The position numbers were made by a program, and so were the translations under genes. Shown one piece after another: positions 1 to 64,000 of a DNA stretch of 64,000 nucleotides. Within the stretch, counting starts at the first letter, position 1. Each line of letters starts with the position of its first letter. Source of the DNA: Geothrix sp. (GTDB lineage Bacteria; Acidobacteriota; Holophagae; Holophagales; Holophagaceae); the NCBI GenBank assembly GCA_030681515.1, contig JAUXSE010000024.1, positions 1 through 64,000 of the forward strand. Reading direction: 5' to 3'. The notes beneath the pieces are model-generated. The model had not been told where the DNA came from, made no database searches, and saw only the letters and a program-made list of their open reading frames with translations.

Positions 1-52
1 CATGGCCCCTCTGGCGCCCCATCGCGCAGGCGCGCTGGGGCTGTCACCCCGC

Positions 53-74
53 TGGGGGCACTGCCGTGCCCCCA
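53..74 (-). terminator. GC-rich hairpin downstream of the lysine aminotransferase
   Basis: A perfect 9-bp stem (positions 53-61 pairing with 66-74) with a TGCC loop lies about 45 bases past the stop codon of the minus-strand aminotransferase gene. There is no T tract after it in that direction, so it may be a weak terminator or an mRNA 3'-end stabiliser. Confidence 0.4.
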
Positions 75-117
75 GACCCCCGCCACGTGGTGCCCGGGAG
101 TGGGCAGGATGATCCAG

Positions 118-1464
118 CTATTTCGAGCGGGCACCACTAGGTGCGGTGGCGGCGACTTGTGCCACGGACTTGCGGAGCAGCTCCACGCCCAGATCCAGAT
201 CCTCCGTGGTGAGGTTCATGGCGGGACGGAAGCGCAGGCCCTTCACGCCGGTGGAAAGGATCATCATGCCCAGGTCGTGGCCCTTGGCCACCACGGCATC
301 GCGCAGTCCCGGCGTGGCGATGTCCAGGGCGCAGAAGAGGCCCAGGCCCCGGGGGTTCGACGTGAACTCCGGGAAGTCGCGGTGGATCTCCTGCAGGCCC
401 TTGAGCAGGCGCTCGCCCTGCTTGACGCCGTGGTCCAGCAGGTGCTCCTCGCGGATGACATCAATGATGCGGGTGCCGCGCACCATGTCCACCAGGTTGC
501 CGCCCCAGGTGCTGTTGATGCGGCTGGGCACCTTGAAGACGCCCTCGACTTCGTCCAGGCGCCGGCCGGCGGCGATGCCGCAGGTCTGGGTCTTCTTGCC
601 GAAGGCGAGGATATCGGGCCGCACGTCGAACCACTGATGGGCCCACCACTTGCCCGTGGCGCCGAAGCCCGTTTGCACTTCGTCGAAGATCAGCAGGAAA
701 TCATGACGATCCGCCAGCACCCGCAGCTTGCGCAGGAACTCGCCGCGGAAGTGGTTGTCGCCGCCCTCGCCCTGGATGGGTTCCACGATGAGGCAGGCGA
801 TATCGTCGGGATCCACGGCCACGGCGGCCTCGATGGCGGCGATGGCTTCGGCTTCCGCCGCTTCGGCCTTGGCGATGTCCACGGGAAATTCCAGCTTGGG
901 GTTCGGCACCCGGGGCCAGGGGAACTTGGGGAAGTACTGATGCTTGCGGGGATCGGCGGTGTTCGTGAGGCTCATGGTGTAGCCGCTGCGGCCGTGGAAG
1001 GCTTCGCGGAAGTGGATCACCTGCGAACCCTTCTCGCCCTTGCCCGCCGCCAGGTTCTTGCGCACCTTCCAGTCGAAGGCGGCCTTCAGGGCGTTCTCCA
1101 CGGCCAGGGAGCCACCGTCAATCCAGAACAGATGGGGCAGGTAGTCCGGCGCCGCGTGGGTGCCGAAGGCCTCCACCCACTCCGCGAAGGCCGTGGTGTA
1201 GATATCCGAGTTGGCCGGCTTGTTGACGGCGATCTCGCCCAGGCGCTGCACGAAGGCCGCCTCCCGCAGGCGCGGGTGGTTGTGGCCCAGGGGCGTGGTG
1301 GCGAAGAAGGTGTAGAAGTCGAGGTACTTGCGGCCGTCCCGGGCGTCCACGATCCAGGACCCATGGGATTTCTCCAGGTCCATGACCAGGTGGAACCCAT
1401 CCACCAGCATGTGGCGGCCCAGGGTGTCGAAGACGGCGTTGGGAGCGATGTGCGGACTGGACAT
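118..1464 (-). CDS. lat: L-lysine 6-transaminase
   Basis: This 448-residue class-III PLP aminotransferase transfers the epsilon-amino group of lysine to 2-oxoglutarate, giving 2-aminoadipate semialdehyde in lysine catabolism. The fold-type I signature IFDEVQTGFGATG, with the PLP-stacking DEVQ, is followed by FGKKTQTCG, whose lysine is the likely Schiff-base residue. The GGSLAVENALKAA segment and the length match lysine 6-transaminases more closely than ornithine or GABA aminotransferases. The ATG is preceded by AGAGG at good spacing. The gene is divergent from moaE across a 54-bp gap that carries a short dyad. No dehydrogenase partner for the semialdehyde is in this window. The family call is from motif recognition and substrate is inferred. 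Confidence 0.85.
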   Translation of the reverse strand: MSSPHIAPNAVFDTLGRHMLVDGFHLVMDLEKSHGSWIVDARDGRKYLDFYTFFATTPLGHNHPRLREAAFVQRLGEIAVNKPANSDIYTTAFAEWVEAFGTHAAPDYLPHLFWIDGGSLAVENALKAAFDWKVRKNLAAGKGEKGSQVIHFREAFHGRSGYTMSLTNTADPRKHQYFPKFPWPRVPNPKLEFPVDIAKAEAAEAEAIAAIEAAVAVDPDDIACLIVEPIQGEGGDNHFRGEFLRKLRVLADRHDFLLIFDEVQTGFGATGKWWAHQWFDVRPDILAFGKKTQTCGIAAGRRLDEVEGVFKVPSRINSTWGGNLVDMVRGTRIIDVIREEHLLDHGVKQGERLLKGLQEIHRDFPEFTSNPRGLGLFCALDIATPGLRDAVVAKGHDLGMMILSTGVKGLRFRPAMNLTTEDLDLGVELLRKSVAQVAATAPSGARSK

Positions 1465-1479
1465 GGCGGACCTCTGAAT

Positions 1480-1496
1480 ACCATTCAGTGTATGGT
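1480..1496. promoter_or_regulatory. Dyad in the lat-moaE divergent gap
   Basis: ACCAT and ATGGT arms separated by seven bases sit in the 54-bp region between the two divergent start codons. The position is right for an operator controlling one or both genes, but five-base arms are short and no regulator is encoded next to it. Confidence 0.25.
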
Positions 1497-1518
1497 TTGG
1501 GCTGAAGTGGAGACACGC

Positions 1519-1953
1519 ATGATTCCCTGGATAGCGGTTCAGGAAGCGCCTCTGGACGCGATGGCTTTACGAAGTGTCATGGAAGATCCCCATGCCGGTG
1601 CCCTCGTCCTCTTCGAAGGCCGGGCCCGGGATCATCACGAAGGCCGCCCCGTGCTGGAACTGGCCTACGAGGCCTATGTGCCCATGGCCGAGAAGGAACT
1701 GGGCCTGCTCCGCGAAAAGGCCATCGAGCGCTACGGCCTCACCCGCTGCGCCGTCCACCACCGCATCGGCGTGGTGCCCCTCACCGAAGCCGCCGTCATC
1801 GTCGCCGCCAGCAGCGCCCACCGCGCCGAAAGCTTCCAGGCCGCCGCCTGGATCATGGACGAGATCAAGCAGCGCGTGCCCATCTGGAAACGCGAACGCT
1901 ACAGGGATGGCTCCGAGAGCTGGGTGGAGTGTACACACCGGTTCCAGATGTAG
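1519..1953 (+). CDS. moaE: Molybdopterin synthase catalytic subunit (MoaE-like)
   Basis: The 144-residue product has the length and layout of MoaE, which transfers sulfur from MoaD thiocarboxylate to precursor Z to build the molybdopterin dithiolene. Visible family features are the GALVLFEGRARDHHEG N-terminal strand region, LAYEAYVPMAEKEL, the HRIG core (RIGVVPLTEAAVIVAASSAHR) and the C-terminal VPIWKRERYRDGS segment carrying the conserved active-site lysine. The reading frame stays open far upstream but codes only antisense to lat, so I place the start at the ATG just before IPWIAVQEAP. No moaD or other cofactor genes are adjacent, so its partner must be elsewhere. Confidence 0.85.
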   Translation: MIPWIAVQEAPLDAMALRSVMEDPHAGALVLFEGRARDHHEGRPVLELAYEAYVPMAEKELGLLREKAIERYGLTRCAVHHRIGVVPLTEAAVIVAASSAHRAESFQAAAWIMDEIKQRVPIWKRERYRDGSESWVECTHRFQM

Positions 1954-2159
1954 GGCTGGCTCCCTTCCAGATTCGCCCCCTGAGCGCACGGCCTGCGGTC
2001 TTGACTTCCCGCCCACCGGGCGAGTTAAATAAAAGCCGATAGCCTGCTCCTCAAAGCCCTTTCGCCCGCCCCGTTTCCCGCAACGGGCAGTTCGGTTCGT
2101 CCCGCCGCTCCGGCGAAGGGGATTTTTCGATTGACCCACCCACTTCCACGCAGGTTGCC

Positions 2160-2630
2160 ATGAACGCACGCTTCCTCGTCTCCCTCCTGCTAGTCCTTCT
2201 GCTGGGCGCCTGCGCGGCGCCAAGGTCGACCGTCACCGGTCCGATCATGATTCCGGGCCGCCTCTACTCACTCCAGGACGGCACCGCGCTGGAGTTCGCC
2301 GTGGAGCGCAGCAGTGGCCAGGGCATCATGACCGCCTTCAATTCCGTGACGGGCGAGCGCTTCACCGGCACCTACTCGGCCATCGTCACCGAGGGCGGGG
2401 GGACGGAGCAGAGCGTCGCCACGAACTTCTGGGGCCAGGTCGGTCCCACCGTCACCAAGAACACGGCAGCGACCCGGGCCGCCGGCCGCGGAGTTCTGCG
2501 CGGCGACAAGGGCACGGTCATCTCCATCTCGGTGGAGATCAAGCCGAGCTACAATCCACGCATCAACCCCTCCGGCTTCGGCGATGGTATAGACAACCGT
2601 GGCGGAAAATACCAGGTGCAGTTCGGGTGA
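2160..2630 (+). CDS. Small predicted lipoprotein, function unknown
   Basis: The 156-residue product starts with a charged N-terminus, a leucine-rich core and a clear lipobox (LLGAC, cysteine near residue 18), so it should be a lipid-anchored envelope protein. The mature part is rich in Gly, Thr and Ser and looks like a small beta-sheet domain (GRLYSLQDGTALEF, a RFTGTYSAI segment, and RGVLRGDKGTVISISVEI). It is reminiscent of short lipoproteins that report on surface or envelope state, but I do not recognise a named family. It stands alone, with about 200 bp of non-coding DNA upstream. Confidence 0.7.
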   Translation: MNARFLVSLLLVLLLGACAAPRSTVTGPIMIPGRLYSLQDGTALEFAVERSSGQGIMTAFNSVTGERFTGTYSAIVTEGGGTEQSVATNFWGQVGPTVTKNTAATRAAGRGVLRGDKGTVISISVEIKPSYNPRINPSGFGDGIDNRGGKYQVQFG

Positions 2631-2708
2631 CCATACCCCCCACCGAACGGCCCAGGAACGCTTCATCCACCTGAGCCGCGACGCGTTCTCTAGGCAGAAT
2701 CCGGTCAG

Positions 2709-2736
2709 TTGTTTTTCGCTAAATTTACGCTACACT
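2709..2736 (+). promoter_or_regulatory. Possible sigma-70 promoter for the imuB-like operon
   Basis: TTGTTT (2709-2714) and TACACT (2731-2736) are separated by 16 bases in an AT-rich island directly ahead of the imuB-like gene, followed by CTGGAGG as ribosome binding site. A SOS operator would be expected for this cassette, but I could not identify one with confidence because the LexA consensus of this lineage is unknown to me. Confidence 0.4.
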
Positions 2737-2757
2737 TGAATCCCCCTGGAGGTTCCG

Positions 2758-3927
2758 GTGCTGGCGATGTGGGTTCCCGAGCTGCCGTTCCAGCTGGCCT
2801 GCGGGCGGGACGGGGGACTGCGGGACCGGCCCCTGGCCTTCCTGAATCCCGAAAACCCCCGGTCGCCCAGCCTCTGGTTCGTGAACCGCCTGGGTCGTGC
2901 GGAGGGGCTGGCCGCGGGGATGCCCATGGATCGGGCCCTGCGGGCCTCGCCGGGCCTGCGGGTGCTGGATCCCTCGCCCCAGGTGTGGTGGGAGGCCCAG
3001 GGCAGCCTGGGCGACTTCCTCCAGCACTGGACACCCCAGGGCCAACTGGGGCGTCTGGGCGCGGCCCTGGTGGAGCTCCAGGGCACCCAGCGCATCTTCG
3101 GGCCCCTGGCCGACACCGCCGCGCGCATGGGTCGCGACCTGGCCGACCGGCACGGCTGGGCCAGCCATGGGGGCCTGTCCCTCAGCGCCACCGCCGCCCA
3201 GATCGCCGCCCACGCCGAGCATCGCCTGGAACTGGTGGCGGACGGAGCCGAGGCCGCCTTTCTCGCCCCCCAGCCCCTGCGCCGCCTGCCGGACCTGGCC
3301 CCGCGCCTGCAGGACCGCTTCCACCGCCTGGGCATGCGTTTCTTCGGCGACCTCCAGCCCGTGCCGCTGCCTGTGCTGGCGGAGCTGATGAGCCCCAGGC
3401 TGGCCCCGGACCTGCGGGCCCGGGTCCGCGGCGAGGACCGGCCCCGCCTGCCCCTGCTCACGGAGCGCCCAGGTCACGCCCGCCACGGCTGGCGGCTCCA
3501 GCCCCCCCGCCTGCCCGAGGAAGTGGCCCTGGCCGCCCGCTGCCTGGACTGGCTCTGGTCCGATCCCCGCCACCCGCGCCACCTGACCCTGCGCTGGTGG
3601 GACGTGGACGGCGAACCCCACGCCTGGCGCGCCGCGCCGGAGGATCTGACGGCCCCGCCCCTGGTTCTGGCCCGGCGCCTCCAGCAGGCTTTCCTCGAAG
3701 GGGCCACCCGGCGCCTCCTCGTGCGCGAGGTGGAACTGCGCCTGGCCTGGGGTCTGGGGCGGGCGCGAGGCCTGTTTCAGGATCCGCTTCATGAACGCTT
3801 GGACCGACTGGAGCCCACTCTCGCCCGCCTGCGTCATCGCTTCCCGGACAAGGCCGTCCTGCCGGGATGGATGGGGCAGGCCTTGAAACAAGCCAATAAT
3901 AGCCTAATATTCATAGAGGCCCCGTGA
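2758..3927 (+). CDS. imuB: ImuB-like Y-family DNA polymerase homolog (mutasome subunit)
   Basis: This 389-residue protein resembles ImuB, the catalytically inactive Y-family polymerase that bridges the beta clamp and DnaE2 in SOS mutagenesis. The start (LAMWVPELPFQLACGR), the RPLAFLNPE-type second strand, VNRLGRAEGLAAGMPMDRALRASPGLRVL and the ATAAQIAAHAEHR segment follow the ImuB palm order, and acidic catalytic residues of active Y-family enzymes are not evident. The start is GTG with a CTGGAGG site. Its stop overlaps the next start (GTGA). dnaE2 lies downstream but after two unrelated small genes. No imuA/recA-like gene precedes it. The product is shorter than many ImuB proteins. Confidence 0.75.
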   Translation: MLAMWVPELPFQLACGRDGGLRDRPLAFLNPENPRSPSLWFVNRLGRAEGLAAGMPMDRALRASPGLRVLDPSPQVWWEAQGSLGDFLQHWTPQGQLGRLGAALVELQGTQRIFGPLADTAARMGRDLADRHGWASHGGLSLSATAAQIAAHAEHRLELVADGAEAAFLAPQPLRRLPDLAPRLQDRFHRLGMRFFGDLQPVPLPVLAELMSPRLAPDLRARVRGEDRPRLPLLTERPGHARHGWRLQPPRLPEEVALAARCLDWLWSDPRHPRHLTLRWWDVDGEPHAWRAAPEDLTAPPLVLARRLQQAFLEGATRRLLVREVELRLAWGLGRARGLFQDPLHERLDRLEPTLARLRHRFPDKAVLPGWMGQALKQANNSLIFIEAP

Positions 3928-4166
3928 CTCCCACCCTCCACCGGGAAGGACCCTTCCGGTTCTTCTTCTACAGCCATGAACCCCGTGATCCACCCCATGT
4001 CCACATCGAACGTGACGATGCCATCGCCAAGATCTGGCTGCACGATGGCGCCATCGCGGACTCGGGAGGCCTTCCACCCCGGGATCTCCAGCGGGTGGTG
4101 GCCATCGTGATGACCCATCGGGATCGTTTCCTGGAGAGCTGGTATGAGCACTTTGACGAACCCTGA
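3924..4166 (+). CDS. DUF4160 family protein
   Basis: The 80-residue product has the DUF4160 pattern: FRFFFYSHEPRDPPHVHIERDDAIAKIWLHDGAIADSGG in two pieces, then RDLQRVVAIVMTHRDRFLESWYEHF. DUF4160 genes are commonly found directly before DUF2442 genes and such pairs have been discussed as toxin-antitoxin-like modules, although a biochemical activity is not established to my knowledge. The GTG start overlaps the imuB-like stop, which points to translational coupling, and the 3' end overlaps the DUF2442/XRE gene by 23 bases. So this pair is co-transcribed with a mutagenesis gene, which is unusual. Confidence 0.8.
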   Translation: MTPTLHREGPFRFFFYSHEPRDPPHVHIERDDAIAKIWLHDGAIADSGGLPPRDLQRVVAIVMTHRDRFLESWYEHFDEP

Positions 4167-4599
4167 CCTCCCCCGCGCTGCGCACCTCTGGTTCGAGCGG
4201 GGGCGTCTGGTCGTTCAGCTCCAGGACGGGCGGGAGCTGGCCTGCCCGCTGGCCTTCTTTCCCCGGCTGGCGGCGGCCCCCGCAAAGGATCTCGCAGACT
4301 GGCGCTTCACCGGCCGCGGCACAGGCATCCACTGGCCGCGCCTGGATGAGGATCTGTCCATCCAGGGACTGCTGGAGGGCCGCCGCGCCCCCGAGGCGGA
4401 TGCCCGGGCGAAGGCCCTGGCACCGCGCCTGCGCGCCGCCCGCCGCCAGGCCGGCCTCACCCAGGCGCAACTGGCCGAGCGGATGGGCCGCTCCCAGGCC
4501 CTGGTGAGCCTTGCCGAGCGGGGCGCCCTGCGCATCGGAACCCCCTACCTCCGCGCCGTCCTCGAAGCCTGTGGCCTGCCCAGCGACTGGCAGCCCTAA
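4144..4599 (+). CDS. DUF2442 domain fused to XRE-family HTH (putative antitoxin/regulator)
   Basis: The 151-residue protein has an N-terminal DUF2442-like domain (about 10-75; LWFERGRLVVQLQDGRELACPLAFFPRL, then WPRLDEDLSIQGLL) and a C-terminal XRE helix-turn-helix (about 95-145; LRAARRQAGLTQAQLAERMG followed by SQALVSLAERG). The domain pair fits a DNA-binding partner of the preceding DUF4160 protein, as in toxin-antitoxin-like DUF4160/DUF2442 modules. It could repress its own operon, including the imuB-like gene. The ATG lies inside the DUF4160 gene. Function is inferred from domain layout. Confidence 0.8.
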   Translation: MSTLTNPDLPRAAHLWFERGRLVVQLQDGRELACPLAFFPRLAAAPAKDLADWRFTGRGTGIHWPRLDEDLSIQGLLEGRRAPEADARAKALAPRLRAARRQAGLTQAQLAERMGRSQALVSLAERGALRIGTPYLRAVLEACGLPSDWQP

Positions 4600-4623
4600 G
4601 ATCACCGCCAAATTTCTTTTCAT

Positions 4624-4650
4624 CTCGCAATCGCCGCAGGCGATCGCGAG
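4624..4650 (+). promoter_or_regulatory. Hairpin in the dnaE2 leader
   Basis: CTCGC-A-ATCGCC pairs with GGCGAT-C-GCGAG around a GCA loop, an 11-bp stem with one mismatch, ending 20 bases before the dnaE2 start. There is no T tract, so it is not a typical terminator. It may reduce read-through or shape the leader. The dnaE2 start itself lacks a clear ribosome binding site (it is preceded by a C run). Confidence 0.35.
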
Positions 4651-4670
4651 CAACCATCGATCGGCCCCCC

Positions 4671-7600
4671 ATGTTCGCCCTCGGCATTTCCGATTTCTCC
4701 ATGGGTGAAGGCGTCTACCCGGCGGCGCAACTGCTGCGGGTGGCCCGGGGTCTCGGCTACCGCGATCTGGTCTGCTGGGACCGGGGCGTGGCGGGCTATC
4801 CGAAGCTGCGCGACACGCTGGAGTGGATCCACAAGTCCCGCGAGCTGGAAGGCCTGCCGCCGGATCCCGCATGGACCGGCTTTCGCCTCCACCTGGGCTG
4901 CCGCTTCAGTTGGCGGGGCCACGGCTGCGGCGCGCTGCCCTGCACGGACGCGGGCTACGGGGCCCTGAACCGGCTGCTCACGGCCCAGGCCCACGAAGGC
5001 ATGACGCCGCCCATCCCGGGCCTGGGCGCGCCCGAGCCGCCGCGCGACTGCGTGCTGCTGGCCGACGACCTCGCGGGCCTGGACGCCCTGCTGCGGGAAG
5101 GCTTCGAGGCCGCGCTGCTGGGTCATCCCCGCCGGGTGCAGGAGGCCCGCGCCGCGCTGGCGGATGGTCTCCCGGTGGTGGCGCCCCAGGTGCTGCGCTT
5201 CCGCACGGCCGAGGGCCTGGAGATGCACCGGCTCAAGCGGGCCATCGCCCAGCAGGCGACCTTGATCCGCACCGAGGCCCTGTGGGATCCCTCCGAAGCC
5301 GCCGTGCCGCGCCATGATTGGGAAGCGCGCTTCCCCTTCGCCGAGCCCGCCGTGGCAAGGGCCACCGCCGCCGTGCTGGAGCGCATCGCGGGCTGGAACA
5401 TCCACTGGGGCGAGTGGGAGGTGGCGCGCCCCTTCGGACATGGCGAAAGCCCGGACGACGCCGACCTCAATGCTCTCCTACGCCAGCGCGTGTGCGCTGG
5501 CGCCAAGGAACGCTTCCCCGTGCTCCGTGGCGACATCCTCGCCCGCATGGAGCAGGAGCTGGACCTCATCGCCTACAAGGGTTTCGCCCGCTACTTCCTG
5601 CTGGTGCAGGACATCGTGCAGGCGCTGAAGCACGAGGGCCTCCCCAGCCGCATCTGCGGGCGGGGCAGCGGCGCGGCCTCCCTGGTGAGCTACGCCCTCC
5701 ACCTCAGCAATGTGGATCCCGTGGATACCAACCTGATGTTCGAGCGCTTCCTCACGAAGGAGCGCAAGGATCCGCCGGACATGGACATTGATTTCGCCTG
5801 GGACGAGCGGGATCGCGTCATCCAGGCCGTCTTCAACCGCTACGGCCGCCACCGCGTGGCCATGGTGTCCAACCACGCCTTCTTCAAGGCCAAGGGCGCG
5901 TTGCGGGCCGTGGCCCAGGCCCACGGGCGGCCCGACAGCGAGCTGAAGCAGCTGGCCCGCTTCGTGCGCGGCTGGGAAGGGGGCCTGGACCGTGCCTCGG
6001 AGAATCCCGCCTGGGACGCGATCCTGCGCCAGGCCGCGGCCCTCAGGGGCCACTTCCACCAGTTCTCCGTGCATCCCGGCGGCACCATCGTCACGCCCGG
6101 CCCCCTGTGGGAGCACGCCGCCTTCCAGCCCGCGCCCGCGAAGGAGGGCGTCTCCATCACCACCTGGGACAAGGATGGCGTGGAGAACTACGGCCTGGTG
6201 AAGATTGATCTCCTCGGCAACCGCAGCCTCGCCGTCATCCGCGATGCCTACGCGGCGCTGGGCGACCGCGTGCCCAAGGATCCCGGCACCCATTCCCGCC
6301 ACGATGCCGATACCCAGGCCCTGTTGGCCCGGGGCGATAGCATCGGCGTCTTCTATGTGGAGAGCCCCGCCACGCGCCAGCTCCAGCAGCGGGTGCGGAA
6401 GGGCGACTTCGAAACCCTGGTGATCCACAGCAGCCTCATCCGCCCTGCCGCCTACCGCTGGGTGGACCGCTACGTGAAGCGCAGCCGGGGCGAGGAGGCC
6501 TGGGAGCCCAGCGATCCCATCTTTGGACAATTGCTGTCCGACAGCTTCGGCGTACTGGTCTACCAGGAGGACGTCATCAAGGTCTGCGTGGCGCTGGCGG
6601 GCTGGAGCCATTTCGAGGCCGATCAGCTCCGCAAGCTGCTGGGCAAGCCCGACTGCGAGGCCAGGCTGCCCCTCTTCGAGGCCCGGTTCCGGCGGGGCTG
6701 CGCCGAGCGAGGCGTGCGGGCGGGCACCGTGGACGAGGCCTGGGACATGATCCGCACCTTCACGGGCTATTCCTTCTGCAAGCCGCACTCCGCCAGCTAC
6801 GCCCAGGTGAGTTTCGAGAGCGCCTGGATCAAGACCCACCACCCGGCCGTGTTCTTCGCGTCGGTGATCACCAATCAGGGGGGCTACTACCCTGCCATCG
6901 CCTACCTGGGTGACGCCCGCCGCCACCGTCTGGTGGTGCGCGGGCCCGACGCGAACCTGTCTGCCTGGCCCTTCACCGCCGAGGGCGAGCAGGCCCTGCG
7001 CGTGGGCCTCATGCAGGTGCGCGGCGCCCAGGAGAAGGAGGTGCGCGAGCTGCTGGAGGAACGCGAACGCCACGGCCCCTTCGACACCCTGGACGAGCTG
7101 CTGGGCCGCGTGAAGCTCTCCGTGCCCACCGCCGAAGCCCTCTGCGCCGCTGGGGCCTTCGACCGCTGGGCCCCGGACGGCGACCGCACGCGCCTCATGT
7201 GGGCGCGGCTCGGTGGCGTGCCCCCGGGCGTGCGCCCGTGCCCCACGGACCTCTTCGACCGGGCCGATCTGGAGATGGAGACCCTGGCCCTCACCCTGGA
7301 ACTGCACCCGGCGGCCCTCGCCCGGGTGCGGAAGGGCGGCGGGCCCAACCGGGCCGCCGAGGTGGTGAGGCCGAACCAGCGACTGAGCTTCTGGGCCCTG
7401 GTCGTGGCCGACAAGGACGTGGCCACGGACAGCCCGAAGCAGGAGCGGAGGGCCACTTTGCCGGAGGCGAGGCCCGAAGGGCGCGGCGCAGGGACGGGCC
7501 GCGTGACGAACGAGCGCATGCAGTTCATCACCTTCGAGGACGAGACCGGCCTCTGCGAAGCCGTCGCCTTCCCCGACGCCATCCGCAAAAGGCAGCGCCC

Positions 7601-7679
7601 CTTCCGCGTGGGCGAGATCGTGTGCGTCAGCGGCCGATCCACCGAACAGGATGGGCTCGCCGTGCTGGAGGTTCAGTGA
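4671..7679 (+). CDS. dnaE2: Error-prone DNA polymerase III alpha subunit DnaE2
   Basis: This 1002-residue C-family polymerase performs translesion synthesis with ImuB. The palm carries PDMDIDFAWDERD with catalytic aspartates at about 370, 372 and 374, preceded by CGRGSGAASLVSYAL; the fingers contain FHQFSVHPGG; GYSFCKPHSASYAQVSFESAWIKTHHP is the helix-hairpin-helix region; a C-terminal OB fold contains MQFITFEDETG. The length is slightly below typical DnaE2. The N-terminal PHP domain is degenerate: where active PHP domains have LHCHS and TDHD motifs this has ALGISDFSMG and VCWDRGV, so metal ligands are lost. It sits 71 bp after the DUF2442/XRE gene and is convergent with the next gene. Confidence 0.92.
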   Translation: MFALGISDFSMGEGVYPAAQLLRVARGLGYRDLVCWDRGVAGYPKLRDTLEWIHKSRELEGLPPDPAWTGFRLHLGCRFSWRGHGCGALPCTDAGYGALNRLLTAQAHEGMTPPIPGLGAPEPPRDCVLLADDLAGLDALLREGFEAALLGHPRRVQEARAALADGLPVVAPQVLRFRTAEGLEMHRLKRAIAQQATLIRTEALWDPSEAAVPRHDWEARFPFAEPAVARATAAVLERIAGWNIHWGEWEVARPFGHGESPDDADLNALLRQRVCAGAKERFPVLRGDILARMEQELDLIAYKGFARYFLLVQDIVQALKHEGLPSRICGRGSGAASLVSYALHLSNVDPVDTNLMFERFLTKERKDPPDMDIDFAWDERDRVIQAVFNRYGRHRVAMVSNHAFFKAKGALRAVAQAHGRPDSELKQLARFVRGWEGGLDRASENPAWDAILRQAAALRGHFHQFSVHPGGTIVTPGPLWEHAAFQPAPAKEGVSITTWDKDGVENYGLVKIDLLGNRSLAVIRDAYAALGDRVPKDPGTHSRHDADTQALLARGDSIGVFYVESPATRQLQQRVRKGDFETLVIHSSLIRPAAYRWVDRYVKRSRGEEAWEPSDPIFGQLLSDSFGVLVYQEDVIKVCVALAGWSHFEADQLRKLLGKPDCEARLPLFEARFRRGCAERGVRAGTVDEAWDMIRTFTGYSFCKPHSASYAQVSFESAWIKTHHPAVFFASVITNQGGYYPAIAYLGDARRHRLVVRGPDANLSAWPFTAEGEQALRVGLMQVRGAQEKEVRELLEERERHGPFDTLDELLGRVKLSVPTAEALCAAGAFDRWAPDGDRTRLMWARLGGVPPGVRPCPTDLFDRADLEMETLALTLELHPAALARVRKGGGPNRAAEVVRPNQRLSFWALVVADKDVATDSPKQERRATLPEARPEGRGAGTGRVTNERMQFITFEDETGLCEAVAFPDAIRKRQRPFRVGEIVCVSGRSTEQDGLAVLEVQ

Positions 7680-7686
7680 GCAGAAA

Positions 7687-8433
7687 TCAAGGGGTTGCCG
7701 CAGGACCGGCGGATTCCGTGGGTGCGGGCAGGATCAGCTCTCCGGTGGAGCGCATCAGCAGCGTGTACACCTTGTTGGGCATCAGCCGGCCGTAGATGGC
7801 CTGGCCATGCATGGCCTTCACGCCGGTCTGCTTGGCTTGCGGCTCGCTGTTGGCGACTTCCCAGAACTTCGCCCAGAGATCCTGTTCAAAGGCATTGGGG
7901 ACGGCGCCGCTCGCGTAGCGTTCCGGCGGGGCGCCGTTCCGGTCCAGGTAGTAGCCTTCGTCGGGCTTCACGCGGTTGGTGAAGACGCGGCGGAACAGCA
8001 GGAGGGCCTTGCCCCTCAGGGGATCGCCCGCCTCCACAAAGTGGTCCTCGAACTTGATGACCAGGGTGTCCACGTAGACTTCCTCGCCCTTGAGCTCAAA
8101 CACCCGCTGGGCGCCCACCACGCCGCCCTGGGGATCCAGCTCCGTGAACCGCAGCTGGTTGAGGGTATCCCCGGCGGCATCCTTGGTTTGGGAGATCACT
8201 TCCAGCTGCGCGCGGCGCTCGGTGTATTCCAGCAGCTTCAGGTAGGTTTTCAGCCGCAGGGATTCGCTCTCCAGCTTGGCCACCTTGGCCTCCAGCCGCC
8301 GCTTGGGGGCCAGCACCATCTGGTCGGCCAGGTAGACGCTGCCTGCGCCTACACCCACCACCAGGGTGGACCAGAAGAAGAACCGGAACGGGAAGGGACG
8401 CCGTGTGGATCGGGCCGGAATGGGATCGCTCAT
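7687..8433 (-). CDS. Single-pass membrane protein with coiled coil, function unknown
   Basis: The product (about 248 residues from the ATG preceded by AGAGG; a start 39 bases further upstream is also possible) has a basic N-terminus, one transmembrane segment (FFFWSTLVVGVGAGSVYLA), then a coiled-coil stretch (RRLEAKVAKLESESLRLKTY, LKLLEYTERR) and a soluble C-terminal domain with GKALLLFRRVF and KVYTLLMRSTGELILP. It should be anchored in the inner membrane with the bulk outside the cytoplasm. I do not recognise a family. It is convergent with dnaE2 and lies downstream of the metallopeptidase gene. Confidence 0.65.
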   Translation of the reverse strand: MSDPIPARSTRRPFPFRFFFWSTLVVGVGAGSVYLADQMVLAPKRRLEAKVAKLESESLRLKTYLKLLEYTERRAQLEVISQTKDAAGDTLNQLRFTELDPQGGVVGAQRVFELKGEEVYVDTLVIKFEDHFVEAGDPLRGKALLLFRRVFTNRVKPDEGYYLDRNGAPPERYASGAVPNAFEQDLWAKFWEVANSEPQAKQTGVKAMHGQAIYGRLMPNKVYTLLMRSTGELILPAPTESAGPAATP

Positions 8434-8498
8434 GGGCGCCTCTGAGCGCAGCAAACGGCTCAGTTCCAGCATACGCCCGGGTAGGTAGCGACTCGGGT

Positions 8499-9032
8499 TT
8501 ACCTTTCCCTCAGAGTCCCTTCGACCGCGCTGGCTTCCCGGTGGGTGAGGTACAGCCGCAGGTCGAACTCCAGCTGGAAGTAGTCCGGCGCCATGTGGGT
8601 GCAGAGCTGGTAGAAAGCTTTGTTATGTTCACGTTCCTTCAGGTGGGCCAGTTCATGCACCAGGATCATCTTCAGGAAGGAGGCGGGGGCGTCCCGGAAC
8701 ATCGAGGCCACGCGGATCTCCCGGCTGGCCTTGAGGCGGCTGCCCTGCACCCTGGATACCGACGTGAGCGTGCCCAGGGCATGGCTAAGCAGCTGGAGCC
8801 TGGGGTCGTACATCACCTTGTTCAGGGGCGCCGTGTTCCTCATGAAGCGGTCCTTCAGCGCCACGGCAGCCTGGAACAGGGCCTTGTCGTTGCGCGCCTC
8901 GTGTGCCTCCCCGTAGCGACTGGCGAGGTAGGACCCCAGCTGATCCTGGGCCAGCAGTTCGCGCACCCGGGCCTGCACGGCCGGGCTGTAGCCCTCCAGG
9001 TAGGGCAGGGGCGTGGCGGTCGAAGGGTTCAT
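8499..9032 (-). CDS. YgjP-like zinc metallopeptidase (DUF45 family)
   Basis: The 177-residue protein carries a gluzincin-type HELAH motif at about 126-130 with a third histidine at about 136 (KEREHNKAF), the arrangement seen in YgjP/DUF45 and SprT-like metallopeptidases. The upstream region (RLKASREIRVASMFRDAP) matches the strand order before the active-site helix. No signal peptide is visible, so it is probably cytoplasmic. Its start overlaps the stop of the CvfB gene by four bases, so the two are translated together. Substrate unknown. Confidence 0.8.
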   Translation of the reverse strand: MNPSTATPLPYLEGYSPAVQARVRELLAQDQLGSYLASRYGEAHEARNDKALFQAAVALKDRFMRNTAPLNKVMYDPRLQLLSHALGTLTSVSRVQGSRLKASREIRVASMFRDAPASFLKMILVHELAHLKEREHNKAFYQLCTHMAPDYFQLEFDLRLYLTHREASAVEGTLRER

Positions 9033-9877
9033 GGCGTCTTGAGCAGCCGGATGCCGTCGGCCTCAATGGTGATGCGCCGGGCCTTGTAGAGGGCGCCGAG
9101 GGTCTGCTTGAAGACCTTCTTACTGATGCCGAACAGGGCGTAGATCTGCTCCGGGGCGCTCTTGTCCGTCGCGGGCAGGAAGCCCCCGCGGCGCTTCAGG
9201 GTGTCGAGCAGGGCCTGGGCCACGGTGCCGACCTTGGCGTAGCCCGGCGCGCTCAACGAGAGGCTCAGCTTGAGGTCGGCGCGGGGCGCCTTCACCCAGC
9301 CCTCTTTCGTTTCGCCCCGGCTGACCTTGCAGAACAGGTCGCTGTCGTGAACCATGCCCCAGGTGCGGTGGTTGACGATGACGCGCAGGCCCAGGTCCGT
9401 GCGGTCCCCGATCACCAGGCTGACCTTGTCCCCCTCCCGGAAACCCTCGGCCTCGTCCACCAGGAAGTCCGATAGGCGCGTCGAGGCGGCCAGGTGGCCC
9501 GCTTCATCCGAGAAGAGGAACACCAGCACCTTGTTCCCCGGCTTCACCAGGCGCCGCGCCTCGTGCTTCACCTCCTTCCAGGGCATGAACAGGGGTTTGG
9601 GCAGGCCCCAGTCCAGGTAGGCCCCGGCGGGGTTCACGGACACCACCTTCAGGAAGGCCACCTCGCCCCCCAGGGCCAGGGGCGGGCGCAGGCTGGCCAC
9701 CAGGCGGCCTTCGTCCTCCCGGTAGGCGAAGACCTGCAGCACCTGGCCGAGTTCCAGGCCCGGGGGCACCTGCTCCAGGGGCAGCAGGATCGGCCCCTCG
9801 GGACCGCCATCCAGAAACGCGCCCTCCGGCCCCAGGCGCAGGACCTTCAGATCGTTCAGGGTGCCGAGGGTGGCCAA
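9029..9877 (-). CDS. cvfB: CvfB-like S1-domain RNA-binding protein
   Basis: This 282-residue protein looks like CvfB: tandem S1-type OB folds (about 5-60 and 65-130; GAFLDGGPEGPILLPLEQVP and GAYLDWGLPKPLFMPWKEV are parallel strands of the repeat), a third S1-like region (DLGLRVIVNHRTWGMVHDSDLF), and a C-terminal winged-helix domain (QIYALFGISKKVFKQTLGAL). CvfB proteins bind RNA and influence virulence or stress gene expression in Firmicutes; here the role is unknown. It is the first gene of a two-gene overlapping operon with the metallopeptidase. Confidence 0.85.
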   Translation of the reverse strand: MATLGTLNDLKVLRLGPEGAFLDGGPEGPILLPLEQVPPGLELGQVLQVFAYREDEGRLVASLRPPLALGGEVAFLKVVSVNPAGAYLDWGLPKPLFMPWKEVKHEARRLVKPGNKVLVFLFSDEAGHLAASTRLSDFLVDEAEGFREGDKVSLVIGDRTDLGLRVIVNHRTWGMVHDSDLFCKVSRGETKEGWVKAPRADLKLSLSLSAPGYAKVGTVAQALLDTLKRRGGFLPATDKSAPEQIYALFGISKKVFKQTLGALYKARRITIEADGIRLLKTP

Positions 9878-10375
9878 GCTAAGTCTCCTGAAAATTTACG
9901 AAAAGAAGTGGAACCGCAAATGTCGCAGGTAAAAGCTTTGGGTCCACAGATTCCACCGATTTCCACAGAGTAGAGACAAGGCACCGATGTGTGTGGGGTG
10001 GCCGTTCATCAGTATGGCCTCCATGGGATGCGACCGCGCAGAGCCGCCGTTGGAGGACCCTTGCATGGGCGAGCGGGGGCCCATCTGTACTACTAACCTG
10101 CAACTTCAGCGCATCCTGCATAGAAAATGCTCCAGGCCCAGGACCATGCAGTTGTTATCTTCCTCACCGTTTCTCACTGTTCCTCACCGGTCGACCTTTC
10201 ATTTTCTCCGGAAGAGACACCGAGAAAAATCAAAGAAAGAAGGACCGGTGAGGAACGGAGAGGAACAGTGAGAATAGCCATGCGGCGGGATTCTCCAGGA
10301 ATCGAGCGCTTTCCCCATGATTCAGCGCGGCCACCGAAAGGACCGGTTTGCTGGTGACCCTGGCCGCGCCGACGT
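9878..10375. other. Non-coding intergenic region with repeat phrases
   Basis: About 500 bases without a credible gene. It is less GC-rich than its surroundings. Two kinds of structure are visible: a stretch at about 9903-9965 built of short phrases (GGAACCGC, then TCCACAGAT-like 9-10-base units), and an inverted pair of decamer repeat clusters at 10161-10274. Short open frames here have no recognisable product. Confidence 0.6.
10161..10274. repeat. Inverted clusters of decamer repeats
   Basis: Three tandem 10-base units (TCCTCACCGT, TTCTCACTGT, TCCTCACCGG; 10161-10190) are followed about 50 bases later by the reverse-complement type (ACCGGTGAGG, AACGGAGAGG, AACAGTGAGA; 10244-10273). The arms could pair into a long imperfect hairpin, with one unit looped out. 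Confidence 0.7.
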
Positions 10376-10975
10376 TTAGATGGGCCAGATGGACACGAGC
10401 ACCAGGGGGGTGGTGCCGAAGGATGCGCGAACGCCCAGTTTCGCACCGGGGGCCTCGGTCGCGGCTGGGGAATTCCCAAGCCGGAGGCATTCCCGGGGCT
10501 CGAGCTCCACCCCAAGGGGATCCACTCGGACGGGCCCCCAGGGCGCGAAGAGCAGGGTGGTGGGGGCCACAGTGAAGGCGGTGGCGTCCGTTCCCAGATT
10601 GAGCCATTCGAGCGTGACCTTCACCCGGCCAGGGTCGCTGATGACTCCGAAATCCACGCAGGGACCCTGGATGAGGGCGGCGTTCACGGTGTCATCCCCG
10701 GAAAAGGCCACCACCTGCCCCGGGTGTTTCAGCCGCTGGCGCCCCTGACCGTCGATGTCCAGGATGAGCCCCGAGCCTTCCAGCAGGGTCAGCAGACGCG
10801 CCCGGCCCGGAAAGTGGGAGAAGGGCCCCGAGGCTTCCACCTGCGCCGAGCTCACCCGCCACAGAAACGGATCCGAAAGGCTCGCCCCCGCTGGCTCAAT
10901 GGCGATCTCGGTGGTGCTGCCACCCCCATCCTTCCAGGGCATGATGCGGTAATCAGAGGGGCGGAGGTGCAGCAT
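10376..10975 (-). CDS. HutD/Ves family cupin protein
   Basis: The 199-residue product matches the HutD/Ves family: MPWKDGGGSTTEIAIEP near the N-terminus, FLWRVSSAQVEASGPFSHFPGRARLLTLLEGSG, and a second cupin-like half ending in FGTTPLVLVSIWPI. HutD is linked to histidine utilisation regulation and Ves to cold-inducible expression in E. coli. The molecular activity is not settled. No hut genes are nearby. It is divergent from the SPOR-NlpC/P60 gene across about 130 bp. Confidence 0.85.
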   Translation of the reverse strand: MLHLRPSDYRIMPWKDGGGSTTEIAIEPAGASLSDPFLWRVSSAQVEASGPFSHFPGRARLLTLLEGSGLILDIDGQGRQRLKHPGQVVAFSGDDTVNAALIQGPCVDFGVISDPGRVKVTLEWLNLGTDATAFTVAPTTLLFAPWGPVRVDPLGVELEPRECLRLGNSPAATEAPGAKLGVRASFGTTPLVLVSIWPI

Positions 10976-11106
10976 GGAGACAGCTTCTCATGGGCCGCCG
11001 GGAGGAGGGCGGGTCGGGACAGGGCACTCCGGGATGATGCTGTGATCCCCGAATGCCTGGCGGGGAGTTGACCGACTGAACCGGACCCCGCTGATAGGAT
11101 TTCCGC

Positions 11107-11904
11107 ATGTGCTTCTTCGAGGTCATGCCGCGTGTGAGGCTGGCTCCCATAGTGGTGGTGGCCCTTCTGCTGATCCCCGCCTGCTCCCGGGCGCCGCGAC
11201 CGATCCCGGAGCGGCGGGCCTCGAGGCCATCCCAAGCCAAAGCCCTTCCGCGGTTGGGCTTCACCCTCCAGGCCGGGGCCTTCGCGAAGGTGGAGAACGC
11301 GGCGCGGTTTTCGGAATCGCTTCAGGCCCAGGGGCTGGAGGCGGCCTACTACGCCTCGGGAGATGGGCTCTACCGGGTGCGCTTCGGGGATTTCGCCACG
11401 AAGGAGACGGCCCGGGCCAAGGGGGAAACCCTGAAGTCTGGTGGGGTGATCGAGGCCTTCTGGGTGGTGGCGCCGGACGGATCGGCCCCGGGGGCCTCCG
11501 GCCGGATCCGGCCGCGGCCCACGGACGAAGGCGGCCTGCGGGCCAGCCTGGTGGATACGGCCCGGGGCTACCTGGGCGTGCCCTACCTCTTCGGCGGCAC
11601 CACGGAGCGGGGCTTCGACTGCAGCGGCCTCACGGGGGCCGTGTACCGGCTGAACGGGCTGAGGTTGCCGCGCTCCTCCCAGGCCCAGTTCGAGGCGGGC
11701 GGACCCGTGGATCTGGAGGAGATCCGGGCCGGGGACCTCCTCTTTTTCGCCACCGGGGGCCGGGGCCGGGTGAGCCATGTGGGGGTGTATGTGGGGCAGG
11801 GGGCCTTCATCCACGCCCCCCGGCCGGGGCAGGGCATCCGCCAGGACGAGATTTCCGACCGCTACTATCAGAAGGCCTTCGTGGGGGCCCGGACCTATCT
11901 GTAG
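11107..11904 (+). CDS. SPOR-domain NlpC/P60 lipoprotein (peptidoglycan endopeptidase)
   Basis: The 265-residue protein has a lipobox (LLLIPAC near residue 26), a SPOR domain (about 50-125; GFTLQAGAFAKVENAARFSESL, LYRVRFGDF) that binds denuded glycan strands, and a C-terminal NlpC/P60 cysteine peptidase (about 145-265). The catalytic cysteine is in FDCSGL (about residue 172), the histidine in RVSHVGVYVG, and the third polar residue is the histidine of FIHAPRPG. Such enzymes cut the D-Glu-mDAP bond at the septum. The first ATG has AGGA at suitable spacing; an ATG six codons later is an alternative. Confidence 0.88.
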   Translation: MCFFEVMPRVRLAPIVVVALLLIPACSRAPRPIPERRASRPSQAKALPRLGFTLQAGAFAKVENAARFSESLQAQGLEAAYYASGDGLYRVRFGDFATKETARAKGETLKSGGVIEAFWVVAPDGSAPGASGRIRPRPTDEGGLRASLVDTARGYLGVPYLFGGTTERGFDCSGLTGAVYRLNGLRLPRSSQAQFEAGGPVDLEEIRAGDLLFFATGGRGRVSHVGVYVGQGAFIHAPRPGQGIRQDEISDRYYQKAFVGARTYL

Positions 11905-12118
11905 CCTCACGTCCGTTCTTTGGGGGTCCGGGGAACCCCCGCAATCCGGGTCCGGGGGGGTCATTTGCAGTGGACTGTCAATATTTGTTGAAAATTGAAT
12001 GCAGAAATGCCCTAGACTATGAATTGCCCGTCAATCGTACGGGTAGAAAAAAGCATTGCCACCTCGCCTGGAAGGGACAATGCATCTGTATCCAGGACGA
12101 AAAAAGCAGGAAGACATC
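11905..12118 (+). promoter_or_regulatory. Promoter and long 5' leader of the cold-shock gene
   Basis: A possible promoter is TTGAAA (11988-11993) with TAGACT (12013-12018); the 19-base spacing is slightly long. It would give a leader of roughly 100 bases before the csp ATG, as is usual for cold-shock genes whose leader acts as a thermosensor. The region is AT-rich relative to its surroundings and contains no gene. Confidence 0.4.
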
Positions 12119-12322
12119 ATGGCTCAAGGCACCGTCAAGTGGTTCAACGCCGAAAAGGGTTTCGGATTCATCACCCCCGATGACGGAGGTGCGGACCTGT
12201 TCGTGCACCACTCCGCGATCGAAACCACGGGTTTCCGCACCCTGGACGAGAATCAGCGGGTCAGCTTCCAGGTGGGTCAGGGCCAGAAGGGCCCCCAGGC
12301 GACCAACGTTCAGAAGATCTAG
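12119..12322 (+). CDS. Cold-shock protein (CspA family)
   Basis: The 67-residue product is a single cold-shock domain with both RNA-binding motifs: KGFGFIT (RNP1) and LFVHHSAI (RNP2), after the canonical start [11 protein letters not shown]. It binds single-stranded nucleic acids and melts RNA structure, in cold or in routine growth. The start is the ATG before AQGTVKW, 63 bases inside a longer open frame. A strong rho-independent terminator follows 22 bases after the stop, so the gene is monocistronic. Confidence 0.95.
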
Positions 12323-12344
12323 TCTCTGACGTCCCACCCCCAAG

Positions 12345-12371
12345 GCGGCCTCCTCGCGGAGGCCGCTTTTT
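12345..12371 (+). terminator. Rho-independent terminator of the csp gene
   Basis: GCGGCCTC pairs with GAGGCCGC around a six-base loop and is followed by TTTTT. This is one of the few canonical U-tract terminators in the window. Confidence 0.85.
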
Positions 12372-12477
12372 CGTGTTGTCTGGCGCCCATTCGGCGAAAC
12401 CGGATCGGCGCCAGGTTCTGGCACCCATTTGGCGCTACCCCCCTTGTCCCAGCCGCTGGCTGGGCGAGAGGTGCCCA

Positions 12478-13221
12478 ATGGATCCTGGATACTATGTCGC
12501 CGCCGGCAGCCTGAAGGCCCGGGCCTTTCAGCTGGAGGTGGTGGCGAACAACCTGGCGAACGCGGCCACGGTGGGCTATAAGCCCGACCAGCCCTTTTTT
12601 GCCGTATTCAACAAGGCCGCGGGCAGCGGGCGGAAGCTGCCACTGAGTGGCTATCTGAACGATGGCGTGGTGTTCGGCGAAACCGGCGTGATCACCGGGC
12701 AGGGCGCCCTCCGGGCCACGGGCCGGCCGCTGGATGTGGCCATCGAGGGCAACGCCTTCCTGAGTGTCCGCACCCCCGCCGGGGACCGCGTGACCCGGGA
12801 CGGGCGCCTCCAGATGGGCCAGGATGGACAGCTCCAGGCCATGGACGGCAGTCCCCTGCTCGGCAAAAATGGCCAGCCCATCACCGTGGATCCCAAGAAG
12901 GGGAATGTGTCCATCACGGCCGATGGCACCGTCCAGCAGAAGGATCAGGTGCTGGGCCAGCTGGATCTGAAAGCCTTCGAAAAACCCGGCGCCCTCAAGC
13001 GCATGGGCGCCCTCCGCTTCGATCCCACCGGCGCGGCCGCGGCCCCGGTGAAGGGCACGGTCACCCAGGGCCACCTGGAGCAGAGCGCCGTGGACACGGC
13101 CTCCACCATGGTCGAGATGATCCGCCTGAACCGGCTCTTCGAGCTGAGCCTGAAGGTGGCCTCGACCCTTTCGAACGATCTGGATTCGCGCTCCATCAAC
13201 GATGTGGCGATCACCCGCTAG
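12478..13221 (+). CDS. flgF: Flagellar basal-body rod protein FlgF
   Basis: The 247-residue protein has the N-terminal rod/hook motif (LEVVANNLANAATVGYKPD), the central DVAIEGNAFLSVRTPAGDRVTRDGRL region and the C-terminal SAVDTASTMVEMIRLNRLFELSLKV helix typical of FlgF proximal-rod proteins. The start follows AGAGGTG. It is the first gene of a flgF-flgG-flgA group and is exported by the flagellar type III apparatus. A heptameric repeat array begins at its stop codon and fills the gap to flgG. Confidence 0.9.
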   Translation: MDPGYYVAAGSLKARAFQLEVVANNLANAATVGYKPDQPFFAVFNKAAGSGRKLPLSGYLNDGVVFGETGVITGQGALRATGRPLDVAIEGNAFLSVRTPAGDRVTRDGRLQMGQDGQLQAMDGSPLLGKNGQPITVDPKKGNVSITADGTVQQKDQVLGQLDLKAFEKPGALKRMGALRFDPTGAAAAPVKGTVTQGHLEQSAVDTASTMVEMIRLNRLFELSLKVASTLSNDLDSRSINDVAITR

Positions 13222-13283
13222 TCCTCGGTCTTCAGTCTTCAGTCTTCAGTCTTCAGTCTTCGGTCTTCAGTCTTCGGTCTTCA
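13221..13283 (+). repeat. Heptamer tandem repeat array (GTCTTCA/G, nine units)
   Basis: Nine consecutive 7-base units run from the last base of the flgF stop codon: one GTCCTCG, then GTCTTCA with GTCTTCG variants. The array fills nearly all of the flgF-flgG spacer, ending about 11 bases before the flgG ribosome binding site. A second, different heptamer array lies at 25129. Confidence 0.95.
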
Positions 13284-13305
13284 GTGGATGAATCGGGAGG
13301 TTCTC

Positions 13306-14094
13306 ATGATGCGTGCGATGTGGTCGGCGGCGGCGGGCATGAATGTCCAGCAGTACAACATGGACACCATTTCCAATAACCTGGCGAATGTGAACACCAC
13401 CGGTTACAAGAAGGCCCGGGCGGAGTTCCAGGATCTGCTCTACCAGACCGTGAACCTGGCGGGCACGAATTCCAGCACCAGCACCTCGATTCCCGCGGGC
13501 ATCCAGCTGGGCCACGGCGCCAAGCTGCAGAGCCTCATGCGCCAGTACTCCACGGGCAATCTGCGGCAGACGGCGAACCGCTTCGACATGGCCATCGAGG
13601 GCGACGGCTTCTTCCGCGTCACCCAGCCGGACGGCACCCTGGCCTACACCCGCGATGGCGGCTTCACCACGGATCAGAACGGCGCCCTGGTGAACTCGGC
13701 GGGCTACGCGCTGGATCCCCAGATCACCATTCCCCAGGACGCCCTGAGCGTGACCATCGCGCCGGACGGCACCGTGAGCGTCACCCAGCCCGGCCAAACC
13801 CAGCCCCAGCAGATCGGCCAGATCAGCCTGTCCCATTTCATCAACCCCACGGGCCTGAACCAGCTGGGCCGCAACCTGGTGCAGCCCACCCTGGCCAGCG
13901 GCGAGGCCATTGACGGCACGCCGGGCGCGGACGGACTGGGCACCATCAGCCAGGGCTTCCTGGAGGTCTCCAATGTGGATGTGGCGGAGGAGATGGTGAA
14001 CATGATCATCGGCCAGCGGGCCTACGAGGCGAACTCGAAGACCATCAAGACCGTGGACGATATGCTCAGCCTGCTCAACAACCTCAAGCGCTAG
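13306..14094 (+). CDS. flgG: Flagellar basal-body rod protein FlgG (distal rod)
   Basis: The 262-residue product is a typical FlgG: MDTISNNLANVNTTGYKKARAEFQDL in the N-terminal helix (two pieces), GDGFFRVTQPDGTLAYTRDG in the core, and VDVAEEMVNMIIGQRAYEANSKTIKT at the C-terminus. GGGAGG lies at good spacing before the ATG at 13306; a further ATG 18 bases upstream is in frame but overlaps the ribosome binding site. FlgG forms the distal rod between proximal rod and hook. Confidence 0.93.
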   Translation: MMRAMWSAAAGMNVQQYNMDTISNNLANVNTTGYKKARAEFQDLLYQTVNLAGTNSSTSTSIPAGIQLGHGAKLQSLMRQYSTGNLRQTANRFDMAIEGDGFFRVTQPDGTLAYTRDGGFTTDQNGALVNSAGYALDPQITIPQDALSVTIAPDGTVSVTQPGQTQPQQIGQISLSHFINPTGLNQLGRNLVQPTLASGEAIDGTPGADGLGTISQGFLEVSNVDVAEEMVNMIIGQRAYEANSKTIKTVDDMLSLLNNLKR

Positions 14095-14098
14095 CTCC

Positions 14099-14776
14099 AT
14101 GCGCCCCGCTGCTCTGCTCCTGATCCCGCCTGCGCTGCTGGCCCAGGCGCAGGTATCCCCCGCCGAGCGCCTGGCCGACGCGGCCCTGGCCTTCGCGCAG
14201 TCCGAGGCGGCGAAGCTGGGTGGCGAGCACCGCTTCAAGGTGGCCCAGCCCCCCCGGGTGCCCGCGACGCGGCCAGGCAAGCTCAGTTTCGAGGCCTCCC
14301 ATCTGAGCAAACGCGAACCCATGGGGCGCTTCTTCGTGGTGGTGGCCCTCAAGGTGGACGGCGAAAAGGTGGGCATGGCCCGGGTGGATCTGGAAGGCAG
14401 TTGGGTGGGCACGGTGCTGCGCGCCAAGGGCGACCTGGTCCGCAAGACGGAGCTATCCGCCAGCCAGGTGGAGCCCAGCCCCTTTGACGGCGTGCCGCCG
14501 GAGGGCGCCCTGACGGAGATCCCCGAGGGCCAGCGCCTCATGCGTTCCGTGGTTGCGGGGAAGATCCTGACCCGGGGCGACCTGGAAGCCATCCCCCTGG
14601 TGCAATCCGGCGACAAGGTGCGCCTGACGGCCAGCCACGAGACCCTGACCATCAGCCTGGATACCACGGCTCGCAGCCGGGCCGGGCTGGGGGACCGCGT
14701 GCGCCTGGAGGCCCCGGGCGCCCGCCGCCAGGTCACGGCCATCGTCACCGGCCCCGGCGCGGCCCGGCTCCAGTAG
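14099..14776 (+). CDS. flgA: Flagellar P-ring formation chaperone FlgA
   Basis: The 225-residue protein has a signal peptide (ALLLIPPALLAQAQ) and a C-terminal SAF domain (about 125-225; SAGKILTRGDLEAIPLVQSGDKVRL-type order with a VVAGKILTRGDL start). FlgA is the periplasmic chaperone for P-ring assembly by FlgI. It follows flgG by four bases. The usual next genes, flgH and flgI, are not here; a DUF1292 gene follows instead, so the L/P-ring genes must be elsewhere or absent. Confidence 0.88.
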   Translation: MRPAALLLIPPALLAQAQVSPAERLADAALAFAQSEAAKLGGEHRFKVAQPPRVPATRPGKLSFEASHLSKREPMGRFFVVVALKVDGEKVGMARVDLEGSWVGTVLRAKGDLVRKTELSASQVEPSPFDGVPPEGALTEIPEGQRLMRSVVAGKILTRGDLEAIPLVQSGDKVRLTASHETLTISLDTTARSRAGLGDRVRLEAPGARRQVTAIVTGPGAARLQ

Positions 14777-14851
14777 ACGCGAGTCACAGGATCTTCCCTT
14801 GGCCGGAAAGGCGTTCGACCTTATTCTTGTCCCTTGCGCAAGGAGGAGCCC

Positions 14852-15199
14852 ATGGCTCACGAGGGTCACGAACACGGACCGGACTGCAACCACGAACACG
14901 ATGATTCCTTTGAAATCGAAGTCGTCGAACTCGAAGACGAGAACGGCGAAAAGGAGGAGTTCGCGATCCTGGAAGAGCTCGAGTTCGAGGGCCGCAACTT
15001 CGCCATCCTGGCGCCCCTGGCCGAGCTGCAGGCCCAGGAGGAAGGCACCGCGGATCCCGAGGAGGGCCTGAGCCTGGAGATCTTCGAGGTCAAGGACGAG
15101 ATGTTCACCCCCCTGGAAGACGAGGAACTGTCCGAGCGCCTCATGAAGCACCTCGATGAGCAGGAAGCCAAGCTCAAGGCCGAGGAAGAGAAGGACTGA
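14852..15199 (+). CDS. DUF1292 family acidic protein
   Basis: This 115-residue, strongly acidic protein begins with a His-rich stretch (AHEGHEHGPDCNHEHDD) and then has the DUF1292 pattern (FEIEVVELEDENGEKEEFAI, NFAILAPLAELQ). The His-rich start could bind metal. DUF1292 (YrzB-like) proteins are of unknown function. AGGAGG precedes the ATG at good spacing. It is separated from flgA by 75 bases that could contain its own promoter and is followed by a very strong hairpin. Confidence 0.8.
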   Translation: MAHEGHEHGPDCNHEHDDSFEIEVVELEDENGEKEEFAILEELEFEGRNFAILAPLAELQAQEEGTADPEEGLSLEIFEVKDEMFTPLEDEELSERLMKHLDEQEAKLKAEEEKD

Positions 15200-15212
15200 G
15201 CCGCCCGGGTGG

Positions 15213-15246
15213 CGCAGAACGGCCCCCGACTGGGGGCCGTTCTGCG
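15213..15246 (+). terminator. Perfect 15-bp hairpin after the DUF1292 gene
   Basis: CGCAGAACGGCCCCC and GGGGGCCGTTCTGCG flank a GACT loop, starting 14 bases past the stop codon. No T tract follows. It resembles several other perfect hairpins after genes in this window and probably marks transcript ends. Confidence 0.6.
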
Positions 15247-15299
15247 TGAGGGCTGGTGCGGTGGGCCGCGCACGCCGGAGTAGCAGAACCCACCGAGGG

Positions 15300-15500
15300 T
15301 CAAGGCCAGCGCAGTCCAGTCTGGGTCAGCAGCGCATGGAATAGGCCCGCCTTCAGCGGCATCCCGCTGTGGACAGGGATGGTCAAAAGGGCCATGACGC
15401 CTGGCTTTTTGTAGATGTGGTGACTGCCCTTGATCCGGGCCAGAATCCAACCATTGCGCTCAAGGAAAGCGCAGAATTCCCTCCCGGTCGGGGGCGTCAC
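15300..15500 (-). CDS. hicA: HicA-type mRNA interferase toxin
   Basis: The 66-residue product has the HicA/YcfA double-stranded RNA-binding fold pattern: GREFCAFLERNGWILARIKGSHHIYKKPG with the catalytic histidine in GSHHIY, then LLTIPVHSGMPLKAGLFHALL. HicA toxins cleave mRNA when freed from HicB. The start overlaps the hicB stop by four bases. Gene order is antitoxin first, the reverse of the common hicA-hicB order. Confidence 0.88.
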   Translation of the reverse strand: MTPPTGREFCAFLERNGWILARIKGSHHIYKKPGVMALLTIPVHSGMPLKAGLFHALLTQTGLRWP

Positions 15501-15721
15501 AGAGAGAGTTCGAAGGCCTGGACCAAGGCGCCCTCATGGCTGGCCTCGATTTGTTCAAGCGCGAGGCCCTCTGCTGCCTCCAGCCAACCATGCGCAGCTT
15601 CCAGGATGTTCGTCTTCACCTGGTCGAGCGTTTCCCCTTCGGTCATGCAGCCGGGCAGGCCTGGGATCTCGGCCCAAAAGCCGCCTTCCTCTGCCTGATG
15701 GATGATCGCCTTGATGGTCAA
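15497..15721 (-). CDS. hicB: HicB-type antitoxin
   Basis: The 74-residue product has the HicB N-terminal degraded RNase H-like fold: KAIIHQAEEGGFWAEIPGLPG, then CMTEGETLDQVKTNILEAAHGWLEA. No C-terminal DNA-binding domain is visible (the protein ends after LEQIEASHEGALVQAFEL), so autoregulation may be weak or may need another factor. It shares a 141-bp divergent promoter region with the aconitase-family gene. Confidence 0.88.
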   Translation of the reverse strand: MTIKAIIHQAEEGGFWAEIPGLPGCMTEGETLDQVKTNILEAAHGWLEAAEGLALEQIEASHEGALVQAFELSL

Positions 15722-15862
15722 GAGGTACTCCTGTGGACCCAGAGTCTACAAGGAAGTATCGGGCCGGTGGGTGCAAGTGGCAAGCAAGCTCACCCTGAAG
15801 GAGACCGAGAGGCCCCCTCTGGTTGCTTCGGTCCCCGCCTGCGCCTGTCGTAACCTGGAAGG

Positions 15863-17809
15863 ATGCTGTCCGACCTGCTCCGCTTCGCTGGCCGAATCCT
15901 TTTCCTCACGGAGGATCCGGCACAGATCCTCCGCCAGCTGGCGGGCGAGGATCTGGAGCCGGGGGACACTGGCCCCCTCCGGGACCAGATCAGCACGGAC
16001 GAGATCACGCCGGCCTTCATCTGCTACCACTTCGACGAAAAGCTGGGCGACTTCCCCTACCTGGGCCTGAAGTGTGGCGAAGCCTTCCCCGTGAAGGAAG
16101 GTTCCGTCCGCGCCGGCGGCTTCGTCATCAGCGTGGCCGGAAAGCGCCGGGGCAAGGGCAGCAGCCGGGAGGCCAGTCCCTACGCGGAGATCTGCGCGGG
16201 CATCCGCCTGGTGATCGCCGACAGCTTCGAGCGCATCTACCGCCAGAACGCCCAGAACCTCGGCTTGCTGACCAGCACGGACTTCGGTCTGATCCCGCGC
16301 ATCCGTCGGGGCGAGGCCATTCCCCTGGCCGAGTTCACGGCGGGCCTTGATTCCGTGACGGCCGAGATCGTGCGGCGCGGAGGGCTCTTCCCCTACAACG
16401 CCGCGCGCCTCAAGGGCGAGGTGGTGCCGCCGCTGCCCGCCCACGCGCCCCGACCCATGACCTATGCGGAGAAACTGCTGGCCCGCCACGCGGTGGTGGA
16501 TGCGACAGCGGGGCAGGTGGGCCTTCCCGCGGTGAAGCCCGGCGATGGGCTCTTCGTGCAGGCCCATTGGCGCTTCAGCCACGAGTACGTGACGCCCATG
16601 GCCGCGCGCTTCCTGGAGCAGGCCCTGGGCGCCGAGGCCGTCCTGCGCGATCCCGAGCACATTCTGGCCTTCCGGGATCACCTCACCTTCCTGCACCGCA
16701 GCATGAACGCCGAACACCGCAACCTGGGCCTGCTGACTGTGGCCGAGCGCCTGAAACCCGCCCAGGAGGCCTTCTGCGCGAAGCATGGCATCCGGCTTCA
16801 CGGTGAACTCCCGGACGGTTCCGGCAGCGAAGGCATCTGCCACGCGATCATGGCCGAACGCCACGCCTGCCCAGGTCAGGTGGTGGTGGGCACGGATTCG
16901 CACACGCCCCATGCCGGAGCCCTGGGCTGCCTGGCCTTCGGCGTGGGCACCACGGATATCGCCTGCGCCTGGGTGACGGGGGATGTGCGCGTCACCGTGC
17001 CGCCGACGCTGCGCGTGCGGCTGGAGGGCCGGATGCGGGCCGGCGTTTCCGCCAAGGATCTCGTGCTGCACCTGCTGGCCCAGCCCCTCATCCGCGAGGG
17101 CGGCGCCATCGGCCATGTGATCGAGTACCAGGGCGAGGGCCTGCGGGACCTGGACACCGACGAGCGGGCCACGCTCACGAACATGGCCGCGGAGATCGGC
17201 GGCTTCACGGGGCTCATCGCGCCGGACGGGGAGACCGTCCGGTTCGTGAAGGAGCGGCGCGGCGTGGAGATCCTGCTCGAACCCTGGATGCAGGGCGATG
17301 TGGACGCGGAGTACGCCCACACGCTGGAAGTGGACTGCGGGGCCCTCGGCCCCATGCTGGCCCGTCCCGGCGACCCCGGGAATGGCGTGGCCCTGGCGGA
17401 TCTGGGCGAGGCCGTGCCCATCCACATCGCCTACCTGGGCAGCTGCACCGGGGGCAAGCGCGAGGATCTGCGCCGGGCCTTCGAGGTGGTCCAGCCGGCG
17501 ATGGACGAGGGCCGCCGGATCCCCGATGGCGTGCAGTTCTTCGTGCAGTGCGGCAGCGAAGATGTCCGGCGCCATGCGGCGGAGCAGGGCTGGATCGCGG
17601 CCTTCGAGGCGGTGGGCGCGGTGGTCCTGGGCAGTTCCTGTGGCGCCTGCATCAACGCGGGGCCCGGCGTGTCCACGCGCCCGGACCAGGTGACCATCAG
17701 CGCCATCAACCGCAACTTCCCCGGCCGCAGCGGCCCGGGCCAGGTGTGGCTCGCCAGCCCCGCCACCGTCGCAGCCAGCGCCTTGGCGGGCCGCATCGTG
17801 GGGGCCTGA
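15863..17809 (+). CDS. AcnB-like aconitase-family hydro-lyase without HEAT domain
   Basis: The 648-residue protein has the swivel domain first (about 40-175; QISTDEITPAFICYHFDEK, KGSSREASPYAEI, RQNAQNLGLL) and the iron-sulfur catalytic domain second, with VVGTDSHTPHAGALG and cluster ligands at Cys528 (SCTGG), Cys593 and Cys596 (SSCGAC). This is the AcnB order, but the N-terminal HEAT-like domain of AcnB is missing. It catalyses a dehydration/hydration of a tricarboxylate or isopropylmalate-type acid; the exact substrate (citrate, methylcitrate, homocitrate) cannot be told from sequence alone. The YkuD-Mur ligase gene starts one base after its stop, suggesting one transcript. Confidence 0.8.
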   Translation: MLSDLLRFAGRILFLTEDPAQILRQLAGEDLEPGDTGPLRDQISTDEITPAFICYHFDEKLGDFPYLGLKCGEAFPVKEGSVRAGGFVISVAGKRRGKGSSREASPYAEICAGIRLVIADSFERIYRQNAQNLGLLTSTDFGLIPRIRRGEAIPLAEFTAGLDSVTAEIVRRGGLFPYNAARLKGEVVPPLPAHAPRPMTYAEKLLARHAVVDATAGQVGLPAVKPGDGLFVQAHWRFSHEYVTPMAARFLEQALGAEAVLRDPEHILAFRDHLTFLHRSMNAEHRNLGLLTVAERLKPAQEAFCAKHGIRLHGELPDGSGSEGICHAIMAERHACPGQVVVGTDSHTPHAGALGCLAFGVGTTDIACAWVTGDVRVTVPPTLRVRLEGRMRAGVSAKDLVLHLLAQPLIREGGAIGHVIEYQGEGLRDLDTDERATLTNMAAEIGGFTGLIAPDGETVRFVKERRGVEILLEPWMQGDVDAEYAHTLEVDCGALGPMLARPGDPGNGVALADLGEAVPIHIAYLGSCTGGKREDLRRAFEVVQPAMDEGRRIPDGVQFFVQCGSEDVRRHAAEQGWIAAFEAVGAVVLGSSCGACINAGPGVSTRPDQVTISAINRNFPGRSGPGQVWLASPATVAASALAGRIVGA

Positions 17810-17810
17810 G

Positions 17811-19883
17811 GTGGCTGCCCCTGATCCCGTACTCGCCGCCCGCTACCGAGCCCTCATCCTGGCCAATCTAGCGCGCCAAGGCGCGCCATCTCTGGATCTC
17901 AGATCCAGAGTCCTGGTGGTGGATCCCGCCCGGCAGCGCCTGGGCGTAATGGAGGATGGACGCCTGGCCTTCGAGGCGGTCATCTCCACGGCGAAGAACG
18001 GCCTGGGCTGCGAGGAGGGCTCGTACCGCACGCCCACGGGCTGGCATCGCATCCACGCCCGCATCGGCGCGGGGGCTGAGCCGGGCACGGTCTTCCGCAG
18101 CCGCGTGGCCACGGGCGATGTCTGGCGAGGCGAGGCCCGGGACGAGGACCTGATCCTCACCCGCGTGCTCACCCTGGAGGGCCTGGAGGAGGGCTGGAAC
18201 CGCGGCCCCGGCCATGATTCCCTGGAACGGTTCATCTACCTGCACGGCACCAACCAGGAACACCAGCTCGGGACGCCGGTCTCCCATGGCTGCGTTCGCT
18301 GCGCGAATGCCGATGTGGTGGATCTCTTCGGTCGCGTGGCTGAGGGCGATCCCGTGCTCATCGCCGGTGGGATCGCATGTGCATTGGATAGAGACGCGGA
18401 AGGCGGGCTATGCCTGCCTTCCGCGTGGGGGCCAGGGGGGACGCAGAGGCTGCCCGTTCAGTCTGCTGAACCTGTGCTCATGGACTCGGGGGCAGCCGGG
18501 CGGTCCCCCCTGACTGATCTGGGACGCCTGCACTTCGCCGGCGTGGCGGGCAGCGGCATGAGCGCCCTGGCCCAGTTCGTGGCCATGAAGGGCGGCCGGG
18601 CCAGCGGCAGCGACCGCAGCTTCGACCGGGGGCAGCGGCCGGAGGCGCGGGGCCACCTCCAGGATCTGGGCGTGGCGCTCCATCCCCAGGACGGTTCCGG
18701 CCTCGAAGGCGACTGCGCGGCCCTGGTGGTCTCCACGGCGGTGGAAGCAGACGTTCCGGACGTGGCGGCGGCGCGGCGCCTGGGCGTGCCCGTGCTGCAC
18801 CGCTCCGAGCTGCTGGCGCACCTGGTGGCGAGGTACCGCACCGTGGCGGTGACGGGCACCAGCGGCAAATCCACCACGGTGGCCCTGGTCTTCGAGATCC
18901 TGCGGGGTGCGGGACGGGATCCTTCGGTCATCACCGGGGGCGAGCTGGTGGCGCTGCAAAGAGAGGGCCGCTGGGGCAACGCCTGGGCGGGCGCGTCGGA
19001 TCTGCTGGTCATCGAGGCCGACGAAAGCGATGGCTCCGTGGTGCGCTACCATCCGGCCGTGGGCGTGATCCTGAACCTGCAGCGCGACCACAAGGAGATG
19101 GACGCCGTGGCAGAGATGTTCCGCGCCTTCCGGGCCCAGGTGCGGGAAACCACCGTGGTGGGCGAGGCGGAAAATATGAGGGAATTCGCTGTTGGGGCCA
19201 GTGTCTCCGGATTCGGTAGAGGGGCGGATCTGCGTGCCGAGGAACTTTGCTTGGGCGCGGAAGGCTCCACCTTCCGCGTGAGGGAGACGGTCTTCAGGCT
19301 TCCGGTGCCAGGACGCCACAATGTGGAAAATGCCCTGGCGGCCATCGCGGCCTGCCAGGCCCTGGGGGTGTCCCTGGCGGCCATGGCTGCGCCGCTGGCC
19401 GCCTTCCAGGGCGTGGCCCGGCGCTTCCAGGTGCTGGGCACCCGGGGTGGCGTCACCGTGGTGGATGACTTCGGCCACAATCCGGCCAAGGTGGTGGCGT
19501 CCATCCGGGCCGCCCACCTGCGGGTGGAGGCCACCGGAGGACGCGTCCTGGCGGTCTTCCAGCCCCACGGGTTCGGGCCCCTGAAGTTCCTCCGGGAGGA
19601 TTTCGTGGAAGCCTTCGTGACGGAACTGGCGCCCGGCGACCGGCTCTGGTTCCTCGATGTCTTCTACGCAGGAGGCACAGCGTCCAGGGACATCAGCTCG
19701 GCCGAAGTGGTCGCGGACATTGCCGCCCGAAGCAGGGCCGCGGCGCACGCCCCCTCGCGCGAGTGGCTCGTGGAAAGGCTGATCGCCGAGGCCAAGGCCG
19801 GGGATCTGATTCTGGTGATGGGAGCCCGGGATCCCTCGCTCACAGACCTGGCGAAGGGCATCCTAGCGGCGCTTGCCTCCTGA
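17811..19883 (+). CDS. Fusion of cytoplasmic YkuD L,D-carboxy/transpeptidase domain with MurC/Mpl-type Mur ligase
   Basis: The 690-residue product joins two cell-wall enzymes. Residues about 30-190 are a YkuD domain with the catalytic HGT...SHGCVRC pattern (His145, nucleophile Cys161). Residues about 238-690 are a Mur ligase: GVAGSGMSALAQF dinucleotide-like start, P-loop GTSGKSTT at 349-356, VIEADESDGS, and a C-terminal domain with DDFGHNPAK as in MurC/Mpl. There is no signal peptide, so both act in the cytoplasm. By analogy with cytoplasmic YkuD L,D-carboxypeptidases used in muropeptide recycling, the first half could trim tetrapeptide to tripeptide and the second, if Mpl-like, ligate it to UDP-MurNAc. 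The start is GTG. The linker (about 190-237) contains a hairpin, and a second hairpin with the same arm lies inside the ligase. Confidence 0.8.
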   Translation: MAAPDPVLAARYRALILANLARQGAPSLDLRSRVLVVDPARQRLGVMEDGRLAFEAVISTAKNGLGCEEGSYRTPTGWHRIHARIGAGAEPGTVFRSRVATGDVWRGEARDEDLILTRVLTLEGLEEGWNRGPGHDSLERFIYLHGTNQEHQLGTPVSHGCVRCANADVVDLFGRVAEGDPVLIAGGIACALDRDAEGGLCLPSAWGPGGTQRLPVQSAEPVLMDSGAAGRSPLTDLGRLHFAGVAGSGMSALAQFVAMKGGRASGSDRSFDRGQRPEARGHLQDLGVALHPQDGSGLEGDCAALVVSTAVEADVPDVAAARRLGVPVLHRSELLAHLVARYRTVAVTGTSGKSTTVALVFEILRGAGRDPSVITGGELVALQREGRWGNAWAGASDLLVIEADESDGSVVRYHPAVGVILNLQRDHKEMDAVAEMFRAFRAQVRETTVVGEAENMREFAVGASVSGFGRGADLRAEELCLGAEGSTFRVRETVFRLPVPGRHNVENALAAIAACQALGVSLAAMAAPLAAFQGVARRFQVLGTRGGVTVVDDFGHNPAKVVASIRAAHLRVEATGGRVLAVFQPHGFGPLKFLREDFVEAFVTELAPGDRLWFLDVFYAGGTASRDISSAEVVADIAARSRAAAHAPSREWLVERLIAEAKAGDLILVMGARDPSLTDLAKGILAALAS
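18394..18426 (+). repeat. Inverted repeat in the inter-domain linker of the YkuD-Mur gene
   Basis: ACGCGGAAGGC and GCCTTCCGCGT flank an 11-base loop, a perfect 11-bp stem inside the coding sequence of the linker. The same CGCGGAAGG arm forms another hairpin at 19256-19278 in this gene. Confidence 0.75.
19256..19278 (+). repeat. Second hairpin sharing the CGCGGAAGG arm
   Basis: CGCGGAAGG and CCTTCCGCG flank a CTCCA loop within the Mur ligase part. The shared arm with the linker hairpin suggests a small repeated palindromic unit placed in coding DNA. Confidence 0.65.
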
Positions 19884-20125
19884 ACAGAAAAAACATGGAA
19901 CCGCGAAAAGGGCGAAAGCTCGCGAACGTAGCGTTTCTTGTTCTTGATTCTTCCGTGGCTTCCGTGACCAGTACTTTGCTCTGCCATGAAAGCCAACTGC
20001 AAATTGGCCACAAAGGACACAAAGGACACAAAGAAGAACAGGTGCGGGGCCGCGGCACTTTCGCGGTTGGAGGTCGAAATTTGCGGTTTCATTCGTAGGC
20101 CTGTGTCTCGCGGTACCCTCAAGGC
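19884..20125. other. Intergenic region with 9-base phrase repeats
   Basis: About 240 bases before mazG, less GC-rich than average. It holds GGAACCGCG followed by GCGAAAAGG-like units, CTTCCGTGG/CTTCCGTGA, and three CACAAAGGA units (about 20010-20035). The phrase style is the same as at 9903-9965. No gene is supported. Confidence 0.6.
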
Positions 20126-20917
20126 ATGGAACCCACCACCCTCCGCGCTGTCATGGCCTCGCTCCGCCAGCCGGAGACGGGCTGCCCCTGGGATCTGAAG
20201 CAGGACCACCAGTCGCTGGCCCGGTACCTGCGGGAGGAGGCGGCGGAGGTGCTGGAGGCGCTGGCCGACCACCGGCCCGGCGACGCGGCCACGGAGGCGC
20301 ACCTCTGCGAGGAACTGGGCGACCTCTGGTTGCAGATCGCCTTCCACGCCCAGCTGGCGGCCGATCGCGGGGCCTGGGATCTCCACGATGTGGAACGGGC
20401 CGTGGTGGAGAAACTGGTGCGCCGGCATCCCCACGTGTTCGCCAGCGTGGAGGTCGAGGGTGCCGACGAGGTGCTCACCAACTGGGCCGCCATCAAGCGC
20501 GAGGAGAAGGGCCTGGTGCCGGAGACGGAGCCGCGGCTGCTGGAGGGCATCCCGGCCACCCTGTCGCCCCTGGACGAGGCCCTGGAGATCGGCCGCCGCT
20601 GCGCCAAGGTGGGCTTCGAGTGGCCGGATCTGGAGGGCGTCCTCGACAAGGTGAAGGAGGAAGTGGCCGAGCTGCAGGCCGAATCCGACCCCGTGCGGGT
20701 CGAGGAGGAGTTCGGTGACGTGCTCTTCAGCCTCATGCAGTGGGCGCGCAAGAAGGGCGTGGACCCTGACGCCGCGCTGCGGCGCCAGATGATCCGGTTC
20801 AAGGCGCGGTTTGCCGCGGTGGAAGACGATGCCCGCGCCCACGGCGGCTGGGAGCATCGCGATCTCGATCAGATGGAAGCGGCGTGGCAGGCAGCGAAGC
20901 GGAAGGCGAAGCCATGA
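20126..20917 (+). CDS. mazG: Nucleoside triphosphate pyrophosphohydrolase MazG
   Basis: The 263-residue protein has two MazG domains. The N-terminal one shows the metal-binding pattern REEAAEVLEAL...EELGDLWLQ (about 35-75) and the C-terminal one VKEEVAELQ...EEEFGDVLFS (about 175-210). LRQPETGCPWDLKQDHQSL is the conserved family start. It hydrolyses (d)NTPs to monophosphates and pyrophosphate, and in enteric bacteria also lowers ppGpp. The length is that of E. coli MazG. Confidence 0.95.
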   Translation: MEPTTLRAVMASLRQPETGCPWDLKQDHQSLARYLREEAAEVLEALADHRPGDAATEAHLCEELGDLWLQIAFHAQLAADRGAWDLHDVERAVVEKLVRRHPHVFASVEVEGADEVLTNWAAIKREEKGLVPETEPRLLEGIPATLSPLDEALEIGRRCAKVGFEWPDLEGVLDKVKEEVAELQAESDPVRVEEEFGDVLFSLMQWARKKGVDPDAALRRQMIRFKARFAAVEDDARAHGGWEHRDLDQMEAAWQAAKRKAKP

Positions 20918-20947
20918 TGGCGATGGCGCTGCGAACGTCCGGACTGA

Positions 20948-23179
20948 TCAGTCGAGGTTCAGCCGAAGGACACCCCAGGCAGAGGCGGTATAGAGGGCCC
21001 CACCGTGGAGGGCGATGCCCGAGCCGGTGAAGTTCAGGGTGTCGGGTGTATTGAAGACCGGAACCCGACAGGCCACGCCGCTGGATGAAATCTGCAAGGG
21101 GCCCCACCCACCGATGTCCTGGACGAGGATGCTGCCGTTGCGGTCCACTGCGATGCCGGACGGCGCGTAGAGGAGCTTGCCCACATCCGCCACGCTGGCG
21201 CTGCCCGCGCTGCCCAGGGTGAAACGGAGGGTGGTCACCACCCCCTCGGGGGTGACTCGGCGAATGGCGGCATTGCTGCAATCCGCCACGAAGAGGATGC
21301 CTGAAGGATCCACGGCGATGCCGTAGGGACGGTCGAATCTGGCCGAGGCGCCGGCGCCGTCCGTCAACCCGGCCTGCCCGGCTGTTCCGGCGAGGGTGGT
21401 GACCAGGCCATCGGGACCCATGCGTCGAATGGCGTTGCCATCGGTCACATAGAGGTTGCCATGGGCATCGGCGGTGATTCCCGTGGGCGCGGTGAACCGG
21501 GCCTGGGAGCCCAGGCCGTCCTGAGTTCCCGTCAGGCCGGCCGTTCCGGCCACCGTCGTGACCTGCCCGGCGGGAGTGATCTTCCGCAGGGTCGCGTTCA
21601 GGGCATCCGTGACGAAGACATTGCCGGACCCGTCGACAGCCGTGCTCACGACTGCGCCGAACAGGGCCTGGGAGGCCGGCCCGTCGAGGGCTCCGCTTTG
21701 GTTGGGGACTCCGGCGTAGGTACTGACGGTGCCCGCCGGGGTGATTTTCAGGATCGTGTTGTTGCTGGAGGGCACAAAGGCATTGCCTGCGGCGTCCATG
21801 CCGAAGTTCACGGGGCCGAAGAGGGCGGGCCTCCGCTGGCCGACCAGGGTGGTCACCTCACCATCCGGCTTGATGGAACGGATCGCGCTGTTCTGGTAGT
21901 CGGCGACCAGCACTTGCCCAGCGGCATCCACGGTCAATCCGGAGATGGTGCTGAACCTGGCTGTGCTCCCAGGACCGTCTATCCAGCCCAATTTCCCTTC
22001 CGCACCGGCGAAGATCGAGACCGTGCCCGCCGGGGTGATCCTGGCGATGGCATTCTCCCCGCCCACGAACAGGCTGCCGTCGGGACCGATCGCCAGGGCG
22101 TTGGGCCTCCAGAGGGGCAGGGTGGTCGGCCATGGTGCGCGGGTGGTGACGAGCCCTCCAGGGGTGATCGACCGGATGGCCCAGTTGCCGCTGTCCACCA
22201 CCAGGAGGGTGCCGGAGGCATCGACCACGAGCCCGCTCGGTCGGAGGAACCGGGCTGAACCCCCGGTCCCATCGATGCGTCCCGTCACCCCGGGAGATCC
22301 GGCGAGGGTGCTCACCTGCCCCTGGGGAGTGACCAGCCGGATGGTGTGGTTCCCGGTGTCCGCCACATAGACATTCTCCGCGGCATCCACAGCCAAGCCC
22401 TTGGGGTAGTTGAACAGGGCTGAAGTCCCCATGCCATCTGCGCTTCCCACCTGGTCGGGAACACCTGCGAGGGTGGCCAGCGTGCCCCCGGGTTTGAACC
22501 GGCACAGCGAGGATCCGACGAAGAAGTAGACATTCCCGGAGGGACCCATGGTCATGTACGAGGGTCCTCCCTGGGGCAGGGACGGGAGCGGCGTTGACAC
22601 CAGGCCCTGGGGCGAGAGCATGCGGATGGCCCGGTTTCCGTAGTCTGCGATGAGCAGGTTGCCGGAGGGGTCTGACACTACGGCCGAAGTGTAGTTGAAC
22701 CTGGCGAAGGCCACGGGCCCATCGACGACGGGTGAGTTGGGGAAACTCGCCAGCAGGCTGGTCGAACCGGCGGTCGCCGGGAAGAGCGTCAGTGTGCAGG
22801 TGGCGCTGACGCTCCCTCCAGCATTGCTGGCCGTCAGGGTGTAGGTGGTGGTCCGGCTTGGATGAACCCAGCAGGTGGAACCGGTGACGGTTCCGATCCC
22901 ATTGTCGAGGGTCAGGCTGGTCGCCCCGGTGACGTACCAGACCAGTTGGGCGGAGGATGAGCTGCCGAGAAGGTAGGCGGGCGCACTGAAGCTGCGGATG
23001 GTCGGGGCCGGAGTTGGGGTGGGAGCGGGGGCCTGGGTTCCACCGCTCCGGCCCCCGCAGGCCAGCCCCGCGGCCAGCAGAAGGCCTGTCGCGATCAGGG
23101 CAAGGGGCTTCCGGAACAGCCGATGGCGGGGCTTTTCAGCCTGGATGGCCCAGCATGGGGGGACGGTCACCATGGACAT
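20948..23179 (-). CDS. NHL-repeat lipoprotein with Ig-like domain
   Basis: The 743-residue product has a signal peptide with lipobox (LLAAGLAC, cysteine near 41), a Thr/Pro-rich spacer (APTPTPAPT), an Ig-like domain (about 62-130) and then about ten NHL-type beta-propeller repeats of the form VDPSGxLxVADxxNxAIRxxTPxGxVTTLAG. The repeats should fold as one or two propellers on the cell surface or in the periplasm. Such proteins are abundant in Acidobacteria, with no known substrate. It stands alone and is convergent with mazG. Confidence 0.85.
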   Translation of the reverse strand: MSMVTVPPCWAIQAEKPRHRLFRKPLALIATGLLLAAGLACGGRSGGTQAPAPTPTPAPTIRSFSAPAYLLGSSSSAQLVWYVTGATSLTLDNGIGTVTGSTCWVHPSRTTTYTLTASNAGGSVSATCTLTLFPATAGSTSLLASFPNSPVVDGPVAFARFNYTSAVVSDPSGNLLIADYGNRAIRMLSPQGLVSTPLPSLPQGGPSYMTMGPSGNVYFFVGSSLCRFKPGGTLATLAGVPDQVGSADGMGTSALFNYPKGLAVDAAENVYVADTGNHTIRLVTPQGQVSTLAGSPGVTGRIDGTGGSARFLRPSGLVVDASGTLLVVDSGNWAIRSITPGGLVTTRAPWPTTLPLWRPNALAIGPDGSLFVGGENAIARITPAGTVSIFAGAEGKLGWIDGPGSTARFSTISGLTVDAAGQVLVADYQNSAIRSIKPDGEVTTLVGQRRPALFGPVNFGMDAAGNAFVPSSNNTILKITPAGTVSTYAGVPNQSGALDGPASQALFGAVVSTAVDGSGNVFVTDALNATLRKITPAGQVTTVAGTAGLTGTQDGLGSQARFTAPTGITADAHGNLYVTDGNAIRRMGPDGLVTTLAGTAGQAGLTDGAGASARFDRPYGIAVDPSGILFVADCSNAAIRRVTPEGVVTTLRFTLGSAGSASVADVGKLLYAPSGIAVDRNGSILVQDIGGWGPLQISSSGVACRVPVFNTPDTLNFTGSGIALHGGALYTASAWGVLRLNLD

Positions 23180-23304
23180 AGCGGCTCCGGGTCATGGGAC
23201 TAGCGGGGACAGTATACTCAACTGAGCCTGTCGCGAAGGAAATGCGACCGGGAATCGGAATGGGTCAGGCGTGGACGCGCTGGGAGATCTCCGTCCCGCC
23301 GGGG

Positions 23305-23531
23305 TTACACCGCGTCGGCGATGACGGGCAGCAGCGCATGGACCGCCTGGCCCGTACCGACGCAGACCGTGAGGAGGAACATGGAGAGGGGTGCCAGGAT
23401 GGTGACGCATTTCGGGTGGGCCCGGAGCAGGCGCTCCGTCAGCTGCACCAGGTAGTCGAGCCCCCCCCGCCACCCTTCCGGATGCCCAGGAGGATGGCGC
23501 CCAGCACGAGCACGAATTGAATCCAGAACAT
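23305..23531 (-). pseudogene. Remnant of an anaerobic C4-dicarboxylate transporter (DcuA/DcuB type)
   Basis: Reading from 23531 the frame encodes FWIQFVLVLGAILLGIRKGG, the first transmembrane segment of Dcu transporters. The following eight-base G run (23461-23468) puts the rest out of frame; in another frame comes LDYLVQLTERLLRAHPKCVT and then ILAPLSMFLLTVCVGTGQAV, ending IADAV and a stop. In intact family members about 60 residues separate IRKGG from GGLDYLV, so there is an internal deletion as well as a frameshift, and the C-terminal four fifths are missing. It is not expected to make a functional carrier. Confidence 0.75.
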
Positions 23532-23766
23532 TTAGGCGGGGGACATCATTGATTCTCCTGTTCCCAGGGGCTCGCGGTCTGACCACTGACCCTATGATGG
23601 AAGAGGTGGTAGCAGACGAATAGCTCGTGAATAGAAGGGCCATCCAGTTGGGTGGGAGGTTGATCACAGGGTGTTAACTCTTGAATCCGCGAAGGCGAAT
23701 GATCCCATGTGTTTCCTGATGATCCTTGGCCGCACGGGTTAGGATGGCGGAACCTGGACCAATCCC

Positions 23767-25134
23767 ATGAGCCGCCCTCCCTTCCATCTCGTGACCCTGA
23801 CCCACTCCGAGTGGGAGGAGGCCCTGGCCTGCGCCCAACGCCTGGGAGACGACGCCCTGCCCGAGCTGCGCCTGGACCTGTTTCCCGAGGCGGATCCCGA
23901 GGCCCTGGTGGACGCCCTGAGGCGCCGCTGCCTGGTGGCCTGCCGCCGGGTCTCGGAGGGCGGACGCTGGCCGGATGAGGACGAGGCGGGGCGCATCGCC
24001 CACCTCATCCGTGCGATCCCGGGCCGGCCCGCCTGGATGGATCTGGAATGGGAATTGTCCATTCCGCCGGCCATCCAGGCGGCCCGCACCCATGTGCGGC
24101 TGCTGCGCTCCGTCCATGTGGCGCCCGGGGTCTTCGATCTGGAGGCGCGCCTGCGCACCCTGCCTGAGGGCGATGCCTACAAGTGGGTGGGGTGGGCTGG
24201 ACGCCTGGGCGATAACGGCCGCCTCCGCGCTCCGCTGGCCTGGGCCGTGGACCATGGCATCGCCCTGTCGGCCTTCCTGATGGGGTCCAAGGGGCTGCCC
24301 AGCCGGGCCCTCCAGGCGGCCTGGGGCGGGAGCTTCACCTTCGCCGCGCCGGACGATGGGCCGCCCGCCGCGCCGGGGCAGCTGCCGCTCTCGACCCTGC
24401 GCGCCTGGCGGAGCGCGAAGCTCCACCCGGGCTACGGCCTGTGCGGCGTCATCGGGGATCCCGTGCTGCATTCCCGGGGCCCGGCCTTCCACAATCCCCG
24501 CTTCCAGCGGGCCTTCAAGGACCTGATCTACCTGCCCCTCCTCTGCGATGAGGCCAGCGAGGCCGCGGAAGCCCTGGAATCGCTTGGCATCCTCGGGTTG
24601 AGCCTCACGGCGCCGCTGAAGCTCTCGCTCCCAGAGGCGCTCGGATTGAAGGGCCCCTTGAATACCCTCTGGCGGCGGTCGCCGGCGGATCCCTGGCGGG
24701 GCGCGAACACGGATGCCGAGGCTCTTGGACAATCATTGTCGCATCTTGAGCCCGGTCCCGTGCTGTTGCTGGGAGAGGGCGGGGTGGCACGGACCAGCCA
24801 TGCGGTGCTGACTGCCGCGGGGCGGACGGTGCTCCAGGCCTCCCGCCGGTCCCCCGTGACCGCAGCGTCCGTGGCCGCCTTCGGGCCGGTGGGCCTCGTC
24901 CAGGCCACCAGCCTGGGCATGGCGGCGGACGATCCGGCGCCCTTCCCCGGACTGCTGGAGGCGGCCCGGCCCAGCGCCCGCTGGGCCGTGGAATGGATCT
25001 ACAAGGAGGACACCGCCTTCGCGCTCTGGGCCCGGGCAGTGGGCCTCGCCCTGGTGGAGGGAGGCACCCTCTTCGAGGCCCAGGCCGAAGCGCAGAGCCG
25101 GCGGTTCATCGAGGGGTGCGGGGGAGGCAGCTGA
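23767..25134 (+). CDS. aroDE: Bifunctional 3-dehydroquinate dehydratase (type I) / shikimate dehydrogenase
   Basis: The 455-residue fusion has an AroD domain (about 1-205) and an AroE domain (about 220-455), catalysing two consecutive shikimate steps. AroD features are ELRLDLF, the catalytic His117 (SVHVAPG), the Schiff-base Lys139 (YKWVGWA) and LMGSKGLPSR. AroE features are GVIGDPVLHSRGPAFHN, Lys285 (SLTAPLK) and Asp316 (GANTDAEAL), then a degenerate NADP-binding GEGGVARTSH in place of GAGGA. The same fusion order occurs in plants and Chlamydiae. A heptamer array begins at its stop codon. Confidence 0.9.
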   Translation: MSRPPFHLVTLTHSEWEEALACAQRLGDDALPELRLDLFPEADPEALVDALRRRCLVACRRVSEGGRWPDEDEAGRIAHLIRAIPGRPAWMDLEWELSIPPAIQAARTHVRLLRSVHVAPGVFDLEARLRTLPEGDAYKWVGWAGRLGDNGRLRAPLAWAVDHGIALSAFLMGSKGLPSRALQAAWGGSFTFAAPDDGPPAAPGQLPLSTLRAWRSAKLHPGYGLCGVIGDPVLHSRGPAFHNPRFQRAFKDLIYLPLLCDEASEAAEALESLGILGLSLTAPLKLSLPEALGLKGPLNTLWRRSPADPWRGANTDAEALGQSLSHLEPGPVLLLGEGGVARTSHAVLTAAGRTVLQASRRSPVTAASVAAFGPVGLVQATSLGMAADDPAPFPGLLEAARPSARWAVEWIYKEDTAFALWARAVGLALVEGGTLFEAQAEAQSRRFIEGCGGGS

Positions 25135-25170
25135 TAGCTGATAGCCGATAGCTGATAGCTGATAGCTGAT
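25129..25170 (+). repeat. Heptamer tandem repeat array (AGCTGAT, six units)
   Basis: Six 7-base AGCTGAT units (one AGCCGAT variant) start inside the last codon of aroDE and include its TGA stop. The array ends 11 bases before the response regulator ATG. No ribosome binding site is obvious in what remains. Confidence 0.95.
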
Positions 25171-25181
25171 AGCTTCTACCC

Positions 25182-26438
25182 ATGGACCTCCTGCTGGTCG
25201 AGGACAAGGACAGCTTCCGGCGCCTGTTGATCCAGGCCCTGGAGGGGACGGTCTGGACGGTGCGGGCGGTGGCGGATCCCCAGGAGGCCCTGCGGGCCCT
25301 GGAATCCCAGTCCTTCCATGTGCTGGTCACGGATCTGCGCCTGCCGGGCATGAGCGGCCTGGAGCTCATCCGCCGCGCCCGGCGCCTGCATCCGGGCCTG
25401 CGGGTGGTGCTCATGTCGGCCTTCGGCGAACCGAAGGACATCGTGGAGGCCATGCGGCTCGGCGCCGATGACTTCCTGCCCAAACCCTTCGATCTCGATG
25501 CCTTCCTGGCCCTGCTGGACCGCCTCCGGGCCCTGGTGGGGGCGCCGCCGCCGGATCCCTCGGAGCCCTGGATCGCCCACAGCCCAGCCATGCAGGCGCT
25601 GGACGCCGCCCTCCGCCAGGCCGCCGGCGCGGCGCTTCCCGTGCTGTTCCGCGGGGAACGCGGAGCCGGGAAGGAACGCTGCGCCCGCCGTCTTCATGGT
25701 CTGAGGCACCCCGCGGCGCCCTACCTGAGCCTGGCCGCCGCGACCCTGGGGCCGGAAGGGCCCGATCCGCGCATGCTTCAGCTGCTGCAAGGGGGAAGCC
25801 TCTTCCTCGCGGGCCTCGAGCACCTGGCCCCGGCCTCGGCGGCGCCCCTGGCCCGGGCGATGGATGGCGCGACCGGGCAGGGACTCGACTGGATGGGGGG
25901 CGTGGATCCCGCGGGTGTCCTCGCCCCGGAACTGGCCCAGCGGCTGGGCTCGCTGGAACTCCGCGTACCGCCCCTGCGGGAGCGCCGGGAGGACCTGCTG
26001 GCCCTGGCCCGCCTGCTGCTGGAACGGGCCGCGCGGCGCGAAGGCCGCCTGGCCCCCTGGCTGGAGCGGTCCGCGGAGCGGCAGCTGCTGGATCATCCCT
26101 GGCCGGGCAACGTGCGGGAACTGGAGGTGCTGGTGGGCCGGACCCTGCTCTTCTCCGAGGGCCATGCCATCCGTGCCTTTCTGGATCTGGGCCTGGGGGA
26201 GGCGGTGCCGCTGTGCCTGCCCTGGCCGGAACCCGCCGGCCTGGAGGCCATGCTGAAAACCGTGGCCCGGTGCGCCGAAGCCCAACTGCTCCGGCGGGCC
26301 CTGTCGGAGGCCACCGGGGATCTTCCCCGGACGGCGGAAATCCTGGGCCTCACGGTGCGCACCCTGGCTCTTCGCTTGCGGGACCACGGCATCCTTCTGG
26401 AAGATGGTGAAAGCACGCTTCCGCGGAAGGCCCCATGA
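25182..26438 (+). CDS. NtrC-like response regulator with degenerate AAA+ domain
   Basis: The 418-residue protein has a receiver domain (1-115; phospho-acceptor Asp51 in VTDLRLPG, Lys101), a shrunken AAA+ region (about 130-330) and a C-terminal Fis-type helix-turn-helix (TGDLPRTAEILGLTVRTLAL). The Walker A is present (GERGAGKE, 158-165), but only about 40 residues separate it from the Walker B position, which reads LFLAGLEHL instead of LFLDE. The GAFTGA loop that contacts sigma-54 is deleted. It therefore should not activate sigma-54 promoters and may act as a simple DNA-binding regulator. Its stop overlaps the moxR start by four bases. Confidence 0.85.
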   Translation: MDLLLVEDKDSFRRLLIQALEGTVWTVRAVADPQEALRALESQSFHVLVTDLRLPGMSGLELIRRARRLHPGLRVVLMSAFGEPKDIVEAMRLGADDFLPKPFDLDAFLALLDRLRALVGAPPPDPSEPWIAHSPAMQALDAALRQAAGAALPVLFRGERGAGKERCARRLHGLRHPAAPYLSLAAATLGPEGPDPRMLQLLQGGSLFLAGLEHLAPASAAPLARAMDGATGQGLDWMGGVDPAGVLAPELAQRLGSLELRVPPLRERREDLLALARLLLERAARREGRLAPWLERSAERQLLDHPWPGNVRELEVLVGRTLLFSEGHAIRAFLDLGLGEAVPLCLPWPEPAGLEAMLKTVARCAEAQLLRRALSEATGDLPRTAEILGLTVRTLALRLRDHGILLEDGESTLPRKAP

Positions 26439-27406
26439 CCCAGGTCCCACCCATCCTCGTTTCCCCGGTCCGCGGCTCCGAAGGGATCCGTCCGGCGGCG
26501 CGGGCCGGCCTGACGGCGCTCCAATCCGTGGTGGTGGGCAAGGAGGCCCAGGTCCGGCGGGCCTTCGCGGCCATGCTGTCGGGCGGCCACGTGCTGGTGG
26601 AGGATCTGCCGGGGGTGGGCAAGACCACGCTGGCCAAGGGGCTTTCCCGCATCCTCGGCGGCAGCTTCCAGCGGGTGCAGGGCACCAACGATCTGCTGCC
26701 CTCGGACCTGCTGGGCGTCCACCTCTGGGACGCGAAGGAACAGAGCTTCCGGTTCCAGCCTGGCCCGGTGTTCTGCCATGTGCTGCTGCTGGACGAACTG
26801 AACCGCATCGGGCCCAAGACCCAGAGCGCCATGCTGGAGGCGATGGTGGAAGGGCAGGTCACCCTGGACCGCAGCACCCACCCGCTCCCCGATCCCTTTT
26901 TCGTCATCGCCACCCAGAATCCGCTGGATCACGCGGGCACCTTTCCGCTGCCGGAAAGCCAACTGGACCGGTTCTCCTGCTCCCTGCATCTGGGCTACCC
27001 GGACCGGGAGGCGGAGCGCCTCATCCTGACGGGCCAGGCTGGATCGGACCGGCTGGATACCCTCACCCCCGCCCTGGATCTGGAAGGCTGGCGGCAGGCC
27101 CGCGCCGCGGTGCGCGGCGTGCGCGTGGCCGAGGCCGTGCTGGACTACGCCGAACGCATGGTCGGCCGCATCCGCGCCGGGGGAGGCTTCTGCTCCACCC
27201 GGGCCGCCAAGCACTGGCTGGGATTGGCTCAGGCCGAGGCCTGGCTCGAAGGCCGGGACTTCATCACGCCGGATGATCTCCAGCGCACCCTGGCCGATAC
27301 CATGGCCCACCGCGGCAGCATGGATGACCGCCGCCTCAGCCGCAGTGACCGCCGCGAGCATCTGGCCCAGCTGCTCAAGGACCTCCCCGTGGGATGGGCC
27401 GGATGA
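26435..27406 (+). CDS. MoxR-family AAA+ ATPase
   Basis: The 323-residue AAA+ protein has the MoxR layout: VVVGKEAQVRRAFAAMLSGGHVLVEDLPG then GVGKTTLAKG (Walker A), LLLDELNR (Walker B), FVIATQNPLDHAGTFPLPESQLDRF (sensor region) and the C-terminal lid. MoxR proteins are chaperone-like ATPases that usually work with VWA-domain and DUF58 proteins; neither is here. Instead it is locked by ATGA overlaps between the degenerate response regulator and the RodZ-like gene. Confidence 0.92.
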   Translation: MTQVPPILVSPVRGSEGIRPAARAGLTALQSVVVGKEAQVRRAFAAMLSGGHVLVEDLPGVGKTTLAKGLSRILGGSFQRVQGTNDLLPSDLLGVHLWDAKEQSFRFQPGPVFCHVLLLDELNRIGPKTQSAMLEAMVEGQVTLDRSTHPLPDPFFVIATQNPLDHAGTFPLPESQLDRFSCSLHLGYPDREAERLILTGQAGSDRLDTLTPALDLEGWRQARAAVRGVRVAEAVLDYAERMVGRIRAGGGFCSTRAAKHWLGLAQAEAWLEGRDFITPDDLQRTLADTMAHRGSMDDRRLSRSDRREHLAQLLKDLPVGWAG

Positions 27407-28212
27407 GACCCGACGAAACCGTCGGCCAGCTGCTGCAGCGGGCCCGGGTGGCCAAGGGCCTCTCCCGCGAGGTGCTGGCTCTGGAATTGAAGCTGCCCCT
27501 GCGTCACATCGAGGCCATCGAAGCCGATGACTGGGCGGTCCTGCCGCCGGGCCGCCCCCGGCCCCTGGCCCGGCAGCTGGCCCGGCGCCTCGGGGTGGAC
27601 CTGGACTTCCACACGGGGGCCTTCCAGACCCTGCCCGGCACGCGGGAATGGACGCCCCCCGACCCCAGACAGGAGCGCCTGGAGCGCGTCGTCATGGGTC
27701 TCCTGTCCGTGGCTTCGGTCCTGGTGGCGCTGTGGCTGGTGGTCCCCGGGCCGAGCCTGGGCTGGAAACCGCCGCCCAGCTACCTGACCAGCCTGCCCAA
27801 AGCCGCGCTGCCGCCCCCGCCGCCGCCTTCCACTGCGGCCTATCCAGTGCTGGGGGAGCTGCTGCCCGAGGCGCCCCTGAACGAACAGGGCATCCTGGTG
27901 AGCCTCCGGGCCATGGACGCCTGCGAGGTGCGCATCGAGCCGCTGCCGGAATCGGGAGCCCAGCCCATGGCGCGGACGCTGCGGGTATCCGAACCCTGGC
28001 GGCCGCGGGTGAAGGGGCCCTTCACCCTCTTTCTCGAAAACGCCGGCGTGGTGAATGTGGAGGTGGCGGGCGTGCGTGTCCCCCACGGGCAGAGCGTGGG
28101 CGAGACCTGGACGGGCCGGTTCGACGCGGAAGGGCGCTGGTTGAAGCCGGCGCCCCCCGCTGTCCCGGCGGAACCCGCGCTGCCCGATGACGAAGAGGAT
28201 GGACATCCATGA
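27403..28212 (+). CDS. RodZ-like membrane protein with N-terminal HTH
   Basis: The 269-residue product has a RodZ-type XRE helix-turn-helix (about 5-70; GQLLQRARVAKGLSREVLAL, LPLRHIEAIEADDW), one transmembrane helix (about 97-118), a Pro-rich spacer (PPPPPPSTAAYP) and a C-terminal domain like DUF4115 (MDACEVRIEPLPESG...VKGPFTLFLENAG). RodZ links MreB to the elongation machinery; whether this is the true RodZ or a paralog is not clear. Starts at the ATG overlapping the moxR stop. Confidence 0.75.
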   Translation: MRPDETVGQLLQRARVAKGLSREVLALELKLPLRHIEAIEADDWAVLPPGRPRPLARQLARRLGVDLDFHTGAFQTLPGTREWTPPDPRQERLERVVMGLLSVASVLVALWLVVPGPSLGWKPPPSYLTSLPKAALPPPPPPSTAAYPVLGELLPEAPLNEQGILVSLRAMDACEVRIEPLPESGAQPMARTLRVSEPWRPRVKGPFTLFLENAGVVNVEVAGVRVPHGQSVGETWTGRFDAEGRWLKPAPPAVPAEPALPDDEEDGHP

Positions 28213-29318
28213 GCCTGCATCCGATCGTCGAGCGGTTCCTTCAGGGCGGACTGCCTGAACCCATGGCCATGGCCCTGGTGGGTGGCAGCCTCCCGGTGCC
28301 GACCAGGGATCTTCTGCAGGCCCTGTCCCATGCGGCCCTCCGGGAGACGCCCTATACCCAGCGGGCGCTGGGTTTCTTCGCGACCATCCCGGAATCGGCG
28401 CTGTCCGGCGTGCTGATCGAAGCGATGGAACCGCCCGCTCCCCTGCAACTGGTGCTCTGCCACCGCAAGGAACCCTTGCTGCTGGAACGGGCCCTGCTGA
28501 ACCCATCCCTCACCGCGGAGATCGCGGAGGCCTCCGTACCAAGCCTGCCCGGCGCGGTCCTCGAGATCGTCCTGAACAACCAGGTGCTCTGGCTGCAGCG
28601 TCCCCGGATCCTCGACCTCCTGGAGGAGCACCCCGAAGGTGAGTACGTCATCAAGCGGCGCATCAACGAGTACCGCTTCGAGGTGCTGCGCCTCATCCCC
28701 GAGGAAGTGAAGAAGGACCGGCTGGAGATCATCAACGAAGTGGAGGCGGGCCGCCTCGACCGGGCCTGGTCTGAACTGCCGCTGCCCAAGGCGAAATCCA
28801 AGGAGGAAGCCGACGCGGAGATCGAATCCGAGGAGATGGCCGCCGAACGCCGCCTGCTGGCGCAGAAACCCCTGCTGGACGAACACGGCCAGGAGATCAA
28901 CCTCACCCTCACGCAGCGCGTGGCGAGGCTCAGGACCAATCAGAAGATCATGCTCGCCATCAAGGGGGGCAAGGAGGAGCGGGCCCTGCTCATCCGCGAG
29001 GCCAACCGGCTCATCCAGGTGAACGTCATCCGGAACAGCCGCATCTCGGAAGGCGAGGTGGCCTACATCGCCCAGATGCGCACCGTGAACGAGGAAGTGC
29101 TCCGGATCATCTCCACCAACCGCGAATGGATGAAGAAGTACCCCATCACCAAGGCCCTGGTCATGAACCCCCGCACCCCGTTGCCCGTGGCCATGACCCA
29201 CTTCAAGCGCCTCATCGAAAGCGACATGAAGCTGCTCGTGAAAGACCGCAACGTGCCCGAACTGATCCGCCGCGAGGCCAAGCGCATGGTGGAGATGAAG
29301 GCGCAGGGGAAGGGGTAG
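28209..29318 (+). CDS. Conserved hypothetical protein, alpha-helical
   Basis: The 369-residue protein has no signal peptide and is predicted mostly helical. An N-terminal half with repeat-like segments (GFFATIPESALSGVLIEAME, LLNPSLTAEIAEASVPSLPG) suggests HEAT-type units; a charged middle (KAKSKEEADAEIESEEMAAERR) leads to a conserved-looking C-terminus with KIMLAIKGGKEERALLIREAN and YPITKALVMNPRTPLPVA. Similar proteins occur in Acidobacteria and delta-proteobacteria as I recall, without assigned function. It overlaps the RodZ-like stop by four bases and ends the operon just before tRNA-Gly. Confidence 0.65.
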   Translation: MSLHPIVERFLQGGLPEPMAMALVGGSLPVPTRDLLQALSHAALRETPYTQRALGFFATIPESALSGVLIEAMEPPAPLQLVLCHRKEPLLLERALLNPSLTAEIAEASVPSLPGAVLEIVLNNQVLWLQRPRILDLLEEHPEGEYVIKRRINEYRFEVLRLIPEEVKKDRLEIINEVEAGRLDRAWSELPLPKAKSKEEADAEIESEEMAAERRLLAQKPLLDEHGQEINLTLTQRVARLRTNQKIMLAIKGGKEERALLIREANRLIQVNVIRNSRISEGEVAYIAQMRTVNEEVLRIISTNREWMKKYPITKALVMNPRTPLPVAMTHFKRLIESDMKLLVKDRNVPELIRREAKRMVEMKAQGKG

Positions 29319-29354
29319 CCGCCATTCACAGGACTGCGCTAAACTGGAGGTCCC

Positions 29355-29429
29355 GCGGGCGTAGTTCAGTGGTAGAACGTCAGCTTCCCAAGCTGAATGT
29401 CGTCGGTTCAATCCCGATCGCCCGCTCCA
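29355..29429 (+). tRNA. tRNA-Gly (anticodon CCC)
   Basis: A 75-base cloverleaf: acceptor GCGGGCG pairs with CGCCCGC, D-arm with TTCAGTGGTAGAA, anticodon stem TCAGC/GCTGA around TTCCCAA (anticodon CCC), T-loop GGTTCAATCC, and an encoded CCA. It closely follows the E. coli glyU pattern and reads GGG. It stands at the left edge of the restriction island. Confidence 0.93.
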
Positions 29430-29461
29430 AAACAGAGGCCCCCAGTCGGGGCCTCTGTTTT
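29429..29461 (+). terminator. Terminator of tRNA-Gly
   Basis: AAAACAGAGGCCCC pairs perfectly with GGGGCCTCTGTTTT around CAGTC, immediately after the CCA end. The right arm ends in TTTT, so it can terminate on the plus strand, and by symmetry on the minus strand. Confidence 0.85.
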
Positions 29462-29658
29462 GGAGATAGGGAAAGACGGGGATCGAAATCTCAGAATCGC
29501 TGGCAGGTAGGCGCATAGGACGACAGCCCAGTAGGCTGTTGGCCTGGATCAGCTGCATGCCAGCGATTCGCGCGGCCGAGAGCGTCCGCCAAAGGCGAAA
29601 CCAGTGGACATTTCGACGGTGGTCACCGCCGCACCTACCCGCCCCATCAACCATGTCC

Positions 29659-29997
29659 TAGTTCAACCAGGGCTGGACCGAGGCGCGGTTCGGAATGCTG
29701 GCCCTCAACGCCAAGGGCGACCTTATGGCCGACCGCACCTTGAGCCAGGGAACGGCCACAGCCACTCTCATCAGCCCCCGTGAGTTCTTCCGGGAGGCAC
29801 TCCGCTACGGTGCCACCTCAGCCCTGGCCTGGCACAACCATCCTTCTGGAGATCCCACACCCTCCCGCGAGGACATCGCGCTCACAGGTCGTCTGCGGGC
29901 GGCAGGCGAGAGCCTGGGGGTGCCCCTGGCGGACCACATGGTTCTGGGCGGTGACCGCTGGCATAGCTTCCGTGCGGCCGAAGGCTGGGACCGGTGA
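29659..29997 (+). pseudogene. radC: Truncated RadC-like JAMM domain (5' end missing)
   Basis: Only the C-terminal half of RadC remains: GWTEARFGMLALNAKGDLMA, then LISPREFFREALRYGATSAL, the JAMM core HNHPSGDPTPSREDI, and LGVPLADHMVLGGDRWHS. The helix-hairpin-helix half and the upstream part of the metallo-domain are absent, and the homologous frame is interrupted by a TAG at 29659. An ATG at 29695 could still give a 100-residue product, but with the motif glutamate lost. RadC-like genes travel on genomic islands, and this one lies between tRNA-Gly and the restriction operon. Confidence 0.65.
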
Positions 29998-30033
29998 CGG
30001 CTCTGCATTGACACAGAAGTCGAGAGGTCCGGA

Positions 30034-30828
30034 CTATTCCTGTTCGTCCGTGCGGTCATCTTCAATTTTGCCGGTCTGAGAAATGACTCCCAATTGTTCC
30101 CAAACAAGGCACTGGAATGCTTTGAATGCATTGAGACAGGCCTTGTGCTGACTCTGAAGAGAGGGGATTACATCTGAGATTTGGATGGGTTGAGCGATGC
30201 CAAAGGCATGCATCATTCGTCCAGGTCGGGATTCGATCCTGGTCATCGTGGCTTCGACGCCTACCTCAAGCCTAGGCGCATCGCGATGGTGAAATCGGTT
30301 GCGGAATTGCCGAGAGTCCTTTCTAAAGCCGTCATCGTTGATGGCAGCGAGATGGTCGATCAGTGAACTGGAGGCGTTCCATTTCCTCGCCCTGCATTTC
30401 AAGGAACGGAGTCCGATCATGTGATCTGGTTCCAGATCATCCTTCCAGCCGAGTTCGATTCGATTTGCTAGGTGACACAAATGGGTCGAGGAGAAGATGA
30501 ATCGTCCTTTGATCGCTGCTGGAAAGCTCAGCACCATGATCGCCAAAGGATTGATGAACTCGACAAGCAAGGCCATTCGATCCTGTAGTTCATATCCTTG
30601 GAGCACTTCACCCCATGTTTCCATTCTGCGAGTGCCTGCGGCGAACTGGTTGATCTCATTCGCAAGACGGGTTGTATGAGTATCAAGGACCCAGTTGTAG
30701 GCCATGCCTTCTAGGCCAATTCGCTCCGGCGCATTTTCCCAGTGATAGGGAGCTGGATCGAATGGAGGCTTTGCCTCCATTGCCGTGCGATACGATCGGA
30801 AGGCCTCCGCCAACTGTTCAGTGTTCAC
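30034..30828 (-). CDS. HEPN-like protein (Cthe_2314 type), last gene of the restriction operon
   Basis: The 264-residue product is helical and contains QFRNRFHHRD (about 175-183), matching the RNxxxH(H) signature of HEPN ribonucleases of the Cthe_2314 type. A hydrophobic segment (FINPLAIMVLSFPAAIKG, about 91-108) precedes it. HEPN RNases often act in abortive infection or as toxins. Its GTG start overlaps the stop of the preceding small gene (GTGA). GC content is visibly lower than in the core genome. The HEPN assignment rests on one motif and context. Confidence 0.5.
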   Translation of the reverse strand: MNTEQLAEAFRSYRTAMEAKPPFDPAPYHWENAPERIGLEGMAYNWVLDTHTTRLANEINQFAAGTRRMETWGEVLQGYELQDRMALLVEFINPLAIMVLSFPAAIKGRFIFSSTHLCHLANRIELGWKDDLEPDHMIGLRSLKCRARKWNASSSLIDHLAAINDDGFRKDSRQFRNRFHHRDAPRLEVGVEATMTRIESRPGRMMHAFGIAQPIQISDVIPSLQSQHKACLNAFKAFQCLVWEQLGVISQTGKIEDDRTDEQE

Positions 30829-30995
30829 TGGACTGATTCCACACCCAGAAACTCATTCAAGGCATCTTCTGCAATGGCGTAGTTCTGATAGAGGCTTCGG
30901 AAGTATGACTTAAAGGCCAAGTCTGGGTTTGATCGAATCCAACGCCATGCACGACGGAGGTTGTCAGGTGATCTCAATGCGTCTAGATCTGGCAT
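30825..30995 (-). CDS. 56-residue protein resembling the N-terminus of a defence-type reverse transcriptase
   Basis: The frame encodes LDALRSPDNLRRAWRWIRSN, then PDLAFKSYFRSLYQNYAIAE and DALNEFLGVESVQ. This recalls the N-terminal signature of bacterial reverse transcriptases of the unknown/DRT groups (WRWIRSNP, YFR-LY-Y), but nothing of the polymerase palm follows. It starts on the last base of the hsdS stop region (ATGA) and its own stop overlaps the HEPN-like start, so it is embedded as a translated gene. It may be a decayed reverse transcriptase remnant or a small partner protein. The similarity is from memory and needs a profile search. Confidence 0.5.
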   Translation of the reverse strand: MPDLDALRSPDNLRRAWRWIRSNPDLAFKSYFRSLYQNYAIAEDALNEFLGVESVQ

Positions 30996-32167
30996 CAGAG
31001 TTGCCCAGCAAAGGCTCGATTAAGAATGGAAGGAAATAATGCATCAAGTTCTACTTTTGACTCTTCCTGAGTCGTCTTTAGAGCAATTATCCTTGTCCGT
31101 ATTCCGTCTAGTTCTGATGCAATTTTGCGCTGTTCTTGGATTGGCGGAAGAGGAAAAGCTATTCGCGCCATTCGCGACAAACCAAGATCGCGATTGGAGG
31201 AACCTCGTGTGAATAACTCTGCCTGTTCTTTCGAATTTGGTGAATTCAACATATGCTCGACAAAGCCAGCATCAGCCATAGACCTATCAATTTTTAATAG
31301 GGCAACGTGTACCCAAATGCTAAATGTGTTTTCAGTATCGACACGCCTAGCAACACCAGTGGTTCCACCTTTCGTATAAAGGACGTCACCCATCTCCACG
31401 TTTGCTTTTTTCGAGTAATCGCTATGATCGGCTTCTGAAATGTATTTTGCGGTGGAGAAGTCTAGACCTGTCTCACTTATATTTCGAACAGAGATAAAAG
31501 GAATCCCTTTTTCGACATACTTAGGTGATACATGTGGGCCATCTGTTATTTTTTTACATATTGACCCGAGTTCGACATCTTTATAGGTTTTTTTGGCCGC
31601 CAGTAGATAACCATTTTGTGCCGATTTCACTAAGGCTTCAGCTTCTTCTATGGCCTGTTGACGTAGGTGGCAGGCCTCTTTGACCTTTGCGGACAATCCT
31701 TCGATCCGCGCCACGACCCGCCGTTGCTCTGGCAAGGCTGGAAGAGGGATTTGATATCCAAGTACATCCGCCGGTCGGATTGCGGCATAGTTCGTGGACC
31801 CTTGAGCCTCGACCTGATCCCGGAAGGTGCGCGTCCGGATAAAGAAATCCAAGAACCGACGGTCCAACTTGGATTCGTTGATTTCATAGAGGAAGTAATG
31901 GCTACTAACTATCCCGCCATCGAGTGATTCTGGAACGATCCCGAATCCGCCAACCTTAGCGTCAATTTCAGCCACCAGGAATTCACCAGCCCGGCATACC
32001 TGTTGGCGTTTGGTCTTGATCAAGGAGCCCGGAACTTCGTCACGAACTACAATGCCCTGCACGTGAAGCTGGACTCGTGCACGCTTATAGATTTTGAGAT
32101 CGTCGATAGTGATGAAGTCTTTCTGGTGCTTCAGCAGTTCGCCTAATCGAACCTTCGGCCAGCTCAC
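30995..32167 (-). CDS. hsdS: Type I restriction-modification specificity subunit HsdS
   Basis: The 390-residue protein has two target-recognition domains separated by conserved helical regions. The first ends with IPLPALPEQRRVVARIEGLS and a coiled helix; the second begins KDVELGSICKKITDGPHVSP and ends IAFPLPPIQEQRKIASELDG with the second long helix. HsdS sets the bipartite DNA target for methylation and cleavage. The sequence is AT-richer than its neighbours, common for exchangeable specificity genes. It overlaps the JAMM-domain gene by four bases. Confidence 0.93.
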   Translation of the reverse strand: MSWPKVRLGELLKHQKDFITIDDLKIYKRARVQLHVQGIVVRDEVPGSLIKTKRQQVCRAGEFLVAEIDAKVGGFGIVPESLDGGIVSSHYFLYEINESKLDRRFLDFFIRTRTFRDQVEAQGSTNYAAIRPADVLGYQIPLPALPEQRRVVARIEGLSAKVKEACHLRQQAIEEAEALVKSAQNGYLLAAKKTYKDVELGSICKKITDGPHVSPKYVEKGIPFISVRNISETGLDFSTAKYISEADHSDYSKKANVEMGDVLYTKGGTTGVARRVDTENTFSIWVHVALLKIDRSMADAGFVEHMLNSPNSKEQAELFTRGSSNRDLGLSRMARIAFPLPPIQEQRKIASELDGIRTRIIALKTTQEESKVELDALFPSILNRAFAGQL

Positions 32168-32778
32168 GGTTTCACCGTGCTCAAATGCTGTTTTAAGAAA
32201 CCAACCAAGTTAGGTGTTTTGAACTCACGCACCTGGCCATTCTCACCAAGGAAGAACCGGACCCTTCCTCCCCCAATCAGGGCTTTGATAGCGTACTCAG
32301 GTTTCAAAAGGTTCGCGAGCAATGTTTGGCGATCTGTCGTGGAGGCCAACGGAGTGTTGTCAAACAAGACATTCAGTGTGTTCCATGGATGATTATGAAA
32401 CACGATCACTTCTGCGAAGTGCTCACCTAGCATCCATCCCTGGATGGCTGTATTCACGATTGCAGGGATCGAGACACTGGAGGGTCCGCCTACAGCATGG
32501 AGGACGGAGCTGATGTAGGTGGTGGAGCCTTCATGATCACCCAAGCCAACGAGGAGATGTTCCACGCTTTCCTTCTCCGTGGCCGCCAGGCAGCCTCGGA
32601 GGAATTGATTTCTGGTCAGCTCGCGCCTCAGTTCTTGATGGGCGGTGCCATCTTTCACAATCTTCTTGATGGGCCGAATCCCTGGCTCGTGGTCACGGGT
32701 GAAGCGAATCGGATTCGGGTCAAACAGAGAAGCCGTCCCCGTCTCTAAAAGCTCCTTGAGGAAGGCATCCGTATTCAT
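32164..32778 (-). CDS. JAMM/JAB-domain protein embedded between hsdM and hsdS
   Basis: The 204-residue product contains FAEVIVFHNHPWN (His128, His130) followed after an insertion by TPLASTTD (Asp149), the H-x-H-P...S-x-x-D arrangement of JAMM metallo-domains as in RadC, but with about ten extra residues between the parts. The preceding AIVNTAIQGWMLGEH and following KALIGGGRVRFFLGENG fit the RadC-like fold. Its start overlaps the hsdM stop (ATGA), and hsdS overlaps its end, so it is an integral part of the operon. JAMM proteins can be deubiquitinase-like isopeptidases or structural. Its role in a type I system is not known to me. Confidence 0.7.
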   Translation of the reverse strand: MNTDAFLKELLETGTASLFDPNPIRFTRDHEPGIRPIKKIVKDGTAHQELRRELTRNQFLRGCLAATEKESVEHLLVGLGDHEGSTTYISSVLHAVGGPSSVSIPAIVNTAIQGWMLGEHFAEVIVFHNHPWNTLNVLFDNTPLASTTDRQTLLANLLKPEYAIKALIGGGRVRFFLGENGQVREFKTPNLVGFLKQHLSTVKP

Positions 32779-34325
32779 GCCTTCCCTCCCGTGGTCAGGA
32801 TGGCCTGGATATTCCTCATGATGTTCGCGATGCGCTGTTCCTTCTCCAGGATGCTGGCTGCGAGCTGTTCTGGCGGAAGATGGGCGATATCTTCCTTGGC
32901 CTTGGGGTTTTTGCGATCCAGATTGCAGTTGTTCGCCAGCAGCTCTGCCGCATTGACCTTCCAGGCTCGTTCGTTCTCTTCCCGGTTGTTCCACCAGGCC
33001 TGGCAATTCGCAAACTCCTCGAACTGCATTGGGGCGGTCTTGGTGTAGTTCTTCCGCCCATCCGGGAGCGGCTGCTCGTAGTACCAAACATCCTTTGTCG
33101 GGCCTGAACGGTCGAAGAAGAGCAGGTTCGTGGGGATGCCCGTGTATGGCGCAAAGACGCCATTGGGAAGCCGCATGATCGTGTGCAGGTTGAAGGTTTT
33201 GAGTAACTCCTCCTTGATACGGCCGCAGACGCCATCGCCAAAGAGGGTGCCGTTGGGAACGATCACGGCGGCTCGAGCAGGGCGCCCTGCGCTGGTGGGC
33301 TGGCGGTGCAGTTTGCGCATGATGAGCTGGAGGAAGAGCAGCGCCGTCTCTGCCGTCTGGCGGTCCTCGGGGAAGTTGCCCTGGATTCCCTTCTCCTCCT
33401 CACCACCGAAGGGGGGATTGGTGAGGATCACATCGACGCGGTCCTTTTCACCGATCTCCGTGAGCTTGAAGCGTAGGGCATTGTGGGGGTCGATCTGCGG
33501 CGCATTGAGTCCGTGCAGGAGCAGGTTCATCTGGCAGAGCAGGTAGGGCAGTGACTTCGGTTCGCAGCCCAGAAGAGAGCGCTCCTGGAGGGTCTTCCGA
33601 TCCTGAACGGTCTTCACCTGGGGCGCGAGGTGGTTGTAAGCCTCCACCAGAAAGCCGCCCGTGCCCGAGGCCGGATCGAGGATTGTTTCGCCCAACCGTG
33701 GATCAATGACAGCCACCATGAATCGCACGACAGCACGAGGGGTATAGAACTCGCCAGAATCACCGGCCGCGTCCCGCATCTCGCGGAGCATGGATTCGTA
33801 AAGGGCACCCAGAGTATGCAGATCATCGCTTGATGTGAAGTGGATCTCGGAAATCTTGTTGATGACATCCCGCAGCAGATAGCCACTCTTCATGCGGTTA
33901 TCCACGCCCTTGAAGACAGTGGCGATCACTTCGCGTCGGTCGTCCCCGTTGGCGTTGGTGAGCTGGCGCAGGTAGGCGAAGAGGCCGGGGCCCTTGGTTC
34001 CATCAGGGCGAATGGGTTCATCCTGGTTGATGAAGGCTAGGAGTTCCTCCCCGGTGATGCCCTGGGGATTGGCAGCCCAGTCCCGCCAGCGGTAAGGCGA
34101 TTCGATGGCCGGGCGGAACTTCTTCTCGCCGAGGGTTGCTTCGTCCTCTCGCTGCCGTTCCAAATCGTCCAGGAACTTCAGGAACATGATCCAGGTAAGG
34201 AGTGGCAGGCGATCCAGATCACCATTCAGGCCCTTGTCCTTGCGCATGAGATCCCGAGCGGACTTGAGCACGCTGCCCAGGGCCTGGGATGTCGTCTTGG
34301 GCGTTTCTTTGGTTTTACGCGGCAT
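32775..34325 (-). CDS. hsdM: Type I restriction-modification methyltransferase subunit HsdM
   Basis: The protein (516 residues from the ATG before PRKTKETPK) has an N-terminal HsdM helical domain and an N6-adenine methylase domain with SAM motif DPASGTGGFLVEAYNHL (about 215-232) and catalytic NPPFGG (about 303-308). It methylates adenine at the site chosen by HsdS. The start chosen overlaps the hsdR stop by 11 bases; an in-frame ATG 21 bases upstream is possible. A clear ribosome binding site is lacking for either, consistent with translational coupling. Confidence 0.94.
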   Translation of the reverse strand: MPRKTKETPKTTSQALGSVLKSARDLMRKDKGLNGDLDRLPLLTWIMFLKFLDDLERQREDEATLGEKKFRPAIESPYRWRDWAANPQGITGEELLAFINQDEPIRPDGTKGPGLFAYLRQLTNANGDDRREVIATVFKGVDNRMKSGYLLRDVINKISEIHFTSSDDLHTLGALYESMLREMRDAAGDSGEFYTPRAVVRFMVAVIDPRLGETILDPASGTGGFLVEAYNHLAPQVKTVQDRKTLQERSLLGCEPKSLPYLLCQMNLLLHGLNAPQIDPHNALRFKLTEIGEKDRVDVILTNPPFGGEEEKGIQGNFPEDRQTAETALLFLQLIMRKLHRQPTSAGRPARAAVIVPNGTLFGDGVCGRIKEELLKTFNLHTIMRLPNGVFAPYTGIPTNLLFFDRSGPTKDVWYYEQPLPDGRKNYTKTAPMQFEEFANCQAWWNNREENERAWKVNAAELLANNCNLDRKNPKAKEDIAHLPPEQLAASILEKEQRIANIMRNIQAILTTGGKA

Positions 34326-36675
34326 ATAGGGCGGCCTGGAGATCATTCACGGCGGCGCGAAGATGGTCTGCGCCCCCGAAGAGGTTGAGAATGTCACCTA
34401 GCGTTCCATGGGAAGAGATAGGCGGGATCTGGAGCACGTCTGGAAGCACGAACTGGGCATCGCCATGCTCGGCATACTTCTCCAGCAGTTCTTCCAGAAT
34501 CGCACGGGCTTCAGGGGCATAACGGTCGAAGAAGTCCTTGCGTTCGGACTTCAAGGCCTGGGCCCGTTCGCGCCGGGTCTTCAGGGGGGCGTTGAAGGCC
34601 AGATGGCAGAGAAGATCGAAGGGATCTGCATCGGGTTGGTTGGCTGACTCGGCCAGGGCATGGAAATCCACCCCGCGTTCGGCCAACTTCTGGATAATCT
34701 CGGCCCGCTGCACCGGATCGGCCCATTTGACGCGCAGTTCAGGTGCTGTCGGGCAGAGGGATCGCACCTTGGCAGCTGCGTAGTCCGTATAGCGAACCAC
34801 CTGGAGCTGTTTCCCATCTGGATCCAGCTCGTAGACGAGATGGGCCGCAATCTCTACCTGACCGCCGTCGAAGTAGAACTTACGGCGATCCGTGTAGGGC
34901 GGTTCAATGACCTCGCCTACTTGATTGGGCAATGGCTCATCTTCATCACAAGCTTCGGTGATGACGGTCGTTCCCACCACTTCGCCAGTGGCGTTCGTCT
35001 CGTCTTCTGTCACCCGGACGGGATCGCCGTCGAAGGCAGAATCCGCAAAGAGGCGTGTGGCGCTTCCGGTGTAGTCGATGATGTTGAACCAGAGCTTGCC
35101 ATAGTCATCACGGACGCGGGTTCCGCGGCCGATGATCTGTTTGAACTCACTCATGGAGTTCACGATGCGGGCGAGCACCACGTTTTTGCAGGTGGGTGCG
35201 TCCACCCCCGTGGTCAGGAGCTGGGAGGTTGTGAGGATGGTGGGCGTCATGGTGTCCACATCCTGGAAGCGACTTAGATGGCCCTTTCCGATGTCGCCTT
35301 CATCCGAGGTGACACGGCAGACATAGTCGGGGTATTGGGCTGTGAGGTCCGTATTCAGGTTGTTGAGGGCAGCCCTCATTTCGCTGGCGTGCTCCTGGTC
35401 CACGCAGAAGACGATCGTCTTGGCATGACGGTCGGAGTTCTTCAAAAACTGGGTGAGGTGCCTGGCGATGGCCTCTGTTCGGGCTCTAAGGGCGACCACA
35501 TGCTCGAAGTCCTGGGTTTGGTATTCGTCGTCGGGAATTGGGCGGCCGTATCGGTCAAGATCCCCTTGGCTAGGCCTCCAGCCCGCGGCATCCCAGTCCG
35601 TGATGACACGGTGAACGCGATAGGGGGCTAGGAAGCCATCCTCGATGCCCTGTCGCAGGCTGTAGGTGTAGAGGGGATCCCCGAAGTACGTGTAGGTATC
35701 GCGATTATCTTCTCGAAGGGGAGTTGCGGTCATGCCGAGCTTGAAGGCGGGCTCGAAGTAGTCGAGGATCGCCCGCCAGGAACGTTCGTCGCGCGCGCTG
35801 CCCCGGTGGCATTCGTCCACGATCACCAGGTCGAAGAAATCCTGTGGGAACTGCCTAAAGAGACCGTCGCGACGCTCGTCCTCCGCCAAGGCCTGGTAGA
35901 TGGCGAAATACATCTCACGGCTCTTCACGACCTCGCCAGATTCGATCTTGCAGCGGGCATCCCCGAAGGCCGCGAAGATCCCATCCTTGGGTTGATCTAC
36001 CAGAATGTTCCGATCAGCGAGGTAGAGGATCTTGGGGCGGCGGTATTCGCCTGTGCGGTTCCAGCGGGCATTCCAGAGCTTCCAGCAGATTTGGAAGGCG
36101 ACGGCTGTCTTGCCTGTGCCCGTGGCCATGGTGAGGAGCATTCGGCTCTGGCCCTTGAGAACCGCTTCCACAGTGCGGTTGATGGCGATCTGCTGGTAGT
36201 AGCGTTCGCCTTTGCCAACGGTGTGGTTGGAGGGTTCGAGAAGGCGTGCTGAGGTGCCATCAACAAACCCGCTGCCCTTTTGAAAGCGCTGCCAGAGCTC
36301 ATCCGGCGTGGGGTAATCGGTGCGATGACACTCAAGACCCGTGAAGTAATCGAACTCGATGATGTCCAGGCCATTGGTCGCATAGGCGAACTTCAGGCCC
36401 AACATCTCCGCGTAGTCCTTCGCTTGCTGGAGACCGTCCGCAGCCGACTTGTACTCAGCTTTCGCCTCCACCACTGCAATGGAGAAGTCGCGACGAAGGC
36501 GCAGCAGGTAGTCCACTCGCTTCGGTGGCCTGCGGATGAAACCCTTCCCCACCGGAACAATTCGGCCATCCGTGATGGAGCGCTGTTCTGCGAGGGAGTG
36601 TGGCTCAGAGTCCCAGCCCGCCGCCTGGAGGAGGGGCACGACGTGCTTTCTACAGGTGTCGGCTTCGGTGGGCAT
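34315..36675 (-). CDS. hsdR: Type I restriction endonuclease subunit HsdR
   Basis: About 786 residues from the ATG before PTEADTCRKHVVP (an ATG 18 bases upstream is the alternative). The order is: N-terminal PD-(D/E)xK nuclease (RVDYLLRL...IAVVEAKAEYK), a superfamily 2 helicase motor with Walker A ATGTGKT, DECH box (VIVDECHRGS), LGMTATP and a motif VI IIGRGTRVRDDYG, then a C-terminal domain. HsdR drives DNA translocation and cleavage. The layout is that of the EcoAI/type IB-like subunits. It is the first gene of the hsdR-hsdM-JAMM-hsdS operon. Confidence 0.94.
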   Translation of the reverse strand: MPTEADTCRKHVVPLLQAAGWDSEPHSLAEQRSITDGRIVPVGKGFIRRPPKRVDYLLRLRRDFSIAVVEAKAEYKSAADGLQQAKDYAEMLGLKFAYATNGLDIIEFDYFTGLECHRTDYPTPDELWQRFQKGSGFVDGTSARLLEPSNHTVGKGERYYQQIAINRTVEAVLKGQSRMLLTMATGTGKTAVAFQICWKLWNARWNRTGEYRRPKILYLADRNILVDQPKDGIFAAFGDARCKIESGEVVKSREMYFAIYQALAEDERRDGLFRQFPQDFFDLVIVDECHRGSARDERSWRAILDYFEPAFKLGMTATPLREDNRDTYTYFGDPLYTYSLRQGIEDGFLAPYRVHRVITDWDAAGWRPSQGDLDRYGRPIPDDEYQTQDFEHVVALRARTEAIARHLTQFLKNSDRHAKTIVFCVDQEHASEMRAALNNLNTDLTAQYPDYVCRVTSDEGDIGKGHLSRFQDVDTMTPTILTTSQLLTTGVDAPTCKNVVLARIVNSMSEFKQIIGRGTRVRDDYGKLWFNIIDYTGSATRLFADSAFDGDPVRVTEDETNATGEVVGTTVITEACDEDEPLPNQVGEVIEPPYTDRRKFYFDGGQVEIAAHLVYELDPDGKQLQVVRYTDYAAAKVRSLCPTAPELRVKWADPVQRAEIIQKLAERGVDFHALAESANQPDADPFDLLCHLAFNAPLKTRRERAQALKSERKDFFDRYAPEARAILEELLEKYAEHGDAQFVLPDVLQIPPISSHGTLGDILNLFGGADHLRAAVNDLQAALYAA

Positions 36676-36699
36676 TCTTGCTCGCTTCAGCAAAGCTAG

Positions 36700-36962
36700 C
36701 TTGGGATATGCCTACATTATCCCAATTCAGATGACTGGGTCACTTGAACCCCATCCTCCGCGATGGATTTTCGTGAAGGTCGCACCATGGGATGAGCCGC
36801 CAGAAGACGCAACAACGCGGCGTAAAGCGCCCTGGGGTCCGCATGGTTCCTGCGGTACGCACCTCCTTCAGGTGGAGATGACGGTGCTCTGGTGTTAGCC
36901 CGTAGAACTTCTTGAGGCGCTGCCAGCTTTCCCACCAGAAGCGCTGGAGTGCATCCGGCCAT
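36700..36962. other. Right junction of the island, no supported gene
   Basis: About 260 bases between the hsdR start and livF. Minus-strand frames give fragments such as RFWWESWQRLKKFYGLTPEH that look protein-like but stop or shift and match nothing I recognise. This is probably decayed mobile or coding DNA at the island edge. Confidence 0.4.
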
Positions 36963-36969
36963 GGCCGCC

Positions 36970-37686
36970 TCACCCCAGGTACGCCGCGATCACGCGCTCG
37001 TTGCGGCTCAGTTCGGCGGGGGTGCCTTCCACGGCGATGCGGCCGCGTTCCATGACGTAGGCGTAGTCGGCGACTTCGAGGGCGCTCTTGGCGAACTGCT
37101 CGACGAGGAGGAGGGTGATGCCCTCTTCCTTCAGGCGGCGGATGATCCGGAAGACTTCCTGGACGATGACCGGGGCGAGGCCCATGGAGGGCTCGTCCAG
37201 CAGCATCACCTTGGGCCGTGCCATGAGGGCGCGGCCGATGGCCAGCATCTGCTGTTCGCCACCGGAGAGGGTGCCAGCGGCCTGCCGGGCGCGGTCGCGC
37301 AGGTGGGGGAACAACTCGTAGACGCGGTCCAGATCGGCCTGGGCCTTCGCCCGGAATCCGAAGAACCGGGGCAGCCGTCCATAGGCGCCCAGCAGGAGGT
37401 TGTCCTCCACGGACAGCGGCCCGAAGACCTTGCGCCCTTCGGGGGCGTGGGCGAGGCCCAGCCGGGCGATGCGGGAGGCGTCCAGGCCCTGCACCTCCTG
37501 GCCATCGAGCACCACCCGGCCGCGGCTGGGTTTGAGGCCGCCGGAGATGGCCCGCATGGTCGTCGTCTTCCCCGCGCCGTTGGCGCCGATGAGCGCCACC
37601 AGGGTGCCCTGCTTCACCGTGAGCGCGGTGCCCGTCAGCACTTCGCTGGTGCCGTAGCCCGCGTGGAGATCCTCGACCTGCAGCAT
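36970..37686 (-). CDS. livF: Branched-chain amino acid ABC transporter ATP-binding protein LivF
   Basis: The 238-residue ATPase has Walker A GANGAGKTTT, the LivF-type LSGGEQQMLAIGRAL signature, Walker B VMLLDEPSMGLAP and a switch histidine replaced in the usual LLLVEQ context. It pairs with the LivG domain to power uptake of leucine/isoleucine/valine or related amides. AAGGAG lies seven bases before the ATG. A 269-bp MITE-like element separates it from livMG, but its ribosome binding site is intact. Confidence 0.94.
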   Translation of the reverse strand: MLQVEDLHAGYGTSEVLTGTALTVKQGTLVALIGANGAGKTTTMRAISGGLKPSRGRVVLDGQEVQGLDASRIARLGLAHAPEGRKVFGPLSVEDNLLLGAYGRLPRFFGFRAKAQADLDRVYELFPHLRDRARQAAGTLSGGEQQMLAIGRALMARPKVMLLDEPSMGLAPVIVQEVFRIIRRLKEEGITLLLVEQFAKSALEVADYAYVMERGRIAVEGTPAELSRNERVIAAYLG

Positions 37687-37697
37687 GGATCGCTCCT

Positions 37698-37972
37698 TTA
37701 GGGCCTGAAATCAGAGTGGGAGTGAGTCGCGACGCCGGCCAGCCGTGCCCATGGCAAGGCGGCGGCCGAAGGGCGATGCGGGACATCGTGCAAGGCCGAC
37801 AACGCAGCCAGGGGTGCGGCTGGCCACGTCCCGGAGGGCAAGGGGCGGCGCCCGGCGCGATACTGCGTCGAACTCCTTGCCAATAGTGCCGCTATTGTCA
37901 TCGTCGTTCTCCTTGTCTCACTTGGGCGGCGCCCCTTGCGCGACCGCGCCCCATTCTGATTTCAGGCCCTAA
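37698..37972. mobile_element. MITE-like element with 20-bp terminal inverted repeats and TA target duplication
   Basis: GGGCCTGAAATCAGAGTGGG (37701-37720) is inverted at 37950-37969 with one mismatch. Each end is bordered by TA (37699-37700 and 37970-37971). Internally, GCAAGGGGCG/CGCCCCTTGC form a second inverted pair and CAATAG/CTATTG a short hairpin (37881-37897). It encodes no transposase. Removing it with one TA restores GCT-TAA-AGGAGC, that is a livMG stop codon followed directly by the livF ribosome binding site. That reconstruction supports a TA-targeting (IS630/mariner-like) insertion. Confidence 0.8.
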
Positions 37973-39951
37973 GCGGGCAGCGGCGCGGCGCCGCCGGAGA
38001 TGTCGGTCTGGGGGGGCTGGCCCAGGTAGGCCTCCACCACCTTGGGATGGCGCTTGACCTCCTCGGGGGTGCCTTCGGCGATGATCCTGCCGCCGTCCAG
38101 CACCGTCACCGTGTCGCACAATTCGCTCACGACATCCATGTGGTGCTCGATGAGGATGATGGTGATGCCGCGCTGGTGGACCCGCTTGATGATGTCAATC
38201 TGCTGAAGCACATCCGGGTGGGCCAGACCTGCGGCGGGCTCATCCAGGATGAGCAGGTCGGGCTTGCGGGCGAGGGCCCGGGCGATTTCGAGGAACCGCT
38301 GGGCGCCGTAGGTGAGGTCCTTGGCCCGGGCGAGGGCCTGGTCCTTCAGGCCGATGAGATCCAGCAGGGCCAGCGCTTCGGCCTGGGCCCGGCGTTCCTC
38401 CGCGCGGGCCAGCCCGAACAGCACCCTGGGCAGCGAACTCCGGTAGACCCCCTTCAGGGCCACCAGGACATTCTCAAGGGCCGTGAGCTCACCAAAGAGC
38501 TGGAGGTTCTGGAAGGTGCGGGCCACGCCGGACTGAGCCACGCGGAGCAGGCTTCCCGAGGGCAGCCCGGCGCCCCGCAGCCGGATGGTTCCTCCACTGG
38601 GTGTGTAGAGGCCGGAGATGACATTCACGACGGTGCTTTTTCCGGAGCCGTTCGGCCCGATGAGCCCGTGGATGGATCCGGACCGGACGGTCATGGACAG
38701 GCCATCCACCGCTTTCACACCGCCGAAGTGGCGCTTGAGGTCATCCAGCACGAGCAGGGGGGAACCATCGGCGGCGCGGGCTGGCAGCACCGCATCGAGA
38801 TCGGCGGGCTCCGGCAGCGGTGCATGGGGCACGCGGAAGAGCTTCGCCAGGAAGAGGGCCAGGAAGCCCATGATGCCTTCGGGAAGGCCCACCACCACGG
38901 AGAAGAGCATCAGGGCGAAGATGGCCTTGCGCCAATCCTCGGTGTTCTCCACCAGCAGGCCGCCCACCACCAGCATGCCCATGGCGGCCACGGGTGCCAG
39001 GGCCTGGAAGGGACGCGTGGTCTTCTTCACGAGGCCGCGCAACCCCGAAGCCAGGGCCATCGCGAACCCCAGCCCCGAGAAGATCTGGAAGAGCAGGCGG
39101 TTGGACAGCAGGTTGGGCAGCAGGACGATGACCGAGGCTCCGACAAAGGCGCCCCAGAGGCTCTTGCGGCCCCCGAGCACCACCCCCAGCAGCAGGATGA
39201 TCATCAGATCGTAGGTGAAGCTGTGGGGCTGGAGGTACTCGAAGTTGAAGGCGTAGAGCCCGCCTGCCAGGCCGCCGAGGCCCGAGCCCAGCGCGAAGGC
39301 CGCGACCTTGTGGCGGTAGGTGCCCACGCCCATGGCGTCCGTGGCGATGGGGCTGTCCCGCAGGGCCTCGAAGGCGCGGCCCCATTGCGAGGCCAGGAGG
39401 TTGCGCATGAGCATCCAGACCACGGCCAGCAGCGCCATGCAGAGCCAGTAGAAAAGGGGGGGCGTCAGTGCGTGTCCGAAGACCGGCGGCCGATCGAGGC
39501 TCAGGCCCTGGGCACCGCCGGTGAGGCCTTCCAGCTCGTTGAGGGCCGTGGTGCTGAGGGCGGCGAAGCTGAGGGTGGCCAGGGCGAACTGGGGCCCTTC
39601 CAGGCGAAGGGCGGGCAGGGCCAGCAGGCCGCCCAGCAGCAGGCCGACCGCCATGGCCGCCAGCAGCGCCGGCGCCATGCCGAGCCCCAGTTTCGTGACG
39701 GCGAGCCCGGCGGTGTACGCGCCCAGCCCCAGGAAGGCCACGTGGCCGAGATTGACCTGGCCCAGGTAGCCCACGGTGACGTCCAGGCCGATGAGGAGGA
39801 TGCCGTAGATGGCCAGCAGGGTGAGCAGGCCCAGGGCGTAGGGGCTCACCACCAGCAGGGGGATGGTGGCGAGCAGGGCGAAGACGATCAGTTCGGCGCC
39901 GCGGAGGAGCAAGATTCTCTTCATGCGAAAGTCTGTTTCATGGTGGGTCAC
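37969..39951 (-). CDS. livMG: Fused branched-chain amino acid permease/ATPase (LivM-LivG)
   Basis: The 660-residue protein has a LivM permease half (about 10-370, some ten hydrophobic segments; VGYLGQVNLGHVAFLGLGAY and LRDSPIATDAMGV are family motifs) and a LivG ATPase half (about 400-650; Walker A GPNGSGKST, LTYGAQRFLEIARAL signature, Walker B LLILDEPAAGL, EHHMD). GTG at 39951 overlaps the livH stop (GTGA); an ATG nine codons later (before KRILLLRG) is also plausible. The stop codon TAG is formed by the TA duplication plus the first G of the inserted MITE-like element. Confidence 0.92.
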   Translation of the reverse strand: MTHHETDFRMKRILLLRGAELIVFALLATIPLLVVSPYALGLLTLLAIYGILLIGLDVTVGYLGQVNLGHVAFLGLGAYTAGLAVTKLGLGMAPALLAAMAVGLLLGGLLALPALRLEGPQFALATLSFAALSTTALNELEGLTGGAQGLSLDRPPVFGHALTPPLFYWLCMALLAVVWMLMRNLLASQWGRAFEALRDSPIATDAMGVGTYRHKVAAFALGSGLGGLAGGLYAFNFEYLQPHSFTYDLMIILLLGVVLGGRKSLWGAFVGASVIVLLPNLLSNRLLFQIFSGLGFAMALASGLRGLVKKTTRPFQALAPVAAMGMLVVGGLLVENTEDWRKAIFALMLFSVVVGLPEGIMGFLALFLAKLFRVPHAPLPEPADLDAVLPARAADGSPLLVLDDLKRHFGGVKAVDGLSMTVRSGSIHGLIGPNGSGKSTVVNVISGLYTPSGGTIRLRGAGLPSGSLLRVAQSGVARTFQNLQLFGELTALENVLVALKGVYRSSLPRVLFGLARAEERRAQAEALALLDLIGLKDQALARAKDLTYGAQRFLEIARALARKPDLLILDEPAAGLAHPDVLQQIDIIKRVHQRGITIILIEHHMDVVSELCDTVTVLDGGRIIAEGTPEEVKRHPKVVEAYLGQPPQTDISGGAAPLPA

Positions 39952-40826
39952 ACCTTCCGGATCGTGGCTTTGCCGAACACGCCGGTGGGGCGCAGCGCGA
40001 GGGCGAGGATCAGCAGCACGAGGCCGGGCGCCTCCCGCCAGCCGCTGCCCAGGTAGAAGCTGGCCAGGCTTTCCAGGGCGCCCAGGAACATGCCGATCAG
40101 CACCACGCCGAAACCCGAATCCAGGCCCGCGACGACGGCCACGGCAAAGGCCTTCAGGATGAGGGCCGAGGCCATGGTGGGGCCCACGGTGGTGATGGGC
40201 GAGACCAGGATGCCCGCCAGGGCCGCCACGGAACCCGAGAGGCCGTAGGAGAGCATGACGGTGCGGGTGGCGGAGATGCCCATGAGCTCCGCCGCGTCGC
40301 GGTCCGCCGATACCGCCTCGAAGGCCTTGCCCAGCAGGGTGCGGCGCTTGAACAGCTCGACCAGGCCCATGATGGCGAACACGCCCACGGCCACTGAAAG
40401 TTCAAGGCGGGTCACATCCACGCCCAGCACATGGATGGGATCGGCGGAGATGGGGGTGGGAAAGGGCCGGTCGTCCCGCCCCCAGATGTTCTCGGCGGCC
40501 GAGAAGAAAAAGAGGCCGATGATGATGGTGAGCAGGATCCAGCCTTCGCCCTTCTGCTCCAGCGCGAGCCGCACCCCCGCGCGCTCGACCACCAGGCCCA
40601 TCAGGGCGCCGAAGAGCAGGCCGCCCGGCACCATCAGCCAATAGGGCAGGCCCAGGTTCGTGAGGGTGAGGCTGAAGAAGGCCGAGACCATCACCAGCTC
40701 GCCCTGGCCGAAGTTGATGCTCTTGCTGGTGGCGTAGGTGAGCTGGAAGCCGTAGGCGATGAGGGCGTAGACCAGGCCCATCAACGCGCCGCTGACCGCC
40801 ATCTGTCCGATGATCGAAGGATCCAT
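39948..40826 (-). CDS. livH: Branched-chain amino acid ABC transporter permease LivH
   Basis: About 292 residues from the ATG before DPSIIGQM (an in-frame ATG five codons upstream exists). It is an eight-segment membrane protein with the LivH motifs GLVYALIAYGFQLTYATSKS, INFGQGELVM and AVSADRDAAELMGI. It forms the translocation pathway together with the LivM half. It overlaps livMG by four bases and follows the binding-protein gene. Confidence 0.93.
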   Translation of the reverse strand: MDPSIIGQMAVSGALMGLVYALIAYGFQLTYATSKSINFGQGELVMVSAFFSLTLTNLGLPYWLMVPGGLLFGALMGLVVERAGVRLALEQKGEGWILLTIIIGLFFFSAAENIWGRDDRPFPTPISADPIHVLGVDVTRLELSVAVGVFAIMGLVELFKRRTLLGKAFEAVSADRDAAELMGISATRTVMLSYGLSGSVAALAGILVSPITTVGPTMASALILKAFAVAVVAGLDSGFGVVLIGMFLGALESLASFYLGSGWREAPGLVLLILALALRPTGVFGKATIRKV

Positions 40827-40894
40827 GCGGGGGCCCTCCATGAGGGGCGGAAAAGGCCGGGGGGCCGAAGCCCCCCGGATCGCGGGTGCGGAGC

Positions 40895-42169
40895 CTACTT
40901 GGTCTTGGCCTTGGCGGCCGGCTTCGCGGCGGCGGGCTTGGCGGGCGCGGTGCCGGCGGCGGCCTTGATGAGGCGGGCCTTGTCGGCCGGGTTGCCGAAG
41001 ACCACCCGGCCATCCTGCACCATGCCCATCACGGTCTGTTCGCGGCGGAAGGCCTCATGGGTCTCCACATTGGCCGGATCCCACTTGGTGAAGGGGCGGT
41101 TCCAGGTGGCGATGACGCCCTTCACGGGCTCCTTCAGGTCTTCCAGGGCTTCTTTGATCTTGTGGGTGTCGGTGCTGCCGGCCTGTTTCACGGCGGCGGC
41201 GAAGATGTAGACGGCGTCATAGCCCTGGGCGGCGGCCACCGGGGAGGGGATGCGGCCCACCTTGAACGCCTGGTGGTAGCCCTCGATGAAGCTTTTCGCC
41301 CTGGGCGTGATCGGTTCCTCGATGAAAGTCTGGGGCATGAGCGTGCCGTTGCCGTTCTTGCCGGCATTGTCTATGAAGTTGGACATGGATAGCGTCCAGC
41401 CGCCGATGAGGGGCACCTTCATGCCGATCTTGGCCATGCCGTTGGACACGGCGGCCAACTCGGGGCCGATGCCCCAGATCAGGATGGCCTGGGCGCCCGT
41501 GGACTTGGCGCGCAGCAACTGGGCGGTCATGTCCTTGTCGCCGATGTTGAACTTTTCCTGGGCCACCACCGTCAGCTTGTTGCCCTGCTTCTTGATCTGG
41601 TCCAGCATGTCGTCGCGGCCGGAGACACCGTAGTTGGTGGAGTCGAAGACCACGGCCACCTTGGTGAACCCGCGGTTGATGGCCTCCTCGACCACCATGG
41701 CCGCCTGGATGCCGTCATGGGCGGCGAACCGGAAGATGGAGAGATCCTTCACACCGGCCTTGCTCCACTGCGTCATGGACGCGGATCCCGCGGCGGGGCA
41801 GATGATCTTGGTGATGCCCTTCTCCTGCAAGTGCTTGTCGCCCGCCATGCAGACGCCGGTGTTGACGGTGCCGATGACCCCGGCGAGTTCGCCCATGGAG
41901 GCCAGTTCCTGGGCGATGAGGGCGCCCCGCTCGTTCTTGGCCTCATCGTCGCGCTCGATGATCTCGATCTTCATCTTCCTGGCGCCCACCTGGATGCCGC
42001 CCGCCGCGTTGATCTCGGCGATGGCCAGCTTGGCGCCGTCCCGCGTGGAGGCGCCCATGGGCGCGGAGCCTCCGGTGAAGGGGCCCGTGATGGCGAGCTT
42101 GACGGTATCCCCGGCCTGGAGGCCCAGGGCCGCGAGCAAGAGAAATCCATGGACGGTCTGCCTGAACAT
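40895..42169 (-). CDS. Branched-chain amino acid ABC transporter substrate-binding protein
   Basis: The 424-residue protein begins with a signal peptide (FRQTVHGFLLLAALGLQAG) without lipobox and belongs to periplasmic binding protein type 1 of the LivJ family: VKLAITGPFTGGSAPMGAST, then INAAGGIQVGARKMKIE, EERDDEAKN-like segment, and VIGTVNTGVCMAGDKHL. It ends in an Ala/Lys/Pro-rich tail (AKPAAAKPAAKAKTK) that is unusual for the family. GGAGGA precedes the ATG at 42169; the open frame extends further upstream without support. It is the first gene of the liv operon. Confidence 0.9.
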   Translation of the reverse strand: MFRQTVHGFLLLAALGLQAGDTVKLAITGPFTGGSAPMGASTRDGAKLAIAEINAAGGIQVGARKMKIEIIERDDEAKNERGALIAQELASMGELAGVIGTVNTGVCMAGDKHLQEKGITKIICPAAGSASMTQWSKAGVKDLSIFRFAAHDGIQAAMVVEEAINRGFTKVAVVFDSTNYGVSGRDDMLDQIKKQGNKLTVVAQEKFNIGDKDMTAQLLRAKSTGAQAILIWGIGPELAAVSNGMAKIGMKVPLIGGWTLSMSNFIDNAGKNGNGTLMPQTFIEEPITPRAKSFIEGYHQAFKVGRIPSPVAAAQGYDAVYIFAAAVKQAGSTDTHKIKEALEDLKEPVKGVIATWNRPFTKWDPANVETHEAFRREQTVMGMVQDGRVVFGNPADKARLIKAAAGTAPAKPAAAKPAAKAKTK

Positions 42170-42272
42170 CGTGTCCTCCTTGGCGCCGATCGGTTGGAGT
42201 GGCTTGATGGCCGCAAGCATAGCGGTCCCGGCCGCTACAGGGAAGGCGGGCCGGTTCCTTCCAGGCAGATGT

Positions 42273-43301
42273 TCAGCCCAGTTGTGCCAGCACCCAGGCC
42301 AGGAGCGCTTCCCCGCCGGAGACGCGCTGCTCCGCCACGTAGAGCGGCATCTCCAGGACGCTGGCATGTCCGGGGCCCAGCTTCACGGCGTCCTTTTCCG
42401 TGCAGACCAGCCAGCCCGCGCCCTCGGCCCGGGCCAGGGCCTGCAGCCGCCGGAGGTCCGAGGGCGAGGGACCGTGATGGTCGGGAAAGCTGTGCGACCC
42501 GGCCCAGGCCTGTCCGGCGATCAGCAGGTCGGCGTAGAAGGCCTCGGGATGCCCGAGGCCGCACCAGGCGAAGGCGGGGCCTTCTCCGGGAAGGGGCAGG
42601 GGGGCCGGCGCTCCCGAATCCCAGTGGCGCAGGCCGCCCAGGACGAAGTCCACCCAGAAGATGGGGCCACCGGAGCCGTGGCGGGCCCACCAGGTTTCGA
42701 CTTCCGAACGGCTGGCCACCCGCGCGGCCCGCGTCACCACCAGGGCATGGGCGCGGCGCGCGCTGTCCATGGGCTCGCGCAGGCCGCCCAGGGGCAACAT
42801 GCGCCCATCGCCCCAGCGGCGGACGCCATCGAGCACCAGCAGGTCCAGATCGCGATGCAGGGCCCGGTGCTGGAAGCCGTCATCCAGCAGCAGGCAGCGG
42901 AGATCCGGGCGCTGAGCCAGGGCGCGCAGCGCGGCGGCATGGCGCTTCCGGCCCACCACCACCCGGTGCGGGCCCAGGCGCCGGGCCATGAGCAGGGGTT
43001 CGTCGCCGGTCTTCCGGGGATCCGAATCCGCCAGCACGCTCATGGGATCCACCTCCCGGCGGCCGCCATAGCCCCGTGACAGCACGGCGTTCGTCCATCC
43101 GGCGGACGCCAGCCCCTCCGCCAGGAACAGCGTGAGGGGCGTCTTCCCCGTGCCGCCCGCGCTGAGGTTGCCGATGGACACCACCGGGACCGCCATCCGG
43201 ACGGCCCGTCCGGGATGGGCGTCGAAGCTCCGGTTGCGGGCGCGCACCACCGCCCCGTACAGGGGGGAGAGAGGAGCCGCCAGGTAGCGCAGAATGGACA
43301 T
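42273..43301 (-). CDS. lpxK: Tetraacyldisaccharide 4'-kinase LpxK
   Basis: The 342-residue protein phosphorylates the lipid A precursor at the 4' position, at the inner membrane. It carries an N-terminal membrane-associating helix, the Walker A SIGNLSAGGTGKTP (about 42-55), SRGYGG, GDEPLLMARR and the family motif LLDDGFQHRAL. Its presence shows that the organism makes lipid A. It is divergent from the methionine sulfoxide reductase gene across 122 bp. Confidence 0.94.
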   Translation of the reverse strand: MSILRYLAAPLSPLYGAVVRARNRSFDAHPGRAVRMAVPVVSIGNLSAGGTGKTPLTLFLAEGLASAGWTNAVLSRGYGGRREVDPMSVLADSDPRKTGDEPLLMARRLGPHRVVVGRKRHAAALRALAQRPDLRCLLLDDGFQHRALHRDLDLLVLDGVRRWGDGRMLPLGGLREPMDSARRAHALVVTRAARVASRSEVETWWARHGSGGPIFWVDFVLGGLRHWDSGAPAPLPLPGEGPAFAWCGLGHPEAFYADLLIAGQAWAGSHSFPDHHGPSPSDLRRLQALARAEGAGWLVCTEKDAVKLGPGHASVLEMPLYVAEQRVSGGEALLAWVLAQLG

Positions 43302-43323
43302 GGATCCAGGTTAGGACCCGTTT

Positions 43324-43354
43324 CGAAATAACCAGCGCTTTTCTGGTTGTTTCG
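43324..43354. promoter_or_regulatory. Dyad in the lpxK-msrC divergent region
   Basis: CGAAATAACCAG is inverted as CTGGTTGTTTCG seven bases later (one G-T type mismatch). It lies 23 bases upstream of the lpxK start and could be an operator or the start of a divergent promoter region. No cognate regulator is adjacent. Confidence 0.35.
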
Positions 43355-43423
43355 TTACGGATCCTTATGCCGTCGTTGCGATCGAGACAAAGGGTTATTT
43401 TGTGACAACGGCGTAGCGGAGGA

Positions 43424-43945
43424 ATGATGAGCGAAGGCATCCTGCTGGCGAAGGTGGCGCGGGGCACCCTGTTGCCGGAAGACGATCGGGTGGCGCGGCT
43501 TCAGGAGGCCCTGCCGCAGATCGAGGCCGCCCTTGCCGGCGAGACGGACGAGGTGGCCATCCAGGCCACCCTGGCCTGCCTGCTGTGGGAAACCCTTCCT
43601 CAGACCAACTGGTGCGGGTTCTACCGCCGCGTGGCGGACCAGATGCTGGCGGTCGGACCGTACCAGGGCGCCATGGGCTGCCTCCGCATCCCCTTCGAGA
43701 AGGGGGTATGCGGGGCCTGCGCACGGACGGGCCACACGCAACTGGTGCGGGATGTCCAGGCCTTCCCGGGCCACATCGCCTGCGACGAGGCCACCCGCAG
43801 CGAACTGGTGATCCCGGTGGCGGCCGGAGGACGGGTGGTGGCGGTGCTGGATCTGGATTGCCCCCACCGGGACGGCTTCTCCGCGGCGGAGGCCCGGATC
43901 CTGGAAGCTCTGCTGGCTAGATGCTTAGGGGCCCTTACGGAATAG
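43424..43945 (+). CDS. msrC: Free methionine (R)-sulfoxide reductase, GAF domain
   Basis: The 173-residue GAF protein has the three family cysteines Cys86 (GAMGCLRIP), Cys96 (KGVCGACA) and Cys120 (GHIACDEAT), offset by two from E. coli fRMsr (84/94/118). NWCGFYRRV and LVIPVAAGGRVVAVLDLDC complete the fold. It reduces free methionine-R-sulfoxide and helps repair oxidative damage. GGAGGA precedes the ATG pair (ATGATG), so the start may be three bases later. Confidence 0.9.
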   Translation: MMSEGILLAKVARGTLLPEDDRVARLQEALPQIEAALAGETDEVAIQATLACLLWETLPQTNWCGFYRRVADQMLAVGPYQGAMGCLRIPFEKGVCGACARTGHTQLVRDVQAFPGHIACDEATRSELVIPVAAGGRVVAVLDLDCPHRDGFSAAEARILEALLARCLGALTE

Positions 43946-44103
43946 TCCGCGTATTCCCAGCATTCTGTTAGGGCCCCTTATGCCGCCCTCGTCCATTGAT
44001 CCAGGGGCGGGTTCTGCGAAGGCGGCTTCTTCCCGGTCCCGGATAGGTGATGTTCCTTCCGGAGCGGGCCCTGGGTTAATCTAGGGGACTCCCCGGGACC
44101 CCC

Positions 44104-44826
44104 ATGGCCGAACCCAGCTTCATCGATCAAAGCAAGCTGCGCTTCCGCGAAGGAGAGGTCGTCTTCCGCAAAGGGGAGATGGCCCAGCAGATGTACATCA
44201 TCCTTTCGGGCCGGGTGAGGCTTTACGTCTCAGAGGAGGCCAAAGGCGACTGGGTCGAGGAGCTCGCCAAAGGCGATTTCTTCGGGGAGGGCAGCCTTCT
44301 GGAGGCCCTTCCGCGCCAGCACACGGCCCTGGCCCTGGAGGATTCGGATCTCATCGCCATCAACCGGGGCACCTTCCTGCGCATGATCCGGCAGAACCCG
44401 GAAGTATCCGTGAAGATGATGCAGCGGCTGGCCCAGCGGCACCGGGAACTCGGTGACCGCGTGGAGGCCCTGGACGCCAACCGTCCCGCCAAGGCCGCCG
44501 GTGGCCCGGTGGCCAACCTCGTGTCGGTGCTCAGTGGCAAGCCCCACCCGATCCTGTCCCATGGATCCCTCATCGGCCGATTCGATCCCACGACGGGCGT
44601 GCACCCCGACATAGACTTGACGGACGAGGACCACAACCTGAGCGTCTCGCGGCGCCATGCCCGGATCCTTTGCGAACACGGCCGGTATTTCCTGCTGGAG
44701 GAGCCCGGCGTGGCCAACGGCACCTTTGTCCGTGGCGAACGCATCCTGCCCGGCGAACCCCGGGAACTCAAGCAGGGCGACCGGGTGGGCTTCGGCATGG
44801 TGGTGCTGTTCTTCGAAAAGACCTAG
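44104..44826 (+). CDS. Cyclic nucleotide-binding domain fused to FHA domain
   Basis: The 240-residue protein has a CRP-type cNMP-binding domain (about 10-120; FRKGEMAQQMYIILSGRVRLY, GDFFGEGSLLEALPRQHTALA) and a C-terminal FHA domain (about 150-240; LIGRFDPTTGVHPDIDL, LSVSRRHARI, VANGTFVRGERI). No helix-turn-helix is present, so it is not a CRP-like transcription factor. It may link a second messenger to phosphothreonine recognition. A perfect hairpin follows the stop at once. Confidence 0.88.
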   Translation: MAEPSFIDQSKLRFREGEVVFRKGEMAQQMYIILSGRVRLYVSEEAKGDWVEELAKGDFFGEGSLLEALPRQHTALALEDSDLIAINRGTFLRMIRQNPEVSVKMMQRLAQRHRELGDRVEALDANRPAKAAGGPVANLVSVLSGKPHPILSHGSLIGRFDPTTGVHPDIDLTDEDHNLSVSRRHARILCEHGRYFLLEEPGVANGTFVRGERILPGEPRELKQGDRVGFGMVVLFFEKT

Positions 44827-44848
44827 CTTTTCCGCGTGGCGGAAAAGC
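44826..44848 (+). terminator. Hairpin after the CRP-FHA gene
   Basis: GCTTTTCCGC and GCGGAAAAGC flank a GTG loop, starting on the last base of the stop codon. There is no U tract after it. It sits in the leader of the next small gene and could attenuate it. Confidence 0.45.
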
Positions 44849-44864
44849 CAAGGGGGGAAATGAG

Positions 44865-45092
44865 ATGGGTACTGATCTGCTGGTGGAATTGTGGCGGGAT
44901 GAGCATGGGATCATCCGGGAACTGGTGCAGTTCGGGTTGGATGAGGTCGGTGGCGCTTGCATCATCCGGGAGCGCGACAGCCTCGATGCCCTGGACGGCG
45001 ATGTCAACGAAGGCGACACCGTCATCGCCCGCTTCGGGGACCCCGAGGATGCCCGGGACTTCCTCCGGGATGAAGGATTTGACCCCGTATAG
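44865..45092 (+). CDS. Small acidic protein, function unknown
   Basis: The 75-residue product (GTDLLVELWRDEHGIIRELV, then CIIRERDSLDALDGDVNEGD and TVIARFGDPEDARDFLRDEGF) is acidic and soluble. GGGG(A)-rich bases before the ATG give a plausible ribosome binding site. An overlapping ATG five bases earlier is in a different frame. I do not recognise the family. It is followed by a 19-bp stem hairpin. Confidence 0.6.
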   Translation: MGTDLLVELWRDEHGIIRELVQFGLDEVGGACIIRERDSLDALDGDVNEGDTVIARFGDPEDARDFLRDEGFDPV

Positions 45093-45101
45093 TTTTTGCC
45101 A

Positions 45102-45145
45102 GCTCCAGCCCCTCGCCCGGCCCTGGCCGGGCGAGGGGCTGGAGC
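45102..45145. repeat. Perfect 19-bp stem hairpin
   Basis: GCTCCAGCCCCTCGCCCGG is inverted after a six-base CCCTGG loop, between the small acidic gene and the DUF1569 gene. No T tract follows in either direction, so it is a stable RNA structure rather than a canonical terminator. Confidence 0.7.
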
Positions 45146-45171
45146 GAGGAGCGGCATTCTGGTGAAGGAGA

Positions 45172-45627
45172 ATGACGATGAAGTCGCTGTTCAATCCCCG
45201 GGACCGGGATGCCCTGGCCCGGCGGCTTTCGGAGCTGGAGCCGGGTGCCCCGCGCCAGTGGGGGAGGATGGATGCGGCCCAGATGCTGCGGCACTGCGCC
45301 ATCTCCCTGGGGGATGCGCTGGGCGACCGCCTGGTGAAGCAGGCCTTCCTCGGGAAGCTGATCACGCCCTTCATCCGGCGGCAGATCTTCGGGGACAAGC
45401 CGTTCCGCCAGGGGGCTCCCACCGATCCCATGTACGTGGTGTCCGACGCACCGGACTTCGAGGCCGAGCGGTCCCGCCTGGCCACCCTCCTCGATCGGGT
45501 GGTGCAGCGTGGCGAGGCGAAGACCGGGGGCATGATGCACCCCTTCTTCGGCCGCCTCCGCGGCGAGGAATGGGGCAGGCTGGTCTACAAGCACCTCGAC
45601 CATCATCTGAGGCAGTTCGGAGTGTGA
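45172..45627 (+). CDS. DUF1569 (DinB-fold) protein
   Basis: The 151-residue protein matches DUF1569: LSELEPGAPRQWGRMDAAQM, LRHCAISLGDALGD, and a C-terminal MMHPFFGRLRGEEWGRLVYK, HLDHHLRQFGV with the conserved histidines at the four-helix metal site of DinB-like proteins. Family members are small metal-binding proteins of unknown activity, possibly thiol-dependent transferases. AAGGAG precedes the ATG. A strong terminator follows. Confidence 0.85.
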   Translation: MTMKSLFNPRDRDALARRLSELEPGAPRQWGRMDAAQMLRHCAISLGDALGDRLVKQAFLGKLITPFIRRQIFGDKPFRQGAPTDPMYVVSDAPDFEAERSRLATLLDRVVQRGEAKTGGMMHPFFGRLRGEEWGRLVYKHLDHHLRQFGV

Positions 45628-45639
45628 TATTTTTCCTCG

Positions 45640-45681
45640 CTCCAAAACGAAGCCCGGCCTCGGCCGGGCTTCGTTTTGGAG
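45640..45681. terminator. Bidirectional terminator between DUF1569 gene and etfA
   Basis: A 20-bp stem (CTCCAAAACGAAGCCCGGCC and its complement, TC loop) lies between convergent genes. The arms contain AAAA/TTTT, and TTTTT lies before the stem for the minus strand as an approximate tract, so it can serve both genes. Confidence 0.8.
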
Positions 45682-45695
45682 AGAGGCAACGGCGA

Positions 45696-46667
45696 CTAGT
45701 TGGAACCGATGCCCAACGCCTTCGCCGCCTTGGTGAGTTCCGGGACGACCTCGAACAGGTCACCGACGATGCCGTAGTCCGCCAGCTTGAAGATGGGGGC
45801 CTCGGAATCCTTGTTGATGGCGACGATGTACTTCGAACCGCTCATGCCGGCGATGTGCTGGATGGCGCCGCTGATGCCGCAGGCGATGTAGAGGGTGGGG
45901 CTCACGACCTTGCCGGTCTGGCCCACCTGCATGCTGTGGGGCAGGCCCCAGCCCGCGTCCACGGCGGCGCGGGAGGCGCCCACCACGCCGCCGATGGCGT
46001 CCGCCAGGTCCTCCAGGATCTTGAAGTTGGCGCCGTCCTTCATGCCTCGGCCGCCGCTCACGATGACGTTGGCTTCACTGAGATCCACCTTGCCGCTGGC
46101 CTTGGCGAGGATCTCCTTCACCACGGACTTGAAGTCACCGGCGGGGGCGGCCAGAGCCTCGGTGGCGCCCGCGCCGGCCTTTTCGGCGGCGGGGAACACA
46201 TTCGGGCGGGTGGTGGCCACTTGGACCGCGCTGGCGAAGCTGGTGGTGGCGAAGGCCTTGCCGGCGTAGACCGGGCGCACGGCCTGGAGCTTGCCGTCCA
46301 CCATGGAGAGGGCCGTGACATCGGAGGCATAGCCGGCGCCCAGACGGGCGGCGGCGCGGGGGATCACGTCCTTGCCCACGGCCGTGGCGGCGGCGAGCAG
46401 CACGGTGGCGCCCTTGGCTTTGACGGCATCGGCCAGGACGGTGGCGTAGGCATCGCTGGAGTAGGAGGCCAGGGTGGGCGCCTCGGCGGTGAGGATCACG
46501 TCGGCGCCGTACTTGGCGGCCTCGGCGGATCCTGCGCAGGAGGCGCCCGCGAAGAGGGCGCCGAGCGGCTTGCCGGCGGCGTCCGCCAGGCGGCGGCCCT
46601 CGCTGAGGGCCTCGGCGCTGGGCTTGCGGAGCTGGCCATCCTTCAGTTCACAGAACACGAGAATCAT
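45696..46667 (-). CDS. etfA: Electron transfer flavoprotein alpha subunit
   Basis: The 323-residue protein shows the EtfA layout: N-terminal [20 protein letters not shown], and the C-terminal FAD domain with [49 protein letters not shown] and the [11 protein letters not shown] signature. Together with EtfB it passes electrons from acyl-CoA and related dehydrogenases to the quinone pool. It follows etfB by 40 bases in one operon. Confidence 0.95.
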
Positions 46668-46707
46668 GGAGTCGTCCTTTCGAATCGGAAGTCTGCGTCG
46701 GGATGGG

Positions 46708-47457
46708 CTAGAAGACCTTGGCTTCGTTCTTGAGGGCCTGGATCAGGGCCTGGGCCTGGGCGGCGGAATCCCCTTCCAGCTTGCGGCCCGCGGGACGCTC
46801 GGGGGGCAGGGCCAGGGCGCTGATCAGCGCGCCGGCGGTGGCGGGTGCGGCATCCAGTTCCTCGATGGTCTTCTTCTTGGCGGCCATGATGCCCTTGAGG
46901 CTGGCGTAGCGGGGCTCGTTGAGGCCCTTCTGCGCGGTAATCACGGCGGGCAGGGCGCCTTCCACGATCTCGGAACCGCTTTCGATTTCGCGCTCGGCCT
47001 TGAAGGTGCCATCGCCGAGTTCGAGCTTCACGATGACGTTGGCCTGGGCCACGCCGAGCAGTTCCGCGAGCATCGGCCCCATGGCGGCGTTGTCGCCACC
47101 GAGGCCCTTGTTGCCGCAGAGGATCAGGTCGTAGCCCTTGTCCCTGGCGTAGGCGGCGATCATCTGCGCCACGGCGAAGGCGTCGCCCTGGCCATCACCC
47201 CTGAGCAGCACGGCGGAATCCGCGCCGAGCGCCAGAGCGTTCTTGAGCACGTCCTTGGCGGCGTCGCCGCCGACGGAGAGAGCCACCACCTCGGCGCCCT
47301 TGCCCTCCTTGATGCGGATGGCCTCTTCCAGCGCGTACTCGTCGTACGGGCTGGTGATCCACTTCACGTCCGCGGGATCGAGAGAACGCCCATCGGCGGC
47401 AACCTTGATCTTGGTCTCGGTGTCGGGGACCTGCTTGAGGGCGACGAGAATCTTCAT
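46708..47457 (-). CDS. etfB: Electron transfer flavoprotein beta subunit
   Basis: The 249-residue protein has the EtfB motifs KILVALKQVPDTETKIKV, NPYDEYALEEAIR-like SPYDEYALEEAIRIKE, DLILCGNKGLGGDNAAMGPM and LPAVITAQKGLNEPRYASLK, the last binding AMP/FAD side and partner dehydrogenases. It is the first gene of the etfBA operon, divergent from murG. Confidence 0.95.
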   Translation of the reverse strand: MKILVALKQVPDTETKIKVAADGRSLDPADVKWITSPYDEYALEEAIRIKEGKGAEVVALSVGGDAAKDVLKNALALGADSAVLLRGDGQGDAFAVAQMIAAYARDKGYDLILCGNKGLGGDNAAMGPMLAELLGVAQANVIVKLELGDGTFKAEREIESGSEIVEGALPAVITAQKGLNEPRYASLKGIMAAKKKTIEELDAAPATAGALISALALPPERPAGRKLEGDSAAQAQALIQALKNEAKVF

Positions 47458-47523
47458 GGGCGCTCCCTGATGCGTCGTGGACAGGCCGGCGGATGGCCGA
47501 CGCGATAGAAGAGTCTAGCGTGA

Positions 47524-47551
47524 TGAAACCTTCCACCCCAGCGCGGTTTCA
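47524..47551. promoter_or_regulatory. Inverted repeat in the etfB-murG divergent region
   Basis: TGAAACC and GGTTTCA are separated by 14 bases, about 70 bases upstream of etfB and 92 before murG. The spacing suits a dimeric repressor, but no regulator is nearby, so this remains a candidate operator only. Confidence 0.3.
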
Positions 47552-47642
47552 CGGGTTTTGTGTCGAGGATCACGCTTGCCTCCAGGTAGATGAGGCCCTG
47601 TCCCAGGGTAGATTTCCGCACTTCCGGTATGGTGAACGGATC

Positions 47643-48731
47643 ATGGGCGAAACCACACCGAGATTCCTGGATGCGCTGGTTCTCACGGGGGGCGGGACGG
47701 GGGGGCACTTCTTCCCGGCCATCGCCCTGGCGGATGGCGCCCGTGGCCGGTGGTCTGACCGTCCGATCACCTTCGTCGGCGCCCGCCGGGGCTTCGAAGG
47801 CCGGGAACTTCCGGGAAGTTCCTGGCCGCATCTCCTGTTGGATCTGGAGGGCGTGATGGGCCGCTCGGCGCTCCCCATGGCACGGTCCACATGGAAGCTT
47901 TGGAGGGCCCTCGCCCACCTCAAGGACCTCTGGCGCAGAGAGCGGCCTCGGGCCGTGGTGGGCACTGGCGGATACGGAGCCGCCCCGGGCCTGCTGGCGG
48001 CGCGCGCGCTGGGCATCCCCTACTTTCTTCACGAAAGCAATGCGGTGCCCGGAGCGCTGGTGAAGCTGGTGGCCCCGAAGGCGCGGCGGGTGTGGTGCGG
48101 CATGGAGGCCGTGGTGCCCCTGCTTCCACGTGGCAGCTGCCGCGTGGTGGGGACGCCGGTGCGCGGAGCCTTCCTCCGGGAATTCCGTCCCGCCGGGGAA
48201 ATGATTCCTCCTTTCCAGCTGCTGGTCCTTGGGGGCAGTGGCGGAGCGCGGGCCATCAACGAGGCGATGCTGGAGATCGCGCCATCCTTGCTGGATCGCC
48301 TGCCCGAGTGGGAGATCCTGCATCAGGCGGGACCTGCGGATCTGGAGCGGCTGAAGGAACGGCCACGCCATCCGCGCCACGCGATGGTCCCCTTCATCGC
48401 CCGGATGGATGAGGCCATGGAGTCCGCGAGCCTGGTGGTGAGCCGGGCGGGTGCGAGCACCTGCGCCGAACTGAAAGCTTCGGGGAGAGGCGGCGTCCTG
48501 GTGCCATTGCCCACCAGCGCCAACGATCATCAGCGGATGAATGCCCTGGCGCTGGCCGCGGAGGGACGGGCCTTCGTCATCGAGCAGGCCCCGGACCTGC
48601 CCACCCGGTTGGAAGCGGCCATCCTGCCCTTGTTGAACGAAGCCGCGGCGCGCGAAGCCCTGTCCAGGGCCCCAGAACCCAATCGTGCCGTCGAGCTTTG
48701 CCTGGATGACTTGGAGGCCTATCTCGGCTGA
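47643..48731 (+). CDS. murG: UDP-GlcNAc:lipid I N-acetylglucosaminyltransferase MurG
   Basis: About 362 residues from the ATG before GETTPRFLDALVL. MurG adds GlcNAc to lipid I at the inner membrane, forming lipid II. Motifs: GGGTGGHFFPAIALAD, GTGGYGAAPGLLAARA, HESNAVPGALVK, LGGSGGARAINEAM and SRAGASTCAELKA. A longer frame upstream adds a non-homologous extension. It is outside any dcw cluster here, and its 3' end overlaps the convergent tatC by 13 bases. Confidence 0.93.
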   Translation: MGETTPRFLDALVLTGGGTGGHFFPAIALADGARGRWSDRPITFVGARRGFEGRELPGSSWPHLLLDLEGVMGRSALPMARSTWKLWRALAHLKDLWRRERPRAVVGTGGYGAAPGLLAARALGIPYFLHESNAVPGALVKLVAPKARRVWCGMEAVVPLLPRGSCRVVGTPVRGAFLREFRPAGEMIPPFQLLVLGGSGGARAINEAMLEIAPSLLDRLPEWEILHQAGPADLERLKERPRHPRHAMVPFIARMDEAMESASLVVSRAGASTCAELKASGRGGVLVPLPTSANDHQRMNALALAAEGRAFVIEQAPDLPTRLEAAILPLLNEAAAREALSRAPEPNRAVELCLDDLEAYLG

Positions 48732-49489
48732 CGGGGTTCGGCGACCCAGGCCACGGCTACGGAGACGGCGTAGAGGCTCAGCAGCACGACGCTGAAGAAG
48801 ATGGTGGTGACCACCACGTCGCCCGGCGTGAAGAAGGCGCTGAAGATCAGGATGGCCATGGTGGCCTGGCGCCAGTACTTCAGCATCTTCCGCGAGGTCA
48901 CGATGCGGAACTTCGCCAGGAAGAAGAACAGGACGGGCAGCTCGAACATCACCCCGGTGATGAGGGTGGTGGAGATGAAGAGGTCGAGGTAGTCGGATAC
49001 GTGGAGGTTGGCGCGCAGCCCCGCGGCGGCGGCTTCCTTGAACAGGATGTCGCCCAGGAACTTGAAGGCCTGGGTGTAGGCGAAGGCCGCGCCCGCCAGG
49101 AAGCAGCCCGAGGTCACCAGCACGAAGGGGATGACCAGGCGGCGTTCCTTGGGCAGCAGGCCGGGCCGGATGAAGGCCCAGAGCTGGTAGAAGAGGAAGG
49201 GCGCGCAGAGCACCGCCGCGGACCAGAGCGACAGGCGCATCATGCTGAAGAAGGGCTCGGTGAGGTCCGTGAAGGCGAAGGGATCGAGGCTGGACGCGGG
49301 CTTGCCCGTCTGGCGCGCCATGGCATCCAGGAAGGGCTTCTGGGCCCAGACCCAGAGCTTGAAGCGGAAGGCGTAGGTGACGGCGAAACCCACCGCCACG
49401 ATGAGGAGCGAGCGCACGATGCGCACCCGCAGCTCCTGCAGGTGTTCCCAGAAGCTCATCTTCTCGGGTGGCGTGGCCGGAATCGTCAT
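48719..49489 (-). CDS. tatC: Sec-independent translocase subunit TatC
   Basis: About 256 residues from the ATG before TIPATPPEKMSFWEHL (an ATG three codons upstream is in frame). It has six transmembrane helices and the TatC motifs FWEHLQELRVRIVRSL, YQLWAFIRPGLLPKERR and FELPVLFFFLAKF, with TPGDVVVTTIFF near the end. TatC recognises twin-arginine signals and exports folded proteins. It follows tatA after a hairpin. Confidence 0.95.
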   Translation of the reverse strand: MTIPATPPEKMSFWEHLQELRVRIVRSLLIVAVGFAVTYAFRFKLWVWAQKPFLDAMARQTGKPASSLDPFAFTDLTEPFFSMMRLSLWSAAVLCAPFLFYQLWAFIRPGLLPKERRLVIPFVLVTSGCFLAGAAFAYTQAFKFLGDILFKEAAAAGLRANLHVSDYLDLFISTTLITGVMFELPVLFFFLAKFRIVTSRKMLKYWRQATMAILIFSAFFTPGDVVVTTIFFSVVLLSLYAVSVAVAWVAEPRQPR

Positions 49490-49511
49490 GGTCCTCAAGC
49501 GGGAAAAGGGA

Positions 49512-49533
49512 CCGGCCTCCCGAGGGAGGCCGG
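49512..49533 (-). terminator. Hairpin between tatA and tatC
   Basis: CCGGCCTCCC and GGGAGGCCGG pair around a GA turn. On the minus strand a TTTT lies four bases after the stem. It could partly terminate after tatA and lower tatC relative to tatA, matching the usual excess of TatA. Confidence 0.5.
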
Positions 49534-49553
49534 CCGGTGACGGATTCGAGGAG

Positions 49554-49739
49554 CTACTTCTTGTCCTTGTCCACGGTCACGTCTTCCTTCACGGAATCCG
49601 TCAGCTCGCGGCTGGCCTTCTTGAATTCCTGGATGCCTTTGCCCAGGCTCTTGCCCAGCTCCGGCAGCCGCGAGGGGCCGAAGAAGATCAGCAGCGCGAC
49701 GCCGATCAGCAGGATTTCCATCATTCCCAGGTTGCCCAT
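49554..49739 (-). CDS. tatA: Sec-independent translocase subunit TatA/B
   Basis: The 61-residue protein has one transmembrane helix (MMEILLIGVALLIFFGP) with the FGPSRLPELGKSLGKGI hinge and amphipathic helix of TatA, then a charged tail (VKEDVTVDKDKK). TatA oligomers form the passage for folded proteins. The short tail argues for TatA rather than TatB. Only one Tat small subunit is seen next to tatC. Confidence 0.93.
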   Translation of the reverse strand: MGNLGMMEILLIGVALLIFFGPSRLPELGKSLGKGIQEFKKASRELTDSVKEDVTVDKDKK

Positions 49740-49768
49740 GGTGTGCTCCGTGTCGGGGGGGTGCGGGT

Positions 49769-50119
49769 TCAGGGGTTCAGATCCGCCAGCGGCAGGCCGC
49801 CGGGCAGGTCCAGTTCCATTCTAAGCAGGGCCTGCCCATGGGTCTTGCCCTGGGCGTCTGTTTTCACACTTTCGCTGCCGCCACCGCCGAGGGAGTCGTG
49901 CAGGATGAAATTGATGGCCTTGAGGTTAGGGACCTCGAAGCGTTCAACACTGCCCTTGCATATGGTTGAAAAGTGATGTTTGACACGCTCCGCCGTGAGT
50001 TCGCGCTGCAGCAGGCGGAAGCCCGCCTCGGTGTAGGCGATGACGCCCACGTTCGAGCCATCCCCCTTGTCGCCGCTGCGGGCGTGGGCGATGTCTTCCA
50101 GGCGGATGCGGATGCTCAT
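49769..50119 (-). CDS. AtuA-like (DUF1446 C-terminal) ferredoxin-fold protein
   Basis: The 116-residue product has the hallmark IAHARSGDKGDGSNVGVIAY followed by FRLLQRELTAERVKHHFST, as in the C-terminal domain of AtuA (acyclic terpene utilisation) and free-standing relatives. These small proteins are often coded near acyl-CoA metabolism genes, but the activity is not established. The start overlaps the ugd stop (ATGA). The combination with ugd and tat genes gives no clear pathway. Confidence 0.8.
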   Translation of the reverse strand: MSIRIRLEDIAHARSGDKGDGSNVGVIAYTEAGFRLLQRELTAERVKHHFSTICKGSVERFEVPNLKAINFILHDSLGGGGSESVKTDAQGKTHGQALLRMELDLPGGLPLADLNP

Positions 50120-51486
50120 TTCCCCTCCACGGCGCGGCGGCCCAGGGAGTGGTAGGTCCAGCCCCTGGCCTCCATGTCCTCGGGGCGGAAGAGGTTGCGG
50201 CCATCGAAGATCCGGCGGGCCTTCATGGCCTTGGCCACCGCCTCCAGATCGGTCTCGCGGTACTGGCGCCATTCCGTGGCGATGAGCAGGGCATCGGCGC
50301 CTTCGCAGGCGGCCAGGGGCGTCTCGGCGTAGCGCACCCGGTCGCCGATCTTCGCCTTCACGGCCTCCATGGCGGCGAAGTCGTGGACCACCACCTCGGC
50401 GCCCAGGTTCACCAGGCCTTCGATGAGCTCGAGGGCCATGCTCTCCCGGATATCGTCGGTATCGGCCTTGAAGGCCAGTCCCCAGAGGGCGAAGCGCCGG
50501 CCCTTCAAGGGCGCGGGCACGCCGGCCTTCACGCCGAAATGGGCCTTCACCTTCCGCAGGATGACCTGTTTCTGGTGGCGGTTCGCCTCCACGGTGGCGG
50601 CCAGGGTCATCATCGGATGTCCGCATTCACGACCCACCTTGAGCAGGGCCTGCAGATCCTTGGGGAAGCAGGAGCCGCCGAAGCCTGGGCCGGGATTGAG
50701 GAAGGCGGGGCCGATGCGGTGGTCGGCGCCGATGGCGGCCTTCACGTGGTCCACGTCCGCGCCCAGGGACTCGGCCAGGTTGGCGATCTCGTTGATGAAG
50801 CTGATGCGCAGGGCCAGCATGGCGTTGGCCGCGTACTTGGTGAGCTCGGCGCTGGGAGGATCCATGCGGAACCACTTGCCGCCGCTGCGGTCCAGGAAGG
50901 GCTGGTAGAGGGCCTTCATCACGGTTTCGGCGTGGCCGGTGCGGCAGCCCACCACCACGCGATCGGGTTCGAGGAAGTCGCCGATGGCCGAACCCTCGCG
51001 GAGGAACTCGGGGTTGCTCACCACCTCGAAGGCGCGATCCGCCCCGTGCTTCTGGAGCGCTGCGGCGATCTCGGCGTGGACCCGCGCGGCCGTGCCCACG
51101 GGGACCGTGCTCTTGTCCACCACGATGAGGGGTTTGGCGTCCCTGGCTCGCAGGGCCATGGATTCACCGATCTGGCCCGCCACGGCCAGCACGTATTTCA
51201 TGTCGGCGCTGCCGTCCTCGCTCTGGGGCGTGCCCACGCAGATGAAGGCGGCATCCGCCTCCGCGATGCCGGCCTTGAGGTCCGTGGTGAACCGCAGGGC
51301 GCCCGAGGCCAGATGCTTCGTGAGGAGGCCGTCCAGGCCCGGTTCGAAGATGGGCGATTCGCCGCGGGAAAGGGTGGCCACCTTCTCCGCGTCCACGTCC
51401 ACGCCGAGGACGCGGTGTCCCGCCTCCGCGAAACAGGCGGCGGCGACCAGCCCCACGTACCCCGAACCGATGACCAGCACCTGCAT
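50116..51486 (-). CDS. ugd: UDP-glucose 6-dehydrogenase
   Basis: The 456-residue protein oxidises UDP-glucose to UDP-glucuronate, for capsule or lipid A-linked sugars. It has the NAD-binding start QVLVIGSGYVGLVAAACFAEAGH, ICVGTPQSEDGSADM, STVPVGTA, SNPEFLREGSAIGDF and the catalytic GPGFGGSCFPKDLQAL with its cysteine, then a C-terminal domain with LWGLAFKADTDDIRESMAL. The frame upstream of the ATG at 51486 runs into the divergent tolQ-like gene and is not real. Confidence 0.95.
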   Translation of the reverse strand: MQVLVIGSGYVGLVAAACFAEAGHRVLGVDVDAEKVATLSRGESPIFEPGLDGLLTKHLASGALRFTTDLKAGIAEADAAFICVGTPQSEDGSADMKYVLAVAGQIGESMALRARDAKPLIVVDKSTVPVGTAARVHAEIAAALQKHGADRAFEVVSNPEFLREGSAIGDFLEPDRVVVGCRTGHAETVMKALYQPFLDRSGGKWFRMDPPSAELTKYAANAMLALRISFINEIANLAESLGADVDHVKAAIGADHRIGPAFLNPGPGFGGSCFPKDLQALLKVGRECGHPMMTLAATVEANRHQKQVILRKVKAHFGVKAGVPAPLKGRRFALWGLAFKADTDDIRESMALELIEGLVNLGAEVVVHDFAAMEAVKAKIGDRVRYAETPLAACEGADALLIATEWRQYRETDLEAVAKAMKARRIFDGRNLFRPEDMEARGWTYHSLGRRAVEGK

Positions 51487-51556
51487 GAACGCCTCGCGCA
51501 AAGCCCTGAGTGTAACGCCTTCCGCGCTTGCTATCATTCCCCTGGACGGAGGCGGC

Positions 51557-52252
51557 ATGGCGATCCTGGCGGTACCCACGGGCAACGAGGTCAACCTGCT
51601 GGAGGTCATGCTGCACGCGGGGCCGGTTTCCAAGTCCGTGCTGGTGATCCTCGCGGCCTTCTCGCTCATGAGCTGGGTGGTGATCATCCGCAAGGCGCTG
51701 CTCTACCGCCGCAGCCGAGGTGTCTCCGAGCAGTTCCGCGGCGCCTTCAAGCGCGCCACTGATTGGCGGGAATTCAAGCAGCAGGTGGAGAAGTTCGCCC
51801 TGAGCCCCCTCGTGGGCCTGTTCGTGGCGGGCTACGGCGAGGTGACCTACCAGCTGCGCCAGGTGGGCCAGGACGGCCGCCCCCAGCTGCGGAGCATGGA
51901 GGCCGTGGAGCGCAGCCTCCAGCGGGCCAGCGTGGTGGAGATGGGCCGCCTCGAACGGTCCCTGGGCGGCCTGGCCACGGTGGCGGCCGTGAGCCCCTTC
52001 ATCGGCCTCTTCGGCACCGTGTGGGGCATCATTGACGCCTTCCGGGGCATCGGCGCCACGGGCAACGCCAACCTCGCCACGGTGGCGCCGGGGATCTCCG
52101 AGGCCCTGGTGGCCACGGCCATCGGGCTGGTGGCGGCGATCCCCGCGCTCATGGCCTACAACTTCTTCCAGGGCCAGTTGAAGCAGTTCCAGACGGAACT
52201 GGATGACTTCTCCCTGGAGTTCATCAGCCTTTCCGAGCGGAACTTCACCTGA
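51557..52252 (+). CDS. tolQ: TolQ/ExbB/MotA-family proton channel protein
   Basis: The 231-residue protein has three transmembrane helices: one near 20-45 (LVILAAFSLMSWVVIIRKAL), and two at 130-200 with LGGLATVAAVSPFIGLFGTV, WGIIDAF, and ATVAPGISEALVATAIGLVA. These fit TolQ/ExbB, which use the proton motive force with TolR/ExbD to energise the outer membrane. GGAGG precedes the ATG. A TolR/ExbD gene would normally follow but instead a polysaccharide deacetylase does. Confidence 0.9.
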   Translation: MAILAVPTGNEVNLLEVMLHAGPVSKSVLVILAAFSLMSWVVIIRKALLYRRSRGVSEQFRGAFKRATDWREFKQQVEKFALSPLVGLFVAGYGEVTYQLRQVGQDGRPQLRSMEAVERSLQRASVVEMGRLERSLGGLATVAAVSPFIGLFGTVWGIIDAFRGIGATGNANLATVAPGISEALVATAIGLVAAIPALMAYNFFQGQLKQFQTELDDFSLEFISLSERNFT

Positions 52253-52263
52253 GCAAGCGCCGG

Positions 52264-53067
52264 TTGCCCCTCTCCCTGGACTGGGAGGACTGGTTCCAGC
52301 TTTGCTGCCCGCCCTACGATCAGCCCGAGGCTCTGGATCGCTTCGAGTGCCGGCTGCCCCTGGCCACGGAGCGGGCCCTGGCCCTCTGCGCGGAACTGGG
52401 CGCCACGGCCACCTGGTTCTGCCTGGGCGATCAGGCCCGGCGCCACCCGGGCCTGCTGCGGCGCATCGCCGCGGAAGGCCATGCCATCGGCCTGCACGGG
52501 CTGACCCATCGCCGGGCCTTCGAAATGGACCGCGCCACCTGGCGGGCCGGCCTGCGGGATGGCAAGGCCCTGCTGGAGGACCTGACGGGCCGTTCCGTCG
52601 TGGGGTACCGCGCTCCGGAATGGAGCCTGCGCGGGCCCGCCGCGGACTGGTGGCGGGACCTGCCGGAGCTGGGATTCCGGTACGACTCCAGCCGCGTGCC
52701 CCTCGCGGTGATCGGGAACCCCGCCTGGCCCAGGCGTCCGCACCAGTTGACCCAGGGTCTCTGGGAGCTGCCGCCCCCGGTGCTGTGGTCGGGTCCGCCC
52801 CGGTCGCCGCTCTGGGGCTGGGGGCTGCGGGTGCTGCCCTTCGGCCTGGTCCGCCCGGCCCTGGAAACCCTGGCCTCGGAAGACGCCGGAACCCCGCTGG
52901 TACTGCACCCCTGGGAGCTGGACGAGGACCAGCCGGATCTTCCCGGGGCCTCCTTCGGCCACCGCTTCGCCCATGGCGCGGGTTTGCGCGGGTACGGGGA
53001 TCACCTGCGGGACCTCTTCGCGGGCATCCGCCTCACGAGCCTCGAAGCCTGGGTGGAGGCCCGATGA
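52264..53067 (+). CDS. Polysaccharide deacetylase (NodB-homology) family protein
   Basis: The 267-residue product has the NodB fold: LSLDWEDWFQLCCPPYDQPE with the metal/catalytic aspartate, ATATWFCLGDQARRHPGLLR, the zinc motif IGLHGLTHR, then VVGYRAPEWSLRG and YDSSRVPL. It probably de-N-acetylates a surface polysaccharide; similar genes occur in exopolysaccharide loci. The start is a TTG; no ATG or GTG is available between it and the upstream gene, so initiation may be coupled to tolQ, possibly from a CTG at 52249. It overlaps yaaA by four bases. Confidence 0.82.
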   Translation: MPLSLDWEDWFQLCCPPYDQPEALDRFECRLPLATERALALCAELGATATWFCLGDQARRHPGLLRRIAAEGHAIGLHGLTHRRAFEMDRATWRAGLRDGKALLEDLTGRSVVGYRAPEWSLRGPAADWWRDLPELGFRYDSSRVPLAVIGNPAWPRRPHQLTQGLWELPPPVLWSGPPRSPLWGWGLRVLPFGLVRPALETLASEDAGTPLVLHPWELDEDQPDLPGASFGHRFAHGAGLRGYGDHLRDLFAGIRLTSLEAWVEAR

Positions 53068-53786
53068 AGGGCGCCCCGATCATCCTTCTCGCGCCTTCCG
53101 AGGACAAGGCTTCCGGGGGCGCCCGCGGCCGCCTGCCGGAGACGCCCGCCCAGCGCTGGGTGCGGGATCGGCTGGTGGCCCTGGCAAAGACCGGGTCGCC
53201 CGAGGCGCTGAAGAAGGCCTTCGGCGTGAAGGATCTGGCCCTGGACAAGGCGCGGAGCGAAGCCCTGGCGCTGGCGGGGGCCGTGCCCCTGCTGCCCGCG
53301 CTGTCGCGCTACACGGGGGTGGCCTTCCAGGCCCTGGACGCGGCCACCCTGCCACCCGGAACCTGGGCCCAGGTGTTCATCCTGTCCAGCCTCCGGGGCC
53401 TGGTGCGCGGTGACGAACCCGTGCCGCCGTACAAGCTCAAGCCCGGCGCCATCCCGGGCCTGAAGGCACACTGGCGGGACGCGCTTCCGGGGCGGCTGGA
53501 AGCGCTGCCGGAGGGCCCCCTGTGGGAGCTGCTGCCGGGGGATTCCGCCGATCTGCTCCAGGGCTGGACGCGTCCGCGGCACGGGGTGGAGATCTGCGAC
53601 GCCCGGGGGAAGGCCATCAGCCACTTCTCGAAGAAGTACCGGGGCCTGGTGGCCCGCTGGATCCTGGTGCATCAGCAGGGCGATCCCCGGAAGGTGCTGA
53701 AGGGGCGGATTCCCGGCTGCCAGTGGGCGGGCGTCTCCGAAAACGATCGAGGTGGCCTGGCCCTGCGGCTGGTGGTGGAACCGTGA
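53064..53786 (+). CDS. yaaA: Peroxide stress protein YaaA (DUF328)
   Basis: The 240-residue protein matches YaaA: APIILLAPSEDKASGG, the RYTGVAFQALDA strand, FILSSLRGLVRGDEPVPPYK with the conserved lysine, and SHFSKKYRGLVARWIL near the C-terminus. In E. coli YaaA limits free iron and DNA damage under peroxide stress. It overlaps both neighbours by four bases. Confidence 0.9.
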   Translation: MKGAPIILLAPSEDKASGGARGRLPETPAQRWVRDRLVALAKTGSPEALKKAFGVKDLALDKARSEALALAGAVPLLPALSRYTGVAFQALDAATLPPGTWAQVFILSSLRGLVRGDEPVPPYKLKPGAIPGLKAHWRDALPGRLEALPEGPLWELLPGDSADLLQGWTRPRHGVEICDARGKAISHFSKKYRGLVARWILVHQQGDPRKVLKGRIPGCQWAGVSENDRGGLALRLVVEP

Positions 53787-54571
53787 GCGACGACTGCAAC
53801 CGCACCCCCTTCTGGCAACGCCAGCCGCTGCTTCCCCGCGGGATCCAGGATGTCCTCCGGGTCCGCATCGAGGCGGCCCTTGCCGACCCCGGGGCCCGCC
53901 AGGTCCTGGTGTGGCCCACGATCCTGGGCGCGCCAAGGCTGCGCGAGGCCCACCCGGATGGCGTGCCGGAACCGCTGCTGCTGGACCACGCGGCCCGGAT
54001 GCTGGGGGCCCTGGGGCACCACGATCCCGCGGCCGCCTGGAAGGCCCACCTCGCCGCCTGGCCCGATACCGCCGAAGGGGGCCCTGGTGGATGGCGTCCC
54101 TCTCCGTCCTGGGGTGCCTTCGGGCCGCTGGTGAGCCTGCGCTGCGGCTGGCAGCTGGCGGCCCTGACGCCCCTGCCCCTGGGGGAGCGGTACCCCATGG
54201 CCTCGGGCGTATCGCTGTTCAACCATGGCCTTTTCTACGAGTGCCACGATGCGCTCGAACCCCTCTGGGCCCAGGCGCCCGGTGATCTCAAGGGGCGCCT
54301 CCAGGGGCTCATCCTCATGGCCGCGGGCTACCATCACCTGCAGATGCACAACCTTCCGGGCATGATGGCCGTGTGGGAGGAATCCCTGGCGAAGCTCGGA
54401 GCCTGCGGCGGGGCCTTCGCCACGCCCTGGGGCGATGTGAAGATTCAGGCCTCGCTGGACCTGACGGCCCAACGGCTGGAGCATGGGAAGCGAATGACCG
54501 ACGACGCGGACGATGATGCGGTCTTCGGGCCCCTTTGGACCCCGGACCGCCCCACCTGGGAGCTGGCATGA
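53783..54571 (+). CDS. DUF309 domain protein
   Basis: The 262-residue product starts at GTG overlapping the yaaA stop. Its C-terminal half (about 145-230) has the DUF309 pattern: LFNHGLFYECHDALEPLWAQ, APGDLKGRLQGLILMAAGYH, HLQMHNLPGMMAVWEESLAK. The N-terminal half (about 1-130) is not recognisable and contains WPDTAEGGPGG. DUF309 domains are all-helical, of unknown function. It overlaps nadB by four bases, so it is translated in the yaaA-nadB operon. Confidence 0.75.
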   Translation: MSDDCNRTPFWQRQPLLPRGIQDVLRVRIEAALADPGARQVLVWPTILGAPRLREAHPDGVPEPLLLDHAARMLGALGHHDPAAAWKAHLAAWPDTAEGGPGGWRPSPSWGAFGPLVSLRCGWQLAALTPLPLGERYPMASGVSLFNHGLFYECHDALEPLWAQAPGDLKGRLQGLILMAAGYHHLQMHNLPGMMAVWEESLAKLGACGGAFATPWGDVKIQASLDLTAQRLEHGKRMTDDADDDAVFGPLWTPDRPTWELA

Positions 54572-56142
54572 ACGACGTGGCCGATCTGCTGGTGCTGGGC
54601 GCGGGGATCGCCGGATGTTCGGCCGCTCTGCGCGCGGCGGACCTGGGCGCCGCCGTGGTGCTGGTGGCCAAGGATGAGCTGGGCGGTACCAACACGGCCT
54701 GGGCCCAGGGCGGGATCATCGGCCTGGCGCCGCCGGAAGCGGGGGATTCTCCGGACCTGCTCGCGGCGGACATCGAGGCGGCCGGGGCGGGCCTCTGCCG
54801 TTCCGAAGCCGTGCGGCTGCTGGCGGAGGAGGGGCCGGCGCTCTGCCGCAGCTTCCTATGGGAGCGCCTGGGCGTGCCCTTCGACCTGGGAGCGAACGGG
54901 ACGCCGGATCCCACGGCCGAGGCGGCCCACAGCGCGCGGCGGATCTACCACGCCAAGGACGCGACCGGACTGGCGATCCAGGCGGCGCTCAGCGAGGCCG
55001 TGCGCAGGCACCCGAACATCCGCGTGCGCGAACGCCTCTGCCTGGTGGATCTCATCACCAGTCCCCACCACTGCCTCAGCCCCGCGCGGGTCTACGAGGC
55101 CATCCGGGTCCACGGCGCCTACCTTTTCGATTCCGCCACCGGCGAGGTGGAGGGGGCCCTGGCCCGGCGCACCCTGCTGGCCACGGGCGGCCTGGGGTAC
55201 CTGTATCTGCACACCACCAATCCGCCCAGCGCCACCGGCGATGGCCTGGCCGCGGCCTACCGGGCCAGTGCCCGCATCGTGAACTGCGAGTACGTGCAGT
55301 TCCATCCCACGGCCCTCTACGTGCCCGGGAAACCGCGGACCCTGCTGACGGAGGCCCTCCGGGGCGAAGGCGCCCGGCTGGTCAACCGGAAGGGCGAGCG
55401 CTTCATGGCGAGGTTCGAGCCGGAACACCTGGAACTGGCGCCCCGCGATGTGGTGAGCCGGGCCATCTTCCAGGAGATGGCGGCCAGCGGCGAGGCCTGT
55501 GTCTATCTGGACCTGGCACCCCTGGCGGCCAGGCTGGACCTGGATTCGCACTTCCCCACAGTGATGGCGGCCTGCCGCGCCGAGGGCATGGATCCGCACC
55601 GCCAGCCCATTCCCGTGGTGCCTGCCGCCCACTATTTCTGTGGCGGCGTGCTGGTGGATCTGGAGGGCCGGACCAGCCTTCCCGGGCTTTTCGCGGCGGG
55701 CGAGGTGGCCTGCACGGGCCTCCACGGCGCGAACCGGCTCGCTTCCACCAGTCTGCTCGAAGGTCTGCTGTGGGGTTTCCGGGGCGCGGAAGCCGCCATG
55801 CGCGAACTCGACGAAGCTCACCTTCCCGATCCGGGCGATCTGGCCCAGTGGCGGATGCCGGAGGTCCCCCAGGCCACGGATCCCCTGCTCATAGATCAGG
55901 ACTGGGGGCTCATCCGCAGCACCCTCTGGAACTACGCCGGCATCGTGCGCACCGGCGCGCGGCTGGAGCGGGCGAAGGCGGATCTGCACTACCTGGCCCA
56001 CCGCATCGAGCGCTTCTACCACGAGGCCTCCCTCACCCGCGAACTGCTGGAACTGCGCAGCGGCATCCTCTGCGCCCGCCTCATCCTGAACGCCGCCCTG
56101 CAGAATCCCGAAAGCCGGGGCTGCCATTACCGCGTGGATTGA
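54568..56142 (+). CDS. nadB: L-aspartate oxidase NadB
   Basis: The 524-residue flavoprotein oxidises aspartate to iminoaspartate in NAD synthesis. It has FAD-binding DLLVLGAGIAGCSAALRAAD, the GGTNTAWAQGGI motif, HHCLSPARVYEAI in the helical region, the active-site EYVQFHPTALYVPG and TEALRGEGARLVNRKGERFM, and a C-terminal GLFAAGEVACTGLHGANRLA STS segment typical of the succinate dehydrogenase/NadB family. nadA and nadC are not in this window. It is the last gene of the overlapping yaaA operon. Confidence 0.93.
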   Translation: MNDVADLLVLGAGIAGCSAALRAADLGAAVVLVAKDELGGTNTAWAQGGIIGLAPPEAGDSPDLLAADIEAAGAGLCRSEAVRLLAEEGPALCRSFLWERLGVPFDLGANGTPDPTAEAAHSARRIYHAKDATGLAIQAALSEAVRRHPNIRVRERLCLVDLITSPHHCLSPARVYEAIRVHGAYLFDSATGEVEGALARRTLLATGGLGYLYLHTTNPPSATGDGLAAAYRASARIVNCEYVQFHPTALYVPGKPRTLLTEALRGEGARLVNRKGERFMARFEPEHLELAPRDVVSRAIFQEMAASGEACVYLDLAPLAARLDLDSHFPTVMAACRAEGMDPHRQPIPVVPAAHYFCGGVLVDLEGRTSLPGLFAAGEVACTGLHGANRLASTSLLEGLLWGFRGAEAAMRELDEAHLPDPGDLAQWRMPEVPQATDPLLIDQDWGLIRSTLWNYAGIVRTGARLERAKADLHYLAHRIERFYHEASLTRELLELRSGILCARLILNAALQNPESRGCHYRVD

Positions 56143-56192
56143 CCTGGAGGCGGAGCCGCCCCAGGATGCCCCTTTCGACTTCCGGAGTGCCG

Positions 56193-56915
56193 ATGCGACC
56201 TTCTTCTGCCCTGCTCCTGTCCGTTCCCGCCATCCTCGCCGCGCAGTCCGCCACCCTGGACGAGGGGCGGCTCGATCCCGCCTGGTTCGGCCCATCCGCG
56301 GTCTTCCAGGCTTCCAAGGCCCTCGGCTTCCAGTGGCTGAAGCCCGGCCTCGACCTTCGCCACCGGACCCTCCGGCTCAAGGCCTGGGAACCCGCCGCCT
56401 GGCTGCTGGGCAGGCGGGCCACGAAGGATCAGCTGCTCCTGGGGCGCCTGGAGCGGACCCTGGTCCCCGAACTGGCCCAGGGCCTCAAGCGCGGGCTCAG
56501 GGGATCGGTGCCGGTTTCCCTCACCGAGGGGGATGTGATCCTGGCCGGCCGGATCGTGGATGCGGTGGGTGAGGCCGAGGATGCCCTGTTTTCCGGAGCG
56601 GCGAGCCTGTCCTTCGATCTGAAGCTGGTGGACGGCGATACGGGCGAGCTGCTTGGCGCCTTCCACGACACGCTGAGGGGGCTGAATGCCGACATTCTCT
56701 CCAGCCAGTACGCCCGCTGGTGTGAGCACCTGGGACGGAGCCTCGCGCCCGCGGCCGCACCTCCGGCAGCGGCGAAGCCCGCTCCGGCCCCGTTGCCACC
56801 GGTCTTCGACCTCGAAGGCGCCCTGCGGCGCATCGAGGGGCTCAAGCGGGACGGCCTCCTCGGCGAGGAGGACTACCAGGCGCTGAGGAAGAAGGCCGCT
56901 GACAAGGCGAGGTGA
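56193..56915 (+). CDS. Secreted protein with C-terminal SHOCT-like domain
   Basis: About 240 residues. A signal peptide (ALLLSVPAILAAQ) is followed by a domain with DVILAGRIVDAVGEAEDALF and LKLVDGDTGELLGAFHDTLRG, similar in shape to small periplasmic lipoprotein-like proteins that bind an unknown ligand. After an Ala/Pro linker, the last 30 residues (LRRIEGLKRDGLLGEEDYQAL) look like a SHOCT domain, which normally serves as a scaffold or ligand of partner proteins. It is directly convergent with tsaC, with no gap. Confidence 0.65.
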   Translation: MRPSSALLLSVPAILAAQSATLDEGRLDPAWFGPSAVFQASKALGFQWLKPGLDLRHRTLRLKAWEPAAWLLGRRATKDQLLLGRLERTLVPELAQGLKRGLRGSVPVSLTEGDVILAGRIVDAVGEAEDALFSGAASLSFDLKLVDGDTGELLGAFHDTLRGLNADILSSQYARWCEHLGRSLAPAAAPPAAAKPAPAPLPPVFDLEGALRRIEGLKRDGLLGEEDYQALRKKAADKAR

Positions 56916-57518
56916 TCAAAGGGGCCAGGGCCCCGCGCCTTCCCGCACCAGAAGGGGCTCCTCGCCGCTGAGGTCCAGGATGGTGCTGGGCACCCCCAGC
57001 GGCTGCCCGCAGTCCACCACCAGATCCAGGGCATGGCCCTGTTCCTCTTCGATCTCCCAGGCGGTGTTCAGCACGGGCTGGTCCGGCAGCGCGGCGCTGG
57101 TGGTGATGATGGGTTCGCCGAGCAGGGACACCAGTGCCTGGCAGAAGGGGTGATCCGGGATGCGGAGGCCCACCACATGCTTGTTCTGGAGGTAGCGCGG
57201 CACGTCGCGGCTGGCGGGCAGGAGCACCGTGTAGGGGCCGGGCAGCAGGTGCTTCAGGAGGCGGAAGGTGGGCGTGTCCAGGTGGCGCGTGTAGCGGCAG
57301 AGCATCTCCATGTCGGAGCACAGGATGGACATGGGTTTCTTCGGATCGCGGCCCTTGATCTGCTGGACCCGGTCCACGGCCTTCTTGCGCGAGGCCAGGC
57401 AGCCCAGGCCGAAGAGCGTGTCGGTGGGATAGGCGATGGTGCCGTCGCGCTGAAGCAGCTCCGCGATGCGTTCGAGGTGGCGCATCTGGGGCGTCTCGGG
57501 ATGCAGGGTGAGGATCAT
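56916..57518 (-). CDS. tsaC: Threonylcarbamoyl-AMP synthase TsaC/Sua5-like
   Basis: The 200-residue protein has the YrdC fold with AYPTDTLFGLGCLA, the KGRDPKKPMSILC basic motif, LLPGPYTVLLPAS and VDCGQPLGVPSTILDL. It makes threonylcarbamoyl-AMP for the t6A modification of tRNAs reading ANN codons. The length matches TsaC/YrdC-SUA5 short forms. Its start overlaps the stop of a NUDIX-like small gene (ATGA). Confidence 0.92.
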   Translation of the reverse strand: MILTLHPETPQMRHLERIAELLQRDGTIAYPTDTLFGLGCLASRKKAVDRVQQIKGRDPKKPMSILCSDMEMLCRYTRHLDTPTFRLLKHLLPGPYTVLLPASRDVPRYLQNKHVVGLRIPDHPFCQALVSLLGEPIITTSAALPDQPVLNTAWEIEEEQGHALDLVVDCGQPLGVPSTILDLSGEEPLLVREGAGPWPL

Positions 57519-57688
57519 GGCGTATCCAGCGCCTCCCAGCGGGCCCGCCCCCGGAGGGGATGCGCCTGGGGCCGCGGGAAGAACCGTTCCTCGCGGACCC
57601 GGATCCAGGGTGAGTCGTACACGAACCGCCGGCCCAGGACCGTGTACGGATTCGGATGCTCAGGCCTGGGAAGGGACTTCAGTTCCAT
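57515..57688 (-). CDS. 57-residue NUDIX N-terminal-like fragment
   Basis: The product (ELKSLPRPEHPNPYTVLGRR, then FVYDSPWIRVREERFFPRPQ) resembles the first beta strands of ADP-ribose pyrophosphatase-type NUDIX hydrolases (VLGRRxVYDNPWIRVRE-like), but the NUDIX box and the rest are absent. It ends with a stop overlapping the tsaC start. A U-tract hairpin lies only 16 bases upstream of its ATG. It may be a truncated NUDIX gene retained as a leader peptide for tsaC. Confidence 0.55.
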   Translation of the reverse strand: MELKSLPRPEHPNPYTVLGRRFVYDSPWIRVREERFFPRPQAHPLRGRARWEALDTP

Positions 57689-57703
57689 GCATTGAACATA
57701 ACA

Positions 57704-57727
57704 AAACGCCCGCTTGCGCGGGCGTTT
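57704..57727 (-). terminator. Terminator upstream of the NUDIX-like fragment
   Basis: AAACGCCCGC and GCGGGCGTTT pair around a TTGC loop. On the minus strand it is followed by TTTTGTTAT, so it can end transcripts coming from rpsO. Confidence 0.75.
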
Positions 57728-57766
57728 GAAGGGTCTGGGAAAGGCGAAATACCCGGCAAAAGAAAA

Positions 57767-57795
57767 GCCCGCCATCGGCTTCGCCGAAGGCGGGC
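57767..57795 (-). terminator. rpsO terminator
   Basis: GCCCGCC and GGCGGGC enclose an inner TTCGGC/GCCGA stem; on the minus strand the stem is followed by TTTTCTTTT. A second terminator 40 bases further (57704) backs it up. Confidence 0.8.
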
Positions 57796-57841
57796 GTGGG
57801 GGTCCGGGGGTGTGCGCGAAGCGCGGAACCCCCGGAGAATA

Positions 57842-58111
57842 TTAGCGGCGCAGACCGAGGCGCTCGATCAGGGTGGCGTAGCGCTCCTTGCTCTTCCGCT
57901 TGAGGTAGTCGAGCAGGCGGCGGCGCTGGCCGACCATGATCATGAGGCCGCGGCGGCTGTGGTAGTCCTTGGAATGGATCTTGAAGTGCTCGGTGAGATC
58001 ATTGATGCGCTTGGTGAGGATCGCGACCTGCACCTCGGGCGAACCCGTGTCCGACTCGTGCTGCTTGTAGTCGTCAATGATGATCTTCTTCTGTTCAACG
58101 GCCAGGGCCAT
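57842..58111 (-). CDS. rpsO: 30S ribosomal protein S15
   Basis: The 89-residue protein has the S15 motif set: [20 protein letters not shown]-type N-terminus ([18 protein letters not shown]), [20 protein letters not shown] and the end [12 protein letters not shown]. It binds 16S rRNA at the h20/h21/h22 junction and in many bacteria represses its own mRNA. GGAGCC is before the ATG. It is monocistronic between tRNA-Leu and its double terminator. Confidence 0.97.
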
Positions 58112-58392
58112 GGTGGCTCCTTTTCGGGGGATCGCCCGTCACCCTGACGCCAACGCTGCGCGTTGCCGTGATCGCCTGCGGCGAAAATCCTCAGTCCCGT
58201 ACCGAGGATGGGTCGAACCTGGTGAAGGCCAGGTGCCTTTATCAAGGTTGCTTCGCGCTGGTTCATTCGTCGTGGTGACGGCCGCTGGCCGTCATCCTTG
58301 GCTTCGCTGGCGCTCAGCCTGCGGACCGCAATGCGCCCTTCGGTCGCATTCGGCCCTATTCTCCACGCGCCCCTCGCGGGGCGCATGTCGAA
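58112..58392. other. rpsO leader and tRNA-Leu downstream region
   Basis: About 280 bases without a gene. It contains palindromes TGACGGCC/GGCCGTCA (about 58276-58294) and GCGCCCC/GGGGCGC (about 58366-58384), the second immediately downstream of tRNA-Leu on the minus strand and a possible terminator. The part next to rpsO could carry its autoregulatory leader, but I cannot assign the structure. Confidence 0.4.
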
Positions 58393-58478
58393 TGGTGCGG
58401 ATAGAGGGACTCGAACCCCCACGTCTTGTGAACACTAGCACCTGAAGCTAGCGCGTCTACCAATTCCGCCATATCCGC
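58393..58478 (-). tRNA. tRNA-Leu (anticodon CAG)
   Basis: Read on the minus strand: acceptor GCGGATA, an anticodon loop TTCAGGT (anticodon CAG) in a CTAGC/GCTAG stem, an extended variable arm (TGTTCACAAGACG) as in class II tRNAs, T-loop GGTTCGAGTCC, and an encoded CCA. It reads CUG. Length is 86 bases with CCA. Confidence 0.93.
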
Positions 58479-58564
58479 TTGAAAGAGCGTTCCGGGGCCC
58501 GCGGGTTCCGGAAGTGCCGAACCCAAAGCCTAGCTTGATCCGCGCCTTGAGGCAATGACGATTC

Positions 58565-59023
58565 TCACCACTCGCGGTAGGGGATGCCGTTCATGCCCGT
58601 GCCCTGGGAGAGGCTGTAGACATCGTAGACATGGGTTCCGCCCCAACTGGTGCTGTTGGCGTCATCGTTGGTGTTTCGCAAACCCCACTCGGCCTTGCCC
58701 GTGAGGGGATCCACCGGGATGCGGCGGAGGAACCGGATCTTGCGGCTGGCGGAACCCGTCGCGGGCGCGCCCTCCACGAGGAGCTCCAGGCTTTCCGGGT
58801 AGAAGTTCGCATCGGCGGGCGGGGCCTTGATCTTCTGCTGCTCGGCCTGTTTCTTGTAGTCATCAATGGCGGTCCGCATCTCGCGCAGGGAGCGCCGGAG
58901 TTCCAGCTCCTGCTGCCGCTTGAGTCCGTTGCGGGCCAGGGGGATCACCGCGGAGGCCAGGATCATCAGCACCGTGGCCGTGACCACCAGCTCCAGCAGG
59001 GTGAAACCGCCCTGGCGCTTCAC
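58565..59023 (-). CDS. Type IV pilin-like / GspG-type pseudopilin
   Basis: The 152-residue protein has a prepilin leader VKRQGG cleaved before FTLLELVVTATVLMILASAV, then a helix (LRRSLREMRTAIDDYKKQAE) and a C-terminal part with RRIPVDPLTGKAEWGLR as in GspG major pseudopilins. It starts at GTG overlapping the pilQ stop (GTGA). Position after pilMNOPQ suggests a minor pilin, although GspG-type C-terminal segments are also found in type II secretion. Confidence 0.88.
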   Translation of the reverse strand: MKRQGGFTLLELVVTATVLMILASAVIPLARNGLKRQQELELRRSLREMRTAIDDYKKQAEQQKIKAPPADANFYPESLELLVEGAPATGSASRKIRFLRRIPVDPLTGKAEWGLRNTNDDANSTSWGGTHVYDVYSLSQGTGMNGIPYREW

Positions 59024-61317
59024 TGCACCGTCACGAGGGCGTTGGACCACCGCCCGGAGATGGGGGCGGTGCCCACGAGGAACTGCCCGCTCTGGATGAG
59101 CACGGGGGCATTGCCGGGGGTGAGTCCTTCCAGCTCCAGGGTGACGAAGGGGCCACTGTCCAGGCCCGCGGGATTGCGCTTGAAGACCAGCTTCAGCAGC
59201 CCGTCCTTGCCCGGGAACTGCTCCAGGCTGCCGGACTCGCCCGTGATGAAGTCCCCCGGCGTGACGGACTGGAGGCGGAGCCCCGGCGGCAGGCGCAGTT
59301 CGAGCGTTCCGGAACTGAGGCCCTTGCCCCCGCTCACGCTCAGGTTGATGCGGAGGCGTTCTCCGGCCTTGATCTCCGCCGCCACGGGCGACATGAAGAA
59401 CACCAGATCCGAAGGGGCCGGGGGCGGTTCCGGGGCCGCGCCGGGCTTTTTCTCCTGGATGGCTTCCGAGGGCGGAACCGGGGGCGGAACGGGGGCCGCC
59501 GCCGCGGGACCGTTGCCGGTTCCGGGCTTGGCCGGCGCGGCGGGTTGCGGGGTGGGAACGGCCGGAGCCGGGGGGGCCGGCTGGGCGTTCTTCGTGGCCT
59601 TGGGCGTGAAGGGACCGGACCTGGCGGTGGCATCGTCCGGGTTGAAGGGAGCCAGGTCCTGCTCCGAAAGCACGGGCTTGCGCACCAGCACCGCGCGGAT
59701 GGTGAGGATCACATCCGTCTTGGCCTTGCTGTTGCGCGTGTTGCCAAGCAGTCGTCCGATGAACGGGATATCAGCCAGTCCCCAGATCCCCTGGAGGCTC
59801 CTCTGCTCCTCATCCTTCAGCAGGCCGCCGAAGATGGCCGTTTCACCATCATGCAGCCGGGCCGAGGTGATGATCTCCCGCTTCCCGAGGTCGGGGCGCC
59901 CCGGAGTCGAGCCAGACTTCAGGGTGGTGACGAGGCTGTTGATCTTGAGCGTGATCTCCCCGTTGTGGTGGACGCGTGGCTCCACCTTGATCTTCACGCC
60001 GACGTCCTCGTAGGAGAACGAGGTCTGGCCGACGCCGCCCAGCAGCGAGGAGGTGCTGGCGGCGCCGGTGGTCCCGCTGGTTGGCAGGGAAAGCTGGCTT
60101 TGGGTGGTGGAGATCTTTTCGCCGATGTTCACTTCGCCGGTCTCCCCTGAGACCACGCGGACATTGGGGCTGGCCACCAGCCGGGCGTCGCCGTTGCTCT
60201 TCAGGAAATCCAGGGCCAGGTTGGGGAACAGCACGCGGATATCGGCGGTGGTGATCCGGGTGAAGCCGGAATTGGTGTTCAGGCCCGACGTGTTGTTCAC
60301 CGTGGTGGCCCCCACGCGGAAGGTGCCGGAGGTATCGGAGGCATTGATGACCGGCAGCAGCCCCACCTGCTCCAGGCTGTTCTCGGTGACCTCCATGAGT
60401 TCGAGGTAGACCATGACCTCGGCCTTGGCCTTGTCCAGGTTGCGGATCACCTGGTCCACGATGGCGAGTTCCAGCGGCTTGGCCTTCACGATGATGGCGT
60501 TGATGCGCTTGTCGGTGAACACGCGGAGCTGGGGGTTGATGGTGGTGAGGATGGAACGCACCGGATCCGGCTCGGCGAAGGACAGGTAGTAGGTCTTGAT
60601 GATCTGATTCTCGTACAGTTCCCGGTTCTGGGGCGTGGCCTTGAAGACCATGATGGTGTTCGTGTCAATCACCTTGTAGAACAGCTCGTTCTGGAGCATC
60701 AGCGTGTCCAGCACCCGCTGGAAGGGCAGCCCGCGCAGGTCAATGGAGACGCTCTGATCCTGGAAGGAACTGTGGGGGATGATGTTCACCCCCGAGGCGC
60801 GGCTGAGGGTCGCGAGGATCTCCCGCAGGCTGGTCTTGCGGCTGAAGTTCAGATCAATGCCCTCAATGGACCGCGGGTTCAGCTGGACGGCGTTCACGGC
60901 GTCGGCCTTGACCTTCATGGCCTCGATGTCATCCACGGCCTCGGCCTCGGCCCTCTCCCGGGCGGCCTTCTGTTCAAGCCGGATCAGCCATTCCTGGGCG
61001 ATCTGGTTGTCGGGATCCAGCACGATGGCCTTGCGGACCTCCGTGAGCACCGTGTCGCTGAAGCCCCGCTGGTCGGCGTGGCGGGCGAGCGACAGGTGCG
61101 ATTCCGCGGCCCGCTGGGAGGCGCGCTTGATGCCGATCCTCGCCTTCGTGTTGGTGGGATCGCCGCGGAGAACCCTCCGGTACTCGACGACGGCCTCGTC
61201 GAAGCGGCCCTCGTCGAAGGCCCTGTTGGCCTTGTGGAGGCTGCATCCGAGGGCCAGCAGCAGAATCACGGCGGCCATCAGGGGCTTGCGGAGCGGGGCG
61301 AAGGAGGGAATCGGCAT
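59020..61317 (-). CDS. pilQ: PilQ-like secretin with N-terminal TPR-like region and C-terminal cohesin-type domain
   Basis: About 765 residues from the ATG before PIPSFAPLRK. A lipobox (LLLALGC) is followed by TPR-like repeats (AFDEGRFDEAVVEYRRVLRG, about 30-125), secretin N0/N1 domains (about 150-320), the secretin C-domain (about 370-560; VEPRVHHNGEITLKINSLVT, IFGGLLKDEEQRS, IPFIGRLLGN) and a Pro-rich linker (APPAPAVPTPQPAAPAKPG) leading to a cohesin-like domain (about 630-765; LRINLSVSGGKGLSSGTLEL). The secretin forms the outer-membrane pilus pore. The cohesin-like tail is not part of classical PilQ. Confidence 0.85.
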   Translation of the reverse strand: MPIPSFAPLRKPLMAAVILLLALGCSLHKANRAFDEGRFDEAVVEYRRVLRGDPTNTKARIGIKRASQRAAESHLSLARHADQRGFSDTVLTEVRKAIVLDPDNQIAQEWLIRLEQKAARERAEAEAVDDIEAMKVKADAVNAVQLNPRSIEGIDLNFSRKTSLREILATLSRASGVNIIPHSSFQDQSVSIDLRGLPFQRVLDTLMLQNELFYKVIDTNTIMVFKATPQNRELYENQIIKTYYLSFAEPDPVRSILTTINPQLRVFTDKRINAIIVKAKPLELAIVDQVIRNLDKAKAEVMVYLELMEVTENSLEQVGLLPVINASDTSGTFRVGATTVNNTSGLNTNSGFTRITTADIRVLFPNLALDFLKSNGDARLVASPNVRVVSGETGEVNIGEKISTTQSQLSLPTSGTTGAASTSSLLGGVGQTSFSYEDVGVKIKVEPRVHHNGEITLKINSLVTTLKSGSTPGRPDLGKREIITSARLHDGETAIFGGLLKDEEQRSLQGIWGLADIPFIGRLLGNTRNSKAKTDVILTIRAVLVRKPVLSEQDLAPFNPDDATARSGPFTPKATKNAQPAPPAPAVPTPQPAAPAKPGTGNGPAAAAPVPPPVPPSEAIQEKKPGAAPEPPPAPSDLVFFMSPVAAEIKAGERLRINLSVSGGKGLSSGTLELRLPPGLRLQSVTPGDFITGESGSLEQFPGKDGLLKLVFKRNPAGLDSGPFVTLELEGLTPGNAPVLIQSGQFLVGTAPISGRWSNALVTVQ

Positions 61318-61334
61318 CGGGGGCATCCTTCGGA

Positions 61335-61982
61335 TCAGAATTGGTTCACGGTCGCGCCACCGGAGGCTTCGCGGGCCTCCAGGACCAGCCGCAGGTCCGG
61401 ATACTTGGTGTTCTGGAATTCGGCGCGGGTGTCGAGGATGGACATGAGCTTCCACCGTTCTTTCAGGATCGTCCCCTGGACGAGGGTGACGGGCTCCTCG
61501 CCCTTCATGAACGCGCCCACGGTGCCTGAAGGACTGCCCTTGAAGAACCCCAGGTAGCGGAGATCCTGGGGCCGGCCCGAGAACTCGGCGGCCTTCTCTT
61601 GGGCGAGACGCTGCTGTTCCAGCTCCTCGGGGGTTGGCGGCGGAGGGGGGGGAGGTGGCACGACCTTCACGATCGGCGGCGGCGGGGCCTCGAACATGAA
61701 CAGGTCGCGCTGCACCTTGGCGCTGGGCGGAAGTTCGCCCGCCTTGTCCAGGGCGGCCAGATCCGGCAGGCGGCGAAGCCCCTGAAGCTGCCGGGGATCG
61801 AGGCTGGAGCCGGTCCCGGCGGAGGCCGCGCGGCGCGCCTTGGGGGCATCGGGGGCGAAGAAGGTGTAGAGGGCGTAGCCCAGGATGAGGGCGAAGGCCG
61901 CGAGGGCGAGCTGGGTCTTGCGGTTGGCGCGCAACTCCTGGCGCATGGCCTGGAAGTCGAACCCGCGGGAGGATGGGTTCAT
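61335..61982 (-). CDS. pilP: Type IV pilus assembly protein PilP
   Basis: The 215-residue protein has one transmembrane helix (LALAAFALILGYALYTFFAP), a Pro-rich linker (PPPPPPPPTPEE) and a C-terminal beta domain (LRYLGFFKGSPSGTVGAFMK, LVQGTILKERWKLMSI) like PilP. It links PilNO to the secretin. It overlaps pilO by four bases. Confidence 0.85.
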   Translation of the reverse strand: MNPSSRGFDFQAMRQELRANRKTQLALAAFALILGYALYTFFAPDAPKARRAASAGTGSSLDPRQLQGLRRLPDLAALDKAGELPPSAKVQRDLFMFEAPPPPIVKVVPPPPPPPPTPEELEQQRLAQEKAAEFSGRPQDLRYLGFFKGSPSGTVGAFMKGEEPVTLVQGTILKERWKLMSILDTRAEFQNTKYPDLRLVLEAREASGGATVNQF

Positions 61983-62560
61983 GACTCGCCCTCCTCGGGC
62001 TCGGGGGCGCTGGCCTTGCGGAAGGCCCGGAGCACGATGTTGAGGCGGGCGCCTTCGGGGCCCTCCTCCAGGCGGCCATCGCGCACGGCGAAGGGCAGCC
62101 CGGATCCTTCCAGGTCAAGCATGAAGGCCTTGTGGTTGGCGTAGATTCCCAGAGCGACGAATTCCACTTCGACGGCTTCCAGATCCGTGCCGCGGGCGCC
62201 TTCGCGGCTGGGCAGGCCGTACTTCACGGTCTGCAAGCGGAGCCCATGTTTCTGGGATAGTTCATGGAGGGTCTTGCTGAGGCTCCACTGGAGTTCGCCC
62301 GCGGACCCCCGGGGCAGCCTCGCCTCCAGCTCGGCCAGGGTGTCGCGGCCCCGCCGGATGCGGTCGTCGAGCTGCTGGAGCTCCTGGAGCCGCTGCACCT
62401 GCTGGTTGCGGTTCAACTCGGCTTCGCGCCTGGCCTTCAGCTTCTGGGAAAGCTGCTGGGAGGCGTCCGGAAGCAGGAAGGTGGCCACGCCAAGGCCGAG
62501 GATCAATCCCAGGGCGCCCAGGCCCAGGCGGAGGCGGCTGGCGTGGAGGGCACTGATCAT
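61979..62560 (-). CDS. pilO: Type IV pilus assembly protein PilO
   Basis: The 193-residue inner-membrane protein has an N-terminal helix (LGLGALGLILGLGVATFLLP), a coiled coil (RREAELNRNQQVQRLQELQQ) and a ferredoxin-like C-terminal domain (LQTVKYGLPSREG, VEVEFVALGIYANHKAFMLD). PilO pairs with PilN to align the motor with the secretin. It overlaps pilN and pilP by four bases. Confidence 0.87.
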   Translation of the reverse strand: MISALHASRLRLGLGALGLILGLGVATFLLPDASQQLSQKLKARREAELNRNQQVQRLQELQQLDDRIRRGRDTLAELEARLPRGSAGELQWSLSKTLHELSQKHGLRLQTVKYGLPSREGARGTDLEAVEVEFVALGIYANHKAFMLDLEGSGLPFAVRDGRLEEGPEGARLNIVLRAFRKASAPEPEEGES

Positions 62561-63408
62561 CGGGGATTCCTCGCGTCGCGCAGATTGGGCCGGAGCCGGC
62601 CTGGGGTCCGGCGATTCCCGCCCTCTTCGCGGCCCGGGGGCGCGGGACGGGATTGGATCCCCTCGGGAGCACCCGGAATCAGCGCGGGCGCGGGGCGGAG
62701 GGGGGGCGGGGCGAGGGGCGAGGGGCCGCCGGCCGGCGCGGGCCCCCGGACCTGGGCTGGCGCGGGGGGCGCCGGGGCCGCGATCCGTGCGGGAAGGGCC
62801 ACGGGAGCGCCGGGTTTCAGGGTCTTCGCCTGGAAGGGCGGCGGGATGGGCGCGGCGGGCAGGCTGATTTCGAAATCCCAGCCGCCCCCGGCGCGTTCGG
62901 ATTCCCGTTCAAGCACGATCTGGGCGAACACTGGAGCCGCGCGAAGGGCGTCCACGAAGGCGGCTTCCGCCTGCCGGGTGCGGGCTTCGCCCTTGAGCTT
63001 GATCACGACCTGCTGGCCGCTGCTCCGGACCCGCTGCAGCGCCTTCAGGCGCATATCGGGCACCATGCACTGTTCCAGCTCGGCGGCGAGGCGCGACCAG
63101 GGCAGGCTCCGCTCCTGGAGGATCCGTTCCGCCAGCTTCCATCGGGCCTGTTCCCGCGTGGCGTCCATGTCCTGCAGGGAGGCCTGGATGGTCTGCTCCT
63201 GCCGGGCGGCCCGCCGGGTCTCCTCCGTGAGGCTGACGGCATCGCGCCCCGCGCGGTTGGCCTGGTGGTAGGCCCGCCAGGTGAAGCCGAGGGCTCCCAG
63301 GAGGAAGGCCATCCCCAGTCCGAGCGCGGCCCAGCCGAGAAGGGAATGGTTTTGCCGCCAGAGGCTCGGGCGCGGGGCCAGATTGAGAAGGAGGACCGGG
63401 ACGGCCAT
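62557..63408 (-). CDS. pilN: Type IV pilus assembly protein PilN, long C-terminal extension
   Basis: The 283-residue protein begins VPVLLLNLAPRPSLWRQNHS, the PilN tail that binds PilM, then one transmembrane helix, a coiled coil and a ferredoxin-like domain (LPWSRLAAELEQCMVPDMRL, VVIKLKGEARTRQAEAAFVD). The last 85 residues are a Pro/Ala-rich low-complexity tail (PAPPAPAQVRGPAPAGG), which classical PilN lacks. The start overlaps pilM's stop (ATGA). Confidence 0.85.
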   Translation of the reverse strand: MAVPVLLLNLAPRPSLWRQNHSLLGWAALGLGMAFLLGALGFTWRAYHQANRAGRDAVSLTEETRRAARQEQTIQASLQDMDATREQARWKLAERILQERSLPWSRLAAELEQCMVPDMRLKALQRVRSSGQQVVIKLKGEARTRQAEAAFVDALRAAPVFAQIVLERESERAGGGWDFEISLPAAPIPPPFQAKTLKPGAPVALPARIAAPAPPAPAQVRGPAPAGGPSPLAPPPLRPAPALIPGAPEGIQSRPAPPGREEGGNRRTPGRLRPNLRDARNPR

Positions 63409-64000
63409 CAGCGGGCCTCGCCGAGGGCAAACCGGTCTTCGAGGATGCGCGAAGGCAGGCCGCTTTCCGGCCAGGCCGGGGCGCCCCATACGAAAATCTG
63501 CTGAGGGGGGCGCGATTCGCGCTGAAGGAAGGCGGCGCTGGGCGCGATGCGCTCCTCGTTCCACCCCAGGGGATCCAGCGGCTCCGACCACTGGCGCAGC
63601 AGGCAGAGCGTGCGGCCCCAGGCCACGAGGGTGCCGGCGTAGCGCCCGTCCCCGGCCGGGCTCAGGGACAGCAGCAGGCCGGGCATATCGAGGGCCGGGG
63701 CCAGCAGGTTGTAGAGGTGCAGCCACCGCGGGGTGAGGCCATGGAGGGTGCGGTCCAGGCGCAGGCCGAGCTGGAGCAGGGATTCCCGAAAGTCCTCGCG
63801 GATGCCCGCCGCCAGCCAGGTTCCCGGTTCCACCTCCAGGGCCTGGACGAAGTGGGGAGCCTCCAGCGCCAGGGACTGGGCGAACCGCCAACGGAAGAAG
63901 GCCTCCTGCGCTTCGGCGCCCTTGGGGAGTTCGATCAGATCCCGGAGGAGGACGGAGGGCGCCCAGAGGTCATCAATCACCCAGCGGGTGGGGCCCTGGG
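63408..64000 (-). CDS. pilM: PilM-like actin-fold pilus protein, truncated by the window edge
   Basis: The C-terminal 197 residues lie in the window and the frame continues beyond base 64000. Visible parts (VIDDLWAPSVLLRDLIELPK, FRESLLQLGLRLDRTLHGLT, LLLSLSPAGDGRYAGTLVAW) fit an actin-like PilM that recruits PilN at the cytoplasmic membrane. The position just before pilN supports this. A GTG at 63980 is internal. Confidence 0.75.
   Translation of the reverse strand, partial: QGPTRWVIDDLWAPSVLLRDLIELPKGAEAQEAFFRWRFAQSLALEAPHFVQALEVEPGTWLAAGIREDFRESLLQLGLRLDRTLHGLTPRWLHLYNLLAPALDMPGLLLSLSPAGDGRYAGTLVAWGRTLCLLRQWSEPLDPLGWNEERIAPSAAFLQRESRPPQQIFVWGAPAWPESGLPSRILEDRFALGEAR

Follow-up and report, generated by a model that had tools for sequence, protein, structure and literature searches.

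A fused YkuD-Mur ligase gene of Geothrix probably encodes a bifunctional cytoplasmic enzyme of cell-wall peptide recycling

The 64,000-nucleotide stretch of DNA analyzed here, referred to as the window, originates from the 3.2 Mb genome (99% completeness) of a soil bacterium, whose closest named relatives belong to the genus Geothrix (Holophagaceae, Acidobacteriota). It harbors one reading frame of 690 amino acids, in which a YkuD domain is joined to a complete Mur ligase (Table 1). The GTG start of this gene is located 1 base past the stop of an aconitase gene (15863-17809, plus strand, 648 amino acids), which shows an unusual order of its Pfam domains with Aconitase_C (89-137) preceding Aconitase (235-513). 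In the fused protein, the YkuD domain (74.9 bits) as well as Mur_ligase (240-343), Mur_ligase_M (347-515) and Mur_ligase_C (537-673) were all found above their Pfam cut-offs. The preliminary description of the locus had proposed a fusion in one polypeptide with intact His145/Cys161 and P-loop motifs but without signal peptide, and each of these points was confirmed: the two YkuD residues do not vary in 35 fused proteins, the P-loop GTSGKST is conserved, and a hydrophobic N-terminal segment was found in 0 of these 35, such that the lack of an export signal, which was required for a likeness to the carboxypeptidase ElsL, is fulfilled.

Table 1. Positions of the fused gene and of its parts within the window.
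Feature	Position	Strand	Remark
Fused YkuD-Mur ligase gene, 690 aa	17811..19883	+	Kept across the genus
YkuD domain, residues 33-184	17907..18362	+	Pfam PF03734; ElsL-like, predicted cytoplasmic L,D-carboxypeptidase
His145 of the HGTN motif, predicted catalytic	18243..18245	+	Invariant in 35 fused proteins
Cys161 of the SHGCVR motif, predicted nucleophile	18291..18293	+	Invariant in 35 fused proteins
Linker, residues 190-229	18378..18497	+	Low model confidence; exceeds that of most relatives by about 40 residues
Mur ligase domains N, middle and C, residues 240-673	18528..19829	+	Pfam PF01225, PF08245, PF02875
P-loop GTSGKST	18855..18875	+	GTHGKT in MurC and Mpl
Motif DDFGHNPAK	19464..19490	+	Family-specific F554, N557, K560; Tyr, His, Glu in MurC
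Motif FQPHGFGP	19557..19580	+	G587, P590 at the positions of MurC Arg377, Arg380
Motif GARDPSL	19821..19841	+	Family-specific

An internal start with separate expression of the two halves would have refuted the proposal. The distance from Cys161 to the ligase amounts to 37 residues in most relatives and to 79 in the window protein, hence the linker is largely an insertion. A conserved start is missing from the linker, and in 42 of 60 fused genes the region between the domains contains no start codon that is in frame and has a Shine-Dalgarno-like motif. The AlphaFold2 model, which was calculated with the 35 fused homologue sequences as input, reached a pLDDT of 89 and a pTM of 0.88 and is uncertain only in the linker. 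The spacing, the lack of a conserved internal start and the confident model argue for a single polypeptide, and the possibility of two separately expressed genes was rejected.

The YkuD half meets the requirements for membership in the YkuD superfamily regarding fold (Z 15.7, rmsd 2.5 over 116 residues in comparison to B. subtilis YkuD, 1y7m), Pfam score and catalytic Cys/His. Its best NCBIfam match is ElsL (NF040925), albeit with 124.9 bits below the cut-off of 270; the same profile was the best match of all fused or adjacent YkuD proteins tested (113-142 bits). ElsL from Acinetobacter is a cytoplasmic YkuD protein with L,D-carboxypeptidase activity (PMC8649774). The two proteins have the YkuD domain, the Cys/His motif and the absence of a signal peptide in common, whereas fusion or operon linkage to a Mur ligase is not mentioned for ElsL in the passages of that paper considered. 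The YkuD half is probably a cytoplasmic L,D-carboxypeptidase as well, an activity that is inferred and for which the exchange of YkuD against a non-homologous enzyme described below provides the best evidence. Exported YkuD proteins of the same type occur in a sister family (L034 and L035, with clear signal peptides), next to signal-free forms (L036, L043) in a related genus, a gain or loss of export inside a single lineage of YkuD proteins.

The ligase half likewise fulfils the requirements for the Mur ligase superfamily, i.e. three Mur domains, the P-loop Lys and the Mg-binding Glu and His. MurC is closest to it by profile and fold. However, the window protein scored only 296.5 bits with the MurC profile TIGR01082 (cut-off 335.1), and with 121 bits it remained far below the cut-off of the Mpl profile TIGR01081 (388.7). 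A distant relative from a draft of the delta group (G441/L183), which has the family signature, reached 347.9 bits with TIGR01082, above the cut-off. The predicted ligase fold superimposes on MurC (1p3d) with a Z score of 47.4 and an rmsd of 1.9 over 437 residues, and on Mpl (3hn7) with 32.1 and 4.6 over 426 residues. The Mpl motifs (S/T)AFFDKRSK and EPRSNT (PMC3060825) are absent; instead, the window ligase has EADESDGSVVRY and FQPHGFGP, and its relatives share DDF(G/A)HNPxK, (F/Y)QPHG(F/Y)(G/A)P and GARDPSL. In the tree that had been proposed as a check and was calculated carefully here, MurC (support 100/99) and Mpl (100/98) each form a clade excluding the ligase family, which is supported with 82/99 and, in a larger quick tree, with 100. 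The quick tree groups the family with MurC (87), but grouping with Mpl is not rejected in the AU test (p 0.31), hence the branching order of the three remains unsettled. As judged from profiles, motifs and trees, the ligase half belongs neither to MurC nor to Mpl but to a third clade close to both, and an assignment as Mpl was ruled out.

The amino-acid site of this clade was analyzed by comparing 60 family members with 21 MurC and 8 Mpl proteins, using the motif-based numbering from PMC3060825, and the ligase residues were additionally aligned to solved MurC. The residues of MurC that are believed to hold L-Ala are Tyr346, His348, His376, Arg377 and Arg380 (PMC3060825). Three of these five are replaced, by Phe, Gly and Pro, respectively, in nearly all 60 members, with further fixed changes from His349 to Asn and from the next Glu to Lys, and the P-loop His of MurC and Mpl is Ser. 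The Phe at Tyr346 is found in Mpl, too. The P-loop Lys, E402, H427 and the equivalents of His348 and His376 are retained. Since residues of the L-Ala site were replaced while catalytic residues were kept, the ligase looks active but directed to a substrate other than L-Ala; both activity and substrate are inferences. Regarding the earlier assumption of a recycling-type ligase, the loss of the L-Ala-site residues is in its favor, but the enzyme belongs to a clade of its own and not to the Mpl family, with which it shares the Mur ligase fold, an L,D-carboxypeptidase partner and the proposed role.

The gene complement of the same genomes is of importance for this assignment. A placement as MurC in the absence of a separate murC would have refuted the preliminary description, but a canonical murC (motifs DDYGHHP and FQPHRYSRT) is present on another contig of the own genome; hence, the ligase half is a paralogue and was rejected as the sole MurC. 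Outside Holophagaceae, 19 of 24 ligase-bearing genomes have a MurC above the TIGR01082 cut-off, whereas an Mpl above the TIGR01081 cut-off was found in none of these 24 and in none of the 37 genomes of the window's genus. In the sister family f2, genes of Mpl type with a TAFFDK motif and an ElsL-like YkuD gene occur separately. No cytoplasmic LdcA was found in the own genome. Its S66 protein, like all other Geothrix S66 proteins examined, has a Tat-type signal at its start and is therefore regarded as exported, which excludes it as cytoplasmic LdcA. Such exported LdcA relatives with a Tat-type signal occur in about one quarter of the genus (e.g. L081, 2170-3396). The suggestion that the fusion replaces ldcA and mpl is supported insofar as neither mpl nor a cytoplasmic LdcA is present, but it has to be modified because the ligase is not Mpl itself. 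The genome also encodes AmpG (430 bits, cut-off 350) and a GH3 protein of 339 amino acids, the size of NagZ. A co-loss of AmpG and the fusion inside Holophagaceae was not found; AmpG is retained in the genomes without the fusion.

Within the genus, the ligase with YkuD is present in 34 of 36 other genomes, nearly always in a single frame; a frameshift splits the fusion in one of them (G011), and the two genomes without it are drafts of 71-80% completeness. Most of the Holophagaceae genera sampled have the fusion, which is absent from reduced genomes of 1.2 Mb and a few drafts, and no fusion was seen outside this family among 396 Acidobacteriota genomes. In several other Holophagaceae (L074, L075, L101, L109, L116), a gene for a MurD-type ligase is located directly upstream of the fusion, which is thereby placed among mur genes. 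The C-terminal ligase part, used as query against 84,980 species genomes, revealed at least 549 relatives, 80 of which were kept; the distribution described in the following rests on these 80 loci and on draft genomes. Besides Holophagaceae, the single-frame fusion was found in Methyloceanibacter and other Hyphomicrobiaceae, Syntrophorhabdus, Syntrophaceae, Nitrospirota and one Eisenbacterium. A separate YkuD gene directly upstream of the ligase, abutting or overlapping it, occurs in another Eisenbacterium, Krumholzibacteriia, Latescibacterota and two more cases. No linked YkuD was seen in Elusimicrobia, Bacteroidota, Planctomycetota, a Verrucomicrobium, some Fibrobacter and some proteobacterial loci. 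Because the fusion is kept in the genus, in most sampled genera of the family and in other phyla, it is neither a chance event nor an assembly artefact. Searching for the fused architecture, as had been recommended, hence verified the fusion noted at one locus, but it turned out to be one form of a two-gene module in several phyla. In the ligase tree, the fused members appear in two places, and linked versus unlinked YkuD corresponds to three changes. In the YkuD tree, the larger fused clade has most YkuD proteins of adjacent pairs at its base, as would be expected for a fusion that arose from a gene pair.

Further evidence comes from the genes that accompany the ligase in the absence of a linked YkuD. 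In 24 genomes outside Holophagaceae, S66-type LdcA was found in 0 of 13 with a fused or adjacent YkuD versus 6 of 11 with the ligase alone (Fisher p 0.0034), although this contrast was drawn post hoc and ignores kinship. In a Verrucomicrobium (L160), the gene next to the ligase on its downstream side encodes a signal-free LdcA. The same holds for the genome of Holophagaceae UBA1801 (L128), in which the ligase has no YkuD, on a contig with N gaps. LdcA (Peptidase S66) has a fold unrelated to YkuD, but it would perform the reaction proposed for the YkuD half. Since these unrelated enzymes take the same place, an L,D-carboxypeptidase appears to be needed beside the ligase, which would use its product. 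No other evidence speaks as strongly as this exchange for an L,D-carboxypeptidase in the YkuD half and for reuse of the trimmed peptide by the ligase, activity and substrate being inferred. Neither LdcA nor a linked YkuD was found in some ligase-only genomes (Elusimicrobia, Fibrobacter, one delta). At four Elusimicrobium-type loci the ligase is situated behind asd and dapB, and also behind dapA in the three whose contig extends there, a location that points to diaminopimelate. The ligase copies at these loci (L149, L158, L161, L163) are divergent and have a QPHAF motif. No other MurC was found in one Elusimicrobium draft (G440), hence a part of the family might act as MurC there. Beyond YkuD, LdcA and these dap genes, no neighbors recurred across phyla.

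Collectively, our data support the notion of a bifunctional cytoplasmic recycling enzyme, in which YkuD trims and the ligase reuses the peptide; we assign a probability of about 70% to this reading, whereby both reactions, the exact substrates, the sequence of the steps and a possible channelling rest on inference. Turnover fragments would enter the cell via AmpG, the YkuD half would remove D-Ala4 from tetrapeptides, and the ligase half would probably rejoin the trimmed peptide to a new wall precursor, as Mpl would do. ElsL of Acinetobacter and LdcA of E. coli trim tetrapeptides, Mpl ligates the tripeptide, and an untrimmed tetrapeptide ends in dead-end precursors (PMC8649774, PMC13046382); the fusion would ensure that the tetrapeptide is trimmed before or during reuse. 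This reading, which the preliminary description had favored as an ElsL-like carboxypeptidase combined with a recycling ligase, is supported by the single frame, the intact catalytic residues of both halves and the missing export signal. Moreover, it is supported by the distinct ligase with its altered L-Ala site, the co-occurring murC, the absent canonical mpl, the YkuD/LdcA exchange, and the presence of AmpG and GH3. The precedent of ElsL, the separate Mpl-type and ElsL-like YkuD genes of sister family f2 and the dap genes ahead of the Elusimicrobium ligase count in its favor, too. It is weakened by the score of the YkuD half below the ElsL cut-off and the lack of biochemistry, by ligase-only genomes without LdcA or linked YkuD and the missing co-loss of AmpG, by the two exported YkuD proteins of the sister family and the limits of the LdcA contrast, and by the Elusimicrobium draft without other MurC.

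The alternative mentioned at the outset, a MurC-like enzyme with a tethered transpeptidase, is disfavored by the separate murC, the replaced L-Ala-site residues and LdcA in the place of YkuD. Its two components can also be considered on their own. The ligase half might be a second MurC attaching L-Ala, Gly or L-Ser to UDP-MurNAc, with YkuD editing or hydrolyzing precursors as a check on biosynthesis. The nearest profile and fold, the Elusimicrobium draft and the MurD-type gene preceding some Holophagaceae fusions would be compatible with such a role; however, we regard it as unlikely, given a canonical murC in most genomes checked, the replacement of Tyr346, Arg377 and Arg380, the separate clade and the fact that it is accompanied by L,D-carboxypeptidases whose two folds are unrelated. 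There is only a slim chance that the YkuD half is instead an L,D-transpeptidase, which replaces D-Ala4 in precursors of the cytoplasm by a different D-amino acid or an amine, the modified peptide then being used by the ligase. The YkuD fold is mostly found in transpeptidases, and YkuD enzymes are capable of exchange reactions, but the protein is cytoplasmic, its best sequence match is a carboxypeptidase, and the hydrolytic LdcA takes its place. Finally, the acceptor might differ from UDP-MurNAc, or the peptide from the DAP tripeptide, for example a dipeptide or tetrapeptide. The residues of the peptide site agree with those of neither MurC nor Mpl, hence known enzymes give no guide to the specificity; nevertheless, such a deviation appears very improbable, because the UDP-MurNAc-binding N domain is conserved as in MurC and the Elusimicrobium ligase lies in a dap operon, which suggests DAP.

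If the trimming and reuse of peptides by this protein is accepted, it has consequences for the general view on cell-wall recycling. Cytoplasmic YkuD carboxypeptidases and peptide ligases are, taken separately, already known kinds of enzymes, but a description of their fusion or of the ligase clade was not found in the open-access papers searched, which do not cover the whole literature. Mur ligases have been found in one polypeptide with another wall enzyme in MurB-MurC of Verrucomicrobium spinosum (PMC4803751) and in MurC-Ddl (profile NF011171); unlike the YkuD-Mur ligase, these join biosynthetic steps and use true MurC. LdcA and Mpl are both absent from many species, and recent work on Caulobacter and Agrobacterium concluded that bacteria without them probably break recycled peptides down into amino acids instead of reusing them (PMC13046382, PMC9790009, PMC11980594). 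The fused or adjacent pair in distant phyla lacking both textbook enzymes may represent an unrecognised recycling route. We consider it rather probable that a third UDP-MurNAc peptide ligase, parallel to Mpl, exists in about 10 phyla with a fused YkuD, an adjacent YkuD or LdcA, and that many bacteria considered incapable of direct wall-peptide reuse do in fact practice it. If so, homology searches for LdcA and Mpl would have overlooked a replacement pair, the conclusion of no reuse would change for whole groups, and trimming physically tied to ligation would explain how reuse of the tetrapeptide is avoided. The pair represents a specific gene by which direct peptide reuse becomes testable in new groups, and specificity could be studied in this family on a Mur ligase whose amino-acid site is new.

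Furthermore, two other genes of the window were noted. A secreted-looking NHL repeat (beta-propeller) protein of 743 amino acids with many family matches is encoded at 20948-23179 on the minus strand. The gene at 23767-25134 on the plus strand combines a type I dehydroquinase with a shikimate dehydrogenase N domain, i.e. AroD and AroE in one frame.
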